Assembly (NCBI GenBank): GCA_012729725.1
Contig: JAAYCO010000009.1
Location: 1-59,014 of the forward strand
DNA: 59,014 nt
Direction: 5' to 3'
Origin: Planctomycetota bacterium
GTDB lineage: Bacteria > Planctomycetota > Phycisphaerae > SM23-33
Under the pieces are notes generated by a model, which made no database searches, was not told the origin of the DNA, and was given only the letters and a program-made list of their open reading frames with translations. This document shows positions 1 through 59,014 of this stretch, piece after piece (position 1 is the stretch's first letter; every line of letters begins with the position of its first letter). The translations under genes were made by a program, and so were the position numbers.

Positions 1-51
1 CATCGGAACACTGGCGCCGCATTAACCCTATCCACCTTCGCACGCCGGCCG

Positions 52-57
52 TATAAT
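52..57 (+). promoter_or_regulatory. Possible promoter -10 box upstream of prfC
   Basis: A perfect TATAAT hexamer lies at 52-57. The hexamer 17 bases upstream (29-34) matches TTGACA at only three positions, so the -35 is weak. It would give a leader of about 110 bases before prfC. The rest of 1-176 shows no gene and no clear ribosome binding site directly before the prfC start. Confidence 0.35.
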
Positions 58-176
58 CGGTGGAATGAGTGACGTCCACCGTTGTAGGCTTCAGTATCTC
101 GGGGGATGATTCTCAATAATCGTCGCGGCGTTAGTCACGACGGCATTCGGTAACTCGATTTTCAACGGTTTATCCC

Positions 177-1802
177 ATGGAAACAACAAACACGGCAGGA
201 ATATCGCATCACGAAATCGCCAGGCGGCGGACGTTCGCAATCGTCTCGCATCCTGATGCGGGCAAGACCACGCTGACGGAGAAGTTTCTTCTCTACGGCG
301 GGGCCGTCGGGCTTGCTGGGTCGGTCACGGCCAGGAAGAACCAGCGGGCCACCAGTTCCGACTGGATGGAGCTGGAAAAGAAGCGCGGCATCTCGATCAG
401 CTCAACCGTGCTGCAATTCGACTATCGCGGCATGCGGGTGAACCTGCTGGACACGCCCGGCCACAAGGATTTCTCGGAAGACACCTACCGCGTCCTGACC
501 GCGGTGGACGCAGCCATAATGGTCATCGACGCCGGCAAGGGCATCGAAAGCCAGACGCGAAAGCTCTTCGAAGTCTGCCGGCACAGGGGCGTGCCGATAT
601 TCACGTTCATGAACAAGCTCGACCGCCCCACTCTCGACCCGATCGCCCTGGTGGACGAGTTGGAAAACGTGCTTGGCATAGCCGCCTACCCGATGAACTG
701 GCCGCTGGGAACAGGGGTGGACTTCAAGGGCGTGTGGGAACGCGCCACGGGAATGGCGCACATGTACGAGCGAGTCACCGGCGGTGCGTACAGGGCGCCG
801 GTTTCAACTGCGGGCCTGTCGGACCCTGTAGTCCGCGAGGCTCTCAGCGAGCGGGCGTATCGCGCGGTTTGCGAAGAGGTTGAAATGCTCGAAGGCGCGG
901 GCGCGACGTTCGACCGTGCGGAGGTTCTTGCGGGCAGGATGACCCCGGTGTACTTCGGCAGCGCTTTAAACAACTTCGGCGTTCAGTTGCTGTTGGACGG
1001 GTTTCTGGATCTTTCGGCGCCGCCGGGGCCCAAGCGAAGCAGGGGCGGAATGGTGAGGCCGTCTCACAAGCTGTTTTCGGGCTTCGTGTTCAAGATTCAG
1101 GCGAACATGGACCCCCGCCACCGTGACCGGATCGCGTTTGTTCGCGTGGTCTCGGGCAAGTTCGAGCGCGAGATGAACGTGACGCACGCGCAGAGCGGCA
1201 AGTCGATTCGGCTGGCGAACGCGGCCAAGCTTTTCGGCCAGGACCGCCAGACCATCGACGAGGCGTATCCCGGCGACGTTGTCGGCATCGTCGGCAGCGC
1301 CCGCTTCGCAATCGGCGACACGCTGACGGAGGACTCGGGCATCGTCTACGACGAGATTCCGCGATTCGCGCCGGAGTGTTTCGCGTTCATCGAGAACCCC
1401 ACGCCGGCCAATTACAAGCGGTTCCGCGAAGGGCTTGACCAGTTGCTTCAGGAAGGCGTCGTGCAGTGTTACGACCTTGCCGACGCCAGCCGGCGCGTGC
1501 CTCTGCTCGGCGCGGTGGGCCCGTTGCAGTTTGAGATCGTTCAGTACCGCCTGCAAAGCGAATACGGGGCTCAATCGCGGCTGGAACCGGCCCAGTGGAC
1601 CGTCGCGCGGTGGCTCGATCCGTCGGCGAATGCCGATTCGCTGGTCATGCCCACCAGCGCCCGTCTGGCGCTTGACGGCCAGCGAAGGCCCGTCCTGCTC
1701 TTTCCCGATGAATGGAACCTGCGGTACTTCGAGAATCGCAACCCCGGCGTGGGCATCAGCGATCTGCCGTTCCCCGACATGGCGCCGGAGTGCGTGAAGT
1801 AG
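177..1802 (+). CDS. prfC: Peptide chain release factor 3 (RF3)
   Basis: RF3 is a translational GTPase that removes RF1 or RF2 from the ribosome after peptide release, using GTP, in the cytoplasm. The 541-residue length is normal for the family. The G1 loop SHPDAGKTT is at residues 24-32, followed by the G3 motif DTPGHKDF and the G4 motif NKLD. The C-terminal part continues colinearly with the RF3 beta-barrel and C-terminal domains, with no truncation. The ATG at 177 is the only start that keeps the G1 motif at the usual distance. No good Shine-Dalgarno sequence precedes it. The downstream apgM gene has its own likely promoter, so prfC may be transcribed alone. Confidence 0.96.
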   Translation: METTNTAGISHHEIARRRTFAIVSHPDAGKTTLTEKFLLYGGAVGLAGSVTARKNQRATSSDWMELEKKRGISISSTVLQFDYRGMRVNLLDTPGHKDFSEDTYRVLTAVDAAIMVIDAGKGIESQTRKLFEVCRHRGVPIFTFMNKLDRPTLDPIALVDELENVLGIAAYPMNWPLGTGVDFKGVWERATGMAHMYERVTGGAYRAPVSTAGLSDPVVREALSERAYRAVCEEVEMLEGAGATFDRAEVLAGRMTPVYFGSALNNFGVQLLLDGFLDLSAPPGPKRSRGGMVRPSHKLFSGFVFKIQANMDPRHRDRIAFVRVVSGKFEREMNVTHAQSGKSIRLANAAKLFGQDRQTIDEAYPGDVVGIVGSARFAIGDTLTEDSGIVYDEIPRFAPECFAFIENPTPANYKRFREGLDQLLQEGVVQCYDLADASRRVPLLGAVGPLQFEIVQYRLQSEYGAQSRLEPAQWTVARWLDPSANADSLVMPTSARLALDGQRRPVLLFPDEWNLRYFENRNPGVGISDLPFPDMAPECVK

Positions 1803-1806
1803 GCAC

Positions 1807-1835
1807 TTGGTTTGCGGCATCGGCGTTGGTAGACT
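1807..1835 (+). promoter_or_regulatory. Probable sigma-70 promoter of apgM
   Basis: TTGGTT at 1807-1812 and TAGACT at 1830-1835 are separated by 17 bases. The transcript would start near 1842, just ahead of the AAGGAA ribosome binding site used by the gene at 1863. Confidence 0.45.
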
Positions 1836-1862
1836 GATTCACCCCAATAAGAAGGAACAACA

Positions 1863-3077
1863 ATGGAAGATACATACGGCAAACTTATCAGCTCGCTGGC
1901 AATGAAGAACGACAAGCGAATCGTCCTGCTGGTCATGGACGGAGTTGGCGACTGCGATAACGACGGCAAGGGCACTGCTCTCATGCAGGCCCGCACGCCG
2001 AACCTCGACGCTCTGGCGGCGAAGAGCGCCATTGGCCTGCTTACGCCGGTGGCGACGGCGGTTACTCCGGGCAGCGGGCCGGGGCATCTTGGTTTGTTCG
2101 GGTACGATCCGCTGATTTACGAAGTGGGCAGAGGCGTGTTGTCGGCGTTGGGCGTCGAGTTCCCGCTTGAGGACAACGACGTGGCCGCCCGCCTGAACTT
2201 CTGCACGGTGGACAAATCCGGCAACGTGATCGACCGTCGCGCAGGGCGAATTCCCGACAGCGAAAACCGCCGCATTCTTGCGAAGATAAAGGCGGCCCTC
2301 AAGCCGCCGGCCGGGGTTGAGGTGTTCTTCGAAACCGAGGCCGAGCACCGCGCGGTGCTTGTGCTCCGCGGCGAGGGTCTGGACGATTGCATCGGCGACA
2401 CCGATTCGCAGCAGGTCAACGTGCCGACGCTTGACCCCGCCCGCGCGCCATACGACAAGTCAAAAACCGCCAAAATGGTGCGCGACATCATCGCGCAGGT
2501 GGCGAAGATTCTGGCGGATGAGCCGAAGGCGAACATGATTCTCGCCCGCGGTTTCGCCAAGCACCCCGACTGGCCCAAGTTCGCCGACAGGTACAAGGTT
2601 AACCCGGCCGCGGTCGCCGGATACCCCATGTACCGCGGCGTTGCAAGGCTGGTTGGCATTCCCGTTGTCGCCCAGCCGACGACGGCAAAGGATGTCTGCG
2701 CCGAGACAGTCAAAGCGGCCAGGGATCACACCTTTGTTTTCTCGCACTTCAAGTACACCGACAAGACCGGCGAAGACGGCGACCTTGCCGGAAAAATTGC
2801 GAGAATTGAAGAAATGGACGCCGCCCTGCCCACCCTGCTTGCCCAGAAGCCCGACGTGCTGATCATCACCGGCGACCATTCAACGCCGCCCAGCATGAAG
2901 TCGCACAGTTGGCATCCGGTTCCGGTGCTCATGAGCGCCCCGCACATTCGCGGCTGCGGGCCCAAAACCTTCGATGAAATCGCCTGCCGTAGCGGTGAAA
3001 TCGGCACGATTCCGTCAAAGGAACTGATGGCCCTGGCCATGGCTCACGCCGGAAAACTGGAGAAGTTCGGAGCGTAA
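1863..3077 (+). CDS. apgM: 2,3-bisphosphoglycerate-independent phosphoglycerate mutase, archaeal type
   Basis: This enzyme interconverts 3-phosphoglycerate and 2-phosphoglycerate in glycolysis without a bisphosphoglycerate cofactor. It belongs to the alkaline phosphatase superfamily and binds two metals. The 404 residues fit the ApgM subfamily (about 400) rather than GpmI (about 510). The first metal-binding Asp is in LLVMDGVGD near residue 22. The phosphorylated-Ser region is in PGSGPGHLGLFGYDP. A C-terminal metal site appears in TGDHSTPPSMKSHSWHP. AAGGAA lies just before the ATG. It ends 11 bases from the convergent phosphatase gene. A glycolytic partner, pfkA, lies elsewhere in the window. 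Confidence 0.93.
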   Translation: MEDTYGKLISSLAMKNDKRIVLLVMDGVGDCDNDGKGTALMQARTPNLDALAAKSAIGLLTPVATAVTPGSGPGHLGLFGYDPLIYEVGRGVLSALGVEFPLEDNDVAARLNFCTVDKSGNVIDRRAGRIPDSENRRILAKIKAALKPPAGVEVFFETEAEHRAVLVLRGEGLDDCIGDTDSQQVNVPTLDPARAPYDKSKTAKMVRDIIAQVAKILADEPKANMILARGFAKHPDWPKFADRYKVNPAAVAGYPMYRGVARLVGIPVVAQPTTAKDVCAETVKAARDHTFVFSHFKYTDKTGEDGDLAGKIARIEEMDAALPTLLAQKPDVLIITGDHSTPPSMKSHSWHPVPVLMSAPHIRGCGPKTFDEIACRSGEIGTIPSKELMALAMAHAGKLEKFGA

Positions 3078-3088
3078 GGCGCTGCCGG

Positions 3089-4342
3089 TCAGTTATTCCG
3101 CTTGATCACGACAATCGTCAGGTCGTCCGCCTGTTTGGGCGAGACGGCGAACTGCGCAACGGCGTTGTGCAGGTTGGCGATCATCTCGCTTGCGCCAAGG
3201 TTGCGATCGCGGCGCAGGCTTTCCATCATGCGGTCAAGTCCGAACGGTTCGCCGGCGGGATTGACCGCCTCGAAGAACCCGTCAGTGGCGATAACCACGA
3301 AGTCGCCGTTTTGGAGGGAATGATGCACTACTTCATCGTATTTCATGCCGCCCATCACGCCCAGGGGCAGAGCGGTTGCCGACGCCTGCGAGAAGGAATC
3401 GTTTCTGGCGTCGTAGAACAGCATCGGCCCGTGGCCGGCGGAGGCATAGTCGATGCGCGATTCGGCGCCGTCGAGCATGCCGAAAAAGCAGGTGACGAAG
3501 CGGGCGTCGTTAAGGTCGTCGCTGAGCAGATCGTTGGCGGTCTGGAGCGTTTGCTCAAGGCCAACGCCCAGGCTGCACACGGCCCGAAGCATGGCTCGTG
3601 TCTGGGCGATGACCAGCGCCGGGCCGATTCCATGGCCGCTGGCGTCGGCGACGATCACCATCCAGCGTCCGTCGTCGAGTTGCATGAAGTCGAACACGTC
3701 GCCGCCGGTTTCATCGGCGGGCGAGGTGAAACCCGCGATGTCAAACCCGTCAATCGACGGCATGCGCGAAGGCAGCAGGCCCTGCTGGATTTCACGGGCG
3801 ATGCCCATGTCGCGCTCCATCTGCTGCTTTCTGACGTAATGATCTATGAGGATTGCTCTTTGCAACACCACTCCCGCCTGCGCGGCCAGGGTTTCGCCAA
3901 GCCAGACATCCTCGTCGTCGAAAGGCCCGCCGCGACGGTTAAGCACCTGAAGCACTCCGACGAGTTCGCCCTCGTGGTCTCGCAGAGGCAGGGAAAGGAT
4001 GTTCCGCGTGCGAAAGCCGGTCTTGCGATCAACTTCGGGATTGAACCGCGAATCGGCGTATGCGTCGGGCACGTTGATGGTGGCGTTGTTCAAGACGGTC
4101 GCGCCGGCGATGCCGCGATCGGCAGGGGCGCGTATTTCGCCCTCGCCCGCGGCGATTCTGCTGTAGAGCTCGTTGGCGGGCTTGTCGTAAATGAAAACCG
4201 TCGCCCGCTCCGAGTCGAGCAGTTCCATGCCGCGGCGGACGATCAGTCCAAGCAGGCTTTCAAGATCGACGCTCGCGCCAAGTGCTCGGGATATTTCCAG
4301 CACCTTCAGCAGGCTGGCAGTCTTGCCGCGTGAGGTCTTCAC
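3089..4342 (-). CDS. GAF domain / PP2C-type (SpoIIE/RsbU family) serine phosphatase
   Basis: A 417-residue protein with a GAF sensor domain at about residues 20-165 and a SpoIIE/RsbU-type PP2C phosphatase domain from about 190 to the end. The metal-binding acidic residues of the fold are present in ETGGDVFD, VADASGHG, ATDGFFE and QADDLTIV. Related proteins dephosphorylate anti-anti-sigma factors in partner-switching pathways. No anti-anti-sigma gene is seen here, so the substrate is unknown. Its ATG overlaps the stop of the LarA-like gene by four bases (4339-4342), making it the last gene of a translationally coupled three-gene operon. The link between a Ser phosphatase and a racemase is unexplained. 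Confidence 0.9.
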   Translation of the reverse strand: MKTSRGKTASLLKVLEISRALGASVDLESLLGLIVRRGMELLDSERATVFIYDKPANELYSRIAAGEGEIRAPADRGIAGATVLNNATINVPDAYADSRFNPEVDRKTGFRTRNILSLPLRDHEGELVGVLQVLNRRGGPFDDEDVWLGETLAAQAGVVLQRAILIDHYVRKQQMERDMGIAREIQQGLLPSRMPSIDGFDIAGFTSPADETGGDVFDFMQLDDGRWMVIVADASGHGIGPALVIAQTRAMLRAVCSLGVGLEQTLQTANDLLSDDLNDARFVTCFFGMLDGAESRIDYASAGHGPMLFYDARNDSFSQASATALPLGVMGGMKYDEVVHHSLQNGDFVVIATDGFFEAVNPAGEPFGLDRMMESLRRDRNLGASEMIANLHNAVAQFAVSPKQADDLTIVVIKRNN

Positions 4343-5676
4343 GATTTGCCCCGATTACCCGGCACGGGATAAACCGCGCCGCCGGAAGGAAAGACCACAA
4401 CCTTTTGCGGCCCGGCGCCGAGCAGTTGGGCAGCCGCCTCGAAGGCGTCGTCAACGTTGGCGAAAATGGGAAGCCCCGGGAACTGCACGCCCGCCTTATG
4501 AAGCGCGGGGCTGACCATGAGAATCCAGTTTCTGTGCAGCGCCCCTGCTGCAAGGCGAACGAAGAAGCCGGCGTCGCCCGGCAGCGATGGAACGGCTCGC
4601 ATCAGCACCGAAGGCAGCACTCCGGGACCGAACCAATGAAGAATTCTTCTGACCCATTTCATGCTCAACGGTATGCGCGGAATTTTCATGCCTTCGCTCA
4701 GCGCCTCGCATCGGGCAAGACAGATGACAACACCGTTGGGCCTGGCCGCCCACAACGTGTTGGGTATGCTTTTGAACGACTGCCAAAGATCGTAGTCGCG
4801 GGGGTGAGCGTTGGTGACAAGCACGTCGGCGGGTTCGTTTACAAGAACGCCGCACGCAACGGCGCACTGCTTGGCGATCATGCGCTGCGTAGGCAGCGGC
4901 TCGCCCGCGGCGACGGATGTCGGCAGATCGGCCTCGTCGAGCAGGTATTGCACGGCGAAGCTTGCGCCGCAATTGGCGTCGATCATCGCCCCTGCCCTGT
5001 CGATGGCGCGGCGCATCACGTTGCCTTCGCCGTCCGAGCCGACAAGTTGGCTGAACGACCTGCCAAGCCCCAGGCGGTGAAGTTGCATGATAGTCTGCCG
5101 CGAGGCCGCCCCAGGAAGAAGCATCTTATATCCGCCGCCGAAGCCCGCCTGAAGATGCGGGCTGACCGACGAGACGATTATCCGCAGATCGGCGCCGGCG
5201 ACGCCGCGATCGATGCGAACGTCCATGCCGCCGACAGCGCCAACGCTGACGAAGGAGTTTTCCTCATGCCACGGATTGCACCGCCACGCAAGTTTCGAAG
5301 CCTCCGGCCCGAGTTTCTCGCGGGCCTGCCCCGCGTCGAGCGGCGGATGCATGCCGGTGGCGAAGAATATCTCGATTCTTTCACGGGGAAAGCCCGCGTG
5401 ATCGATTTCGCGCAGGATGATGGGCAGAATCTGATCCAGCGGGCTGTGCCGGGTAAGGTCTTCAACAACGATGACCACCCTTCCGCCCCTGCGTGCGGCG
5501 AGCAGTTTTTCGAGGGAAAGTCCGGCCACGGGTTGGGCTATTGCACCAGCTACCCTTTCGGGCCATTGCGGCCCCGCCGGGCGCAGGTGCGAACTTGCCA
5601 CCTGGTGCAGAGTCCAGCTTTCGGGCAGCGTCAGCGCCAGTTCGCCGTCGCCCCATGGTACGCAGATGCCGGGCAT
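4339..5676 (-). CDS. LarA-family nickel-pincer racemase (lactate racemase-like)
   Basis: A 445-residue member of the LarA family, whose founding member racemises lactate with a covalently bound nickel-pincer nucleotide. Every key residue of the Lactobacillus plantarum enzyme has a counterpart: Asp73 and Arg76 (in VEDLTRHS), His110 (ATGMH), His174 (SPHLQAG), Lys184 (GGGYK, the cofactor-attachment Lys) and His200 (nickel ligand). His174, Lys184 and His200 even carry the same numbers. It is therefore probably active, but LarA relatives use several hydroxyacids, so the substrate is open. Its start overlaps the upstream methyltransferase stop (TGATG) and its stop overlaps the phosphatase start (ATGA). 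The nickel-insertion gene larC is at 52.7 kb. larB and larE are not in the window. Confidence 0.88.
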   Translation of the reverse strand: MPGICVPWGDGELALTLPESWTLHQVASSHLRPAGPQWPERVAGAIAQPVAGLSLEKLLAARRGGRVVIVVEDLTRHSPLDQILPIILREIDHAGFPRERIEIFFATGMHPPLDAGQAREKLGPEASKLAWRCNPWHEENSFVSVGAVGGMDVRIDRGVAGADLRIIVSSVSPHLQAGFGGGYKMLLPGAASRQTIMQLHRLGLGRSFSQLVGSDGEGNVMRRAIDRAGAMIDANCGASFAVQYLLDEADLPTSVAAGEPLPTQRMIAKQCAVACGVLVNEPADVLVTNAHPRDYDLWQSFKSIPNTLWAARPNGVVICLARCEALSEGMKIPRIPLSMKWVRRILHWFGPGVLPSVLMRAVPSLPGDAGFFVRLAAGALHRNWILMVSPALHKAGVQFPGLPIFANVDDAFEAAAQLLGAGPQKVVVFPSGGAVYPVPGNRGKS

Positions 5677-6515
5677 CAGTTGTCTTTCACCTTTCGCCCC
5701 ACGATAACATGGTAAACACCCAGCGGTTCGGCCTGCACGGTGAAGTGTCCGAAACCATACTTCGACATCAGCGACTGCAATTGCTCGCCGTCGCGGTAAA
5801 GCATGTGAAGCCCGAACACCCTGCGAAAGAATCTGTCAGTACCGTGTTCAGGCGAAAGGCTGTTCATCACAATCGCCGAACCGGCGGGCATAACGCCGGA
5901 CACCGCCGAGAGTATCGACGACAACTGCTCGTCGCTGAGATACTCGCATATACCGATCATTTTCACCAGGTCGGGCGGGTTTTCAAGCATGCTTCCAACA
6001 TCACGAACGTCGGCCTGAATGAATCGCACGCGACCGTCGAGCCCTTCGTCGATCGCCGCTTGCCTGCCGAACTCGAACGCCTCGGCGCTGATGTCCACAA
6101 GCGTGGCGACGCTGGGGTTCTTGGCCCGCAACATGGCGTCCATGATAATCCTGCCCGGACCCGCCCCCAGGCCAAGCACGTGCACCGGTTGGCGGGCGGA
6201 CGATTCGATCAGCTCGGCGATTATCCTGCCCGCCAGGCGACGGCGATTGCGAAGCGCCATCGGCATTGTCCCGCCGCCGACGAGTATCTTGTCGGCGATC
6301 TGCCGGCATTTGCCGTTGTAGCTGATAACCATGCTTCGCCAGCCGCCGGGGTCTTTCCAATTCGCCGCCGCCAGTTCGCTTTTGCCGAACCGCAACAGCG
6401 CCTTGACCAACCCTGCCGGAACGTAATTCGCCGCGGGGTTGAGAATTACCTTCTTGACCATCCTGCGAACAGGCCCAAGACGCTCAAACTGCAAATCATC
6501 CATGGCTGGATTCAT
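5676..6515 (-). CDS. Class I SAM-dependent methyltransferase
   Basis: This encodes about 279 residues with a Rossmann-type SAM-binding domain. Motif I is VHVLGLGAGPGRI, an acidic ribose-binding residue follows in TLVDIS, and motif II/III is FIQADVRDV. The substrate cannot be told. A longer reading from 6566 is possible, but a TATACT -10 box on the minus strand at 6534-6539 lies inside that extension, and GGAG precedes the ATG at 6515, so 6515 is preferred. It is the first gene of an operon with the LarA-like racemase and a GAF-PP2C phosphatase. Its stop codon shares a base with the racemase start. Confidence 0.82.
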   Translation of the reverse strand: MNPAMDDLQFERLGPVRRMVKKVILNPAANYVPAGLVKALLRFGKSELAAANWKDPGGWRSMVISYNGKCRQIADKILVGGGTMPMALRNRRRLAGRIIAELIESSARQPVHVLGLGAGPGRIIMDAMLRAKNPSVATLVDISAEAFEFGRQAAIDEGLDGRVRFIQADVRDVGSMLENPPDLVKMIGICEYLSDEQLSSILSAVSGVMPAGSAIVMNSLSPEHGTDRFFRRVFGLHMLYRDGEQLQSLMSKYGFGHFTVQAEPLGVYHVIVGRKVKDN

Positions 6516-6533
6516 CCAAAACTCCAGCCTCGT

Positions 6534-6539
6534 AGTATA
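6534..6539 (-). promoter_or_regulatory. Possible -10 box of the methyltransferase-LarA operon
   Basis: TATACT reads on the minus strand at 6539-6534. The start site would fall near 6527, giving a leader of about 12 bases with GGAG. The -35 region is poor. It is used here mainly to choose the 6515 start. Confidence 0.35.
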
Positions 6540-6677
6540 CGGACTAGTGCTGCCGCATGCCATCATGTCATGTTCTTAACGTACGCCATGGGGGCTAAAG
6601 TTTTGCCGCCCGCGGGGCCGATACAATGGCATAGATCAGGGTTACTCCTTCAATCCGTGGTTTCTGAAGGCGACAAG

Positions 6678-7130
6678 ATGAATAAACGACAGTTGATCGA
6701 CGAAATAGTTTCACTGAACAATACCGCTCGCCCGGCCTTCCTGGCGACTTTTGAAGAAGACCAGCTCAACGATTACCTCAGGCAGCTTAACAGGATTCGC
6801 CAGCCCAGGCTCACGGGCGATTCCTCCCGCTTCGCACGATATTTCCAGCCCGCGGGCGCCGTTGCGGCGCCGGCGCAGGACCAGCCGGCCCTTGAGATAG
6901 TGCAGCAATCGGACCAGGAGCTTCTTGCTGAAAGAACCGCCCTTCTGGCCCCCGTTGAGGCAAGCACCGTCGAATACGAAGATGAACCGATTGTCCTGGA
7001 CGAAACCGAAAGCGCGGCGGGCGACGACTGCCGCGACACGCGATGGAGAACCGGACCCGTCCAGGAACCCGCCCCCCACCACGCCGCCCAGGACGACGAG
7101 TGGCCCCAGGGCGAGCAGCGGCTTTTCTGA
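6678..7130 (+). CDS. Small conserved-looking hypothetical protein
   Basis: A 150-residue protein of unknown function. The first 45 residues are polar and helix-prone, beginning MNKRQLIDEIV, and resemble short Planctomycete proteins I recall without a named family. The middle is rich in Ala, Pro and Glu. The last 40 residues are rich in Arg, Pro and His and look compositionally different. A base change near 7010-7020 could switch to another open frame that runs to about 7218, so the annotated C-terminus may be shifted. No membrane segment is seen. A terminator hairpin overlaps its stop codon. Confidence 0.55.
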   Translation: MNKRQLIDEIVSLNNTARPAFLATFEEDQLNDYLRQLNRIRQPRLTGDSSRFARYFQPAGAVAAPAQDQPALEIVQQSDQELLAERTALLAPVEASTVEYEDEPIVLDETESAAGDDCRDTRWRTGPVQEPAPHHAAQDDEWPQGEQRLF

Positions 7131-7148
7131 TCGCCGCTCAGTTTTTTT
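7117..7148 (+). terminator. Rho-independent terminator after the small hypothetical gene
   Basis: A six-base-pair stem (7117-7122 with 7133-7138) is followed by a run of seven T at 7142-7148. The hairpin includes the stop codon of the upstream gene. Confidence 0.6.
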
Positions 7149-7168
7149 GCCGTTGGGGCCAAACTGCC

Positions 7169-7196
7169 TTGACAGCATCAGGGTAGAATATATACT
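7169..7196 (+). promoter_or_regulatory. Sigma-70 promoter of tRNA-Asp
   Basis: A perfect TTGACA at 7169-7174 and TATACT at 7191-7196 are separated by 16 bases. Transcription would begin near 7203, 14 bases before the mature tRNA. Confidence 0.7.
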
Positions 7197-7216
7197 GCTT
7201 TGCTCGTTCGTGAGCT

Positions 7217-7290
<74 letters not shown>

Positions 7291-7298
7291 ATAAAAGC

Positions 7299-7340
7299 AA
7301 CAGGGCCGGGATGGCATTCATCCCCGGCCCTGTTTGTTTC
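7299..7340 (+). terminator. Terminator of tRNA-Asp
   Basis: A 12-base-pair perfect GC-rich stem (7299-7310 with 7323-7334) is followed by a T-rich stretch. It lies 8 bases after the tRNA and also faces the 3' end of the minus-strand gene at 7358, so it may work in both directions. Confidence 0.8.
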
Positions 7341-7357
7341 CGCACTCCGTTATTCCG

Positions 7358-7735
7358 TCATTTGATCCTGATGTTGATCGTAATTCCACCGCCGGTATAG
7401 CCTCTTGTGGTAACCACCCTGCCCGCCGGGCGATACGGCAGCACCGTCACGCGGGGGGCATTGTAGTAAGGAGCGGCGTAGTAGACGGTTCCCGGCCTGG
7501 CGTAATAGACCGGCTGGACAACTGTGACGCAGCAGTTCCTGCCGCACCTGTCATGGCGGCCGCGATCGTGATCGCGATGCCGATCATCATCGCGCCGGCG
7601 TTCGCCGTGACGATCGTTGCGGTCTCGTCTGTCGCCGCGATGGTCACGAGCCTGCGCTTCGTTGGCCAGGGCGCCCACCACAACCGCCACCGCCAGGAAA
7701 CCCAGAATCTTGCATGCCGGTCTCATTCGCATCAT
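7358..7735 (-). CDS. Small secreted Arg/Asp/His-rich protein
   Basis: A 125-residue protein with an N-terminal signal peptide (hydrophobic core about residues 9-24, cleavage probably after a small residue near ANEAQA). A highly charged stretch of Arg, Asp and His follows at about 30-65, then a Tyr/Pro/Val-rich tail ending in short beta-prone segments. It contains a few Cys around CGRNCC. No family is recognised. The charged repeat suggests binding to metal or a polyanion, but that is a guess. A good AAGGAGA lies before the ATG at 7735. The gene stands alone between a tRNA and mtaB. Confidence 0.7.
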   Translation of the reverse strand: MMRMRPACKILGFLAVAVVVGALANEAQARDHRGDRRDRNDRHGERRRDDDRHRDHDRGRHDRCGRNCCVTVVQPVYYARPGTVYYAAPYYNAPRVTVLPYRPAGRVVTTRGYTGGGITINIRIK

Positions 7736-7819
7736 TTTAGTTCTCCTTACTCAGGTGTCTTGAATCGCCACGTCTGAGTAGACATCCACGGTTGCGAAAG
7801 GTTTGCGGCCTCGATGTTT

Positions 7820-9208
7820 TTATTCTACCACATCAGCGAAAATGCGCAGGTCCAACTGTTCCCTCGGCCTGACGCGAATTACCCGTCCCCCGGCAGGTGT
7901 GCCCCTGTACAGGACGTGGAAATCCCTGTCGGTCATCGCCACGTTCGTATCGCCGCCGAGGGAGGAATACTGGCCAAGCGCCTCAAGCTCCACGCCAATG
8001 AACCTGCTGCGATACGCAACGGCAAGCCTCGTCCGCAGATTCTCCAGCCGCTCGAGCCTTTGACGCACAACGTCGGCGCTGGGCGCATGATCGCGGCGGA
8101 ACCAGGCGGCCGTGGGCTCGATCGCGCTGAACGGAAACGCGTGAATATTGCACACGCCGCACGCTTCAAGCACGTCCAGAGTTTGCCTGAAATCGTCATC
8201 AGTTTCGCCCGGAAAACCAACTATCACGTCGCTGGTGATGGCCGGCGAATCAAGAGTCCGCCGGAGCATCGCCACGCGATCCAGATACTGGCGCGGGCTG
8301 TACTGGCGGTTCATGCTTCTGAGAATCCTCTCGCTGCCGGACTGAAGCGGCATGTGGAAGTGCGGCGAAATGCACCGCATCTCCCCGAGGGCGTCGAGCA
8401 GCGCATCGTCCAGATCCAGCGGTTCGATGCTGCTGAGGCGCACGCGCCACAGGCCCTCGATGCCGCCCAGCCGACGAAGCAGCGCGGGCAGTTGCGACGG
8501 CGAGTCGTCCCACCGTCGCCTGATGCACGTGGACCTGCCAAACGCGCCCAGGAATATGCCGCACAGGACAAGCTCCCTGTGCCCCGCATCGACCAGGCGG
8601 GCGCACTCGGCGACGATCTCGTCGATCGGCCTCGACCAGACGTTGGGACGGGCATAAGGCACGATGCAGTACGAGCAGAACGCATCGCAGCCGTCCTGAA
8701 TCTTCACAAAGGCCCGCGCCTTGTTGTCGAACGAATCCGGCGATGGCAGATTCGCCTTGGCGGGCGAGCGAAGGGCGCAGGCCGAGCGCCTTTGCTTCAG
8801 CGGAGCATCCGCCGCAACGGGCGGGGGCGAAACTGGGGCGTCAAGCCCAGCAAGTCTCAGCGCCTCGCCAAGCGGATCGCCGTGATTGCCTGCAACCGCC
8901 CGGCGATGCGCGGGCGCGCCGGCGTCTTGGAGCAGAGTTTCGGCTGCCTTGGGGTCGTAATCGGCAAGGCAGCCTGTGAAAAGCACCGCGGCTTTCGGTG
9001 ATTTTCGCATCATCCGGCGGATGATGTTTCGGCTTTTGGCCATGGCGGCGGCGGTGACGCAGCAGGAGTTAAGGATGATCAGATCGGTTGAGCTTGCCGC
9101 CGAAACCCGCGTCAGCCCCCGGTTCTTGAGGGCCTGGGCGATGGCGGCGCCGTCGTACTGGTTAACCTTGCATCCAAGGGTTACTAAACTGAAGTTAGGC
9201 GAAGACAT
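7820..9208 (-). CDS. mtaB: MtaB-type tRNA methylthiotransferase (radical SAM)
   Basis: A 462-residue methylthiotransferase of the MiaB/MtaB family. MtaB adds a methylthio group to N6-threonylcarbamoyladenosine at position 37 of tRNAs reading ANN codons. The N-terminal domain carries its three cluster Cys in TLGCKVNQYD, NSCCVTA and FTGCLAD. The radical SAM motif CDAFCSYC (CxxxCxxC) is about residues 174-181, and a C-terminal TRAM-like region follows. The LGCKVNQYD start motif favours MtaB over MiaB or RimO. It is divergent from the PilM-like operon. Its length is slightly above the usual 420-450 because of a loop around residues 225-245. Confidence 0.9.
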   Translation of the reverse strand: MSSPNFSLVTLGCKVNQYDGAAIAQALKNRGLTRVSAASSTDLIILNSCCVTAAAMAKSRNIIRRMMRKSPKAAVLFTGCLADYDPKAAETLLQDAGAPAHRRAVAGNHGDPLGEALRLAGLDAPVSPPPVAADAPLKQRRSACALRSPAKANLPSPDSFDNKARAFVKIQDGCDAFCSYCIVPYARPNVWSRPIDEIVAECARLVDAGHRELVLCGIFLGAFGRSTCIRRRWDDSPSQLPALLRRLGGIEGLWRVRLSSIEPLDLDDALLDALGEMRCISPHFHMPLQSGSERILRSMNRQYSPRQYLDRVAMLRRTLDSPAITSDVIVGFPGETDDDFRQTLDVLEACGVCNIHAFPFSAIEPTAAWFRRDHAPSADVVRQRLERLENLRTRLAVAYRSRFIGVELEALGQYSSLGGDTNVAMTDRDFHVLYRGTPAGGRVIRVRPREQLDLRIFADVVE

Positions 9209-9244
9209 TCAAGAACCTTTGTGGCCGGATTAGCACAAGTATCG

Positions 9245-9273
9245 TTGCAGCGTGAAGGCGCAGTCCTTATTAT
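9245..9273 (+). promoter_or_regulatory. Probable promoter of the PilM-like operon
   Basis: TTGCAG at 9245-9250 and TATTAT at 9268-9273 have an optimal 17-base spacer. It would give a leader of about 110 bases before the ATG at 9393, which has AGGAG upstream. Confidence 0.55.
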
Positions 9274-9392
9274 ACGAACAGCCCATGGGGCGACAGAAGC
9301 ATCGGCATCACGATAGTTTGGAATAGTTTGGTGCCTCTGATAAGTTAGGTAGCAACGCGGCAGCAGACCGCCCTCTAAGCCCAGGAGTAGTC

Positions 9393-11672
9393 ATGGCAAC
9401 AGCTAAGACCGTCTGGGGCATTGATGTGGGCCAGTGTGCCCTCAAAGCCCTGAAGCTCAGCAGTATCGACGGCGAGGTGCAGGTGGAAGCCTTCGATATC
9501 ATCGAGCACCCGAAGATTCTGTCGCAACCGGATGCCGATAGTCCACAGCTCATTCGCAACGCTCTTGAACAATTCCTGGCCCGCAACAACGTCACCGGTT
9601 CCACCGTGGTGGTGTCTGTTCCGGGAACGGCGTCCCTGGCGTGCTTCGTCAAGTTGCCGCCGGTTCAGAGCGCAAACATCGCCAAGATCGTCGGATACGA
9701 AGCCGAACAGCAGATTCCGTTTCCCATCGACGAGGTTATCTGGCGATGGCAGACGTTCCAGGACGCCGAGAGTCCCGATGTTGAAGTCGGCATTTTCGCC
9801 ATCAAGCGCACTGACATGTACGCGTCGCTCGAACACTTCTCGAACCTCGAGATAGCGGTGGACGCGGTGCAGATGGCGCCCCTGGCGCTGTACAACTTCA
9901 TGACGTACGACGAGCAGCTTGCCGAAGACGGCGCGACGCTGCTTGCGGACGTCGGCGCTGAAAAAACCGACCTGATCGTCGCCGACAAGGGCAGAATCTG
10001 GACCCGAACCATTCAGATCGGCGGAAACAGCTTCACCGAGGCGCTCGTGCGATCGTTCAAGCTGTCGTTCTCGAAGGCCGAGCGCCTCAAGCGCACTGCC
10101 GTCACCAGCAAGTACGCCAAGCAGATATTCCAGGCCATGAGGCCGGTCTTCGCCGACCTTGTGCAGCAGATTCAGCGGTCGGTAGGCAGATACACTTCGT
10201 TGCACCGCGAGACACGCTTCAAGAGGCTCATCGGGCTTGGCAACGGTTTTCGCCTTCCGGGTCTTCAGAAGTATCTGGAGCAGAACCTCAGCATTCCCGT
10301 CGTTCGAATCGACGCCTACAACAAACTCAAGGGCAGCGGCCCGGCGAACACGCCCATCTTCACCGAGAACATTATGTCGTTCGCGGTGGCGTACGGGTTG
10401 GCTATTCAGGGCCTTAACCAGACGGTTATCACCACCAACCTTCTGCCAAGCGAAATATCGCGGGCAAGATTGTGGTCGGGCAAGAAGCCCTTTTTCGCCG
10501 CTGCCGCGGCAGTGCTTCTTGCAACTCTGGCAGTGCCGGTCTGGCGCTCGTACAGCGACCTTGGCGCGCTGGAAGCAAATTCGGCGCTGGCGGTGGCAAG
10601 GTCCAGAGACAGCACCATCAGCAGGCTTCACCAGAACTACAACCAGTACGTCAACCAGGGGCGCGAAGAACAGCGAACGATCGAGCGCTTCGCCCAGATG
10701 TACGGCTACCACAACATCCAGCCGGCGATAATGAACATGATCTCGCAGTCGATCTCGCACGTGGCCAAAGACCAGCCGCGAATGACCGACGACGAGGCGC
10801 AGCGAGCCGCCGAACTGGACCGCATCAAGGCCATCGCCCGAGACCAGCGCAACATGATAGTTGTGGACCAGATACAGATGACGTATCTGCCCAACGTCGT
10901 CGGCGAGACGCTGCAGCCGAAGACAGCGACGCCAGCCGCGGCGGGTTCAGCAGGCGCGGCCGCCGACAATCGCAAGGCCCAGCGCGGGCTCAGGGTGGAA
11001 TTCACCGGCAGAACGCCGCTTAACCTTCAGAGCGCCGAGCGCATGCTTCGCGACCTGCTTGCCAGAAGCGAGGCGTTCTCGGCCAGGCCGCCATATCTTT
11101 CCGACGCCGCGCAGCGCGTGCTGAACATGCTTCCCAAGGCGCAGACGCCTCCGGTGGGCGTGGATCAGAGCGAGTGGACGGATTTCACAACCGCCGTCGC
11201 CGAAGGCAGGCTCGCCGCGGGAGCGACCTTGAACGACAACGCCAGCAAGTGCCTGAACATGATCGCCGAGGGCAGGGTTTCTTCGCCGCCCTTCGGCATC
11301 CCTGTTGAAGACTGGCAGGCGTTTGTCTCAGCCGCAAGAGACGGCAAGATTCCGTATCTGGCCTCGCCGATAAAGGTTGTCGAGTGGCACCTTATGGAGC
11401 GAAGCCAGCTTGCCGCCGCGGGACAGACGACGACCGGCACTCGAGCGCCGGCGCCTCGCCCCCGCGCGCCAGGCGTGGGCGCGCCGCTGGGAAACCCCGA
11501 TGAGATGGGCTGGGGCGGCGGCGGCGCAAGCGCCACCACCGAGGCGACAATCGCAATGCCCGACCCCATGTTCCCCGATGAGGATATGTCTTCTGACACG
11601 CAGTTCAGGATCGGCTGGATAATCGCCATAGAAAATGACGGCGTGCCGGCGATGCAGACATCACAGAAGTAA
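9393..11672 (+). CDS. pilM: PilM-like actin-fold pilus assembly protein with a PilN-like C-terminal extension
   Basis: A 759-residue protein. Residues 1-350 form an actin-like domain of the PilM type, including the opening WGIDVG, a phosphate-binding stretch LLADVGAEKTDL and a PilM-type IQIGGNSFTEAL. PilM is a cytoplasmic ring component of type IV pili and binds the short tail of PilN. Usual PilM proteins end near 350 residues. Here a membrane helix follows (about 366-384), then a coiled segment and a region around 480-570 with PilN-like features, suggesting a PilM-PilN fusion. Two 44-residue repeats lie at about 577-616 and 621-660, then a Pro/Ala/Gly linker. It heads a three-gene operon. 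The pilM domain is certain; the PilN part is inference. Confidence 0.85.
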   Translation: MATAKTVWGIDVGQCALKALKLSSIDGEVQVEAFDIIEHPKILSQPDADSPQLIRNALEQFLARNNVTGSTVVVSVPGTASLACFVKLPPVQSANIAKIVGYEAEQQIPFPIDEVIWRWQTFQDAESPDVEVGIFAIKRTDMYASLEHFSNLEIAVDAVQMAPLALYNFMTYDEQLAEDGATLLADVGAEKTDLIVADKGRIWTRTIQIGGNSFTEALVRSFKLSFSKAERLKRTAVTSKYAKQIFQAMRPVFADLVQQIQRSVGRYTSLHRETRFKRLIGLGNGFRLPGLQKYLEQNLSIPVVRIDAYNKLKGSGPANTPIFTENIMSFAVAYGLAIQGLNQTVITTNLLPSEISRARLWSGKKPFFAAAAAVLLATLAVPVWRSYSDLGALEANSALAVARSRDSTISRLHQNYNQYVNQGREEQRTIERFAQMYGYHNIQPAIMNMISQSISHVAKDQPRMTDDEAQRAAELDRIKAIARDQRNMIVVDQIQMTYLPNVVGETLQPKTATPAAAGSAGAAADNRKAQRGLRVEFTGRTPLNLQSAERMLRDLLARSEAFSARPPYLSDAAQRVLNMLPKAQTPPVGVDQSEWTDFTTAVAEGRLAAGATLNDNASKCLNMIAEGRVSSPPFGIPVEDWQAFVSAARDGKIPYLASPIKVVEWHLMERSQLAAAGQTTTGTRAPAPRPRAPGVGAPLGNPDEMGWGGGGASATTEATIAMPDPMFPDEDMSSDTQFRIGWIIAIENDGVPAMQTSQK

Positions 11673-11693
11673 GCAGGCCCACAGGAGTCCGCT

Positions 11694-13286
11694 ATGAATT
11701 TCATACGTGCAAATGCCTTCATCTTCTTGACGCTGGCGGTGGTGCTGGTGGTGGGCGGCGGCCTGCTGATTGTCAATTCCAGCGTCGGCGGCGATGTCGC
11801 GAAGATGATAAAAGACCTCGAAGCCGTCAGCGGAAAGATGATGGCGATCAACCGGCAATCAATCATAAACGAGGATGTCGTTGAGGCCGAGAAGCAGCGC
11901 GTCGTGACTATCCGACAACAGGCCGCGGAGCTTGACAAGGAACAGGTCGAGAAGAACAAGAACGCCTATCCCGTGCTTGAGCTTCCGATCTTCGAGAACG
12001 GCCAGGTGTCTCGCCACGTGCCCGCCTTCCCCGTCGATCTGGAACTGGATCGCATGCACGGCCTCAACAGCGCCTACCAGCGACTGCACCGCGAACGAAC
12101 CATGGCGCTGCTTAACGACCTTGGCCCGACGGTTCCGGCAACCGAAGAAGAAATCGCGCTCGAAGCCAAATCGCAGGAAGTGATACTGATGATGCAGCGC
12201 CCCGCCAAGCCTGCCGAGACGCCGGGCATGACGGGCGCGCCGACTCCGGCGCCTGCGATGCGGGGCCCGGGAATGCCCCCGGATATGCCTGATATGGATA
12301 TGGGCATGCCGGGGATGGCACCTCCTCGCGGCGCGAATCAAAGGTCCACCAGTCCGGTGGTTTATCCAAGCAGATCATCCGGAAACATGGCTCTGGGCGT
12401 GCGCGGCGGACAGGCCATTGATTCGGCTACGGCCGAGCAGGCGAAGCAACAGGCAAGAGACGTCCTATTGAGGCGAAAGGCCGAGAACGGCAAACTTTAC
12501 GCCGACGTGGCGGACATACTCAGCGAGGTTTCCTATCCCCGCAACGAACCAGTGGACCCGCCGTGGTCAACGCTGTGGGTCAAGCAGTACAAGCTGTGGA
12601 TCGCTTCGGACGTTGCTGCCGCCATCAAGGGCATTAATGATGAAGTACTCGACAAGCTGCCCGAAAATCAGCGCAACGTGATCAACGCTCCCATCAAGCA
12701 CTGGCTTAAGATCACGATCGACAACAACTACTTCTTCGGCGGCACGACTTCATCGTCTTCGTCGTCCAGAACGACCGCCGCAAAGAAACCTGCCGCGGGA
12801 TATGCCATGCCGGTTTATCCGCATGCAGGACGCGGTGGCATGCCTCCGGGCGGACCAGACATGTACGTCCCTGACGATATTGGAATGCCCCACGGTGAGA
12901 TGGCTGCGCCGGCTGATCCTTCTTCGAAAACCTACGACGTCACCGGAAGGCTTACCGACACCAATCAGGACATCATTCGTTACCAGTTCAGCGTGGTAAT
13001 GCCCAGCAGGCACATACAGAAATTCATGACCCGCCTGATGGACGGCAACTCGCAGGACTTCCGACGCTACCACACGATCCTGGAAACCAGCATCGAGCAG
13101 TTGCCCGCAACCTTGAGCGGATACTACTACGGAAACGACATGGTGGTGGTGGCTACGTTCACCTGCCAGTTTATGATGCTTCCGGTGTGGGCGCGCCCGC
13201 TGGCGCCCGAAGATTTCCTTCGCGGCCTGCATCCAACCGCACTGAGGAGCGAGGACCAGGCGCGAACAAACACGCCTCTGTACTGA
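11694..13286 (+). CDS. Single-pass membrane protein, possibly PilO-like
   Basis: This encodes 530 residues of no recognised family. One N-terminal membrane helix (about residues 7-27) has a very short cytoplasmic tail. A Lys/Glu/Gln-rich, probably coiled region follows to about 85. A Met/Pro/Gly/Asp-rich linker covers about 175-215, and a second is near 365-410. The C-terminal 110 residues are beta/alpha in character. The topology of a short tail, one helix, a coiled coil and a small C-terminal domain matches PilN and PilO, and the position after a PilM-like gene suggests a PilO-type partner. This is inference only. It starts 21 bases after the upstream stop, with AGGAG nearby. Confidence 0.7.
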   Translation: MNFIRANAFIFLTLAVVLVVGGGLLIVNSSVGGDVAKMIKDLEAVSGKMMAINRQSIINEDVVEAEKQRVVTIRQQAAELDKEQVEKNKNAYPVLELPIFENGQVSRHVPAFPVDLELDRMHGLNSAYQRLHRERTMALLNDLGPTVPATEEEIALEAKSQEVILMMQRPAKPAETPGMTGAPTPAPAMRGPGMPPDMPDMDMGMPGMAPPRGANQRSTSPVVYPSRSSGNMALGVRGGQAIDSATAEQAKQQARDVLLRRKAENGKLYADVADILSEVSYPRNEPVDPPWSTLWVKQYKLWIASDVAAAIKGINDEVLDKLPENQRNVINAPIKHWLKITIDNNYFFGGTTSSSSSSRTTAAKKPAAGYAMPVYPHAGRGGMPPGGPDMYVPDDIGMPHGEMAAPADPSSKTYDVTGRLTDTNQDIIRYQFSVVMPSRHIQKFMTRLMDGNSQDFRRYHTILETSIEQLPATLSGYYYGNDMVVVATFTCQFMMLPVWARPLAPEDFLRGLHPTALRSEDQARTNTPLY

Positions 13287-13380
13287 GCGTGTGCGATGAT
13301 CCGGAGCGGCCGGATCGAGTACGACTTGATCGAGTCAGACTGTAATCAGAGTTACTGAAACGATATGAGGAGGCCGTAGT

Positions 13381-15129
13381 ATGGCCAAAGGCGCTAATAG
13401 CGGCGGTGAAGTAAGCTTCGTCGAGAAGCACATAGAGAAGATGTTGCTGGGCCTGTGCATACTGCTGCTTCTCTGGGCGGTGATGCACTGGGTTCCCCAG
13501 TCGCCGCGCACCGTCAACGTCCTTACGCCCGCGGGTTCGTCCAGAACCAACGTTCCGCCGGACAAGGCAAACGAAAGCCTCAAACAGGGCGTCGAGAAGA
13601 TCTGGAGCCGATACGACCAGTTCAAAGCGCCACCTTCGCACCTCGTCGATTGGAAGAAGATGCTCAACGAACTGGCCGTCAACACGGTGGCCAATTATCC
13701 CGGCTTTCCCGACATCGGCGTAACGGGCACGAAGATCAGGGCCGTGGCCTCTGTCGAGCCCGGCGATCTGCCCACTCTCGAAGATGTCTGCAAGTCGCTG
13801 CCGGTTCCGCCGGCGCCAATCGGAAGACTCAAGGCCGTTCTTCCTCGCCCGCAGCAGCCCGAGGCGAAAATCGAAGACCGCCTGAGCACCACGCTGGCCG
13901 TGGTTTATCCGTGGCGAGACCTCATGCTCAAGTGGCATGAAGAGCTGCGCCGCCTTCCAGCGGTGCCGACGGTTATCGTTGGCGTTGAATGGCAGGTGCG
14001 CGAGGCCCCGCTTGACGGCGAATGGGGCGAGCCACGACCCGTCACGCAAACATGGTTGCCGCTGCTTGATAGCCAGAACAAGCCAATTCCGCCTTTCGCC
14101 CCCACGCCGGGCAACGCCGAGGAAATCAACCAGGCCATTCAGATCGCCGCACAGGTTCAGGCTTTCAGGCTTATCCCGCAGTTCGACGATATCTACGTGC
14201 CGGGGCTCGACTGGGTGTCGCCGCTGCACCTGGTGCCCGAAAACCCGCTTGTGACTTTCGGCGAACCGGTCACGCTGACCGTCGAACAGACGGGAATGGC
14301 GCCGATGCAGCAGCCCCGCCCGACCAACACGCCTTCACCGGAAATCATGATGGACGACATGGGCATGCCCATGGGACCGGACGGCATGCCCGCCGGAATG
14401 CCCGGCGGCAACACACGCGGCAGAACGCCCACAAGAACTCCGCCTCGTCGGCCTACTCCCCCGCCACCGGCGCCGGTCGAAAAGGTCAGGAAACTCGATT
14501 TCGCCTACGCCACCATACAGTCGCTTGATCAGCAGTTCGAGTCGGGCTTTGTGCTGGCCGTCCATCACGACAACACGATCAAGACGGGCGTACGATATCA
14601 GTATCGAGCCCGCCTGGTGCTAATTAACCCGCTGCTGGGCCAGGCGCCATACGTCCAGAACGCCCAGGAGGCGGGAATTACAACCGTCTCCACACAGTGG
14701 AGCCCATGGTCACAGGAACAGGTCCAGCCAAGCCAGACCCGCTTCTTCCTGGCTGGGCACAGCAGCGCCGCCCAAAAGATGACCCTCGCCCTCTACACGC
14801 ACACGCTGGGCCAGACGGTAGCCCATGAAGGATTCACCGCTCAACTGGGCGGGCTGATCGGGCACAAGAAGAAGGTCAATCTGCCCAACCCGATCAAGAT
14901 CGAGGGCGTGCCCGAAGTCAGCGAAGTCGAGGCGGACTTCGCCACCGACAACATCGTCGTTCGATTCGACTTCGACAGGAAGTTCATCCGCCCGGGCTCA
15001 GTGAATGTTGAAACAACCGCCGGCCTGCTGTACCTGGACAAGCACGGCCAGTTGCACTGGAGAATTCAGGCCGACGACACGAATTCGCAGGAATACAAGG
15101 ATCTCAAGAAGGCGGCATCGGGCAAGTAG
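13381..15129 (+). CDS. Single-pass membrane protein of the PilM-like operon, unknown family
   Basis: A 582-residue protein with a charged N-terminus and one membrane helix at about residues 20-38, so most of the protein should be periplasmic. A Met/Gly/Pro-rich linker lies near residues 320-365, like those in the preceding gene. The following region (about 370-430) contains alternating hydrophobic residues and a tyrosine/arginine-rich strand that could be an immunoglobulin or Fn3-like fold, but no family is recognised. AGGAGG precedes the ATG. It is the last gene of the operon and is followed by a terminator. A role in an inner-membrane pilus or secretion complex is inferred from context. Confidence 0.7.
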   Translation: MAKGANSGGEVSFVEKHIEKMLLGLCILLLLWAVMHWVPQSPRTVNVLTPAGSSRTNVPPDKANESLKQGVEKIWSRYDQFKAPPSHLVDWKKMLNELAVNTVANYPGFPDIGVTGTKIRAVASVEPGDLPTLEDVCKSLPVPPAPIGRLKAVLPRPQQPEAKIEDRLSTTLAVVYPWRDLMLKWHEELRRLPAVPTVIVGVEWQVREAPLDGEWGEPRPVTQTWLPLLDSQNKPIPPFAPTPGNAEEINQAIQIAAQVQAFRLIPQFDDIYVPGLDWVSPLHLVPENPLVTFGEPVTLTVEQTGMAPMQQPRPTNTPSPEIMMDDMGMPMGPDGMPAGMPGGNTRGRTPTRTPPRRPTPPPPAPVEKVRKLDFAYATIQSLDQQFESGFVLAVHHDNTIKTGVRYQYRARLVLINPLLGQAPYVQNAQEAGITTVSTQWSPWSQEQVQPSQTRFFLAGHSSAAQKMTLALYTHTLGQTVAHEGFTAQLGGLIGHKKKVNLPNPIKIEGVPEVSEVEADFATDNIVVRFDFDRKFIRPGSVNVETTAGLLYLDKHGQLHWRIQADDTNSQEYKDLKKAASGK

Positions 15130-15170
15130 GCGCCGAAGTTCAGCCCCGAGACGCCCCAAAACTTGCATGC

Positions 15171-15203
15171 AAAAACCCCTCGCACCCGCGGGGGGTTTTT
15201 GTT
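15171..15203. terminator. Bidirectional terminator between the PilM-like operon and the UPF0173 gene
   Basis: A stem of nine base pairs (15171-15179 with 15192-15200) has five A on the left and five T on the right. It can therefore end both the plus-strand operon and the minus-strand gene at 15216. Confidence 0.75.
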
Positions 15204-15215
15204 TGGGGTCGCTCG

Positions 15216-15848
15216 TCAGGGAATCGACAACTCGCCACCCGCCTGAAGCACGTGAACCCTGCACGGAGCGAGACGCTCGAATTCGCGGGCGTCATCTTCG
15301 CTGCCGATGATGTCGCCCCAGTGGTACGGGATGGCTGCGCCGCAACCCACCGCCTGGCAAGCCCTGGCTGCCTCGGCGGCGTTAAGCGTATACGTGCCGC
15401 CAACCGGAAACAGGCATAGGTCGACGTCCTTCAAGTCGCTCATTTCCGGCACGAGATCGGTGTCGCCGGCGTAGTATATCCGCCGCCCCCCGATGGTGAT
15501 AACCGCCCCGAACCAGTTGTGCCCGCGGGGATGAAAAACCTTGTCGATGTTGTACATGGCGACCGGTTCTATCACGATTTCCTTCACCGTCAGCCGCTCC
15601 TGGGGCGTCACGGCGTTGCTCAGCTTGAGCTTGGCAATGGTGTCCGCCGGCGCCACAACCAGGGTGTCGTCCTTGGACACCTTGTCCACATCGGGCCTGG
15701 AGCAATGGTCGTAGTGGCTGTGCGACACCAGCACAACATCCGCATCGTGGTCGGCAACGGGAATCTTCCATGGATCGATGTAAACCACTATACCTTCATG
15801 CTCGATCCTGAACGAGGCGTGTCCGAACCATTTGAGATTAATGGGCAT
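15216..15848 (-). CDS. Metallo-beta-lactamase-fold hydrolase (UPF0173 type)
   Basis: About 210 residues of the UPF0173 branch of the metallo-beta-lactamase superfamily. The opening INLKWFGHASFRIE is typical. The metal-binding motif is SHSHYDHC near residues 51-58, and further metal ligands occur at YYAGDTD and near the C-terminal PYHWGD. Family members are cytosolic hydrolases of largely unknown substrate. The ATG at 15848 is chosen because the family begins there and AAAGGA lies upstream; a longer reading to 15869 adds seven residues. A bidirectional terminator follows. Its neighbours do not indicate a pathway. Confidence 0.88.
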   Translation of the reverse strand: MPINLKWFGHASFRIEHEGIVVYIDPWKIPVADHDADVVLVSHSHYDHCSRPDVDKVSKDDTLVVAPADTIAKLKLSNAVTPQERLTVKEIVIEPVAMYNIDKVFHPRGHNWFGAVITIGGRRIYYAGDTDLVPEMSDLKDVDLCLFPVGGTYTLNAAEAARACQAVGCGAAIPYHWGDIIGSEDDAREFERLAPCRVHVLQAGGELSIP

Positions 15849-15899
15849 GCTGCCGGTCCTTTCGCGCACCCCAATTATAGTATGCCCGTGGAATTGCGT

Positions 15900-16481
15900 T
15901 CAGTCGCCCGACGCCGGGCGGGTTGTCGCCGGCGCAGACGCCGGAGAGGTTGCGGGGGCGGCGTAATGAGCAGACAATACGCCCGACGCGATAAGTTCAG
16001 CGCGGCGAGCGAGAAGCCGGCGGGCTCGGACCTCCGGCGCCGACGCAAGCAGCTCGCGCCGCTCCTGCTCGCTGAACGATCGCGTAACCGCGTCAACCCA
16101 TTCAGCCATCATCTGATATTTCTGCCGCCGCTGGGCCGACATGGCGATGATCTGCTGGTATCGCTCGACCAGAACCCGCTGGTTGTCGGGGTCGGCGTTA
16201 AGGAACGCAAGCGCATCGGTTCGCAGCTTGTCGCGTTCCTCGGGCGAAAGCGAATTCCACTCGCTGCGGTTATTGTCCAACGCCGCCGCAAGCGACTTGC
16301 CCTCGGAAAGGGCGCGTATCCTCGCCAGAAGCCGAAGCTGAGATGCGATGCCCACCTGCTGCTGACGCGATTGATCCGCGCCCTGGGCGAATGCTCCGGC
16401 GGCGATAATCGCCACAAGCAGACAAGCTCCAGGAACGAGCATCACCTTGCGGGCGAACCATCTTTTTGCATGCGTCGTCAT
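15900..16481 (-). CDS. Secreted or membrane-anchored DUF3106-like protein
   Basis: A 193-residue protein with an N-terminal signal or anchor (about residues 13-32) and a helical, Arg/Glu/Gln-rich body. The middle has a pattern of Trp, SLSPEER and long amphipathic helices like DUF3106 and related periplasmic proteins that sit beside anti-sigma factors. The C-terminus is Ala/Pro/Thr-rich. Its ATG overlaps the stop of the anti-sigma-like gene by four bases, so the two are translationally coupled. The family assignment is tentative and the function is unknown. Confidence 0.65.
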   Translation of the reverse strand: MTTHAKRWFARKVMLVPGACLLVAIIAAGAFAQGADQSRQQQVGIASQLRLLARIRALSEGKSLAAALDNNRSEWNSLSPEERDKLRTDALAFLNADPDNQRVLVERYQQIIAMSAQRRQKYQMMAEWVDAVTRSFSEQERRELLASAPEVRARRLLARRAELIASGVLSAHYAAPATSPASAPATTRPASGD

Positions 16482-16975
16482 GTGCCCGTCGACGCCTCCG
16501 CAGCCTCGATGGCCTCAAGGGTTTCGTAATTTGACACTATGTCGTAGCTGCGAACAAAGCGCAGGTTCTCGATCAGGAAAGCGTCGTCTACAACTGGCCC
16601 CGGCTGGGCCAGTTGCGCTGTGGGCGTCGAAGGCCGCTGTTGAATCGGCGCATCGCCTGTGTTGAAGATTGCAAGGGCCGCCACCGCAGCCGCAGCCGCC
16701 CCGACGGGCGCCAGCCAACGGACAAGTTTGACGGTTCTACCCCGCCTGGCCGCCAGAACGATCCTGGCTGCCAGATCATTGCCCGGCGCCGGCGCACGCC
16801 AGCACCCGGCTGCCTGATCCAACCGGCGAAGCTCGTCCAACGCCCTCGCCCACGCCGGCGAATCATGCAGCAGCCGCTCCACGCGGGCAACGTCCGCCGC
16901 GTCAAGCTCGCCGTCAAGATACGCGCTGAGGTCTTCGAGGTCCGCGGCGCCAAGTTGTGTGTTTTCACCGTCCAT
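16478..16975 (-). CDS. Anti-sigma-factor-like membrane protein
   Basis: About 165 residues. The N-terminal 60 form an anti-sigma-like helical domain with the common pattern LSAYLDGELDAAD followed by VERLL. A single membrane helix is at about 97-115, and a Pro/Gln-rich periplasmic tail follows. The zinc motif HxxxCxxC of ZAS-type anti-sigma factors is absent. The start at 16975 is chosen because the longer reading to 17128 runs into lolD and has no conserved character. No sigma-factor gene is next to it; the upstream gene is lolD, 100 bases away. A role as an anti-sigma factor is inferred. Confidence 0.65.
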   Translation of the reverse strand: MDGENTQLGAADLEDLSAYLDGELDAADVARVERLLHDSPAWARALDELRRLDQAAGCWRAPAPGNDLAARIVLAARRGRTVKLVRWLAPVGAAAAAVAALAIFNTGDAPIQQRPSTPTAQLAQPGPVVDDAFLIENLRFVRSYDIVSNYETLEAIEAAEASTGT

Positions 16976-17075
16976 CGCTGATGGTATTTTCGGCTTTTGG
17001 CCTACTATTGCAACACGGCAGTGACGCAACAAGATCGGTGAAAAAACATATTTTCGTTCGCCTGGCGGGCGGTGC

Positions 17076-17765
17076 TTAACCGAGCTTGCCGTCTCGCATG
17101 TGGAGGACGCGCTGGCATGTCTCGGCAAGGGCCATGTCGTGAGTGACCATCAGAATGGTCTGGCCGTTCTGGTGGAATTTCTTGAGCACGGCGAGAATCT
17201 GCCTTCCGGTTTTGCTATCGAGGTTGCCGGTCGGCTCATCCGCCAGCAGGATTCTCGGGCGGTTCATCAGTGCCCTGGCGATGGCTACCCGCTGCCTCTC
17301 GCCGCCTGAAAGCTCCTTCGGGCTGTGGTTGAGGCGGTCCTTGAGCTCCAGCGATTCGAGCACTTCAATGGCCCGCATCCGCAGCCTGCCGCGCTGCGAG
17401 AACCATTTGAGGCCGTCAAAGCCCACCCTCGCCGGAAGCAGCGCGTTTTCGAGCACGCTCAGTTCAGGCAGCAGGTGATAGAACTGGAACACAAAGCCGA
17501 TGTCGTGGCAGCGGATGTTGTTTCGCCTCTGATGCGATTGTCTGCTCATATCGCAGCCGTGCAGCACGAGCCTGCCCTCGTCGGGCCGGTCCAGCAGGCC
17601 AAGCAGATGCAGCAGCGTGCTTTTTCCGCTTCCGCTGGCGCCGACTATGCCGACGAATTCACCCTCTCGCACGCCCAGGCTCACGCCGCGAAGCACGTGC
17701 AGGTTCACCTTTCCCATGCGGTAGCTCTTGTGCAGATTGCATGCTTCAATGGCGAGGTCACTCAT
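17076..17765 (-). CDS. lolD: LolD-type ABC transporter ATP-binding protein
   Basis: A 229-residue ABC ATPase of the MacB/LolD family. LolCDE extracts mature lipoproteins from the inner membrane and hands them to the LolA chaperone. Walker A is GASGSGKST near residues 42-50, the signature is LSGGERQR and Walker B is ILLADEP, followed by the switch His in VTHD. The gene overlaps the permease gene by eight bases (17758-17765). Together with lnt in the same window this supports a lipoprotein-sorting role, although an efflux function as in MacB relatives cannot be ruled out. Confidence 0.88.
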   Translation of the reverse strand: MSDLAIEACNLHKSYRMGKVNLHVLRGVSLGVREGEFVGIVGASGSGKSTLLHLLGLLDRPDEGRLVLHGCDMSRQSHQRRNNIRCHDIGFVFQFYHLLPELSVLENALLPARVGFDGLKWFSQRGRLRMRAIEVLESLELKDRLNHSPKELSGGERQRVAIARALMNRPRILLADEPTGNLDSKTGRQILAVLKKFHQNGQTILMVTHDMALAETCQRVLHMRDGKLG

Positions 17766-19584
17766 AGCGAAGGGCCTCCACCGGCTGCATTCTGGCAGCC
17801 CTTATCGCCGGAAGCAGCGCGCCCACCAGCCCCGCTGCTATCGTTCCGGCGACGATCACCGCAACGTCCCACGGGTCAACAGTGTTGGGAATGTGCTCAA
17901 ATAGAAAGCTCTTGCGGCTCCAGACCTGGAAGCCGAACGTCGCGGCCATCCAATCGTGAATCGGATTGATGCGATCGACGAACCACCACCCGCCCAGAGA
18001 GCCGATGATCGCGCCCGATACGCCGACGGCCGCCCCGTAGGCCAGGAATATGCCCGCAACGCCCCTGCTGGACGCGCCCAACGCTTTAAGCACGCCGATC
18101 TCGCGGGTCTTCTGCGCGACGATCATGTAGAAGATCACGAACAGCAGCACGACCGAAACCATCGAGATGATGCTGAACATGATCACCACCAGCGTTCGCT
18201 GCGACTCGATGTGAGAGACGATGCTCTCCTGCCGCTGGCGCCACGTCAGCACGTTCAGATCGCTCATGTAGGCAAGGTCATCGGCGGCTGTGATGATCTC
18301 ATCGGGCTCTTTGAGAAGCTTGCGAATCACCGCCGGGCTGTTGATCAGCATGTCCAGATCGTCGTCGGTCTTGTACGCCCCAGCCGCGACGGGATCCAGC
18401 AATTGCGTTTCGTCCCCAAGTGCATGCCTGAGTTTTTCGCGTATTTCCCGCCGACGCTCGAGCCGATAGTTCAGCCACGCTCGCTGCACCTTGACGGCGA
18501 CTTCGCGGAGACGGCTTTCCTTCTCGTCGCCGTTGCGAACCTTCAGGTGAATCTGGCTGCACCGCGCGGGGTTATCCATGTTGTTGAGCAGTTGCAGCGT
18601 CTCAAACGGCACGTACACCATGTCGCTGTCGATGGAGGATATATCGCTGCGGTTGTCGTCCACCACGGTGAACATTTCGATGTTCGGCGAGAGATTGGAC
18701 ATGGTCATCCCGCGTCCGAGCGGAAAGATGTTCAGCACCACTTTCGAGCCGCTCACCATGTACCGCACGGTCTTTCCGTCGTCGGTGCGGAAGCTCAGGC
18801 TTGGTATGCCCAGCCCGAGAATGACGCGATTTTCGGGCGGCTCTATGGTGCGCGACCTGATCGCCTGAATGTCCTTCTCGATGAGAGCGGCATCTTCGCC
18901 CTGCTCGTATCGCCTGTTGCGAAGTTCCATGGCCTGCTGAAGGTCGCGCTGGTGCTTGGTTCGGCGGCGGATGTTGTCGAGGCCCAAGTTCTGGTAGTAC
19001 AGCCCCGCCGAGAGCCGGTCCAGCAGGCTCATCAACTCGGGCTTGGGGCCCTCGGCGTCCACCCGATCCATCGTCGCCTGCTGAAGCTTGCGGGTGGATT
19101 CGATCTCTTTCTCGATGCCGCGGATCATCAACTGCTCTGGCGGATCGAACGTGGGGCTGGCCTGGCCGGCCTGGACATAAAGCCCCTTGGCGAAGTCTGT
19201 GACGGCAGCCCGCTCCGGCAGGCGGATTCCGGCGACGTTGATCGCCAGGCGGATCTGGCTTTCGCCGGGAATCTGAAGAACGCCGTAGCTCAGTATCATC
19301 GGCGTGCCCAGCACGTTGCCCTTCTCGTCCACTACTTCGGGCACGTCTCTGCCGATTGCTGTGAGAATCTCGTCGTAGTGGCTCAGGCCCTGGTGTCCGC
19401 GGGCGGGCTCGATGATAATGTCGCCGAAAAGCCCCTTCGCGCCCTGTTCGACCTTGCGAAGAAAGCCGTTCATGACGCTGACGGCCACAACGATCATGAA
19501 CACGCATATCGCCATGCCGAGAATGGCGAAATACGCCATTACGCCGCGTCGCAGGTATCGCAGGCACAGAAAGAGTTTATACAT
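17758..19584 (-). CDS. LolC/LolE-type lipoprotein-releasing permease with enlarged periplasmic domain
   Basis: A 608-residue FtsX-like permease. It has the four-helix layout of the family: one helix near residues 16-38, a large periplasmic domain, then three helices near 468-490, 510-535 and 575-597. The C-terminal half carries the typical REIGVLKALGAS sequence that contacts the ATPase. Usual LolC/LolE proteins have about 400-415 residues; here about 190 extra residues lie in the periplasmic part, partly coiled (about 165-240 and 350-430). A single permease gene is present, so it probably works as a homodimer. It sits between lysS and lolD in one operon. Confidence 0.85.
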   Translation of the reverse strand: MYKLFLCLRYLRRGVMAYFAILGMAICVFMIVVAVSVMNGFLRKVEQGAKGLFGDIIIEPARGHQGLSHYDEILTAIGRDVPEVVDEKGNVLGTPMILSYGVLQIPGESQIRLAINVAGIRLPERAAVTDFAKGLYVQAGQASPTFDPPEQLMIRGIEKEIESTRKLQQATMDRVDAEGPKPELMSLLDRLSAGLYYQNLGLDNIRRRTKHQRDLQQAMELRNRRYEQGEDAALIEKDIQAIRSRTIEPPENRVILGLGIPSLSFRTDDGKTVRYMVSGSKVVLNIFPLGRGMTMSNLSPNIEMFTVVDDNRSDISSIDSDMVYVPFETLQLLNNMDNPARCSQIHLKVRNGDEKESRLREVAVKVQRAWLNYRLERRREIREKLRHALGDETQLLDPVAAGAYKTDDDLDMLINSPAVIRKLLKEPDEIITAADDLAYMSDLNVLTWRQRQESIVSHIESQRTLVVIMFSIISMVSVVLLFVIFYMIVAQKTREIGVLKALGASSRGVAGIFLAYGAAVGVSGAIIGSLGGWWFVDRINPIHDWMAATFGFQVWSRKSFLFEHIPNTVDPWDVAVIVAGTIAAGLVGALLPAIRAARMQPVEALRYE

Positions 19585-19593
19585 TCGCAGCCA

Positions 19594-21060
19594 CTATTCT
19601 GTCTGCTCTTGCGCCTCGGGGCGCAGCAGTGGAAAGAGCACCACGTCACGGATGCTCTGCGTGTTGGTCAGCAGCATGATCACGCGATCGATTCCGATTC
19701 CCAGCCCGCCCGCCGGCGGCATGCCGTGCCTGAGGGCGGTGACAAAATCCTCGTCCATCACTCGCATCGTTTCGCCCTGGGCCTCGCCGCGAAGCTGCTG
19801 GCGGAAGTTTTCTTCCTGCACGGCGGGGTCGTTCAACTCGGTGTAGGCGTTGGCGATTTCCATTCCGGCGACGAAGCACTCGAACCGCAGCGCGATCGAC
19901 GGATCGTCGGCCTTGCGCCGAGTCAGCGGGCAGATCTCGGCGGGATAATCGATCACGAACGTCGGCCGATTGTCACGGGCGATGGCCTCTTCGACAACCG
20001 CCTCGAATACCTCATTTACGACGACCGCGTCGTCCTTGTTTGTTTCGACAATTCCAAGCTCGCGGGCCTTCGCTCGCACCGCGTCGGGATTCTTCATCGA
20101 AACGCCCGCGTGTTCAACAAGCAGGTCGTCGTACTTCGCCCTTCGCCAAGGGCGCGAGAAGTCGATCTCGCGGTCGCCGTAGGGCAACTTGACGCCGCCG
20201 CAAATCTGCCGCGCCGAATCGGAGATGAGCTCTTCGGTAATCTCCATCATCACTTCATAGTCGGCGTAGGCCTGGTAGAGTTCCATCATTGTGAACTCGG
20301 GATTGTGCCGCGTGTCGATGCCTTCGTTGCGGAAGTTCCTGCCGATTTCGAACACCCGCTCCATGCCGCCAACCAGCAGCCGCTTGAGGTACAACTCGGG
20401 GCTGATTCGCATGTACAGGCGGCAATCAAGCGCGTTGTGGTGCGTGAGGAACGGCTTCGCCGCCGCCCCGCCGTAGATCGGCTGGAGCACTGGCGTTTCA
20501 ACCTCGATGAAGTTCCGCGCCCGAAGCAGCGAGCGGAAATGATCGATGATCCGTACTCGCCGCTGGAAATTGGCCAGCGATTCGGGATTGGTCATCAGGT
20601 CCAGATATCGCTTGCGGTAGCGGGTTTCGGTGTCCTGAAGCCCGTGGTATTTTTCGGGCATGGGGTTGAGGCTCTTGGTCAGCAGCGTAAGTTTCTCGGC
20701 CCAGACTGTGATTTCGCCGGTTCTTGTTCGCTGAAGCTGGCCTTCGACGGCGATAATGTCGCCGAGGTCCAGCATGCCCGCCAGTTGCCACTGCTCTTCG
20801 CTCAGGGCGTTCTTGCGGAGCGCAAACTGCATCTGCCCGCTTTCGTCGCGGATGTGCGCGAACATCATTTTGCCCATGTCTCGCAGAAGCACAACTCTGC
20901 CCGCAACGTCGGCCCGCTGACCTTCCTGGTCGTCAACATACCTCGCGAGAACCTTGCCGACGGGCTCGGCCGTGTCGTACCTGCCACCGTATGGGTCGAT
21001 TCCCAACTGCTTGATCTTTTCGAGCTTTGCCGCTCTGTCCGCCTGTACTCGTTCCAGCAT
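19594..21060 (-). CDS. lysS: Lysyl-tRNA synthetase, class II
   Basis: Attaches lysine to tRNA-Lys in the cytoplasm. The 488 residues have an N-terminal OB-fold anticodon domain (about 40-145) and a class II catalytic domain. Motif 2 is seen in FEIGRNFRNEGID and motif 3 in GLGIGIDRVIML. The sequence TRHNPEFTMMELYQAYADY is the typical lysine-pocket region. The gene starts an operon that continues, nine bases after its stop, into lolE and lolD. No second lysyl-tRNA synthetase is seen here. Confidence 0.96.
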   Translation of the reverse strand: MLERVQADRAAKLEKIKQLGIDPYGGRYDTAEPVGKVLARYVDDQEGQRADVAGRVVLLRDMGKMMFAHIRDESGQMQFALRKNALSEEQWQLAGMLDLGDIIAVEGQLQRTRTGEITVWAEKLTLLTKSLNPMPEKYHGLQDTETRYRKRYLDLMTNPESLANFQRRVRIIDHFRSLLRARNFIEVETPVLQPIYGGAAAKPFLTHHNALDCRLYMRISPELYLKRLLVGGMERVFEIGRNFRNEGIDTRHNPEFTMMELYQAYADYEVMMEITEELISDSARQICGGVKLPYGDREIDFSRPWRRAKYDDLLVEHAGVSMKNPDAVRAKARELGIVETNKDDAVVVNEVFEAVVEEAIARDNRPTFVIDYPAEICPLTRRKADDPSIALRFECFVAGMEIANAYTELNDPAVQEENFRQQLRGEAQGETMRVMDEDFVTALRHGMPPAGGLGIGIDRVIMLLTNTQSIRDVVLFPLLRPEAQEQTE

Positions 21061-21194
21061 AAAAATCCCTTAATGTCGAAAAGGTCATGATCCGAGTTCA
21101 CCCCGGCAAAGTCAAGAAATGATGCCCCGGCGCAGCGGGCAGCCAAACCCGCGCGACGGTGCTCAACTCAACAACGCATCGAATCAACGGCTCG

Positions 21195-24100
21195 TCAAGT
21201 GGACTCGATCTCTTGCGCGATGGCCTGGGCCAGGGCCGGCGATTCAACGCCCCTGCCGAGTATGCCCTTCGAGTCCAGATACGCCTCGCACCGGGTCATC
21301 ATGCCGGCGTCGTTGCTGTGCCCGTCGAACTGAAGGGTAAGGAACGGCTTGCCCGACGCCCGCCGGATGAAGTGCTTCACAAACGAGTCCGGCCCGCACT
21401 TGAAGTTGGTTATGTAAATTATGTGCAGGTTGTCATACCTGCCGACGATCTTGGCGGCAGCGAGTATCCGCCTGCCCAGATCCCAGTACATGTTCGAGTT
21501 TATGTCACGGACATCTATTTCTTGAACCGTCAAAAAGTCCATCGGAATGCAGTTGACGCCATAGGAATCTCGCAGCTTCCTGGCGACCGACAGATTCATT
21601 CCAAGGTCGTGAATGTTATAGGGCCTGCCCAGAAGCACAATGCCCGGCGCGTTCTGCGCCATCAGAGAAGCCAGAGCATCGCGCCCCGCCGAGCGAATCG
21701 CGCCGGCGAATCGCTCCTGCGCCAGGTTCGCCTGTTCGAGGGCCGATGTCAGCACCCCCGCCGGCACGCCGAGCGGCCCGAATGTCGCAAGCAGTTCCTT
21801 GAATACCGTCTTGTTCCCCTGGCGGAAATGCACCGTCGGCGTTATGTACTCAAGCCCCTGCAGCGAAGGCGCCTGCCTGACCACGAACGGCAGAGTCTGG
21901 TGCCACGGGCACAAGTGAGATTCGTTGTGCATCCACGGCGTCGCCATCGAAACAATGTTCGGCAGAAGAACGCGTTTTACACCCTTGGCCGCAAGATCGG
22001 CAACGTGCCCGTGCGCGGCAATAATCGGGAAGCAAGGCTCGGCAACCACGCTGTCAAGGCCCGCCTGCACGATCTGCTTGTTTGTCGGGCTCGACAGCGT
22101 CGTGTTGAACCCGCATGCATGAAGCAAAGTTCGCCAGAACGGCAGCGAATCGTACGCGAACATGCTCAGCGGAATGCCGACAACAGGCGCATTGGCGGAC
22201 GGCTTGGGCAACGAGCTTTCATCCAGCAGCAGCTTCATTCGCAGCGATGGAAGATCGTCAATGCACGCCTTCTGGTTTGATTTCGCCCGTTTGCGGAATC
22301 GATCGGAACACTTGTCGCCCCAGTACGTCTTCTCGCCCTCGACGGTGAATTCCTGAACCTGGCAGGCGTTGGAGCAGCCCTTGCAGGTGAACTCGCGCAG
22401 CGAGTAGTCGACGCTCGAAAGATCGTATCCGCGGAATCTCGAAGCGGGCCTGGCGCTTTCGTCGGGCGCTTTGGCCGACTGCGAAACGTACTGCCCGATC
22501 TGCCACATGTCGCCGCCGCCCATCTTTTCGCGGGCCAGCAAAGCGACTCCTATGGCCCCGATAACGCCGTTGTGCGGCGGAATGATAATCTGCTTGCCGA
22601 GTATGCCGGCGAACGCAGCCGCCACGGAATCGTTGTACGCCGTGCCGCCCTGGAAGAATATCGTCTCACCAATGGGCCTGCCGCGAACCACGCGATTTAT
22701 GTAGTTGTACGCCACCGAATACGCCAGGCCCGCGACAAGATCGTCCGTCCGGGCGCCGCGCTGAACATAGCTGTTGACGTCGCGCTCCATGAAAACCGTG
22801 CAGCGCTCGCCAAGTCTGATCGGGGCCTTTGACGACAGCGCCAGTTGCGCGAACTGGCCAATAATGGAGATATCCAGTTCCTCGGCCCGTTCTTCAAGAA
22901 AGCTGCCGGTCCCCGCCGCGCAAGCCTCATTCATGGTGAAATCCACCACGATCCCGTCCTGAAGCGAGATGTACTTGGAATCCTGGCCGCCGATCTCGAA
23001 GATCGTGTCGGGAAGTCTGCCGTTGAGCATCTTCATGCCAACAAACGTGGCGCCGGTCTTGTGGGCGGTGATTTCGTCGTTGACGGTATCAGCGCCGACA
23101 AGTTCGCCAATCAGTTCCCTGCCCGAGCCGGTTGTTCCGATGCCCCTGACGACAAGACGCTCGCCCCACTGCTTCTGAATCTCGGCCAGCGCTTCGGTAA
23201 CGACCTCAACCGGCCTGCCCTTGGTGCGAACGTACACTTCCAGCACAAGCTTGCCCTGTTCGTCGATGGCCACCACATTGGTCGATACGCTGCCGATGTC
23301 GATGCCCATGTAAACGTCAATGGGCGATCCATCCGCGGGCGGCTCGTATTCCTCCGCGCGGTCGCGGAGCAGCAGAACGTGATCCATGCTCAGCGGTTCC
23401 TGCGTTGGGAACTCGCCATGTGCGCTATCGCTTGCGGAACGAAGGCTCGCCAGGTGCGACAAATCGGCAGCCGCTTCACCGTGCGACGCCAGCTCCGCTG
23501 CACCGATCGCAGCCACGTGCGCGTGTCCGGGCGGAATGACCAACTGGTCGTCCTGAAGATCAAACGCCTCGCGCATCGCGTTTGCGACCGCCTCGTTGCT
23601 CATGACGCCGCCCAGAACGACAACCGGCGGCTTGATTGCGTGAGACCTTACGACCGCCGAGCGGAAGTTGCGCGCAACCGCGTTGCACAGGCCGCGAAGC
23701 ACCTCCGCCGGGGAATAGCCCTTCTGCTGTGCGTGAATCATGTCGCTCTTGGCGAAGACGCTGCACCGACCGGCAACCTGGGCAGCCCGCTGGGCCTGGC
23801 GGCAGATAGAGCCGACCTGCTCGATTGGGTACTTAAGCCTTCCCGCCTGCTGATCTATGAACGAACCGGTCCCTGCCGCACAGTCGCCGTTGGTTGAATA
23901 ATCGACGATGCCGTAATTTCCGTCCGGCCCCTTTTCAAGTCGCAGGTACTTCGAGGTCTCGCCGCCCATTTCGAACACGGTCGAGGCTTCGATCTCAAGA
24001 GTTGAAAGCCCGGCGGCAATGCTTTTGAACTCGTTTACGGTCTTTGCGCCAAGCTTCTGGGCCACGTGGCCCGCGGCGCTTCCCGTGAGGCTTATGCCGC

Positions 24101-24326
24101 GAATGCTCTGTGCGCCCACGGCGGCGATGATCTGTTCGATAATCTCGGTCGCAGCCGCCAGTGGCCTGCCACGAGTGCGACGGTACTGCCCCATATAAAC
24201 AAACCTGCCGTCGCGCGTCTTGTGTGCAAACTCAAAGCCGACCTGCCCCGCCGGCAGTTGTTCGTTGCACAGCAGAGCCACTTTGGCCCCGACAGCACCG
24301 ATGTCTATACCCACGAAGCAATCCAT
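21195..24326 (-). CDS. Acyl-CoA dehydratase activase-type protein: two BadF/HgdC ATPase domains plus DUF2229
   Basis: A 1043-residue protein with two BadF/BadG/HgdC-type ASKHA ATPase domains in tandem (about residues 1-270 and 335-590), then a Cys-rich segment (about 630-670) and a DUF2229-type domain (about 700-980). Each ATPase domain keeps the opening GIDIG and the cluster/nucleotide motif CAAGTGSF. Such activases drive ATP-dependent electron transfer to 2-hydroxyacyl-CoA dehydratases or benzoyl-CoA-type reductases through a [4Fe-4S] cluster at a dimer interface. Here the two domains could form that interface within one chain. No dehydratase gene is adjacent, so the true partner is unknown. 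It stands alone, divergent from lnt. Confidence 0.9.
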   Translation of the reverse strand: MDCFVGIDIGAVGAKVALLCNEQLPAGQVGFEFAHKTRDGRFVYMGQYRRTRGRPLAAATEIIEQIIAAVGAQSIRGISLTGSAAGHVAQKLGAKTVNEFKSIAAGLSTLEIEASTVFEMGGETSKYLRLEKGPDGNYGIVDYSTNGDCAAGTGSFIDQQAGRLKYPIEQVGSICRQAQRAAQVAGRCSVFAKSDMIHAQQKGYSPAEVLRGLCNAVARNFRSAVVRSHAIKPPVVVLGGVMSNEAVANAMREAFDLQDDQLVIPPGHAHVAAIGAAELASHGEAAADLSHLASLRSASDSAHGEFPTQEPLSMDHVLLLRDRAEEYEPPADGSPIDVYMGIDIGSVSTNVVAIDEQGKLVLEVYVRTKGRPVEVVTEALAEIQKQWGERLVVRGIGTTGSGRELIGELVGADTVNDEITAHKTGATFVGMKMLNGRLPDTIFEIGGQDSKYISLQDGIVVDFTMNEACAAGTGSFLEERAEELDISIIGQFAQLALSSKAPIRLGERCTVFMERDVNSYVQRGARTDDLVAGLAYSVAYNYINRVVRGRPIGETIFFQGGTAYNDSVAAAFAGILGKQIIIPPHNGVIGAIGVALLAREKMGGGDMWQIGQYVSQSAKAPDESARPASRFRGYDLSSVDYSLREFTCKGCSNACQVQEFTVEGEKTYWGDKCSDRFRKRAKSNQKACIDDLPSLRMKLLLDESSLPKPSANAPVVGIPLSMFAYDSLPFWRTLLHACGFNTTLSSPTNKQIVQAGLDSVVAEPCFPIIAAHGHVADLAAKGVKRVLLPNIVSMATPWMHNESHLCPWHQTLPFVVRQAPSLQGLEYITPTVHFRQGNKTVFKELLATFGPLGVPAGVLTSALEQANLAQERFAGAIRSAGRDALASLMAQNAPGIVLLGRPYNIHDLGMNLSVARKLRDSYGVNCIPMDFLTVQEIDVRDINSNMYWDLGRRILAAAKIVGRYDNLHIIYITNFKCGPDSFVKHFIRRASGKPFLTLQFDGHSNDAGMMTRCEAYLDSKGILGRGVESPALAQAIAQEIEST

Positions 24327-24487
24327 AAGAACTCCAAGTCAAAGGGGGATATCAAATTATGCACGAAAACGGTTTTTTTACAAGCCCCTGCTTGGGCCGA
24401 ATCACCCCCCAGCCGGGCTGGGAGCATCGGGGCCTGAATCCCATCGCTGAACGAAACCATCTTTCGCACGGGCCGGGACGTTCGAAC

Positions 24488-24516
24488 TTGACCCGCCCCG
24501 CTGCCGTTAAGACAAT
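24488..24516 (+). promoter_or_regulatory. Probable promoter of lnt
   Basis: TTGACC at 24488-24493 and GACAAT at 24511-24516 are spaced by 17 bases in the 240-base divergent region between the activase and lnt. Confidence 0.4.
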
Positions 24517-24566
24517 ATCAGGAATGCCTTTATTGACCATCTTCCAACACCTGAAAGGGGCAAGCA

Positions 24567-26465
24567 ATGCGCTTCGGGCAGGATAACGAAAGAAACATCG
24601 ATAGCCTGCCGCTGGAGCTGACGTCCCAGCCGCCGGAGCTTTTGAAAAGACGCGTCTGGATCACCAGCAGAGCCGGCATCGCCATGATGAACATTTTAAC
24701 GGCGCTGCTGCTGATGATCTCGTTTGCGCCCTTCAACTGCTGGTTCGTCGGCTTCGTGGCGCTGACACCGTGGTTGACGTCGCTGCACAACCCAACCCGT
24801 CCCAAATGGAGCATGACGTGGTCGGTTCTGGCGGGCGCCCTCTTCTGGGCAGCAAGCCTGTACTGGCTAACGTGGATCACCCTGGTGGGCTACTTCGCGC
24901 TGCTGGTGGTGCTGACTGCATTCTGGCTTGTCGCCGCCCTGGTGCTGCGAACGGCGATGCGCAGGCTCTGGCCCATGTGGCTGGTAACACCTGTCGTCTG
25001 GGTGGGTCTGGAATACGCCAGGTCGTGGTTCCTGAGCGGATTTCCGTGGTTCAACCTTTCGCAGGCGATGTACTCGCGAACCATGCTCATACAAATCGCC
25101 GACGTCACCGGCGAATACGGCGTCTCGTTCTTCGTGGGCATGGTCAACGGGCTCGCGGCCGACTTGCTGACGGCGCCGCTGTTCAAGCGGGCCGCTTCGG
25201 GCCTGAAGCCAAGACTCGCCGCAAGACTGGGCCTGGCGGTAACGGTTGTCGTGGCTATAGCGATGCTCGTTTACGGCCGCTTTCGCCTTGGACAGCACAC
25301 CACGGCCCAAGGCCCGATCGTGGCAGTGGTTCAAGAGGCTTACCCGATCTCGCTTCAAGGCAGAAGCGAAAGCCCCGGGGATATCCTCGACAGTCACTTG
25401 AAGGCGGCCCAGGCGCTCGCCGGCGCCAGGCTGGATCTGCTGGTGCTGCCGGAAACCATGGGGCCCTCGGGCATCAACTCGCAATTCCTCAACCTTGACG
25501 TGAACGCCATGAGCGACCACCACGTCATGGATATTGTTCGTATGCGAGCGTCTATGAAGGAGCAGCGCGAGCTGCTGACGAGGTACATTCAGCGGTACGT
25601 GCTGCCTGAGGCGCAAAAGATAGAACACGTGTCAAACAAGCTCGATGCGCCTGTGCTGATCGGCGCTGTGGCGATGGAGCCAAACCACATCCCCGTTGGC
25701 GGGGACGACCTGTGGCTGAGATTCAACGCCGCCCTTTGGTTTGACCGCTCATGGGCCAGCCGGCGGGAATACTACTCGAAGATTCACCCCGTTCCCTTCA
25801 GCGAATATGTGCCGTTCAAGCGGACCTGGCCGCAGGCTTACTGGGCGCTTCGGTTCTTCGTGCCGCCGGTGATGGAGCAGCTTGAACCGGGCTCGAACCT
25901 GCGCCTGCAACTGCTTGACGACAAGTGGCGAATCGCCACGCCGATCTGTTACGAAGGCACGTTCGCCAGGGTTTGCCGCAAGCTGGCCAACCGGCCCGAG
26001 GGAAGGGCCGACGTCATGATCAACATGTCGAACGACGGCTGGTTCGTTCCGCCCCAAAAGGGTGGAAAGCCCCGCGGCAGCACCGAACATTCGCAGCACC
26101 TGGCGCACTACGTGTTCCGGGCGATCGAGAACCGCGTGCCAGTGGTGCGAGCGGTGAACACGGGCATAAGCGCGTCCATCGACTCCAACGGCGGCATAGT
26201 CGCCCAGATTGTCCGCGACGGCAGGCGCACGATGGTCAGCGGCACGCTGCTGCTTGACGGCGGCGAAAACGAATCTGTGCCTTCTGAGGTTCTTCGGGGC
26301 CCTCGCGTGCTTGTGGATGCACGGCGAAGTTTGTACAGTCGCATTGGCGATTTGTTTGCCCAGTTGGTCAGTGCAGCGGGCGTTGTGCTGACAGTGATCA
26401 TGATATTCGGCAGGCGCGAGCAAGGCTCGCCCATCTGCCCTGCCGTTAAGCGGAGCAAGAAATGA
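24567..26465 (+). CDS. lnt: Apolipoprotein N-acyltransferase
   Basis: Adds the third acyl chain to the N-terminal Cys of lipoproteins at the periplasmic face of the inner membrane. The 632 residues comprise an N-terminal bundle of membrane helices (about 30-235), a nitrilase-like domain (about 250-560) and a last helix near 605-625. The catalytic triad is visible: Glu in VLPETMG, Lys in YSKIHPVPFSEYVPF and Cys in TPICYEG. It is longer than E. coli Lnt (512) owing to N-terminal residues and a loop after the catalytic Glu. AAAGGGG lies before the ATG. Its stop overlaps the start of a lipoprotein gene. Confidence 0.93.
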   Translation: MRFGQDNERNIDSLPLELTSQPPELLKRRVWITSRAGIAMMNILTALLLMISFAPFNCWFVGFVALTPWLTSLHNPTRPKWSMTWSVLAGALFWAASLYWLTWITLVGYFALLVVLTAFWLVAALVLRTAMRRLWPMWLVTPVVWVGLEYARSWFLSGFPWFNLSQAMYSRTMLIQIADVTGEYGVSFFVGMVNGLAADLLTAPLFKRAASGLKPRLAARLGLAVTVVVAIAMLVYGRFRLGQHTTAQGPIVAVVQEAYPISLQGRSESPGDILDSHLKAAQALAGARLDLLVLPETMGPSGINSQFLNLDVNAMSDHHVMDIVRMRASMKEQRELLTRYIQRYVLPEAQKIEHVSNKLDAPVLIGAVAMEPNHIPVGGDDLWLRFNAALWFDRSWASRREYYSKIHPVPFSEYVPFKRTWPQAYWALRFFVPPVMEQLEPGSNLRLQLLDDKWRIATPICYEGTFARVCRKLANRPEGRADVMINMSNDGWFVPPQKGGKPRGSTEHSQHLAHYVFRAIENRVPVVRAVNTGISASIDSNGGIVAQIVRDGRRTMVSGTLLLDGGENESVPSEVLRGPRVLVDARRSLYSRIGDLFAQLVSAAGVVLTVIMIFGRREQGSPICPAVKRSKK

Positions 26466-27538
26466 AAAACTGCCTGACCATCTCGTTCTTGTTTTTCGCC
26501 GCAGCAGCACTTTTGGCCGCCGGGTGCGAGGGCGGCGCGGACTACTACAAGACGAACGCGCCGTCGCAGATCGACGCCGCACGCGCCTACACCGACGCCA
26601 GGGACACGCTGCGACAGGCGGCGGAAGACGCCTCGCCCGAAACCCGCGCTCATGCCATCGAGGCAATGGCGAAGGCAGCGCCCAGAGACAGCGGCCCGCT
26701 GCTCAAGCAGGCGCTCAAAGACCCGCACCCGCTGGTGCGATTCGCCGCCGCCATGGGCATAGGCGACACCGGATACGTTAACGCGCTTGGTGATTTGCAG
26801 CGAATGGCGACCTTGGGCTCCGGCGAGCGCGACCGCCGGGTGTATCCCGCCGTCATCTACGCAATGCACAAACTGGGCGATAGCTCCCATGTAACCCATC
26901 TGGCCCAGTTGCTGCGGGACCCCGAACCGGAAGTTCGCTCCAACGCAGCCCTGGTGATCGGCAGGCTAAGAGAGCCCTCCGCCATCCGGCCACTGAAAAT
27001 GCTGCTGGACGGCGAACACAACGAAAATGTCATGTACAGCCTGCGGGAAGCCCTTGCGATACTGGGCGACCCGACAAGCAGCGCGCTTCTGGAAAGCTAC
27101 GCTCGCGGGTACTATCTTGATCTTCGCCTGGCGGCGATTCCGGTGCTTGGAATGGAACGTTCGCAGGATTCCATCCTTCTGCTGCGAGAGCTGACCGGCG
27201 ACCGCAACCCGCCTCGCATACGGGTCTCGGCGGCAGGCGCCCTTGCCGAACTGGGCGAGGTGGATGAGGCATGCTACCGGCTGTGCCTCAACGCCCTCTC
27301 GGCGCCGGATGAAGTGATGGAACTTGGCGGCGACACCGACGCCGTAATCCTTGGCACCGAACCCGCATCGCTGCAGCGGCTTTCGGCGATGGCGCTTGGA
27401 AGCATGGGACGCCAACAGGCAGTGCCGTACCTGCACAGGCTTCTGCCGAACGAAAACGGCGCCGTCAGGGTTGCAGCGGCAATGGGCATTATTCAGCTTG
27501 TTGGAAAGGCAATCGAGCCGCCGGCGCCCCGGCGATAG
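26462..27538 (+). CDS. HEAT-repeat lipoprotein
   Basis: A 358-residue predicted lipoprotein. A type II signal peptide with lipobox LAAGC puts the lipidated Cys near residue 22. The rest is made of repeated helix pairs with the HEAT/PBS pattern, such as ALKDPHPLVRFAAAMGIG and LLRDPEPEVRSNAALVIG, about 31 residues apart. Such solenoids serve as protein-binding scaffolds. The ATG overlaps the lnt stop by four bases, so its production is tied to that of the enzyme that matures lipoproteins. Its partner is unknown. Confidence 0.85.
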   Translation: MKNCLTISFLFFAAAALLAAGCEGGADYYKTNAPSQIDAARAYTDARDTLRQAAEDASPETRAHAIEAMAKAAPRDSGPLLKQALKDPHPLVRFAAAMGIGDTGYVNALGDLQRMATLGSGERDRRVYPAVIYAMHKLGDSSHVTHLAQLLRDPEPEVRSNAALVIGRLREPSAIRPLKMLLDGEHNENVMYSLREALAILGDPTSSALLESYARGYYLDLRLAAIPVLGMERSQDSILLLRELTGDRNPPRIRVSAAGALAELGEVDEACYRLCLNALSAPDEVMELGGDTDAVILGTEPASLQRLSAMALGSMGRQQAVPYLHRLLPNENGAVRVAAAMGIIQLVGKAIEPPAPRR

Positions 27539-27632
27539 AGAATGCGCCCGAGGCTTCGCCAACGCTTCCGGCAGCGGCTTCGGCGGGCGAACTTCAGTCC
27601 GCCGGAGCGAAAGATTGACGCTTGGGTAATGT

Positions 27633-27660
27633 TTGACTTGACATGGGGCGTGCGTAAAAT
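27633..27660 (+). promoter_or_regulatory. Probable promoter of the coiled-coil/mreB cluster
   Basis: TTGACT at 27633-27638 and TAAAAT at 27655-27660 are spaced by 16 bases. An overlapping TTGACA (27638-27643) with a 17-base spacer to CACAAT is an alternative. The leader to the TTG start would be about 100 bases. Confidence 0.45.
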
Positions 27661-27765
27661 CACAATCAGTCAACATGGGCCGCGATGCGGCCGGGAATTA
27701 TATATCTCTGTAGTTGACGTGTTTCGCGTTTCCGAAGACGCTTTGCTGTTCGAAGGAGATTAGTC

Positions 27766-28629
27766 TTGAGCATCCTGACGAAGATAAGCGTGGTAGTCCT
27801 GGTTTTCCTCGTTGTTGTTTCCTCAGTCGTTTTCCTGACCATGGCGGCCACCATTCCGAACTATCGTGACCTTTATGAGACCTCGCTTCAGAAGCTTGCG
27901 GGCCTTGAATCAGAGAAGGAACAGGACAAGCTGGCGGCTCGCAGGTTGACCACCGAACGCGATCAGTTGAGCGAATCGCTTGCCAATCTCCGAAACACCA
28001 GCACCGCGCAGGAACGAACGCTTGCAAGGCAGCTGGCTGCCGAAAAGGAAGCCAACGCCGCCGTGCAGACCAAGCTCGGCTCGATGGACATCCACCTGAT
28101 GACTATCGAGAAGCGGCTCGAGACCCAACTGGAACGCAACGACGCCCTGAGCAAGACGCTTGAAGAGGAACGCACCGAGAAGCACGAGCTTGCCGGTAGA
28201 ATTCGCGGACTTAGCGACGAGCTGAGCAAGATGAAGATCGAACGCGAGCGAACCGACCGCGAACTCGAATACGTCAATCGTCTGCTGGAAGACGCCGAAG
28301 AACGCAACCGCACGCTGGTGGAGCAGATTCGCACACGCCAGGGCGGTTACTCAGCCCCGACTGCAAGCACTGATCGTCCTCGTTCGGTTCAGGCCCCCGC
28401 GGTCGCCGGCACGATTACCGGCCTTCGCGGCGAACTTGCCAGCATTAACGTCGGCTCGGCAAAGGGCGTGCAGAACGGCATGGAAATGATGATCTACCGC
28501 GGCGGCGATTTTGTGGCGTACCTGCAAGTGCAGGACGTGCAGGCTTCAACCGCCGCCGGCATTATCGTAAAGAAGCGGCTGGACCCGATGGTCGGCGACA
28601 AGGTCGAAACCGTCCGGGCGGAGAATTGA
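27766..28629 (+). CDS. Single-pass coiled-coil membrane protein with a C-terminal beta domain, MreC-like in layout
   Basis: A 287-residue protein with TTG start, preceded by AAGGAG at 27753-27758. One membrane helix (about residues 5-28) is followed by a long coiled coil (about 40-185) and a C-terminal beta-rich domain (about 210-285) with the pattern INVGSAKGVQNGM found in FlgT-C- and MreC-like small barrels. It is not clearly homologous to MreC, but it has the same architecture and lies two genes before mreB. It is therefore a candidate periplasmic partner of the MreB system. This role is inference. Confidence 0.75.
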   Translation: MSILTKISVVVLVFLVVVSSVVFLTMAATIPNYRDLYETSLQKLAGLESEKEQDKLAARRLTTERDQLSESLANLRNTSTAQERTLARQLAAEKEANAAVQTKLGSMDIHLMTIEKRLETQLERNDALSKTLEEERTEKHELAGRIRGLSDELSKMKIERERTDRELEYVNRLLEDAEERNRTLVEQIRTRQGGYSAPTASTDRPRSVQAPAVAGTITGLRGELASINVGSAKGVQNGMEMMIYRGGDFVAYLQVQDVQASTAAGIIVKKRLDPMVGDKVETVRAEN

Positions 28630-28630
28630 C

Positions 28631-28828
28631 ATGAGTCGAACCCCCGCTCAATCAAGCGTTGTTCAGGTTCAGCCTCAGGCTAACGTTTACACAATTCTGA
28701 TACTGGTGGCTGCGATTGTCTTGGCGGTCACTCTGGGCGTGGTTTTGCACACGCTCCTGGCCGACAGTCCGGCAGGATACGGATTGACTTTCGGGGACTT
28801 GTTCGGTCCGCTCAAGCTCAAGGGCTAA
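28631..28828 (+). CDS. 65-residue single-TM protein between the coiled-coil gene and mreB
   Basis: A 65-residue protein with one membrane helix at about residues 20-43 and short polar ends. The N-terminus (about 18 residues) is Ser/Gln/Val-rich. The gene begins one base after the upstream stop, with GGAG as ribosome binding site, and mreB follows after 41 bases. No family is recognised. Its close packing suggests a small subunit of the same membrane complex as its neighbours. Confidence 0.65.
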   Translation: MSRTPAQSSVVQVQPQANVYTILILVAAIVLAVTLGVVLHTLLADSPAGYGLTFGDLFGPLKLKG

Positions 28829-28869
28829 GCGGACGGCTCGCCCCACATTAAGGTTGGGACGCCCTGTAG

Positions 28870-29928
28870 ATGATACTAGATTCGGTCATGGGCCTGTTTT
28901 CCCTGGATATGGGAATCGACTTGGGTACTTGCAATACCCTGGTTGCAGTCCGTGGGCAGGGCATCGTTCTTAACGAGCCGTCGGTGGTGGCCGTTAGGCG
29001 AGGCACTAACCGCGTTCTTCAGAACGGCAACGCCGTCGGGCTGATGGCCAAGGAAATGCTGGGCAAGACGCCCGGCTCTATCAGCGCCATCAGGCCAATG
29101 AAGGACGGCGTCATCGCCGACTTCGACATCACCGAGGCCATGCTGAGCTACTTCATCCGCAAGGCCCACGACCGTCGCAGTTTCTTCAAATTCCGCCCCA
29201 GAGTTGTCATTGCGGTTCCATCGGGCATTACCACAGTCGAGAAGCGAGCTGTGCACAACTCCGCCGAACGTGCGGGGGCAAGGAAGGTCTACCTTGTCGA
29301 CGAGCCCATGGCGTGCAGCATCGGCGCGGGGCTGCCGATCAACGAGCCGACCGCCAGCATGATCGTTGACATCGGCGGCGGCACAACGGAAGTCGCCATC
29401 ATCTCGCTGGCTGATATTTCCGTCTGCGAAAGCCTCCGCGTCGCAGGCGACGACATGGACGAAGCCATCGCCGCGCACATGCGCCGAACCTATAACCTTC
29501 TTATCGGCGAGCAGACTGCCGAATCAATCAAGTTGCACATCGGCTCGGCAGCGCCCATGGAGAAGGAAGAAACCATGGAGGTTCGCGGGCGGGACATGAT
29601 CTCCGGCCTGCCTCGAAAGACAATCGTCTCGTCAGAGGAAGTCCGCGAGGCCCTTAAGGAGCCGGTCGGCGCAATCATCGATTGCGTCACCCGCACCCTC
29701 GAGAAGGCCGAGCCGGAACTGGCCGCCGATCTTGTTGAAACCGGAATAGTCCTTGCCGGCGGCGGCGCGCTGCTGCGCGGCATGAACACCGTGCTGGCGA
29801 ACGCCACAGGCCTTAGCGTTCGCGTCGCCGACGACCCGCTTACCTGCGTCGCCAGAGGAACCGCCGTCTATCTTGAAAACCTCGACAGGTGGAAAGATAC
29901 GATGGAAAGCTCCGAGGACGACTTCTAG
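28870..29928 (+). CDS. mreB: Rod shape-determining protein MreB
   Basis: A 352-residue actin-fold protein of the MreB family, which forms membrane-bound filaments that guide peptidoglycan synthesis. The phosphate-1 motif is [12 protein letters not shown], the phosphate-2 motif is [12 protein letters not shown], and the adenosine motif is [12 protein letters not shown]. The segment [13 protein letters not shown] is typical. Domain order is intact. A second ATG 18 bases downstream (28888) is an equally good start. It follows the coiled-coil and 65-aa genes in what looks like one operon. No canonical mreC, mreD or rodA genes lie in the window. Confidence 0.92.
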
Positions 29929-30044
29929 GCAGCTTAGCCCTTCTTGCCGCACCTGGAACTGTCCCAAACCCGCCGAACACAGGTTCTCGCACATAATTCC
30001 CTGCCCTGCGTTGGTCTGTGTAAAGGGCGTGTATATCATCTTGC

Positions 30045-31622
30045 ATGATCATACCAATAATGGCCATCGACGGCGATTTGAAGGCTGGGCGGCTTGTTCT
30101 GGCGGGAGTTTTTGTGCTGGTGATCGCCGCTCGAGCGGCGACTGTTGCCAGGGCGCACAATGTGGCCCGCGATGGGGTAATTCACCTGTACATGGCCAGG
30201 CAGCTCACGGAGGCGCCGTGGCGAAGTGTTGTGACGCAGTACGACTACCACCCCATGTACCCTGCCCTTTGTGCAGCCGTCGCCAAAGCCACGGGCGCCG
30301 GCTGGCCTGAAGGATGGGTAACGGTCGCGCAGGCGGTCTCGGCGGGCATGAGCGTGCTGGGTCTGCTTTGCCTGCACTACATCGCCCGGCGCGTGTTCAA
30401 CCGGCGAATCGCGCTTTGGACGGTCATAATCGCCGGCCTGTCCCGGCCGTTGACGGGTCTGTCGGCCGACGCGCTGAGCGACTGGCCCGCACTCACTTTC
30501 GGACTTGCGACCCTGGCGGCGGCAATAGCTTGCGCCAGACGCATCAGGGCTAACTCGGTGATGGCCGTGCCGCTGGCGGCAGTCGCCGCCATAGCGGCGG
30601 CCGGCGGGTATCTGACACGACCCGAGCAGTTGCTCTCTGCCCTGACCGCGGCAGCCATAATGCTGTTTCACAAGGGTCCGCGACAGTCGCGCCTAGGGCT
30701 CAAGACTGTGTGCCTGCTGGTGCTGGGCGGCCTGACGCTCTTATGCGTCTCGCCCTACGCATGGGCGATCGGCGGGCTGAGCCAGAAGAAAAGCCTCGAC
30801 GACTTCGAATTCGCAGCCGGCATGCCGCTGGCGGCAGTCAATATGGGCGAAGTCGCGAGGATAACCTGGCGGATCCTCGACCGCGGACTTGATGGCATAG
30901 GCATACCCGCCGCAGCCATGATATTGCTGGCAATGGGCCTGGCCCTCGCCCGGCGGCGATTCCCGAAGGAATGGCCAAGGCTTATTCCCTCCCCCAGTCG
31001 GGAAGGCGTGCTGATGATGGCCATACCCGCCGTCGTGATGCTGCCGATACTGGCTGCGATGGAAATGGGCCTGGGAAGAGGCTATCTCTCCAGCAGGCAC
31101 ACGCTGGTGGTGCTGATGTTCATGATGCCCCTGGCGGGCGCCGGTGCTGAAGCCGGCTTGATGTTGCTTGGGCGTATCTTCAAGCATCTGTCAGGTTCGT
31201 CGTTCTTGTCGCTGTGGGCGGCTGCGGTAGTCGCGCTTGCCATGTTTCCCGCGGCGATACCCTGCCTTCACCGCGGCAGAGACACCTATCGCCATGCCGG
31301 GCGAAGCATCCGGGGCGAGGGCGCAGTTTTGTGCGATGACGCTAGAATAGCGTTGTTCGCCTCGGCTCCGGTCGAGCAGTTCGTCAGGCACAGCCCGCTC
31401 AGATGGAAGCTTGAGCCGGCGGACCTGTCTTCTCCCGACGCCCTGCTTAAACGGCTTGGCACGGGCTTTCGGTGCATCGCAATCACAAAGGAGATGCAGC
31501 GGCACGCGGGAGAAGAATGCCTGAAAGTTCCGCTAATGGCTGGACTAACGCCGGTTGATCTGCCAAACTCGAAAGCGCCGGTGTTCGCGTACGTGCCGCC
31601 CAGGGGGCCACGGCGCGAGTAA
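30045..31622 (+). CDS. GT39/PMT-type membrane glycosyltransferase
   Basis: A 525-residue multi-pass membrane protein with about ten hydrophobic helices. It has the GT-C fold features of the dolichyl/undecaprenyl-phosphate-mannose transferase (PMT_2) family: after the first helix a catalytic acidic residue occurs in ARDGVIHLYMARQ, and the loop motif YHPMYPALCA follows. Such enzymes move sugars from lipid carriers to proteins or glycolipids on the outer face of the membrane. Donor and acceptor are unknown. It lies in the same direction as mreB and dapF, 19 bases before the possible GTG of dapF. Confidence 0.8.
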   Translation: MIIPIMAIDGDLKAGRLVLAGVFVLVIAARAATVARAHNVARDGVIHLYMARQLTEAPWRSVVTQYDYHPMYPALCAAVAKATGAGWPEGWVTVAQAVSAGMSVLGLLCLHYIARRVFNRRIALWTVIIAGLSRPLTGLSADALSDWPALTFGLATLAAAIACARRIRANSVMAVPLAAVAAIAAAGGYLTRPEQLLSALTAAAIMLFHKGPRQSRLGLKTVCLLVLGGLTLLCVSPYAWAIGGLSQKKSLDDFEFAAGMPLAAVNMGEVARITWRILDRGLDGIGIPAAAMILLAMGLALARRRFPKEWPRLIPSPSREGVLMMAIPAVVMLPILAAMEMGLGRGYLSSRHTLVVLMFMMPLAGAGAEAGLMLLGRIFKHLSGSSFLSLWAAAVVALAMFPAAIPCLHRGRDTYRHAGRSIRGEGAVLCDDARIALFASAPVEQFVRHSPLRWKLEPADLSSPDALLKRLGTGFRCIAITKEMQRHAGEECLKVPLMAGLTPVDLPNSKAPVFAYVPPRGPRRE

Positions 31623-31649
31623 TCCGCCGGCCGGGCGCGCGTGAGGATC

Positions 31650-32555
31650 ATGGATATAGGGTTCACCAAGCTATCGGGCAGCGGAAACGACTTCATCTGC
31701 ATCGACAACCGCGACGCGCGATTCGACGACCTGATCTCATCCGGAAACGATATCGGCAGATTCGCCAAGACGCTTTGCCGGAGGGGACTGGGCGTGGGCG
31801 CAGACGGCGTGATCTTCGCCTGCCAGCCTGAAATCGAGGGCGTCGCCGACGTCGCCGCCAGGTTCTTCGAAGCGGACGGTTCGGAAGTCGAGCTATGCGG
31901 AAACGGCACGGGATGCTTCGTGCATTGGGTGATGACCAACGGCTGGCTTGGCCCCGGCGAGATAAAGATACTCACTCCCGCCGGCGTTGTCCGCGGCTCT
32001 GACAGCGGCGACAACTATTCTCGCGTGTGCATTCCCCTGCCCGAAGGCCTGCAAATGAACATCGATTTGCAGGTCAACGGCGAGGTGTTCGAGTGCGACT
32101 ACGTTGTCACCGGCGTGCCGCACACCGTCTGCCGGGTTGACGATCTGGCCAGGCTTGACGTCGAGAAGTTCGGGCGGCTGTTCCGGCATCACCCCGCGTT
32201 CGCCCCGCGCGGCGTCAACGCGAATTTCGTGCAGGTGCTTGGCGAGGGCGATATCGCCGTGCGCACATACGAGTTCGGCGTCGAGGGCGAAACTCTCGCC
32301 TGCGGCACCGGCTCGGCGTCGGCAGCCATTATCACCGCCCTGCGCGAGAAATGGGGCGAAGATTACCGCCTCGGCAGGAAACCCGTGCTTGTCCACGCCC
32401 GCGGCGGCGACGTGCTGCGGATTTTCTTCACCGCCGATCAGCAGGATAACATCGTCGATGTCTGCCTCGAAACCCGCGTGAGATTGATCTACACCGGCGT
32501 GCTTGGCCCGGACATGATGCAGGCCCTCGAGCCTGGGCCGGAATCATCCTCGTGA
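31650..32555 (+). CDS. dapF: Diaminopimelate epimerase
   Basis: Converts LL- to meso-diaminopimelate in lysine and peptidoglycan synthesis. The protein has about 301 residues. The start MDIGFTKLSGSGNDF is typical, with ATG at 31650; a GTG at 31641 would add three residues. The two catalytic Cys are in LCGNGTGC (Cys83) and ACGTGSAS. The usual CGNGxRC motif has Gly in place of Arg. Its stop overlaps the GTG start of the next gene by four bases. The substitution may be a lineage variant rather than loss of function, since both Cys and the flanking Gly/Asn are kept. Confidence 0.93.
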   Translation: MDIGFTKLSGSGNDFICIDNRDARFDDLISSGNDIGRFAKTLCRRGLGVGADGVIFACQPEIEGVADVAARFFEADGSEVELCGNGTGCFVHWVMTNGWLGPGEIKILTPAGVVRGSDSGDNYSRVCIPLPEGLQMNIDLQVNGEVFECDYVVTGVPHTVCRVDDLARLDVEKFGRLFRHHPAFAPRGVNANFVQVLGEGDIAVRTYEFGVEGETLACGTGSASAAIITALREKWGEDYRLGRKPVLVHARGGDVLRIFFTADQQDNIVDVCLETRVRLIYTGVLGPDMMQALEPGPESSS

Positions 32556-34198
32556 ACCAGCCCGAATCGCCCATCCTCAGCGTTGATCAGAACTGCAATT
32601 CCCTCTGGGATGTGCCGCCCAAGCTGCACGCTCTGGAGGCCGGCGGATACCACTGCGTCCAATACGTCGAGGACGTGGACGTTGCGTTCACAAAGGTTGG
32701 CGCGGGGTACATGTCCGCCGACCTGCGTATCGAACGCGAGCGATACTATCGCACCGGCGCCGGCGATTGGGGAGCGGGCCTGTTCTACAGTGAATTCCTG
32801 GGCAAGCTTGCGGTGGATCCTCGCCAATGGGAACCGCTCACCGGCATGACCACTCGCGCGCTGGCAAGATCGCTCCGGATGACGGTCGATGAATTCTACG
32901 ACCGCTACTCGCCCGGCGACAACTGGCAATTGGTGGGTTCAAGCTACGTGGGCGATTCGACGCACCATCGCGTGCTTGGCGACATCACATGCAGGGAGGT
33001 ATCCGACCATCTGGCAAGACTGATGGAGCTTGCCCGCGCCGACATGCGCAGGGCGTTCCCCGGCCGGCAAAGCCAGGCGGTGCTCGATCAATGGTGGGCA
33101 AGTCAGAACTCGCTGGCGGCGGCGTTGATGGAACGCCACAAGGACGGCAGGTTGACCGATTTGTACCGCGACTGGCTGGACTCGTGCCGGCAGAGAAACG
33201 GCGCGCCCGCGGATGTGTCATCCAACATCTTCGCCCTCGGCGCCAACGCCGACCAGCTTGCCCTTCTTGAGATATTCACGAAGGACTACCACACTGCCGC
33301 CGAGTTGTACAACGAGGCATTGGCCCAGACACAAAGCCAGTTGCATCCTCTGGACGTCGAGGCGGGCGAGCTGCCGTTCTTCGCCGTCTTTAGCCACAAG
33401 GGCCACATGGTTCGTTCGCAGGTGTTCCTGCGCGACCGCCGGCTGCACCTGCCGCTTAAAGCGGTAAGCCTGGGCCCGGGCGGCAGAATTCCGGTTGATT
33501 CGCTTCAGGCGCTGGGTGTGCAGTGCCTTGTGGGCAAGGCGGTGCTGCTGATGTTGCAGGTTCGCGTCGGCCCGACCGGCGGAGCACTGGCCCTGCCCCA
33601 CCGCGGTTCGCTTTACTCGCCGGCGGCGCAACGGCTCGAGATGCTGCTTAAGCAGGCGGGCATGCTCAAGTCGCACGTATGGCCGATCATCCGCGTAAGG
33701 CTTCGCCTGCTGGACCGCCTGAGGGAAGTGGACACGCCCATCGCCCTGGGCGATCACCTGGCGGGCTTCTTTGGCGACAACGTGATACCCGCGAACACCC
33801 TCGGCGAGCGATGGTCGCAGATACAGTCGGACGCCGCGTGGAGCATTCGTCAACTTGCATCGCAGCGATCTCGCGACCAGTGGCGGGCGGAAGCATTTCC
33901 GGAATTGACGGCGGAGATCAACTCGCTCGACGCTACACGGCGCCGCCTGGCCGCCAACAACGCCGATGCGCCCCAAATGCGCGAGGTTTGGAAGAAAATG
34001 AAGCCGCCGCTCGAAACGCTCAACCGGCTGACGGTCGAACGCATCCAGCGCGACTGGCAGCTGCGAGATCTGGACTACTGGGACAGCCGGGGCGCGATCC
34101 TGCCCTGGTGTCTGGCGCTTGGCGGCGAGCAGTTCTACCAGCGAGTGATTCGCGGGGCGCAAATCTATGAAGAACAGCCTCCAGGCCAGGACGTATAA
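32552..34198 (+). CDS. Unknown 548-residue protein coupled to dapF
   Basis: This encodes 548 residues of no family I recognise. It appears soluble: no signal peptide and no clear membrane helix. It is rich in Arg, Leu, Asp and Trp. Segments with conserved-looking character include GDWGAGLFYSEFLGKL, ELPFFAVFSHKGHMVR and the C-terminal DYWDSRGAILPWCLALGG. The GTG start overlaps the dapF stop in a GTGA, which argues for coupled translation. It is followed by a methyltransferase gene. Function is unknown; a role near cell-wall or lysine metabolism is only suggested by position. Confidence 0.75.
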   Translation: MNQPESPILSVDQNCNSLWDVPPKLHALEAGGYHCVQYVEDVDVAFTKVGAGYMSADLRIERERYYRTGAGDWGAGLFYSEFLGKLAVDPRQWEPLTGMTTRALARSLRMTVDEFYDRYSPGDNWQLVGSSYVGDSTHHRVLGDITCREVSDHLARLMELARADMRRAFPGRQSQAVLDQWWASQNSLAAALMERHKDGRLTDLYRDWLDSCRQRNGAPADVSSNIFALGANADQLALLEIFTKDYHTAAELYNEALAQTQSQLHPLDVEAGELPFFAVFSHKGHMVRSQVFLRDRRLHLPLKAVSLGPGGRIPVDSLQALGVQCLVGKAVLLMLQVRVGPTGGALALPHRGSLYSPAAQRLEMLLKQAGMLKSHVWPIIRVRLRLLDRLREVDTPIALGDHLAGFFGDNVIPANTLGERWSQIQSDAAWSIRQLASQRSRDQWRAEAFPELTAEINSLDATRRRLAANNADAPQMREVWKKMKPPLETLNRLTVERIQRDWQLRDLDYWDSRGAILPWCLALGGEQFYQRVIRGAQIYEEQPPGQDV

Positions 34199-34226
34199 TT
34201 CTTCACAGCAACACGAGGAACGCCAG

Positions 34227-34850
34227 ATGGAAGCCCCCCACAGAGATTCCGAAAAACACCTGCAAATTCGCCGGCACTACGAGTGGCGAATAACACCAGA
34301 TCGCCAGAACCACGAGATTCTCGACTGGGCCAGCCCGTTTTCGCAGATGACTCGGTTCGCCGTGCTGGCCGACAATGTGCCCCTCGCTGGCAAGTCGCTG
34401 CTGGACATCGGCTGCGGGCTTGGCGACCTGCTGGGTTTTCTGAACTCGCGGGACATCCCGGTTGATTACACCGGCGTTGACGTCTCGCCGCGAATGGTCG
34501 AAGAGGCCGCCAAGCGCCACGGCGGCAAATTCATGCACATGGATGTATTCGCGGATGATTGCCCGCTTGAAGCCGGCAGTTTCGACGTGGTTTACAGCTC
34601 CGGCGCGTTTAACCTGAACCTTGGCAACAACCTCGAGTTCATGCCGCGCGCCCTTGAGCGGATGCTGCACCTGGCCCGCGGCAGCATGGCCGTCAACCTG
34701 CTGCACTGCCGATGCTGCACGGATGACCCGGTCTACTTCCACCACGACCCCGCAAACATCCTGCGAATGCTCGACAAGCTGCCCTGCAGCGTGCTTCTTC
34801 TGGACGACTACCTGCCCAACGACTTCACCGTCATCTGTCGGAAGCAGTAG
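34227..34850 (+). CDS. Class I SAM-dependent methyltransferase
   Basis: About 207 residues with a methyltransferase domain: motif I LLDIGCGLGDLL, an acidic residue in YTGVDVSPRM, and the FDVVYSSGAFN segment. The substrate is unknown. A longer reading from 34167 overlaps the upstream gene by 32 bases; the ATG at 34227, with GAGGAA upstream, is preferred. A Cys-rich stretch LLHCRCCTDDP near residue 155 is unusual for this family. It is convergent with the decarboxylase gene, which ends four bases away. Confidence 0.82.
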   Translation: MEAPHRDSEKHLQIRRHYEWRITPDRQNHEILDWASPFSQMTRFAVLADNVPLAGKSLLDIGCGLGDLLGFLNSRDIPVDYTGVDVSPRMVEEAAKRHGGKFMHMDVFADDCPLEAGSFDVVYSSGAFNLNLGNNLEFMPRALERMLHLARGSMAVNLLHCRCCTDDPVYFHHDPANILRMLDKLPCSVLLLDDYLPNDFTVICRKQ

Positions 34851-34854
34851 GAGC

Positions 34855-36069
34855 CTAAACGACTATCACCTTCGCCGGGGCGATGCCGTTGAAGAATATC
34901 GCGCTGGCGCAGCTATACGCGCCGATATTCGGCACGTAAATCACGTTGCCGACATCAAGCTCGGGCAGTTCCTGGCTCATCGAGATGGTGTCGAAGCTGT
35001 CGCACGTCGGGCCGGCAAGAATGCTGAGGTACTTCTGCGTCTTGACCAGCGTGCGGAACTCGTACTTCGCGTGGTCGAAAACCATTCCAGAAAAGTCGCC
35101 GTAGACGCCGTCGTCAAGATAGTAATAGTTCTTGTTATTGCGGATCGACCTTCCGACTACCCGCGTAATCAGCATGCCCGCCGGGCCGACAATAGATCTG
35201 CCCGGCTCGGCGATGATCTGGATATCCTTGGGGAACAACCTGTCAAGTTCCCTGGTGATGCGGGGGCCGAAAGTATCAACGCTGATGGCGTCGTCGCGGA
35301 AATGCTTGATCGGAAAACCGCCGCCAATGTTGATCATGCCGATGGAAAGGCCCTCTGCCGACGCCTGCCTGACAAGGCCTGCCGTCGTTTCGAAGGCGCG
35401 AAGATAGTTCTCGATATTCGTGCACTGGCTGCCCACGTGGAAGCTGATGCCCGCCGGCTTAAGCCCGAGGCTGCGGGCCTTGAGCAACATGGGGATGATC
35501 TGGTCTTCGTCGGCGCCGAACTTCAGCGACAACTCGACAATGCTGCCGACGTTGGCCACCTTCATCCTGGCCATCACGCGGCAGCCCGGATGGTTCTTGG
35601 CGATCTTGTACAACTCGGGCTCGTTGTCGAAGGTGACGAAGTCCACCTTGGCCTTTCGCGCGTACTGAAGCGCCTCGGGCCGCTTGATGGTGTTGGCGAA
35701 TATTATGCGGTCCGGGCTGACCCCGTGGTCAAGCACGTGTCGTATTTCGTTTTCGCTTGCCACGTCGAAACAGCTTCCAAGTCCGGCAAGTGTTTCAATG
35801 ATGTCCCCGTGCGGATTGGCCTTGATCGCATAGTAAGGCTGAACTCTGGGCATAAGCCGGCGGAATCGCGCGTACTCCAGCTCCAGCGCCGACTTTGATA
35901 TGACCATAAGCGGCGTGCCGTGCAGCTTGATCAGCGCGCCGATGCGCTTGGGCAGAGGCAGCTTCATTATCGAAGCCGGTGTTTTATGCACGCCACGCGG
36001 CACGAATTGCGAAGGCCTCAGAAGACTCTCACTGCATTCCCTGGAAGCTTTGCGGGCGGGTCTGGACAT
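34855..36069 (-). CDS. Ornithine/lysine-type decarboxylase, alanine-racemase-fold PLP enzyme
   Basis: A 404-residue fold-III PLP decarboxylase of the eukaryotic-type ornithine decarboxylase group. The PLP Lys is in YYAIKANPHG. SFHVGSQ, NIGGGFP, and AEPGRS bind the cofactor phosphate. The catalytic Cys/Asp pair is in AGPTCDSFD. It makes putrescine or cadaverine as the first step to polyamines; substrate choice between ornithine and lysine cannot be read by eye. The start at 36069 has AAGGAA upstream. An ATG in the middle of the N-terminal extension (residue 35) is an alternative. It has its own probable promoter. Confidence 0.88.
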   Translation of the reverse strand: MSRPARKASRECSESLLRPSQFVPRGVHKTPASIMKLPLPKRIGALIKLHGTPLMVISKSALELEYARFRRLMPRVQPYYAIKANPHGDIIETLAGLGSCFDVASENEIRHVLDHGVSPDRIIFANTIKRPEALQYARKAKVDFVTFDNEPELYKIAKNHPGCRVMARMKVANVGSIVELSLKFGADEDQIIPMLLKARSLGLKPAGISFHVGSQCTNIENYLRAFETTAGLVRQASAEGLSIGMINIGGGFPIKHFRDDAISVDTFGPRITRELDRLFPKDIQIIAEPGRSIVGPAGMLITRVVGRSIRNNKNYYYLDDGVYGDFSGMVFDHAKYEFRTLVKTQKYLSILAGPTCDSFDTISMSQELPELDVGNVIYVPNIGAYSCASAIFFNGIAPAKVIVV

Positions 36070-36085
36070 TGTGTTCCTTAACCTA

Positions 36086-36114
36086 AACCTATGCCTGACG
36101 GCCAGTTAAGTCAA
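36086..36114 (-). promoter_or_regulatory. Probable promoter of the decarboxylase gene
   Basis: Reading on the minus strand, TTGACT (36114-36109) and TAGGTT (36091-36086) are spaced by 17 bases. The leader would be short, about 10 bases, containing AAGGAA. Confidence 0.45.
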
Positions 36115-36116
36115 GA

Positions 36117-36163
36117 GCCCCAGTGAACTGTTCACCGGGGCCTCTGTCGCGTCATGCACAGAG
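36117..36163. promoter_or_regulatory. Two tandem palindromes in the decarboxylase/M16 divergent region
   Basis: A palindrome at 36117-36141 pairs 11 bases on each side of a CTG centre with one mismatch. Next to it, seven bases at 36141-36147 pair with 36157-36163. They sit directly upstream of the decarboxylase -35 box and between two divergent promoters. They could be operators or RNA hairpins. The 235-base gap 36070-36304 holds nothing else that I recognise. Confidence 0.4.
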
Positions 36164-36247
36164 GAATATATCGCGCCGAGGGGGGTGTCAACAAAACAAA
36201 CTTCAACATGTGGTTTTTTTACCCAATGGGCGGAACAATCCTATTGG

Positions 36248-36276
36248 TTTACGTCGGCGGTCGATGCGGCTAGAAT
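36248..36276 (+). promoter_or_regulatory. Probable promoter of the M16-M16-murD operon
   Basis: TTTACG at 36248-36253 and TAGAAT at 36271-36276 are 17 bases apart. It lies inside the longest open reading of the first M16 gene, which supports the later GTG start at 36305. Confidence 0.45.
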
Positions 36277-36304
36277 CTCACGCTGCCTTTTGAAATGGAA
36301 ACAG

Positions 36305-37558
36305 GTGAGCCAGAATTTGTTCATCCGCGAGATGCCTAACGGCATGACTCTGCTGGGCCAGCCGATGGAAGGCGTTTCGTCGGCGGCAATGACCCTGCTT
36401 GTACCGCTCGGTTCGGCGCATGACCCTGCCGGGCTCGAAGGCGGCGCGTCCATCCTCTGCGAATGGATGTTCCGCGGAGCGGGCGACATGGACAGCCGCC
36501 GGCTTAACGACGCCTTGGACGAGCTTGGCGCCGAACATTCCGAATGTGTTCTCAGCGAGCACCTTCAGTTCTCCAGCGCCCAACTGGGCGTCAACCTGCA
36601 CCAGGTTCTGCGAATCTACGCCGACATAATCCGCAGGCCCACGCTCGATGACGCCGCCTTCGAGCCCTGCCGCGAGCTTACCCTGGCCGATCTCGAATCG
36701 CTTGAGGATGAGCCGGCGCGAAAGTGCAGCCTGCTGCTTGCCGAAAACTTCTATCCCTGGCCGCTGGGGCGAAGCATTTACGGCTCGCGTGAAAGCCTTT
36801 GCTCTGCCTCGGCGTCGACGCTTCGCAGCCACGCGCTTGGGGGTATGTCGCCGCGGGGCGCGATTATCGCCGTTGCGGGAAACATCGACTGGCCCGCATT
36901 CTGCGCGCAGACGCAGGACCTTTTCGAAGACTGGCGAACGCCCCCCCAAGACCCCATAAACGTTCAGCCCGCCCGCCGCGGATGCGCGTTTCTCAAAAAG
37001 GATTCGTCGCAGGTCTACATCTCGCTGGCGCACAAGTCGGTGACGGTTGGGCACAAGCTCTATTACGCCGCCAGGCTGGCTGAATCGGTGCTATCGGGCG
37101 GCATGAGCAGCCGGCTGATGGACGAGCTTCGCGACAAGCGCGGGCTCGTTTACAGCGTCAACAGCCGGTATCACTCGCTCAAGGAGCATGCCGGCATTTT
37201 CACCACCGCCGGAACCACCCCCCAGCGAGCCCAGCAGACGCTTGATGTCATGATCGACGTAATGGCGCGCCTCGGCGAGGGCGTAACCGACGAGGAGCTT
37301 GCCCGATCGAAGGCCCAACTCAAGAGCTTTCTGATAATGCAGGGCGAATCGACATCATCGAGATCGGCGGCCCTTGCCGGCGACTGGTACTTCCTGCGCC
37401 GACTTCGAACGCTCGATGAACTATCCTCGGCGGTGGACAGCGTTACCACCGACGAGCTTGTGGAATATGCAACGCAGTTTCCGGCGCGTGACTTCACGGT
37501 GGTTCTGGTTGGTCCCGACGAGTTGAAGCTTCCCAGAGGTGCAAGACATGCGCTTTGA
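36305..37558 (+). CDS. M16-family peptidase-like protein lacking the zinc motif
   Basis: About 417 residues of the insulinase/M16 fold. The HxxEH zinc site is replaced by ILCEW within GGASILCEWMFRGA, so both His are lost and the chain should be non-catalytic. The C-terminal domain keeps the Arg/Tyr substrate-clamp region DKRGLVYSVNSRY. In two-chain M16B enzymes one subunit is inactive and one active; the next gene encodes the active type. GTG at 36305 is chosen because it follows a likely promoter and directly precedes the conserved start; a GTG at 36185 is possible. It overlaps the next gene by 11 bases. Confidence 0.85.
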   Translation: MSQNLFIREMPNGMTLLGQPMEGVSSAAMTLLVPLGSAHDPAGLEGGASILCEWMFRGAGDMDSRRLNDALDELGAEHSECVLSEHLQFSSAQLGVNLHQVLRIYADIIRRPTLDDAAFEPCRELTLADLESLEDEPARKCSLLLAENFYPWPLGRSIYGSRESLCSASASTLRSHALGGMSPRGAIIAVAGNIDWPAFCAQTQDLFEDWRTPPQDPINVQPARRGCAFLKKDSSQVYISLAHKSVTVGHKLYYAARLAESVLSGGMSSRLMDELRDKRGLVYSVNSRYHSLKEHAGIFTTAGTTPQRAQQTLDVMIDVMARLGEGVTDEELARSKAQLKSFLIMQGESTSSRSAALAGDWYFLRRLRTLDELSSAVDSVTTDELVEYATQFPARDFTVVLVGPDELKLPRGARHAL

Positions 37559-38777
37559 CCATACGACATTGCCAAACGGACTGACCGTGCTTGCCGAATC
37601 GAATCCCGCGGCGGCGACGGCGGCGCTGGGCTTCTTCGTCAAGACGGGAAGCAGAGACGAATCGCCGGAGGCATCCGGCGTAAGCCATTTCCTTGAGCAC
37701 ATGATGTTCAAGGGCACGGGTCGCAGAACCACCGCCCAGGTCAACCGCCAGTTCGACGAGATCGGCGCCGACTACAACGCGGCCACCACTGAAGAAACGA
37801 CCGTTTACTATGCATCGGTGCTAAGCGAACACCTGCCGAAGTTGATCGACCTGATGGCGGACATAATGCAGCCGGCCCTTCGCGAGGAGGATTTCAGCAC
37901 GGAAAAAAGCGTGATTCTGGAAGAAATCGCGCTTTACGAAGACCAGCCGAGATTCCGCGTTTACGACACGCTTATGTCGCTGTATTTCGGTTCTCATCCG
38001 CTGGGCAACGTGATACTCGGCACGCCCCGCACTATCGCCGCCATGACGACCGGACAGATGATGGAGTATTTCCGCAGGCGGTACTCGCCGTCGAACATCG
38101 TGCTTGCGGCAGCGGGCAAGGTGGACTTCGCGTGGCTGAGCGAATCGGCCCACAGGCTTTGCGGCCACTGGAGCGGCCAACAGACCGCGCCTCGCGTTGC
38201 GCAAGTTCCGGCCGGCGCGTCTGGAAGGCAGATTCTGCACGACGCCCGCCTGGCAAGGGAACACGTCGGTTTCATGTCTCCCGCGCCAAGCGCACAGGAC
38301 GACGATCGATTCGCCGCGCAGGTTCTGTCGGCCATCGTTGGCGACGACACCGGAAGCATGCTCTACTATGATCTGGTTGAGACCGCCATGGTCGATGAAA
38401 TAAGCCTTGGGCACGCAGCCATGGACGGCGCAGGCGTGTTCATGACATTTCTGTCGGCGGATCCGCGCAAGGCCAAGGCCGCTGTTGAAGCAACCGGCAA
38501 TACAATAAGACGCTTCATGCACGACGGCCCGACGGACAGTCAACTGACCGCCGCCAGAAACAAGATCGCCACTGGCATTACACTTAAAGGCGAACTGCCC
38601 ATGGGCAGGCTGGCGGATATTGCCGGCGATTGGGTGTACCGCAACGACTACATGCCGCTGGAAGACCAGATAGCCCGTCTTCTGGCGGTTGATTGCGACG
38701 ACGTTCGCCAGGTTGCCGCCCGGTATGATCCGGCCTCGGCGGCTATGCTTGCATTGGGCCCTTTGGAGAATTTATGA
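37548..38777 (+). CDS. M16-family zinc metallopeptidase
   Basis: About 409 residues. The zinc motif HFLEH (HxxEH) is in GVSHFLEHMMFKGT, and the third ligand Glu is in SVILEEIALYEDQ, about 75 residues later as expected. The second M16 domain follows in the C-terminal half. It probably pairs with the preceding zinc-less chain, like bacterial M16B heterodimers and mitochondrial processing peptidase. AGAGG precedes the ATG at 37548; a GTG at 37539 is an alternative. Its stop overlaps the murD start by four bases. No signal peptide is seen. Confidence 0.92.
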   Translation: MRFDHTTLPNGLTVLAESNPAAATAALGFFVKTGSRDESPEASGVSHFLEHMMFKGTGRRTTAQVNRQFDEIGADYNAATTEETTVYYASVLSEHLPKLIDLMADIMQPALREEDFSTEKSVILEEIALYEDQPRFRVYDTLMSLYFGSHPLGNVILGTPRTIAAMTTGQMMEYFRRRYSPSNIVLAAAGKVDFAWLSESAHRLCGHWSGQQTAPRVAQVPAGASGRQILHDARLAREHVGFMSPAPSAQDDDRFAAQVLSAIVGDDTGSMLYYDLVETAMVDEISLGHAAMDGAGVFMTFLSADPRKAKAAVEATGNTIRRFMHDGPTDSQLTAARNKIATGITLKGELPMGRLADIAGDWVYRNDYMPLEDQIARLLAVDCDDVRQVAARYDPASAAMLALGPLENL

Positions 38778-40159
38778 AGAGGCGAGATCTCAAGGAAGAG
38801 CGTGCCGCAGCCGAGTCACCGGCGGGCAAGAGAGTCACAGTAGTCGGCCTGGGCCGATTCGGAGGCGGCCTTGGCGTCACGAAATGGCTGGTCGCCCAGG
38901 GCGCCCGCGTCACGGTATCTGATAAGGCAAATGCACGGGATCTTGCCGAATCGCTGGCCCAACTTGAAGGGCTCGACGTCGAACTGCACCTTGGCGGCCA
39001 TGCCGACGAAGACTTCCTCAACGCCGACCTTCTTGTGGTCAGCCCCGCGGTGGACCCCAACATGCCCCTGCTTCAGAAAGCGGCGCAGGCGGGAATTCCC
39101 CGAACCAGCGAGATAAACCTCTTCATGGAACGCTGCCCCGCGCCCATGGTGGGAATAACCGGCAGTGTGGGCAAGAGCACCACTTCGGCGATGACGGCAG
39201 CGATTTTGTCCACGAAATTCACAACGCATCTGGGCGGCAATATCGGAAAGAGCCTCCTGGAAACGCTGGACCAGATCGAAGCCACGCACATCGTTGTGCT
39301 GGAGCTTTCAAGCTTCCAACTGGAGCAGTTATCGCTGATCGCCCTGAGCCCATACGTTGCCGTGGTTACAAACGTCGCGCCGAACCATCTGGACCGTCAC
39401 GGCACAATGGATGCATACTGCCAGGCCAAGAAAAACATATTCCGGTTTCAGCGTCACAGCGACGTGCTGGTGCTTAACGCGAATGATCCGATTGTCGCGT
39501 CATGGGCGGCCGAGGCGCCTGGAAGGGTCGAGTTCTTCCAGGGATCTCTGCTGATAGACGGCGAGGCTGCTGCCCCGGAACTCTCGACCGATCCGCCGAA
39601 GCGGTTCAACCTGCCAACGCCCGGCGAACACAACCAGACCAACGCTCAGGCGGCATGGACCGCCGCCAAGCAGTTCGGAGTGACTTGGGAAGAGGCCCAG
39701 AAGGCGTTGATGCAGTATTCGTCGCTACCCCACCGCCTTCAGTACGTGGCCAATCGCGACGGCGTGAAGTACTACAACGATTCAAAGTGCACAACCCCCG
39801 GAGGCGCGATTGTAGCGCTTCGGTCGTTCGAGGCAGGCAAAACGATCATTATCGCCGGCGGGTACGACAAGGGCGTCGAGTTTGACGAGCTTGGCAGCGA
39901 GATCGCCGCCCGCGCAAAGGCGGTGGTGCTGCTTGGGGCGACCGCCGACAAAATCGCCATGTCCATCGAGCCGCACAGGGTGGAAGGCCGCCCGGTTGTT
40001 ATGCGGGCCTCGGACCTTGGCGATGCGGTGCGCCTGGCCAGACAGATCGCCCAGGAAGGCGACGTGGTCCTGCTTTCGCCCGCCTGCGCCAGTTACGACA
40101 TGTTCATCAACTATGAACAGCGGGGAGAGCTGTTCGTTAAGCTTGTAACGGGGGCCTGA
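38774..40159 (+). CDS. murD: UDP-N-acetylmuramoyl-L-alanine--D-glutamate ligase
   Basis: Adds D-Glu to UDP-MurNAc-L-Ala in peptidoglycan precursor synthesis in the cytoplasm. The 461 residues show the MurD order: N-terminal UDP-binding domain (about 10-110), ATP-binding domain with the P-loop GITGSVGKSTTSAM, NHLDRHGTMDAY, and the C-terminal domain with YYNDSKCTTPGG and SPACASYDMF near the end. The ATGA overlap with the M16 gene indicates coupling. No other mur genes are adjacent, so it is outside the usual dcw cluster. Confidence 0.94.
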   Translation: MKRRDLKEERAAAESPAGKRVTVVGLGRFGGGLGVTKWLVAQGARVTVSDKANARDLAESLAQLEGLDVELHLGGHADEDFLNADLLVVSPAVDPNMPLLQKAAQAGIPRTSEINLFMERCPAPMVGITGSVGKSTTSAMTAAILSTKFTTHLGGNIGKSLLETLDQIEATHIVVLELSSFQLEQLSLIALSPYVAVVTNVAPNHLDRHGTMDAYCQAKKNIFRFQRHSDVLVLNANDPIVASWAAEAPGRVEFFQGSLLIDGEAAAPELSTDPPKRFNLPTPGEHNQTNAQAAWTAAKQFGVTWEEAQKALMQYSSLPHRLQYVANRDGVKYYNDSKCTTPGGAIVALRSFEAGKTIIIAGGYDKGVEFDELGSEIAARAKAVVLLGATADKIAMSIEPHRVEGRPVVMRASDLGDAVRLARQIAQEGDVVLLSPACASYDMFINYEQRGELFVKLVTGA

Positions 40160-40193
40160 TCTGCGCCCGCTCGTCGCGCAGAGTCCGGCGGAA

Positions 40194-40222
40194 TTGACAT
40201 AACGGTCGCATGTCAGTAGCAT
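40194..40222 (+). promoter_or_regulatory. Sigma-70 promoter of the lipoprotein-histidine kinase pair
   Basis: A perfect TTGACA at 40194-40199 and TAGCAT at 40217-40222 are spaced by 17 bases, 33 bases before the lipoprotein start. Confidence 0.6.
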
Positions 40223-40254
40223 GAAGTATCGGCCTGGGCGCCAGGCCGGCTTGG

Positions 40255-41136
40255 ATGAATCTGATGCGGACTGCTATATCAATTCTACTGGCGATGATTC
40301 TGTGCCCCGCAGGCTGCAAGCCTGAAGAGGAGTTGCAGCAGGCAGCGCCGGAGAGCCCTTCCTGGAACGAGTCGTTTCCGCAGGCGCAGGCGAAGCCTGA
40401 GGACCATTTCATCTACGTCGTTCAATTGAAGATGATAACGGTGGAGGTTCCTGTCGGCGCTGCCAGCGGTTCTGATGATCTGTGGAGCCACCTTGACGAG
40501 GAACCGGTTCACCTTTACCAGGCTTCTCTTGGTCGCAACGGGTTCCGAGTTGGCAGGGCATCGGCTCAAAGCTGGCCCGAGATAAGGCGAACGCTGCAGC
40601 GTCTTACCGGCGCCGAGGCAAGCGAGTCCAGCATGTGGACCCTTCCGAACACAAGCCTGACGATAGTGCTCAAGAGTCGCCAGGGCGAACAGACCATATT
40701 CACTTCCATGCAGGACCGCACGCTGAGCGGGATGGATTATCCCGCCGGCGACAACCTTCTCACTGTGCAGTGCAACTTCAACGCTGATGAGCCCGATCAT
40801 GTCGTGATGATCGCCCAGCCGCAAATTCGCACGCTTCGATCCGCCCCCCAGATCGTACAAGATTCAAACTCGCTGATGATCGTGCACCGGCCAAAGGTGT
40901 TCAACTTTCCTCAGTTGACGTTCCAGTTGTCGGTGCCGAACAATGACCTGGTGATAGTCGGACCCGGCGACGAGGCGCGACGTCCCGGAAGCGTGGCGAA
41001 CCATTTTCTCATGACTGAGAAGCAGGGTCTGCCGTTTGAAACTGTGTTGATCATGATTCCCAGCATAACCCGCGCCGCGTCCAGGCCGACTACCCTGGAA
41101 ACGCCGCGATCGGCGGATGCGATTCCTTCTACGTGA
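40255..41136 (+). CDS. Hypothetical lipoprotein
   Basis: A 293-residue protein with a type II signal peptide; the lipobox is CPAGC, with the lipidated Cys near residue 21. The mature part is acidic/polar at first, then mixed beta-rich, with no repeat or family recognised. ATG codons at 40255 and 40264 are both possible. It is co-directional with, and eight bases before, a histidine kinase, and both lie behind a strong promoter. It might be an accessory sensor or simply a neighbour. Confidence 0.75.
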   Translation: MNLMRTAISILLAMILCPAGCKPEEELQQAAPESPSWNESFPQAQAKPEDHFIYVVQLKMITVEVPVGAASGSDDLWSHLDEEPVHLYQASLGRNGFRVGRASAQSWPEIRRTLQRLTGAEASESSMWTLPNTSLTIVLKSRQGEQTIFTSMQDRTLSGMDYPAGDNLLTVQCNFNADEPDHVVMIAQPQIRTLRSAPQIVQDSNSLMIVHRPKVFNFPQLTFQLSVPNNDLVIVGPGDEARRPGSVANHFLMTEKQGLPFETVLIMIPSITRAASRPTTLETPRSADAIPST

Positions 41137-41143
41137 CGCCCAG

Positions 41144-42229
41144 ATGATTAATGATTCGATGACATCCGCTGGTCCTGGCGATTTTTATCGCGACCTTGTT
41201 CAGCACGCGGCAGTGGCGCTGGTGGCTGCCGACGCGAACTTCAACATCGTCTGCATCAACTCCAACGCCGAACACCTGTTGAACGTTCGCGTCGGCGACA
41301 TGCTGGGCCAGCCAATGGCGAATGTTGTGCCGCCCGAACGCCGCAAGCTGTTCAACCGCCTGATACGCAGGACCATGCTGCGAAACGTCTCCAGCGAATT
41401 CACCATAAGGTTGCCCGACGCGAACGGGGAACACAGGCACCTTCATGTTGTTCTTTCGTGCGTGCCCGGCGGCACGGGCGGGTCGGCAGGCGTAACGGCC
41501 TGGGTGGTGGATCAGACCAACCGCATTCGCGTTGACGAGCGATTGGCGCAAGCCGAGAAAATGGCGTCTCTGGGAACCCTTGCCGGAGGCGTTGCGCACC
41601 ATTTCAACAACATCCTGGGCGGCGTTGCCACTTTCGTCGATTTCGCGCTGACAAGCGGCGATGTTTCTTCCATGCGGCGGGCATTGCAGATGACGGCTGA
41701 GGCTTCCTCGCGGGCCGCCAACATCACGCAGTCGCTTCTAAGCTTCGCCAGCAAAGACACCCACCGCTTCGACATGGCGGACCTTACCGAAGTAGTGCTG
41801 ACGTTCGTTCACCTGGTGGAAAGGCCGCTGGCCGAGAAGAACATTCGCGCCCAGGTGGACCTGCGCCCGGTGCCCATACTTGCCGTCGAAGCCAACCGCA
41901 TGCACCAGGTTCTGGGCAATCTGCTGACCAACGCCGAAGAATCAATGCCCAACGGCGGCACAATCACCATTGCCATCGATCGCGAAGGTGATGAGGTCCG
42001 GCTGAGCTTTTCGGATACCGGTAGCGGCATAGAAAGCCGGCACCTGCCACTGGTCTTCGAACCGTTCTTCACCACCAAGGGCCTTCTGTCCGGCGGAAAC
42101 AAGGCTAATCCGGGTCTGGGCTTGTCCGTCGTGCACGGCATCATCACGGACATGGGCGGCCGAATCACCGTCGAAAGCAAGCTTAGCGAGTGGACCCGCT
42201 TCACCATTTTTCTGCCGCTCAAAGAATAG
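41144..42229 (+). CDS. PAS-domain sensor histidine kinase, soluble
   Basis: About 361 residues with no membrane helix. A PAS domain is at about residues 10-125, a dimerisation/phosphoacceptor helix carries the His in LAGGVAHHFNNILGG, and a HATPase domain at the C-terminus contains NLLTNAEESMP (N box), FSDTGSGIE (G1) and GLGLSVVHGI (G2). The H-box HHFNNIL type resembles NtrB-like kinases. No response regulator is adjacent; a NarL-type regulator lies 4 kb downstream but is of a class usually paired with HisKA_3 kinases. The ATG at 41144 is preferred over 41117, which overlaps the lipoprotein gene. Confidence 0.88.
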   Translation: MINDSMTSAGPGDFYRDLVQHAAVALVAADANFNIVCINSNAEHLLNVRVGDMLGQPMANVVPPERRKLFNRLIRRTMLRNVSSEFTIRLPDANGEHRHLHVVLSCVPGGTGGSAGVTAWVVDQTNRIRVDERLAQAEKMASLGTLAGGVAHHFNNILGGVATFVDFALTSGDVSSMRRALQMTAEASSRAANITQSLLSFASKDTHRFDMADLTEVVLTFVHLVERPLAEKNIRAQVDLRPVPILAVEANRMHQVLGNLLTNAEESMPNGGTITIAIDREGDEVRLSFSDTGSGIESRHLPLVFEPFFTTKGLLSGGNKANPGLGLSVVHGIITDMGGRITVESKLSEWTRFTIFLPLKE

Positions 42230-42338
42230 TCTCACACCTTTTCGCCGCAGCACATCACAGTGGTTATCCAGGCAGTGAATGCGATTGTCACCACAGGTAT
42301 TATGCCAATGTGTACATTCGATTCTAACCCCAATAGCA

Positions 42339-42382
42339 AGGCGTTCCGGAAAGCCTGCACAAGTGGGCTTCCAGGAACGCCT
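42339..42382. terminator. Hairpin between the convergent kinase and gdhA genes
   Basis: Nine perfect base pairs (42339-42347 with 42374-42382) extend inward with mispaired but largely complementary bases. No T-run follows on either side, so it is a terminator candidate by position only. The 194-base gap holds no gene. Confidence 0.45.
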
Positions 42383-42423
42383 CGTTCAAGCAACCTGCGA
42401 AGATCCGCGTTCTGTTGATGCGG

Positions 42424-44608
<2,185 letters not shown>

Positions 44609-44724
44609 GGTCCGCATGCCGGCCGGGCCGCACATCGCATTTCTCAAACGGCTGTAGTTGAGCAACCCCTTCGTCCGATAATCAATACATCAAGGTGCGG
44701 TTAGCTTACGGAGAGGTGAAAACC

Positions 44725-45570
44725 GTGATATATGCGACATTTGCAGTTTGGATGATCCTGATTATTTCGGCGGGCATGGGTGTTCAGTGGTTGTGGCGCC
44801 GTCTTATAAGCCCAGGATGGGTCAGTTGGGCGCTGCTTCCGGGCACGATAGTTTCCGAGATGTCCTACATTTTCGGCTGCCTGATAACCGGCGGCGAGAT
44901 CCGCCGAGCCCGCATAATGCCCGACATGCAGGAGAAGGACAAGGAACCACAGGCCCCCACTGAGGCCGCTCCCAAGCTCAGGCTGGTCGGGCCTATTGTC
45001 GCCTCGCTGATATGCATTGCGGCATGCGGTGCGGGAATCATCATTTCCAACCAGTTCTTCGGGCAGGAAGTCATCAGCAAGTTCGAGGCGTCAGCGCCTC
45101 TGGGTGTTCAGCCAACCAATGAGCAGACACAAGCAACGGTTCAGCAGGCGCTGCCCGGCGATTGGAATTCGTTCTGGAATCAGCTTGAAGGACAAGTGAG
45201 GCTCATTCGCCGCACGTTGCAGGCATGGGGCGGGCTGGATTGGTTGCAGTGGCATGTTCCGCTGTTCGTGTACCTTGTGGTCTGCCTTGCCGTGCGGATG
45301 GCCCCCGCGGGCCGGCCGTTCGTGCCGACTCTGCTGGCGGTGGTGCTCATAGCCGGCGTGATTCGCATTGTCGGCCTCATGAACACCCAGTTTGAGAACA
45401 TCATGCAGAACCTCTGGCCACTGCTTACGTACGTGTGGTCTACGTTGCTTCTGCTGCTGGTGATATCGCTGTTGCTGCACGCCATTGTCGGCGTTGGCAA
45501 GTCGATGCTGGATTCCACCGCCAGCGGCCCAGCCCAGGGCGGAAAGAAATCGGCGAAGGCCGATGCGTAG
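44725..45570 (+). CDS. Six-helix membrane protein of unknown function
   Basis: About 281 residues with six predicted membrane helices (about 3-22, 28-52, 88-112, 175-195, 200-222 and 235-262) and a C-terminal Lys-rich tail. Helices 3 and 4 are separated by a hydrophilic loop of about 60 residues. No family is recognised. GTG at 44725 is chosen because GGAGAGG lies eight bases upstream; an upstream GTG at 44695 lacks this. A terminator-like hairpin follows 60 bases after the stop. Confidence 0.75.
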   Translation: MIYATFAVWMILIISAGMGVQWLWRRLISPGWVSWALLPGTIVSEMSYIFGCLITGGEIRRARIMPDMQEKDKEPQAPTEAAPKLRLVGPIVASLICIAACGAGIIISNQFFGQEVISKFEASAPLGVQPTNEQTQATVQQALPGDWNSFWNQLEGQVRLIRRTLQAWGGLDWLQWHVPLFVYLVVCLAVRMAPAGRPFVPTLLAVVLIAGVIRIVGLMNTQFENIMQNLWPLLTYVWSTLLLLLVISLLLHAIVGVGKSMLDSTASGPAQGGKKSAKADA

Positions 45571-45630
45571 GATAATCACGGAATCTTTCGCGCTTCACTT
45601 GATTTGCCGATTGCGCGCCTAGAATTAAAT

Positions 45631-45710
45631 GTGAAGCAGGCAGTCGATCGAGCATTGTAGACCTGACTGGAATATGCTGATCGAAAGACTATCTGCTTCA
45701 CTTCTTTTTT
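45631..45710 (+). terminator. Long imperfect hairpin with T-run (terminator or small RNA)
   Basis: Bases 45631-45654 pair with 45677-45701, beginning with a perfect nine-base end stem, and a T-rich tail reaches 45710. It may end the membrane-protein transcript. A TAGAAT at 45620-45625 with TTGATT at 45599-45604 (15-base spacer) lies just before it, so it could instead be a short independent RNA. In the gap 45571-46179 I see only this hairpin, tRNA-Leu, its promoter and a small hairpin. Confidence 0.55.
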
Positions 45711-45854
45711 GCGCCACGCCGAGATTTCTCAACCGATCAGCACAGCCGCTTAAGCATCCGGCGCAACCACATCGCTTGAAGGCTTGAAATGCCGGCACTC
45801 GTGAAGCAATCTCGAAAAGACCAGCCCCGAGGGAGTGTAACACACCTGGCTCAA

Positions 45855-45879
45855 ACCCAAGGCCCTATAGACCTTGGGT
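45855..45879 (-). terminator. Small hairpin downstream of tRNA-Leu
   Basis: An eight-base-pair stem (45855-45862 with 45872-45879) lies 12 bases past the 3' end of tRNA-Leu on the minus strand. The T content after it is low. Confidence 0.45.
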
Positions 45880-45891
45880 ATCATGCATAAC

Positions 45892-45975
45892 TGCCCGGGA
45901 CAGGACTTGAACCTGCATGGGCCGAAGCCCACCAGCCCCTCAAGCTGGCGCGTCTGCCAATTCCGCCACCCGGGC
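45892..45975 (-). tRNA. tRNA-Leu (GAG anticodon)
   Basis: An 84-base class II tRNA. On the minus strand the acceptor stem GCCCGGG pairs with CCCGGGC and the discriminator is A. The anticodon stem CCAGC/GCTGG encloses TTGAGGG, giving GAG. A long variable arm is present, as expected for Leu. CCA is not encoded. Confidence 0.97.
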
Positions 45976-45987
45976 AAGCTTCAGGTC

Positions 45988-46016
45988 AGCATAGTCGCCA
46001 AGGCCCGCCCTGTCAA
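45988..46016 (-). promoter_or_regulatory. Sigma-70 promoter of tRNA-Leu
   Basis: On the minus strand, a perfect TTGACA (46016-46011) and TATGCT (45993-45988) are spaced by 17 bases. Transcription would start about seven bases before the mature 5' end. Confidence 0.7.
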
Positions 46017-46179
46017 GAAAGCCGTTTGGCGGATGATAAAATCCCGCCGGCGATCCCGTGGCGTCGCCGGCGCAAGCACGCAGATTGCACAACCTGGACA
46101 GAATTCTCTTCCTCTGGAGCACAAGGATATGTAACATGGATCAAGGCAAAAGTCTCTCCGCAAAGTAAATAGGGGCAGC

Positions 46180-46818
46180 ATGACGGACAAGACACTTTCG
46201 GTTCTTCTGGTTGATGACCATCTGATGGTCCGTGAAGGCTTGGCCTTCATAATCAACCGTGATCCAGGCATGAAGGTTGTTGGCGAATGCGGCGATGGAC
46301 TGCGCGTTTGCCAGATGGCCCAACAGCTTGACCCGGACGTGGTGGTGCTGGACATTGAAATGCCAGGACTCAACGGCCTGGATGTCTGCCGGGAGCTCAC
46401 GCGCAAGTTTAAGTCCTTGCGAGTGCTGATGCTTACGATGCACGACGACGAGCATTTCGTCGTCCGCGCAATTCAGGCAGGGGCGGCTGGTTACCTGCTT
46501 AAAGACGCCGCTGCCCACAAGCTGACCGAGGGCATCAGGACCGTCGCCTCAGGCCGCCCGTTCTTCGACCAGCCGGAACATCGGCAGGTGGGTGAACTCC
46601 CTGCCGAGGATAGATACGACAGCCTCACGATCCGCGAACGCCAGGTGCTTCAGATGGTGGCGGAGGGCAGAACAAACCGCCAGATCGCCCATCATCTCCG
46701 ACTGGCGGTCAAAACAGTCGACACCCACCGCACTCGCCTGATGCGAAAGCTCGACATCCACAACGTCAATGAACTGGTCAGATACGCATTGAAGCGCGGC
46801 ATCGTTCACCTGCCATAG
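46180..46818 (+). CDS. NarL/FixJ-type response regulator
   Basis: A 212-residue regulator. The receiver domain (1-125) has the acidic pocket in LVDDHLM, the phospho-acceptor Asp in VVVLDIEMPGLNG, and the switch Lys in YLLKDAA. A LuxR-type helix-turn-helix (about 148-205) contains LTIRERQVLQ and VKTVDTHRTRLMRKL. It probably binds DNA as a dimer after phosphorylation. No cognate HisKA_3 kinase is adjacent; the next gene is a GGDEF/HD-GYP protein. AGGGG precedes the ATG. Confidence 0.94.
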   Translation: MTDKTLSVLLVDDHLMVREGLAFIINRDPGMKVVGECGDGLRVCQMAQQLDPDVVVLDIEMPGLNGLDVCRELTRKFKSLRVLMLTMHDDEHFVVRAIQAGAAGYLLKDAAAHKLTEGIRTVASGRPFFDQPEHRQVGELPAEDRYDSLTIRERQVLQMVAEGRTNRQIAHHLRLAVKTVDTHRTRLMRKLDIHNVNELVRYALKRGIVHLP

Positions 46819-46969
46819 ACTTGTCGCTTGCCCGCTGAATAAACCTCATCACGCTTGCCCGCCCACATCAAAACGCACCGGCCCCACCCATGACTTGTCA
46901 AGCCGCAGCCCTTCATTGCCGAAGATAAAGGTATGCGGTAGTGCTGTATACGCACCCATGAGGAAACAA

Positions 46970-49189
46970 ATGCAAGGCAGGCTTAGACTGACATCACCGG
47001 GCGCTCTTCTGATACTGGCAGTATGTCTGACGGGCGCCATTCTGTTGCTGGATTCCTATCTGTTCAAGCCCTATGTTGAATCACAGCGCGACGCTGCCCT
47101 TCACGATCAGGCCCATCGAGTTGAACAAAGCGCAAGCGGCATACTTGCGGCGCAAACGCTGCACCTGTCCAATATTGCCAACCTGACGGATTCGCAAAAT
47201 GCGACCATCGGGGATGCACAACTCGCCCAAATGGCAACGCCGCTGTTTGAAAACTCCAAGATATCATTTGCATGGACATGCGATTCAACAGGCATTGTGG
47301 CTGCATGGGGCGCGCAAGGCTTGAATGACGCCCTGCGGGCGGAACTGGCCTCTGCTGCCGCGGAGGCTCGGCGCGACAGCGGGCTGATGAGAATCAACAA
47401 AAGCATCATTGTCTTCTCGCGGCATTGCACCTCGGGTTCGAGCGGCAGGCATCTTTACTTGGCGACTACCCTGAGCAACGACATGCTTGCATCCATGGGT
47501 CGATCCGCCGGCGCGCAGGTTACGGTGGTCAACGCCGACTCCCTGCCGCCAAAGGTGCTGCAGGACGCCTCAACTGCCCGGGCGGTCTGGCCCTCGGGCG
47601 ACGACAGGCTTTCGGTGGCCTGGCTGGCAAGCGACACCAGCGGAAAGACGCTCGGATACTTCCGCGCCGACCTGCCAGCATCGCAGATTTACGCACAGGC
47701 CGCCGCCGCCAGGCGGATCGTTCTGATCATCCTGTCGCTGTCGGTGGGCCTGGTGCTGCTGGTCATCATGGGAACACACATGCTTATCGCCGGGCCGGTG
47801 GTTCGGCTGCTGCGCCGCCTTCAACAACTTGACAGCGGCGAGACCAGCAGCGAGCCGCTGACGCACGACCTGCACGGCGAGCCACTGGTCATCGCTCGAC
47901 GCCTTCAATCCGCGTTCGAGCGTCTGGCCCACATGTCCAAGACCGACCAGCTTACCAGTCTTGCCAACCGCAGGCATTTCAGCGAGGTGCTCGACTGCTT
48001 CTATCACCAATCGAGGCGATACAACCGCCCGATGTCGGTGATCATGCTCGACATGGATTACTTTAAGGCCATCAACGACTCCGCCGGGCACCAGGCCGGT
48101 GACGAGGCCCTGAAATTCCTCGCCGGTTGCATCGAGAAGGCATGCCGCAAGGCGGACCTGCCCGCACGGTTCGGCGGCGACGAATTCGCCATCCTGCTGC
48201 CTGAAACCTTCTCGGCCGACGCAATGCAGGTGGCCAAGCGAATTCTGCAGAACGTTTCAAGCCAGCCCTTCTCATCGGGCAACCTGAAGTTCAACCTGAC
48301 CGTATCGATAGGCATAGCCGATCTAAACGCCGGCATGATCGACAGCCCCGAGGGCATGCTGTCGCTTGCCGACCAGGCGCTATACGCAGCCAAGGAAGCC
48401 GGCAGAAACCGCGCCGTGCTTGCAAACGACATGCACGGTGGCGCCAGTCCCAACGACGGCAGGAAGGTCGAAGTGCTCTGCCGGAAGCTCGCCGGACTTG
48501 ACACGCAGTTCAAGGATCTCTTCCTGCAGGCTGTCGAAGAAGTGGTCGAAGTGCTTGAACAGCGCGATCCCAACATGGCCGACCATGCGCGAAAGGTGCA
48601 GCGATACGCCGGGCTCATAGCCAACGAAATGGGCCTGCCCCAACGCGTGGTCAAACGCATCGAAGTGGCCGCAATGCTGCACGATATCGGCATGCTGGCT
48701 ATGCCCGACAGCCTGCTGCTGTGCCCGGGCCAGCTCGACGCCGAGCAGATCAAGAACATGCGACGCCACCCCCTGCTTAGCGTGCGAATCATGGAAGGCA
48801 TGGAATTCCTCGAACACGAAATCCCCGCCGTTCGCTACCATCATGAACGATACGACGGCAAAGGCTATCCCGAGGGCCTCAGCGGGCCGAAGATCCCGCT
48901 TACAGCAAGAATTCTGGCTGTCGCAGACGTGTTCGATGCGATAACCTCCGACCGCGTATTCAGGCGGGCCATGAGCCGCGATCAGGCCATCGACGAGATC
49001 GTCCGCATGGCCGGAAGCCAGTTCGATCCGGAAGTGGTCGATTCATTCGTCGCCGTCTGCAACAAGGCCGGCGACAAACTGATGGAGCAGCCCAAGCGAG
49101 AACCACACGCACGCTGGCGCACGCAAGAAAGCGACGACGAGCAGCCAGCAGCGGCGAGCCCCGGCGGCGACTGCGACGCTACTTCCTGA
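46970..49189 (+). CDS. Membrane GGDEF/HD-GYP protein (c-di-GMP turnover)
   Basis: About 739 residues. Two membrane helices (about 10-30 and 248-270) flank a periplasmic sensor domain. A HAMP-like linker leads to a GGDEF diguanylate cyclase domain (about 320-480), which retains FGGDEF and the inhibitory RxxD site (RKAD) five residues before it. The HD-GYP phosphodiesterase domain (about 510-710) keeps LHDIG, YHHERYDGKGYP and VADVFDAI. Both output domains look intact, which is uncommon in one chain. AGGA precedes the ATG at 46970; an ATG at 46958 is also possible. Its 3' end overlaps that of the convergent dacB by 11 bases. Confidence 0.92.
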   Translation: MQGRLRLTSPGALLILAVCLTGAILLLDSYLFKPYVESQRDAALHDQAHRVEQSASGILAAQTLHLSNIANLTDSQNATIGDAQLAQMATPLFENSKISFAWTCDSTGIVAAWGAQGLNDALRAELASAAAEARRDSGLMRINKSIIVFSRHCTSGSSGRHLYLATTLSNDMLASMGRSAGAQVTVVNADSLPPKVLQDASTARAVWPSGDDRLSVAWLASDTSGKTLGYFRADLPASQIYAQAAAARRIVLIILSLSVGLVLLVIMGTHMLIAGPVVRLLRRLQQLDSGETSSEPLTHDLHGEPLVIARRLQSAFERLAHMSKTDQLTSLANRRHFSEVLDCFYHQSRRYNRPMSVIMLDMDYFKAINDSAGHQAGDEALKFLAGCIEKACRKADLPARFGGDEFAILLPETFSADAMQVAKRILQNVSSQPFSSGNLKFNLTVSIGIADLNAGMIDSPEGMLSLADQALYAAKEAGRNRAVLANDMHGGASPNDGRKVEVLCRKLAGLDTQFKDLFLQAVEEVVEVLEQRDPNMADHARKVQRYAGLIANEMGLPQRVVKRIEVAAMLHDIGMLAMPDSLLLCPGQLDAEQIKNMRRHPLLSVRIMEGMEFLEHEIPAVRYHHERYDGKGYPEGLSGPKIPLTARILAVADVFDAITSDRVFRRAMSRDQAIDEIVRMAGSQFDPEVVDSFVAVCNKAGDKLMEQPKREPHARWRTQESDDEQPAAASPGGDCDATS

Positions 49190-50630
49190 CGGCAGCGGCG
49201 GCGACCATCATCCGGCAGAGTTCATCCTGCATGTTCTTGGTGCGCCATGCCTGGCCGCCAGGCACGTTGTTGGCGAGAATGCAGAATGCGTATCGGGGGC
49301 GGTTCTCCCAGTCCAGCGCGTAACCGCTCAGGCACGACACGCCCAGAATGTAACCTGTCTTGGCGACAACCTTCGCTCTGAAAGCGCCCGTAAGTCTGTC
49401 GCTTAACGTTCCGTCAACGCCGCTGACGGCCAGACTATGCGCGAAGGCAAGATAATCGTCCCTGCGAGTGAACCTGTCTAGCACGCCCGCCATTGCTCTG
49501 GGCGTTATGCGATTGCGGCGCGACAGCCCGCTGCCGTCGCAGATCTCGATGTCGGCTGGATCTATGCTCCAGTCCTTCACCAGCACCTGCTTCATGATTC
49601 GGGCACTGCCCGCCCACGTGCCGTCGCCCGCGCGAAGGAACATAGACTCGGCCGCCATGTTTATGCTTCTTTTGTTGGCGACCGCCAACGCCACCGAGAG
49701 CGGCCCGTTACTGGTCGAAAGACATTTGCTCTCCGCCGGCAGAGCTTGAGTCGCGTATCTGACCTTTCCGCGAAAATCGACTCCGCCAAGCACCAGCCTT
49801 TCAGCAAGCACCCGCCCCGCCATAAGCGGCGGATGATCGGCAGCCACGCTAAGAGGGCTGTTGCTCGCCGAGCGCACCGTGCCCTGCACGGTCAGCACCG
49901 AATCGTCGGCGTTGGACCGGAGCGACCATACGTGCTTGCTGCCGGCGCTGGTGCGGTTCTGAATGCTTATGAATCGGCTCGCCGGCGTAACCACGGGCGC
50001 AATCGTCCCCGCCCTTGAAACAAAAATCACGTCGAAGCAGTTATTGTGGTAATTGAGCCCCGTCACCGGAGCGACAAACCAGTTGTGGTGCTGGTTCTTC
50101 GGCCAGTCGGGGTGGCGGAAAGATTCCAGCGGCTGGGCCTGATCGCGAGTGAACGTCGAATGCACAACAATGTCGCCGTCGATTCTCGTCCCCATCTCGC
50201 GGCGGATGTCCTGCGTCCAGCGGTCGAACTCGTCATATATGCTCGCGCCTACCGAGGCTGCAACTGTCGGATCGCCAAAGGCAGGATCGCCGGAACCCAC
50301 GACATGAATGTCCGAGCCAACCAGGTGAACGCTGGTGGTGAAGTTGAAGTTCTCTCCCAGGCGAGACATCGCAAACGCGCTGGTCAGCACCTTCTGATTG
50401 CTGGCGGGCATGAACTGCTCACCCGGCCGCACGGCTGCGACCGTGGCCCCGCTGGCAAGATCGATAATGACTATGCCCACCCGAGCGTTTGATGCAGCGG
50501 AGTACTCTTCGGCAGTCTTCTCGACGGCAGATTGCGACAGCACCATCTGCCCCGCGGCCAACTGGCCGCCAAGCACCGCCAGCACGGCAAACAAAAGGCA
50601 CGCTTTGTGGATCTGATACAGCGGGTTCAT
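49179..50630 (-). CDS. dacB: D-alanyl-D-alanine carboxypeptidase/endopeptidase (PBP4, S13)
   Basis: A 483-residue S13 penicillin-binding protein that trims or opens peptide cross-links in the periplasm. It has a signal peptide (about 1-26), the nucleophile motif SNQK near residue 77, an SxN-like motif in the segment SGLSRRNRIT, and KTG in AKTGYILG. A long insert between the first two motifs is normal for PBP4. It starts eight bases after pfkA, so the two are co-transcribed, and it ends inside the 3' end of the convergent GGDEF gene. Confidence 0.92.
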   Translation of the reverse strand: MNPLYQIHKACLLFAVLAVLGGQLAAGQMVLSQSAVEKTAEEYSAASNARVGIVIIDLASGATVAAVRPGEQFMPASNQKVLTSAFAMSRLGENFNFTTSVHLVGSDIHVVGSGDPAFGDPTVAASVGASIYDEFDRWTQDIRREMGTRIDGDIVVHSTFTRDQAQPLESFRHPDWPKNQHHNWFVAPVTGLNYHNNCFDVIFVSRAGTIAPVVTPASRFISIQNRTSAGSKHVWSLRSNADDSVLTVQGTVRSASNSPLSVAADHPPLMAGRVLAERLVLGGVDFRGKVRYATQALPAESKCLSTSNGPLSVALAVANKRSINMAAESMFLRAGDGTWAGSARIMKQVLVKDWSIDPADIEICDGSGLSRRNRITPRAMAGVLDRFTRRDDYLAFAHSLAVSGVDGTLSDRLTGAFRAKVVAKTGYILGVSCLSGYALDWENRPRYAFCILANNVPGGQAWRTKNMQDELCRMMVAAAAVRK

Positions 50631-50638
50631 CCGAACGA

Positions 50639-51724
50639 CTAATCTCCGAAGCTTGTTCCGAGTGCCCGAGCCGCCTCCAGCATCGGATGATCAAGCGGCA
50701 CGGTCCTGACCTTGTCCGCGACATCAACTATGGGTATTGAGTCTATCACGCCGTTTTTCTTGATGACGACCCTGCCAAAGCTGCCCTTGTGAACCAGGCA
50801 CATGGCGTGGTGCCCGAAGCCCGTCGCCAGCAGGCGGTCGCGGGGAGTTGGCGGGCCGCCGCGTTGAATGTGCCCCAACACTATCGACCTGCTCTCGATC
50901 CCGGTGATCTTTTCAACCTGGTCGGAGACAAACTTGGCGACGCCGCCCAGGCGGATCGGATCCGGCGACGCTTCATTTATGTGGTCTATGAACATCTTGC
51001 CGCCTGCCTGTTTGGCGCCCTCGCCGGCTGCGATAATCGTGAACCGCTTGCCTATCTTGCTGCGTTCAACGCATTTGGCGGCTACCTTTTCGATGTCGAA
51101 TGCAATCTCGGGAATAAGGATCACATCCGCGCCGCTGGCGACCCCCGCATTAAGCGCAAGCCAGCCCGCGTACCGGCCCATGATTTCGACAACCATCACT
51201 CGATGGTGGCTCGATGCCGTTGTATGCACCTTGTCCAGCGCATCGGAGGCCGTCGTCACGGCAGTGTCGTGCCCGAAGGTCACGTCGCTGCCCCAAAGGT
51301 CATTGTCGATGGTCTTGGGCACTCCGACGATGCTCATGCCGGCGTCGATGAGTTTGGCGGCGCCGCTCATGGTTCCGTCGCCGCCGATGACTACAAGGGC
51401 GTCGAGCCCCGCCTTCTTGTAGTGCTTGATGACCTGGTCGCGAACGTCCTTCATCACCCACTTGCCGTCCTGACGCACCGCATACGATGAAGGATTGGCC
51501 TTATTACATGAACCCAGAATCGTGCCGCCCAAGGTCAGAATGTTGCTTACATCGTCGCGTTTGAGCGGGCAAAAACGATCTTCAATCAGGCCAAGATAAC
51601 CGTCTTCGATTCCGATGACCTCGATGCCGGCGCCCATGGCGTTCTTCGCCACCGCCCTGATAACCGCATTCAATCCCGGACAATCGCCGCCGCCGGTCAG
51701 AATTCCTATTCGCTTAAGTGCCAT
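50639..51724 (-). CDS. pfkA: 6-phosphofructokinase
   Basis: Phosphorylates fructose 6-phosphate in glycolysis. The protein has 361 residues. The opening IGILTGGGDCPGLN and the GGDGTMSGA and PKTIDNDLWGSD motifs identify the family. Gly at the position equivalent to 104 points to ATP, while Lys at the position equivalent to 124 is the state found in PPi enzymes and in some ATP enzymes, so the phosphate donor is uncertain. The start at 51724 has GGGGAG upstream; a longer reading to 51877 is rejected because it has no family match. It precedes dacB by eight bases. Confidence 0.92.
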   Translation of the reverse strand: MALKRIGILTGGGDCPGLNAVIRAVAKNAMGAGIEVIGIEDGYLGLIEDRFCPLKRDDVSNILTLGGTILGSCNKANPSSYAVRQDGKWVMKDVRDQVIKHYKKAGLDALVVIGGDGTMSGAAKLIDAGMSIVGVPKTIDNDLWGSDVTFGHDTAVTTASDALDKVHTTASSHHRVMVVEIMGRYAGWLALNAGVASGADVILIPEIAFDIEKVAAKCVERSKIGKRFTIIAAGEGAKQAGGKMFIDHINEASPDPIRLGGVAKFVSDQVEKITGIESRSIVLGHIQRGGPPTPRDRLLATGFGHHAMCLVHKGSFGRVVIKKNGVIDSIPIVDVADKVRTVPLDHPMLEAARALGTSFGD

Positions 51725-51830
51725 CCGTAGCTCCCCAGGCGGCGTGGGCCGCCGAATTGGCTCAACAACAAAACGTCCTGGTGTCGATAGTAAAGCAGTC
51801 TGTCGGACAAGAAAAGGATAAAGTGCGCCC

Positions 51831-52151
51831 ATGGCCAAGCCGTCGGGATCAGATCGTCGCAGGCACGCTCGCAGCAAGATTGCCGCCCCTGTGAAGTTTT
51901 ATCATGCCTCAGCCAACAAGGAATACCCTGCCAGGTGCATAGACGTTTCGCCAGGCGGAATGGGCATGGTGGTGTCGCCCGTTGCGCCGATAAAAGCCGG
52001 GCAGCATGTGCAGGTCATCGCCCCTGAGGCTCAGGCACTTGCCGAACAACTGCCCCCCGGCGACAAGATAGACGCTACAGTCGCCCGCGTGGAGCGCGGT
52101 GCTTTGCCAACCGGCGGGCAGGTTGTCGTCGGACTCAAGATCGATAACTGA
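51831..52151 (+). CDS. Small PilZ-domain protein
   Basis: A 106-residue single-domain PilZ protein, a c-di-GMP receptor. The N-terminal Arg motif is RRRHARSK (RxxxR) near residues 9-15, and the second motif DVSPGGMG (DxSxxG) follows about 28 residues later, so the binding set is complete. It is the only cytosolic effector of this kind in the window, about 3 kb from a GGDEF/HD-GYP gene, and might report its activity. It is divergent from pfkA. Confidence 0.85.
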   Translation: MAKPSGSDRRRHARSKIAAPVKFYHASANKEYPARCIDVSPGGMGMVVSPVAPIKAGQHVQVIAPEAQALAEQLPPGDKIDATVARVERGALPTGGQVVVGLKIDN

Positions 52152-52159
52152 CCGCCTCG

Positions 52160-52576
52160 TCAGGTTTTACCCGGCACGTCGCCGGCGGTGGCGTCGGCAG
52201 TGTGATCCGGCGGCTCGTGAGGCAGCGGCGCCTTATCTCGACGTTGCGCGCCCGCCCATTCCAGAAGCACCCGCTCGGCCTCTTCGGTAAGTCCATCCGG
52301 CGGGGCATCTGCGTACATGTCGCCGTTAAGCGTCACAACCGCGTGGCCCTTCTGGAAGTCTATCCACGCGGTTGTGGTGATTTCGTCCTGAGGCCCCGTA
52401 TCGCCCAGTGCGTCGTTTGGCGCCCAGTCTATTGGCAACTCGGCGTTATACGCCCAGGAATCGGGCATTCCCCCATCGTGATCATCAAGAATGTCCTGAT
52501 AATCATCCACGGGGTGATTCGGCAGGTGAACCTGCACCCACCGGCGGTCTCCGTTTGTGCGTTCCATGCCAGCCAT
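52160..52576 (-). CDS. Hypothetical acidic protein
   Basis: About 138 residues, acidic and rich in Asp, Pro and Trp, with no signal peptide or membrane helix. No family is recognised. The start at 52576 is chosen because GGGGGA lies eight bases upstream; reading further to 52636 adds 20 residues without support. It ends eight bases from the convergent PilZ gene. Function unknown. Confidence 0.6.
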   Translation of the reverse strand: MAGMERTNGDRRWVQVHLPNHPVDDYQDILDDHDGGMPDSWAYNAELPIDWAPNDALGDTGPQDEITTTAWIDFQKGHAVVTLNGDMYADAPPDGLTEEAERVLLEWAGAQRRDKAPLPHEPPDHTADATAGDVPGKT

Positions 52577-52705
52577 TGTTCGTCCCCCTGATAAATCATA
52601 GCAGATCGATTGGGCATCCGCGCGCGGAGCGAGCACGGGCGCGAGCCGAGCTTGAATTGTTGCCGCTGCTTGTTACACTTCGCAGAAGGAAGGAATCTAT
52701 TACCG

Positions 52706-53878
52706 ATGACGGTTGCCTACTTTGATTGTTTTGCGGGGGCAGGCGGCGACATGATCGTCGCTTCTCTCATCTCGGCTGGATGCAGTTTCGAAGACCTGCA
52801 GAAGCAACTGGCCAGGCTTGAGTCGCACGCGGGGCTTTCGATCCAGAACGTCACCAGGCATGGCCTGTCGGGTCTGAAGTTCGAGGTGGACGCCGGCGAC
52901 CACCACCACCCGCACCGCCACCTGGGCGACATTATTGCGATGATCGACGCCGCCCAACTGCCGCCCAGAGCTGCCCAACGTGCAAAGGCGGTTTTTGAAC
53001 GCCTTGGCGCAGCCGAGGCAAAGGTTCACCAGTGCCCCATCGATCACGTCCACTTTCACGAGGTCGGCGCGATAGACAGCATTATGGACATCGTGGGCGC
53101 GTGCCTGGCAATGGAAATGCTGAATATCGACCGCATCATATGTTCGCCCCTGCCGCTGGGCGACGGCACGGTCTCCAGCGCTCACGGCATTATGCCCGTT
53201 CCAGCGCCCGCAACGGCGGAATTGCTTAAGGGCGTGCCGATCAGTCAGCACAACGTCAAGGGCGAGGCCGTCACGCCGACGGCAGCAGCAATATTCACGA
53301 CCCTCGCCGAGTCGTTCTCCTCGATGCCGGCAATGCTGGTGTCCGCCGTCGGCTACGGCGCGGGCACGCGCGAGGGCGACCCCCTGCCGGGTTTGCTAAG
53401 AGTGTTCCTTGGCGATGCCCAAGGCGGCGAAGGTAATGCCGATTCGCTTGTTGAGCTTTCGGCGAACCTTGACGATACAACCGGCGAAATCATCGCCGAC
53501 ACGTTGGAGAAGCTTCTTGCCGGCGGCTGCGTTGATGCATGGGCAACGCCCATTGTCATGAAGAAGTCGCGACCCGCCTGGGTGCTCTCGGCCTTGTGCG
53601 CGCCGGCGGACGTATCGGCGGCCCAGGAGATCATCTTCCGCCACACGACGACGTTTGGCGTGCGACACAGGTTGTGCAGGCGCCGCAAGCTTCTCAGGCG
53701 GCATGTTACTGTTGAAACGCCGTACGGGCCGCTGCGCGTGAAAGTCGGCAGCCTTGATGGAAAAGACATCACCGCATCTCCCGAATTCGCCGATTGTCAG
53801 CGAGCGGCCGAGGCTCATCACGCCGCAGTGCGGCAGGTGATGGCCGCTGCGCAAAAAGCTTTCGAGGACGCTAAATGA
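52706..53878 (+). CDS. larC: LarC-type nickel-insertion protein (pincer cofactor synthesis)
   Basis: LarC inserts nickel into the pyridinium-dithiocarboxylate nucleotide to make the nickel-pincer cofactor of LarA-type enzymes. The 390 residues begin with the family opening AYFDCFAGAGGDM, followed by a His-rich stretch near residue 60 (DHHHPHRH), HVHFHEVGAIDSI and a C-terminal ferredoxin-like region. In L. plantarum larC is made by a frameshift from two reading frames; here it is one continuous frame. The ATG at 52706 has AAGGAAGG upstream. Its stop overlaps the next start by four bases. A LarA-like gene lies 47 kb upstream. Confidence 0.92.
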   Translation: MTVAYFDCFAGAGGDMIVASLISAGCSFEDLQKQLARLESHAGLSIQNVTRHGLSGLKFEVDAGDHHHPHRHLGDIIAMIDAAQLPPRAAQRAKAVFERLGAAEAKVHQCPIDHVHFHEVGAIDSIMDIVGACLAMEMLNIDRIICSPLPLGDGTVSSAHGIMPVPAPATAELLKGVPISQHNVKGEAVTPTAAAIFTTLAESFSSMPAMLVSAVGYGAGTREGDPLPGLLRVFLGDAQGGEGNADSLVELSANLDDTTGEIIADTLEKLLAGGCVDAWATPIVMKKSRPAWVLSALCAPADVSAAQEIIFRHTTTFGVRHRLCRRRKLLRRHVTVETPYGPLRVKVGSLDGKDITASPEFADCQRAAEAHHAAVRQVMAAAQKAFEDAK

Positions 53879-54276
53879 CGTATGAGCAGATGCTGACAAT
53901 CTGCACGCTGCTGTTGGCGGTCTCCGCCCTTCTGCTCTCGGGGGTGCTGGTCATCGCCAGGCGAAGAAACGCCGCCCGTGACGATCAGTTGAAAGAGTTG
54001 GCCCGGCAAATCGATCGGCGCCTTGAGGCCCGCATGAGCCAGTTGCAGGATCTTGTCGATCAGGCCCGGGTGCAGGTGCGCGAGCTTAAGAAGCTTGATA
54101 GTTTCTCGGCAACGCCGGTTGAGTCCGGTGTGGTTCAAACGCAGGAGCAGGAAGTGCTTCGCCTTTACTCGATGGACATGAGTCTCATTGAAATCGCCCG
54201 CCGGCTGGGGCTTTCGGTGGGAGAGGTGGAACTGACGCTGAATCTGCACAAATCGCAGCCGGCCCCTCAAGCATGA
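53875..54276 (+). CDS. Small membrane-anchored coiled-coil protein with helix-turn-helix-like C-terminus
   Basis: A 133-residue protein: one membrane helix (about 8-27), a short coiled coil (about 33-70), then about 45 residues with the helix-turn-helix pattern YSMDMSLIEIARRLGLSVGEV seen in DUF6115/DUF2802-like proteins. Its role is unknown. The ATG overlaps the larC stop by four bases, so it is coupled to larC, and a glycosyltransferase follows after 15 bases. A membrane-bound regulator is a possibility only. Confidence 0.7.
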   Translation: MTYEQMLTICTLLLAVSALLLSGVLVIARRRNAARDDQLKELARQIDRRLEARMSQLQDLVDQARVQVRELKKLDSFSATPVESGVVQTQEQEVLRLYSMDMSLIEIARRLGLSVGEVELTLNLHKSQPAPQA

Positions 54277-54291
54277 AATGAAGGAGCAGTT

Positions 54292-55476
54292 TTGACAGCC
54301 ATAGCCGTATTACTCGCCGTCATATCGGGCGCTGTCAGTCTGATATGGTCTTCACGCCACCTCAAGATCCGCCGCGAACGCAAACATGGCTTCGTTCTGA
54401 CCGGAGATTACGCCGGCCCAGGCGACAAGCCGCCGCTGGTGAGCGTTGTCGTTGCAGCCAAGGACGAAGAAGCCTGCATCGACACGTGCATCAGAACGAT
54501 GCTTTCCCAGGATTACCCCAACTTCGAGATGATCGTCTGCAACGACCGCTCGACCGACCGCACCGCCCAGATCGTCAGCGGCCTGTGCGAGGAAGACACT
54601 CGTCTGAGGCTGGTGAACATCGACCACCTGCCCGAAGGCTGGTGCGGAAAGAACAACGCCATGCAGACCGGCATTTCAACCGCCAACGGCGAGTGGATCT
54701 GCATGATCGACGCCGACTGCCGCCAGCTCTCTAACCGCACGATCTCGGTGGCTGTGCAATACGCAATCGATAATCATATAGATATGCTCAGCGTATTGCC
54801 TATCCTCGAAATGAAGGGCCTGTGGGAAAACGCAATCCAGCCCGTGTGCAGCGGGGTGATGATGATCTGGTACGATCCCGACAAGGTCAACAACCCCAAG
54901 TGCCGTCCCGCCTACGCCAACGGCGCGTTCATCCTGATCTCGCGCGAGGCCTATATGAAGATCGGAACGCACGAGGCGGTGAGAGACAAGGTCAACGAAG
55001 ACATGCACATGGCGGATATAACCAAGAAAGCGGGCCTGAAATTGAGGGTTGTCCGAAGCCAGGGCCTGTACATGGTGCGAATGTACACTTCGCTTCGGTC
55101 GATTCTTCTTGGCTGGAGCCGCATCTTCTACGGAACCTTTGGCACGCTTGGGCGACTCATCGCCTCGTTTGCCCTGATGTTCTGCATGGGCGTCGTGCCC
55201 TACATCTCGGCGGCTCTGGGCCTGGCGGCGTACTTCGCCGGCGCAGGCACTGCGTGGCTCGTAACGGGCCTGCTGGGTCTGGCGGCGGTCGTGATGCAGG
55301 TAAGCGTTATCGGAAGATTCTATAAGCTGATCAAGGCAAAGCCCTTGTACTGCCTGACCTATTGGCTGGGCTGCCTGATCACGCTGTACGCGATAATCCT
55401 GTCCATCAGCAAGCTTCGCAAGGGCGCCAAGCTGGTGTGGCGAAACACCAGCTACGCGGTCACGACAAAGAACTGA
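54292..55476 (+). CDS. Family 2 glycosyltransferase, membrane-bound
   Basis: A 394-residue GT2 enzyme. An N-terminal membrane helix is followed by a GT-A domain with VSVVVAAKDEEACI, NDRSTDRT, the DxD motif in CMIDADC and an ED motif in VNEDMHMAD. Three or four C-terminal helices follow from about residue 290. Related proteins glycosylate lipids (for example hopanoid-type or carotenoid-type transferases), but the acceptor cannot be read. The start is TTG at 54292, with AAGGAG upstream. It follows the larC operon in the same direction. Confidence 0.88.
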   Translation: MTAIAVLLAVISGAVSLIWSSRHLKIRRERKHGFVLTGDYAGPGDKPPLVSVVVAAKDEEACIDTCIRTMLSQDYPNFEMIVCNDRSTDRTAQIVSGLCEEDTRLRLVNIDHLPEGWCGKNNAMQTGISTANGEWICMIDADCRQLSNRTISVAVQYAIDNHIDMLSVLPILEMKGLWENAIQPVCSGVMMIWYDPDKVNNPKCRPAYANGAFILISREAYMKIGTHEAVRDKVNEDMHMADITKKAGLKLRVVRSQGLYMVRMYTSLRSILLGWSRIFYGTFGTLGRLIASFALMFCMGVVPYISAALGLAAYFAGAGTAWLVTGLLGLAAVVMQVSVIGRFYKLIKAKPLYCLTYWLGCLITLYAIILSISKLRKGAKLVWRNTSYAVTTKN

Positions 55477-55502
55477 TGCGGCGGACAAGGTGAGCCTCTG
55501 CT

Positions 55503-55714
55503 GGAATCGAAACCAGCGCAACATAAGGAGCCCCGCATGGCAATGCGGGGACTTGACTGTCATCGCGCAGCGAAACCACGACGTTTGCTGTTTTCTTGTT
55601 CGCGTCGTGATCATCACATGAAACAAATACAACGGCGAGGTGTCGCTCCGCGACATGGAGTCAGGTCCCCGCATTGCCATGCGGGGCTCCGTCCATCGCG
55701 CTGGTTTCGATTCC
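55503..55714. repeat. 212-base imperfect palindrome (MITE-like or REP-like element)
   Basis: The outer 56 bases at 55503-55558 match the reverse complement of 55659-55714 with about six differences. Complementarity continues less perfectly to a centre near 55609, so the whole could fold as one long hairpin. Each arm carries a 20-base core (55531-55550 and 55667-55686) that is itself palindromic with eight paired bases. No open reading frame of note and no transposase are present. The 385-base gap 55477-55861 holds this element, a third copy and a short hairpin, but no gene. Confidence 0.8.
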
Positions 55715-55737
55715 TGTGTGTTATTCGGAGATGAAGG

Positions 55738-55795
55738 GCAGGGTTTCGCTGCGCAAAGGTTGCTAGAACCCACACATTTTCCATGCGAGGCTCTG
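55738..55795. repeat. Third, degenerate copy of the repeat arm
   Basis: After the palindrome, 55738-55795 resembles the reverse complement of the left arm: it shares TTTCGCTGCGC and a worn core related to the CATGCGGGGCTC segment. It is less well preserved. Confidence 0.5.
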
Positions 55796-55798
55796 GCG

Positions 55799-55842
55799 AC
55801 GAGCAGGCCCTTAACGCCCAACAGCCCTAAGGGCCTGCTCGT
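55799..55842. repeat. 15-base-pair hairpin before the minus-strand operon end
   Basis: Bases 55799-55813 pair perfectly with 55828-55842 around a 14-base loop. It lies about 20 bases past the stop of the minus-strand gene at 55862. No T-run follows in either direction. Confidence 0.6.
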
Positions 55843-55861
55843 GCTCTAGCACTGTGCAGTC

Positions 55862-56158
55862 TTAGACGACGTCGCCGGAGAAGCCGCCGTCGTGCAGGCC
55901 GTCTTCCCTGTCGATCTGGTCCACGAGGATGCGGAATTCCTTCGGATTGATGATTTCCTTGACGATCAGGTATCGCACTAGCGCAGCCAGATACATGCGA
56001 AGCTCAGCGTTTTCTCGATGAAGCTGAAGAAGGTCAACATCCTCGGAAGAACCCGCGCTCTGGAGCTTGCCCTTTAGCGACTCGATCTCCTTGCGTTGAT
56101 CCTCGATGTCCAACTGCTGGCCAATGTTGCCTAAAAGGAACATTCGTCCCCATCCCAT
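55862..56158 (-). CDS. Small coiled-coil hypothetical protein
   Basis: A 98-residue protein. After a short N-terminal segment beginning MGWGRMFLLG, a coiled coil runs at about 15-60, then a Leu/Ile-rich helix and an acidic tail. No signal peptide or membrane helix. AAGGAG lies before the ATG. The start is 11 bases after the esterase stop, so the two form an operon. Similar short proteins with this opening occur in Planctomycetes as far as I recall, without known function. Confidence 0.7.
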   Translation of the reverse strand: MGWGRMFLLGNIGQQLDIEDQRKEIESLKGKLQSAGSSEDVDLLQLHRENAELRMYLAALVRYLIVKEIINPKEFRILVDQIDREDGLHDGGFSGDVV

Positions 56159-56169
56159 GGTGTGTCTCC

Positions 56170-56907
56170 TTACTTTTTCTTGAGGCGCTCAGTCACAAAC
56201 GACAACGTGTCGCATATGTGCAGATCCCAGTAGTCCCAGTTGTGCGCGCCGCCATACTCCTGGTACTCGTGCTTGAGTCCAAGCCGACGAAGGTGCGCAA
56301 CGAACAAGCGGTTTTCCTCGATCAGAAAGTCTTCGGTGCCGCAATCCAGGCGGAGGTTCAGCTTCACTCCCGCCTTGGCGCATTTGGTGGCCAGGCGGTA
56401 GCAGTCATATTCGTTTGGCGGCAGCGGAATTGCCAGTCGGTGCACATCCTGGCGTGACAATGCCGGGGAATGCGCAAAGCCCACCGCCCCCGAATGCGAA
56501 GCAGCAACGGAGAACATGCCGCTGTGCCGCATGGCCAGCATGATCGCCCCGTATCCGCCCATGCTCAGGCCGGCGATGGCCCTGCTTCTGCCGTGAGCGA
56601 TAGTATGGAACGTGCGGTCGATGAAACCGACGACGTCTTTTACGATGTGATCCTCATACGCCTGCCCAACGGGGCCGGGCCAATTGCAGTACCAGCTTCT
56701 GTCTCCGTCGGGCATTACTACAATCAAGTTGCTCTGGGCGGCGTGCCGCTCGATGTTGCTCCGCCGCACCCACGTGCTGTAGTCGTCGCTCAGGCCATGC
56801 AGCAGGTAGAGCACCCCGAAAGGCCCCTTGCCATCGGGCAATATCACGTTCATGCAGCACTGCTTGCCAAGCGACGGGGCCGGGAAATGAATTTCACATA
56901 ACGCCAT
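56170..56907 (-). CDS. Esterase D-type alpha/beta hydrolase
   Basis: About 245 residues of the S-formylglutathione hydrolase/esterase D family. The nucleophile Ser is in AGLSMGGYGA, the oxyanion-side segment is LYLLHGLSDDYSTW, and the catalytic His is in GAHNWDYWD. Asp in CGTEDFL is the likely third member of the triad. Relatives act on small acyl esters or sugar-linked feruloyl and acetyl groups. The start at 56907 has AAAGGAA upstream; a longer reading to 56997 is less likely. It sits next to a GH172-type gene, so an accessory role in glycan breakdown is possible. Confidence 0.85.
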   Translation of the reverse strand: MALCEIHFPAPSLGKQCCMNVILPDGKGPFGVLYLLHGLSDDYSTWVRRSNIERHAAQSNLIVVMPDGDRSWYCNWPGPVGQAYEDHIVKDVVGFIDRTFHTIAHGRSRAIAGLSMGGYGAIMLAMRHSGMFSVAASHSGAVGFAHSPALSRQDVHRLAIPLPPNEYDCYRLATKCAKAGVKLNLRLDCGTEDFLIEENRLFVAHLRRLGLKHEYQEYGGAHNWDYWDLHICDTLSFVTERLKKK

Positions 56908-57094
56908 GTCGGTTCCTTTGGCGACGATCAGAGCAACGTCCGTGCCGTCTGTCATTAATGCACAAACCATACGGCTTTCACTAGATGATATCAGCATCAG
57001 CGCAAGATGAAACAGCTTTCATTTCTTTCTGTAACCTGCTTGTGCATCCAGCGCACGGTGGCGTCAAATCAATGAACATACCTTGTTAAACTGC

Positions 57095-57122
57095 TTGCAG
57101 AGTGAGAGAATCTGGATAAAAT
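57095..57122 (+). promoter_or_regulatory. Probable promoter of the GH172-type gene
   Basis: TTGCAG at 57095-57100 and TAAAAT at 57117-57122 are spaced by 16 bases. The transcript would start near 57129, inside the longest open reading, which supports the later start at 57202. Confidence 0.45.
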
Positions 57123-57201
57123 ACAAATGCGTGCTTCCCGCCAGGTTCTGACGAGAGGATTGGAGCGTGAGTTCCAGAGATGCGCACGCGAGGGATACGC
57201 C

Positions 57202-58887
57202 ATGAGAAACATAGCCGTTTTCTTCATCTTCACCTTTGGGATATTGTTCATTGCTCAAGCCGCGCCTGCGGATGAGATCACAGGATACGAGACGCTCATC
57301 AACTGGGCCAGTCTTCCATCCGCCAAGACAGGGATGACTAGCCACATGGCCAGCAGTTATGACCGCTCTGGCGCCAACGAAGACTGGAATTGGTATCCCG
57401 GCTATGATCGTCAGCTTAATGCGCTGACGGATAACGAAACAACGGTGACTCTTCTTGATGTGCAGGGCTCCGGCGTGCTGACTCGCTATTGGATGCCTCA
57501 CGCCACCGCCAATGGGGGTCGCGCGGTGACGATTACGGTTGACGGCGTCGCGATGGTCGTCACTGATACCAACACTCTGCTTGGCGGCTCCTACGCCACG
57601 GATGATACAAACCTTTTCAAGAGCCCTCTTGTTCAGACCGTGGCCGGCGGACAGATGAGTTATGAACCCATAGGCTTCAGCACGTCACTGAAAGTCGAGT
57701 GGACCAATCTCGCGCACACGAGCCAGCCAGGCATGACGAGCTACACGCGGCGAGGCTACTATCAACTGAATTACCAACTGCACAGCAACGATAGTGTCGC
57801 ATCGTATACAGGCTCGCTCACGGACCAGCAATCTTCGGCCAGGCAGCAGGCTGCTGCCGTCATTTCCAATGTCGGGGCCAACCCGGCCGGCGAATCACTA
57901 TCCTCCACCAAGCTCAACACCGCCGCTCAAAGCATCGCTGCCGGCCAAAGCATTTCGCTGGCCAGCATGGGCAGCGGCCAAAGCGGCGTCATAAGAAAAC
58001 TCAATCTGAAAATGGATGATCCCTCTGACGCAGCCTTAGCCAACCTTCGCATTCGTATAAACTACGGGGCACAGTCCGAGTTTGCAGTCGATGTTCCAAT
58101 TGGAGCATTCTTTGGCGCAGCAAGTTCATCTGCACAACAGTACAAGTCATTGCCCATGGGAACCGACTCAACAGATGGTTACTACTGTTATTTCCCCATT
58201 CCATATAGAGACGGCGTTACCGTCGAGATTTACAACGCCGGCCAGGAGGATTTTGCGATAGGCGGCGGGATCGTTGAATATGAAGCTGGTCCTGTTGCGG
58301 ACGACATGGGATACTTTCACGCAGGGTATAACGTATCGAATCCGGGTTCGGCCACGCACAATATGCTCAGCGTTAGCGGCAAGGGCCACTATGTCGGCAA
58401 CATCCTCACGATAAAGGCGCCGGAAAGTGATGCAGACGGCTTGAAGTCCAACATACTCGAAGGCGATGAACGGATTCTTGTCGACGGCGAACGAGTTCTG
58501 CACGGCACGGGGTTGGAAGACGCCTACAATGGCGGATTCTATTACAACCACGTGCTTAAGCAGGATGACGATGGCGATCCCGCGTATCCGGCCACTGATG
58601 TGGGCGCATTTGGCGGGCTTCTTTTGATGGATACGCTGAAAGACAGAGAGTCGGGCGAGCCGGACATCCTCAGCGGCATTCTTCAGGCGTCACAGTGCAG
58701 ATGGATGCTTCAGGATCTGGTCGCTTTCGACACTGGCCTGAATGTCAGCATTGAGAACTATGGGGGCCAGAGCGCCATTTACGAATCCACATCTTTCTAC
58801 TATCTTGTGCCGGAGCCTGCGACAATTGCGACATTTCTGGCGGCAGGATTTGTTTCGCTGTGCAGGCGAAGGCGGCAGTGTCGCTAG
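57202..58887 (+). CDS. Secreted DUF2961/GH172-type protein with PEP-CTERM tail
   Basis: About 561 residues. A signal peptide (about 1-21) is followed by a DUF2961 domain. The DUF2961 family is now glycoside hydrolase family GH172, with enzymes acting on fructofuranosides and arabinofuranosides. The family segment GTGLEDAYNGGFYY is near residue 435. The C-terminus has a PEP-CTERM sorting signal: VPEPAT, a hydrophobic helix, then RRRRQCR. It is thus probably exported and processed by an exosortase. The substrate is unknown. GAGGGA precedes the ATG at 57202. Its base composition looks less GC-rich than most neighbours. Confidence 0.85.
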   Translation: MRNIAVFFIFTFGILFIAQAAPADEITGYETLINWASLPSAKTGMTSHMASSYDRSGANEDWNWYPGYDRQLNALTDNETTVTLLDVQGSGVLTRYWMPHATANGGRAVTITVDGVAMVVTDTNTLLGGSYATDDTNLFKSPLVQTVAGGQMSYEPIGFSTSLKVEWTNLAHTSQPGMTSYTRRGYYQLNYQLHSNDSVASYTGSLTDQQSSARQQAAAVISNVGANPAGESLSSTKLNTAAQSIAAGQSISLASMGSGQSGVIRKLNLKMDDPSDAALANLRIRINYGAQSEFAVDVPIGAFFGAASSSAQQYKSLPMGTDSTDGYYCYFPIPYRDGVTVEIYNAGQEDFAIGGGIVEYEAGPVADDMGYFHAGYNVSNPGSATHNMLSVSGKGHYVGNILTIKAPESDADGLKSNILEGDERILVDGERVLHGTGLEDAYNGGFYYNHVLKQDDDGDPAYPATDVGAFGGLLLMDTLKDRESGEPDILSGILQASQCRWMLQDLVAFDTGLNVSIENYGGQSAIYESTSFYYLVPEPATIATFLAAGFVSLCRRRRQCR

Positions 58888-59003
58888 AGGGACAGATACC
58901 ACAATTGCATTGCTTGCCTCCGAGGTTGCCATTCATGGCTTTGGCTTGATGAAATTGACAGACCTCGCACAACACCAGTAATCCAACGGACCCAACGTAC
59001 GAA

Positions 59004-59014
59004 GCCCCGCATGG
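59004..59014. repeat. Edge of another copy of the 55.5-kb repeat core
   Basis: The last 11 bases of the window match the beginning of the repeat core at 55530-55540. The window ends here, so the rest of the copy cannot be seen. Confidence 0.5.

Follow-up and report, generated by a model that had tools for sequence, protein, structure and literature searches.

A Planctomycete Operon with a PilM-PilN Fusion as the Probable Base of a Retractable Type IVa-like Pilus

The three-gene operon analyzed here, in which a PilM that runs on into PilN-like sequence is followed by two membrane proteins, is best explained as the alignment platform, seated in the inner membrane, of a retractable type IVa-like pilus, a reading to which we assign a probability of about 0.78. 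It corresponds in planctomycetes to the pilus gene cluster of the gut bacterium Akkermansia. It lies in a window of 59,014 nucleotides, which is contig C23 of a 3.2-Mb draft planctomycete genome (G000); the relatives matched to this contig come from the Phycisphaerae and from elsewhere in Planctomycetota. A sequence-only reading of the same DNA had proposed an inner-membrane platform for a pilus or secretion machine, and such a platform, serving a type IV filament, is supported by the PilM domain, the NLLP joint, the predicted PilO fold of the second protein (ORF2) and the gene order. The operon provides a phylum-wide, testable model of how planctomycetes build pili, a question raised by their surface fibers; in the open-access literature we found no paper on this operon in planctomycetes.

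Structure and Conservation of the Operon

The three open reading frames, all on the forward strand and encoding 759, 530, and 582 residues, are exactly those first reported, and hydropathy places a membrane helix in each protein as had been claimed: at residues 363-387 of protein 1, at the N-terminus of ORF2 and at residues 13-41 of ORF3. With an AGGAG-type ribosome-binding site upstream of each of the three starts, and a strong intrinsic terminator for both directions past the third gene (15169-15202; folding energy -28 kcal/mol on the forward strand, z -4.3, and -20.3 on the reverse), these are real genes forming one unit. The terminator is missing from the list of a consensus scan because its T run sits within the stem. 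Among public Planctomycetota contigs, both ORF2 and ORF3 were found at 61 loci, and all 61 keep the order fusion-ORF2-ORF3, with the two genes adjacent downstream of the matched PilM, so that the trio is conserved in other genomes as well. Since ORF3 is matched in 82 of the 150 genomes of the class and the trio is adjacent in essentially all loci read, the three genes, judged by these matches, are conserved and not chance open frames.

A PilM That Continues into PilN-like Sequence

Protein 1 (9393-11672, forward strand) begins with the PilM actin-like domain of type IVa pilus platforms (residues 1-340; 9393-10412), which is matched by PF11104 over residues 9-339 (6.6e-36) and by the PilM family TIGR01175 with 150 bits, above the cut-off of 133; the solved PilM chains that match it are 3jc8, 2ych, and 5eox. 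Alignment to PilM alone ends at residue 340, beyond which lies the signature NLLP (residues 349-352; 10437-10448); of 36 relatives, 35 carry it unchanged or nearly so. NLLP is the peptide by which PilN binds PilM. The best alignment of protein 1 to 5eou, an engineered chimera in which crystallized PilM is joined to the PilN peptide, passes through the NLLP of that chimera. The membrane helix follows (10479-10553) and then a PilN-like periplasmic region with a low-complexity tail (residues 388-759; 10554-11672). The family is poorly conserved beyond the helix and support for a PilN fold there is weak: the profile past the junction resembles GspL (68.8% over 42 columns), the PilN chain 3jc8_Na gives a weak profile match to the periplasmic region (E = 0.13), and the Pfam PilN family (PF05137) has no match to this region in 36 members of the fusion family.

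On the evidence of its sequence, protein 1 is thus a PilM whose actin domain appears to continue into the N-terminal peptide and membrane helix of PilN and a putative PilN-like periplasmic region, much as first described, and the covalent joint between the two proteins is borne out by the motif, the helix and the register with both 5eou and GspL. A PilM-PilN fusion has precedents, namely GspL and the Amuc_1101-like proteins found across Planctomycetota.

Descent of the Fused Proteins and the Question of Type II Secretion

The model of Amuc_1101 of Akkermansia (NF045709) matches the fusion over residues 1-455 (8.6e-64, 216 bits), below its curated cut-off of 650 bits, which is passed in none of the 244 genomes of the phylum; long open frames that match this model are scattered across Planctomycetota. 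In a phylogenetic tree rebuilt after removal of eleven doubtful rows, which were ORFs on the wrong strand or with very long branches, the fused PilMs fall into a single clade (100/99) separate from both canonical PilM and GspL, and the members of the family group together as vertical descent would give. The tree does not place this clade nearer to canonical PilM or to GspL.

These relationships raise a question: Could the operon encode a type II secretion platform, with the fusion as GspL, ORF2 as GspM and ORF3 as a GspC-like protein? GspL has the same covalent architecture, being also a PilM-PilN fusion (PMC10191384), the C-terminal profile of protein 1 is GspL-like at the junction, and the T2SSL domain PF05134 matches weakly (0.00024). 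However, the actin domain is of PilM type, exceeding the PilM cut-off, whereas the GspL model TIGR01709 yields 30.5 bits against a curated 65; the fused proteins are separated in the tree from GspL of the same class; a distinct GspL/GspM-like locus is present on contig C193 of the same genome; and genomes having only the fused platform retain PilT, which is absent from type II secretion systems (PMC10191384). We consider this interpretation unlikely. The type II-like locus on C193 (G000; L020:3041-11906) contains a GspD-like ORF of at least 2955 residues that runs to the contig end, and in G002, G037, G056, G079, and G120 there are open frames with a secretin domain that reach 3868-4557 residues.

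The genomes with the fused platform alone belong to genus g23 (G004, G024, G032, and G105). Each has one PilM, the fused one, a single secretin and PilT above cut-off, and canonical PilN (PF05137) was found in none of the four, which are drafts of 92-93% completeness, so that a gene may have been missed in any one. Their secretin was checked as the TPR type described below in G004 and G032; in G105 one contig carries both PilM and the secretin, the latter about 8 kb downstream. Because PilT is kept and type II secretion lacks it, this genus is most simply read as having a retractable pilus, of which the operon probably constitutes the whole base. Having a single platform, g23 makes the role of the operon directly testable.

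The Second Protein Has a Predicted PilO Fold

The AlphaFold model of ORF2 (11694-13286, forward strand), built from an alignment of 59 sequences (pLDDT 80), has a membrane helix, a coiled coil and then an alpha-beta-beta-alpha-beta-beta core, which the secondary structure of the model places at residues 291-510 (12564-13223). Its top Foldseek matches are PilO of Pseudomonas aeruginosa (2rjz), Amuc_1100 (6lad) and PilO of Myxococcus xanthus, with probabilities of 1.00 for 2rjz, 0.99 for both 5uvr and 3jc8_Oa, and 0.98 for 6lad; the E-values are modest (0.02-0.1, the top three 0.02-0.05), while nearly all top matches are PilO and Amuc_1100. Structure prediction thus finds the ferredoxin-like fold of PilO in ORF2, and the idea that PilO had been replaced is unsupported, because ORF2 itself has the PilO/Amuc_1100 fold. 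The relation to PilO appears visible by structure only: Pfam gave no PilO (PF04350) or other consistent match in 59 relatives, hhalign against local PilO gave no significant match, and comparison with the PDB by sequence, alone or as a profile, returned nothing useful. The Amuc_1100 family NF038287 matches ORF2 weakly (0.0092; 15.4 bits, below the curated 180) and 8 of 35 relatives, at best with 1.6e-5.

Amuc_1100 is often described as a surface protein, with reports placing it on pili and in fractions enriched for outer membrane (PMC5332112, PMC10688800), and ORF2 and ORF3 might by analogy be exported proteins that decorate the surface or the pilus, without being platform subunits. This we regard as improbable, since ORF2 retains its N-terminal membrane helix together with the PilO fold, and the operon order with PilM is strict. 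The fold suggests that Amuc_1100-type proteins, which in Akkermansia have been studied for an immune-active role at the surface, originated as PilO-like subunits in the base of the pilus.

The Third Protein and the Secretin Partner

ORF3 (13381-15129, forward strand) occupies the place of PilP in the gene order, and its conserved position and topology, a single membrane helix followed by a large periplasmic part, make it a candidate coupler in the PilP position. Its C-terminal all-beta domain (residues 371-582; 14491-15126) is modeled with a pLDDT of about 95, and a fold search of this domain against the PDB gave no match with E below 0.1. No family match was obtained for ORF3; PilP was found neither by Pfam nor by hhalign nor by fold, hhalign against PilO was likewise not significant, and sequence comparison with the PDB, alone or as a profile, returned nothing useful. 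Of the two membrane partners first called unrecognized, ORF3 indeed matches nothing, whereas ORF2 has its weak Amuc_1100 family match and PilO fold.

The operon also has a dedicated secretin. In 31 of the 51 loci with room downstream, a secretin gene follows within 1.5 kb of ORF3; its product has about 850-1340 residues and carries a TPR region at its N-terminus. In our genome the orthologous TPR-secretin is detached from the operon and lies on contig C9 (L024); it shares 29-42% identity with the secretins found downstream in relatives and shows weak TPR matches together with PF00263. Two more genes recur past the TPR-secretin in family members (L063, L065-L067, L069, and L088), one for an exported protein of roughly 380-450 residues and the other for a multi-helix membrane protein of roughly 260.

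Other Platforms and Motors

The genome of the window also carries canonical pilMNO at contigs C46 and C98. C46 and C132 share exactly 127 bases at their ends, and their union gives pilMNO, a PilP-like gene, a secretin, pilB, and pilC; C111 and C60 overlap likewise, yielding pilB-pilT-pilB-pilC with pilin-like genes. Such overlaps are the trace of an assembler at a graph junction and support adjacency, but could also reflect a branch. The C46/C132 join would put a histidine kinase and a response regulator inside the canonical pilMNOPQ-pilB-pilC locus. A complete canonical pilMNOPQ set serving the same apparatus, which the sequence-only reading took as evidence against itself, is found in part: canonical sets are present, but one of them appears to bring a secretin, pilB, and pilC of its own. 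That the fused platform is accessory or redundant, borrowing the motors and secretin of such a canonical machine, is highly improbable, for although it would accord with the canonical sets at C46 and C98 and with PilN (PF05137) matches in 115 of the 150 genomes of the class (35 having none), the apparent self-sufficiency of the C46/C132 set, the secretin type particular to the fused operon and the genomes that carry the fused platform alone all speak against it.

PilB, PilC, and PilT are encoded at a locus other than the operon. PilT sits between two PilB genes, in PilB-PilT-PilB clusters; in G060, a closed genome, such a cluster and the operon are about 20 kb apart. Because our genome has other platforms, the motor serving the fused one is inferred from relatives.

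Proposed Assembly and Comparison with Known Systems

For a retractable pilus, the cytoplasmic PilM ring of protein 1 would contact PilB/PilT and would be tied, by the PilN peptide and membrane helix of the same chain, to the periplasmic PilN-like domain, with which ORF2, as the PilO-type partner, would pair. ORF3, with one helix and a new beta-rich domain, would bridge the platform to the secretin in PilP's stead; the secretin would be the separate TPR-secretin (on C9 in our genome, immediately after the operon in most relatives with room), and the motors are probably those of the pilB-pilT-pilB-pilC-pilin locus. This arrangement shares with the canonical PilMNOPQ of type IVa pili the PilM domain, the NLLP peptide, the predicted PilO fold, a single-pass third protein and a secretin partner. 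Unlike the canonical system, it has PilM and PilN in one chain, no member of the PilP family and a secretin that bears TPRs, while ORF2 and ORF3 exceed PilO and PilP two- to threefold in size.

The nearest likeness is with the Amuc_1098-1102 cluster of Akkermansia muciniphila, described as type IV pilus genes (PMC5332112, PMC10688800, PMC4960237). Amuc_1098 combines TPRs with a secretin in 907 residues (PMC4960237), and because of this shared make-up the order and content of the planctomycete loci match Amuc_1101 (PilM-like), Amuc_1100 (with the PilO-like fold), Amuc_1099, and Amuc_1098; ORF3 is equated with Amuc_1099 by position only. The partners are less unrecognized than first thought, since NCBIfam already holds Amuc_1101 and Amuc_1100; relatives also supply a fourth partner, the secretin. 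In contrast to the Akkermansia cluster, the scores (216 and 15 bits) are far under the equivalog cut-offs of NCBIfam (650 and 180), and the secretin is detached in our genome. New here are a PilO fold predicted for the planctomycete ORF2, an unrelated protein in the PilP position, the detached secretin and the genomes having this as their sole platform.

More tentatively, Planctomycetota (and Verrucomicrobiota) may use a distinct subtype of type IV pilus, in which PilM-PilN and TPR-pilotin-PilQ would be covalent and PilP would be replaced by an unrelated protein of new beta-rich fold bridging the platform to the secretin, a generalization that we hold as conceivable rather than likely. Elsewhere on the contig of the operon lies a gene for MreB (28870-29928 of the window; TIGR00904, 3.5e-147).
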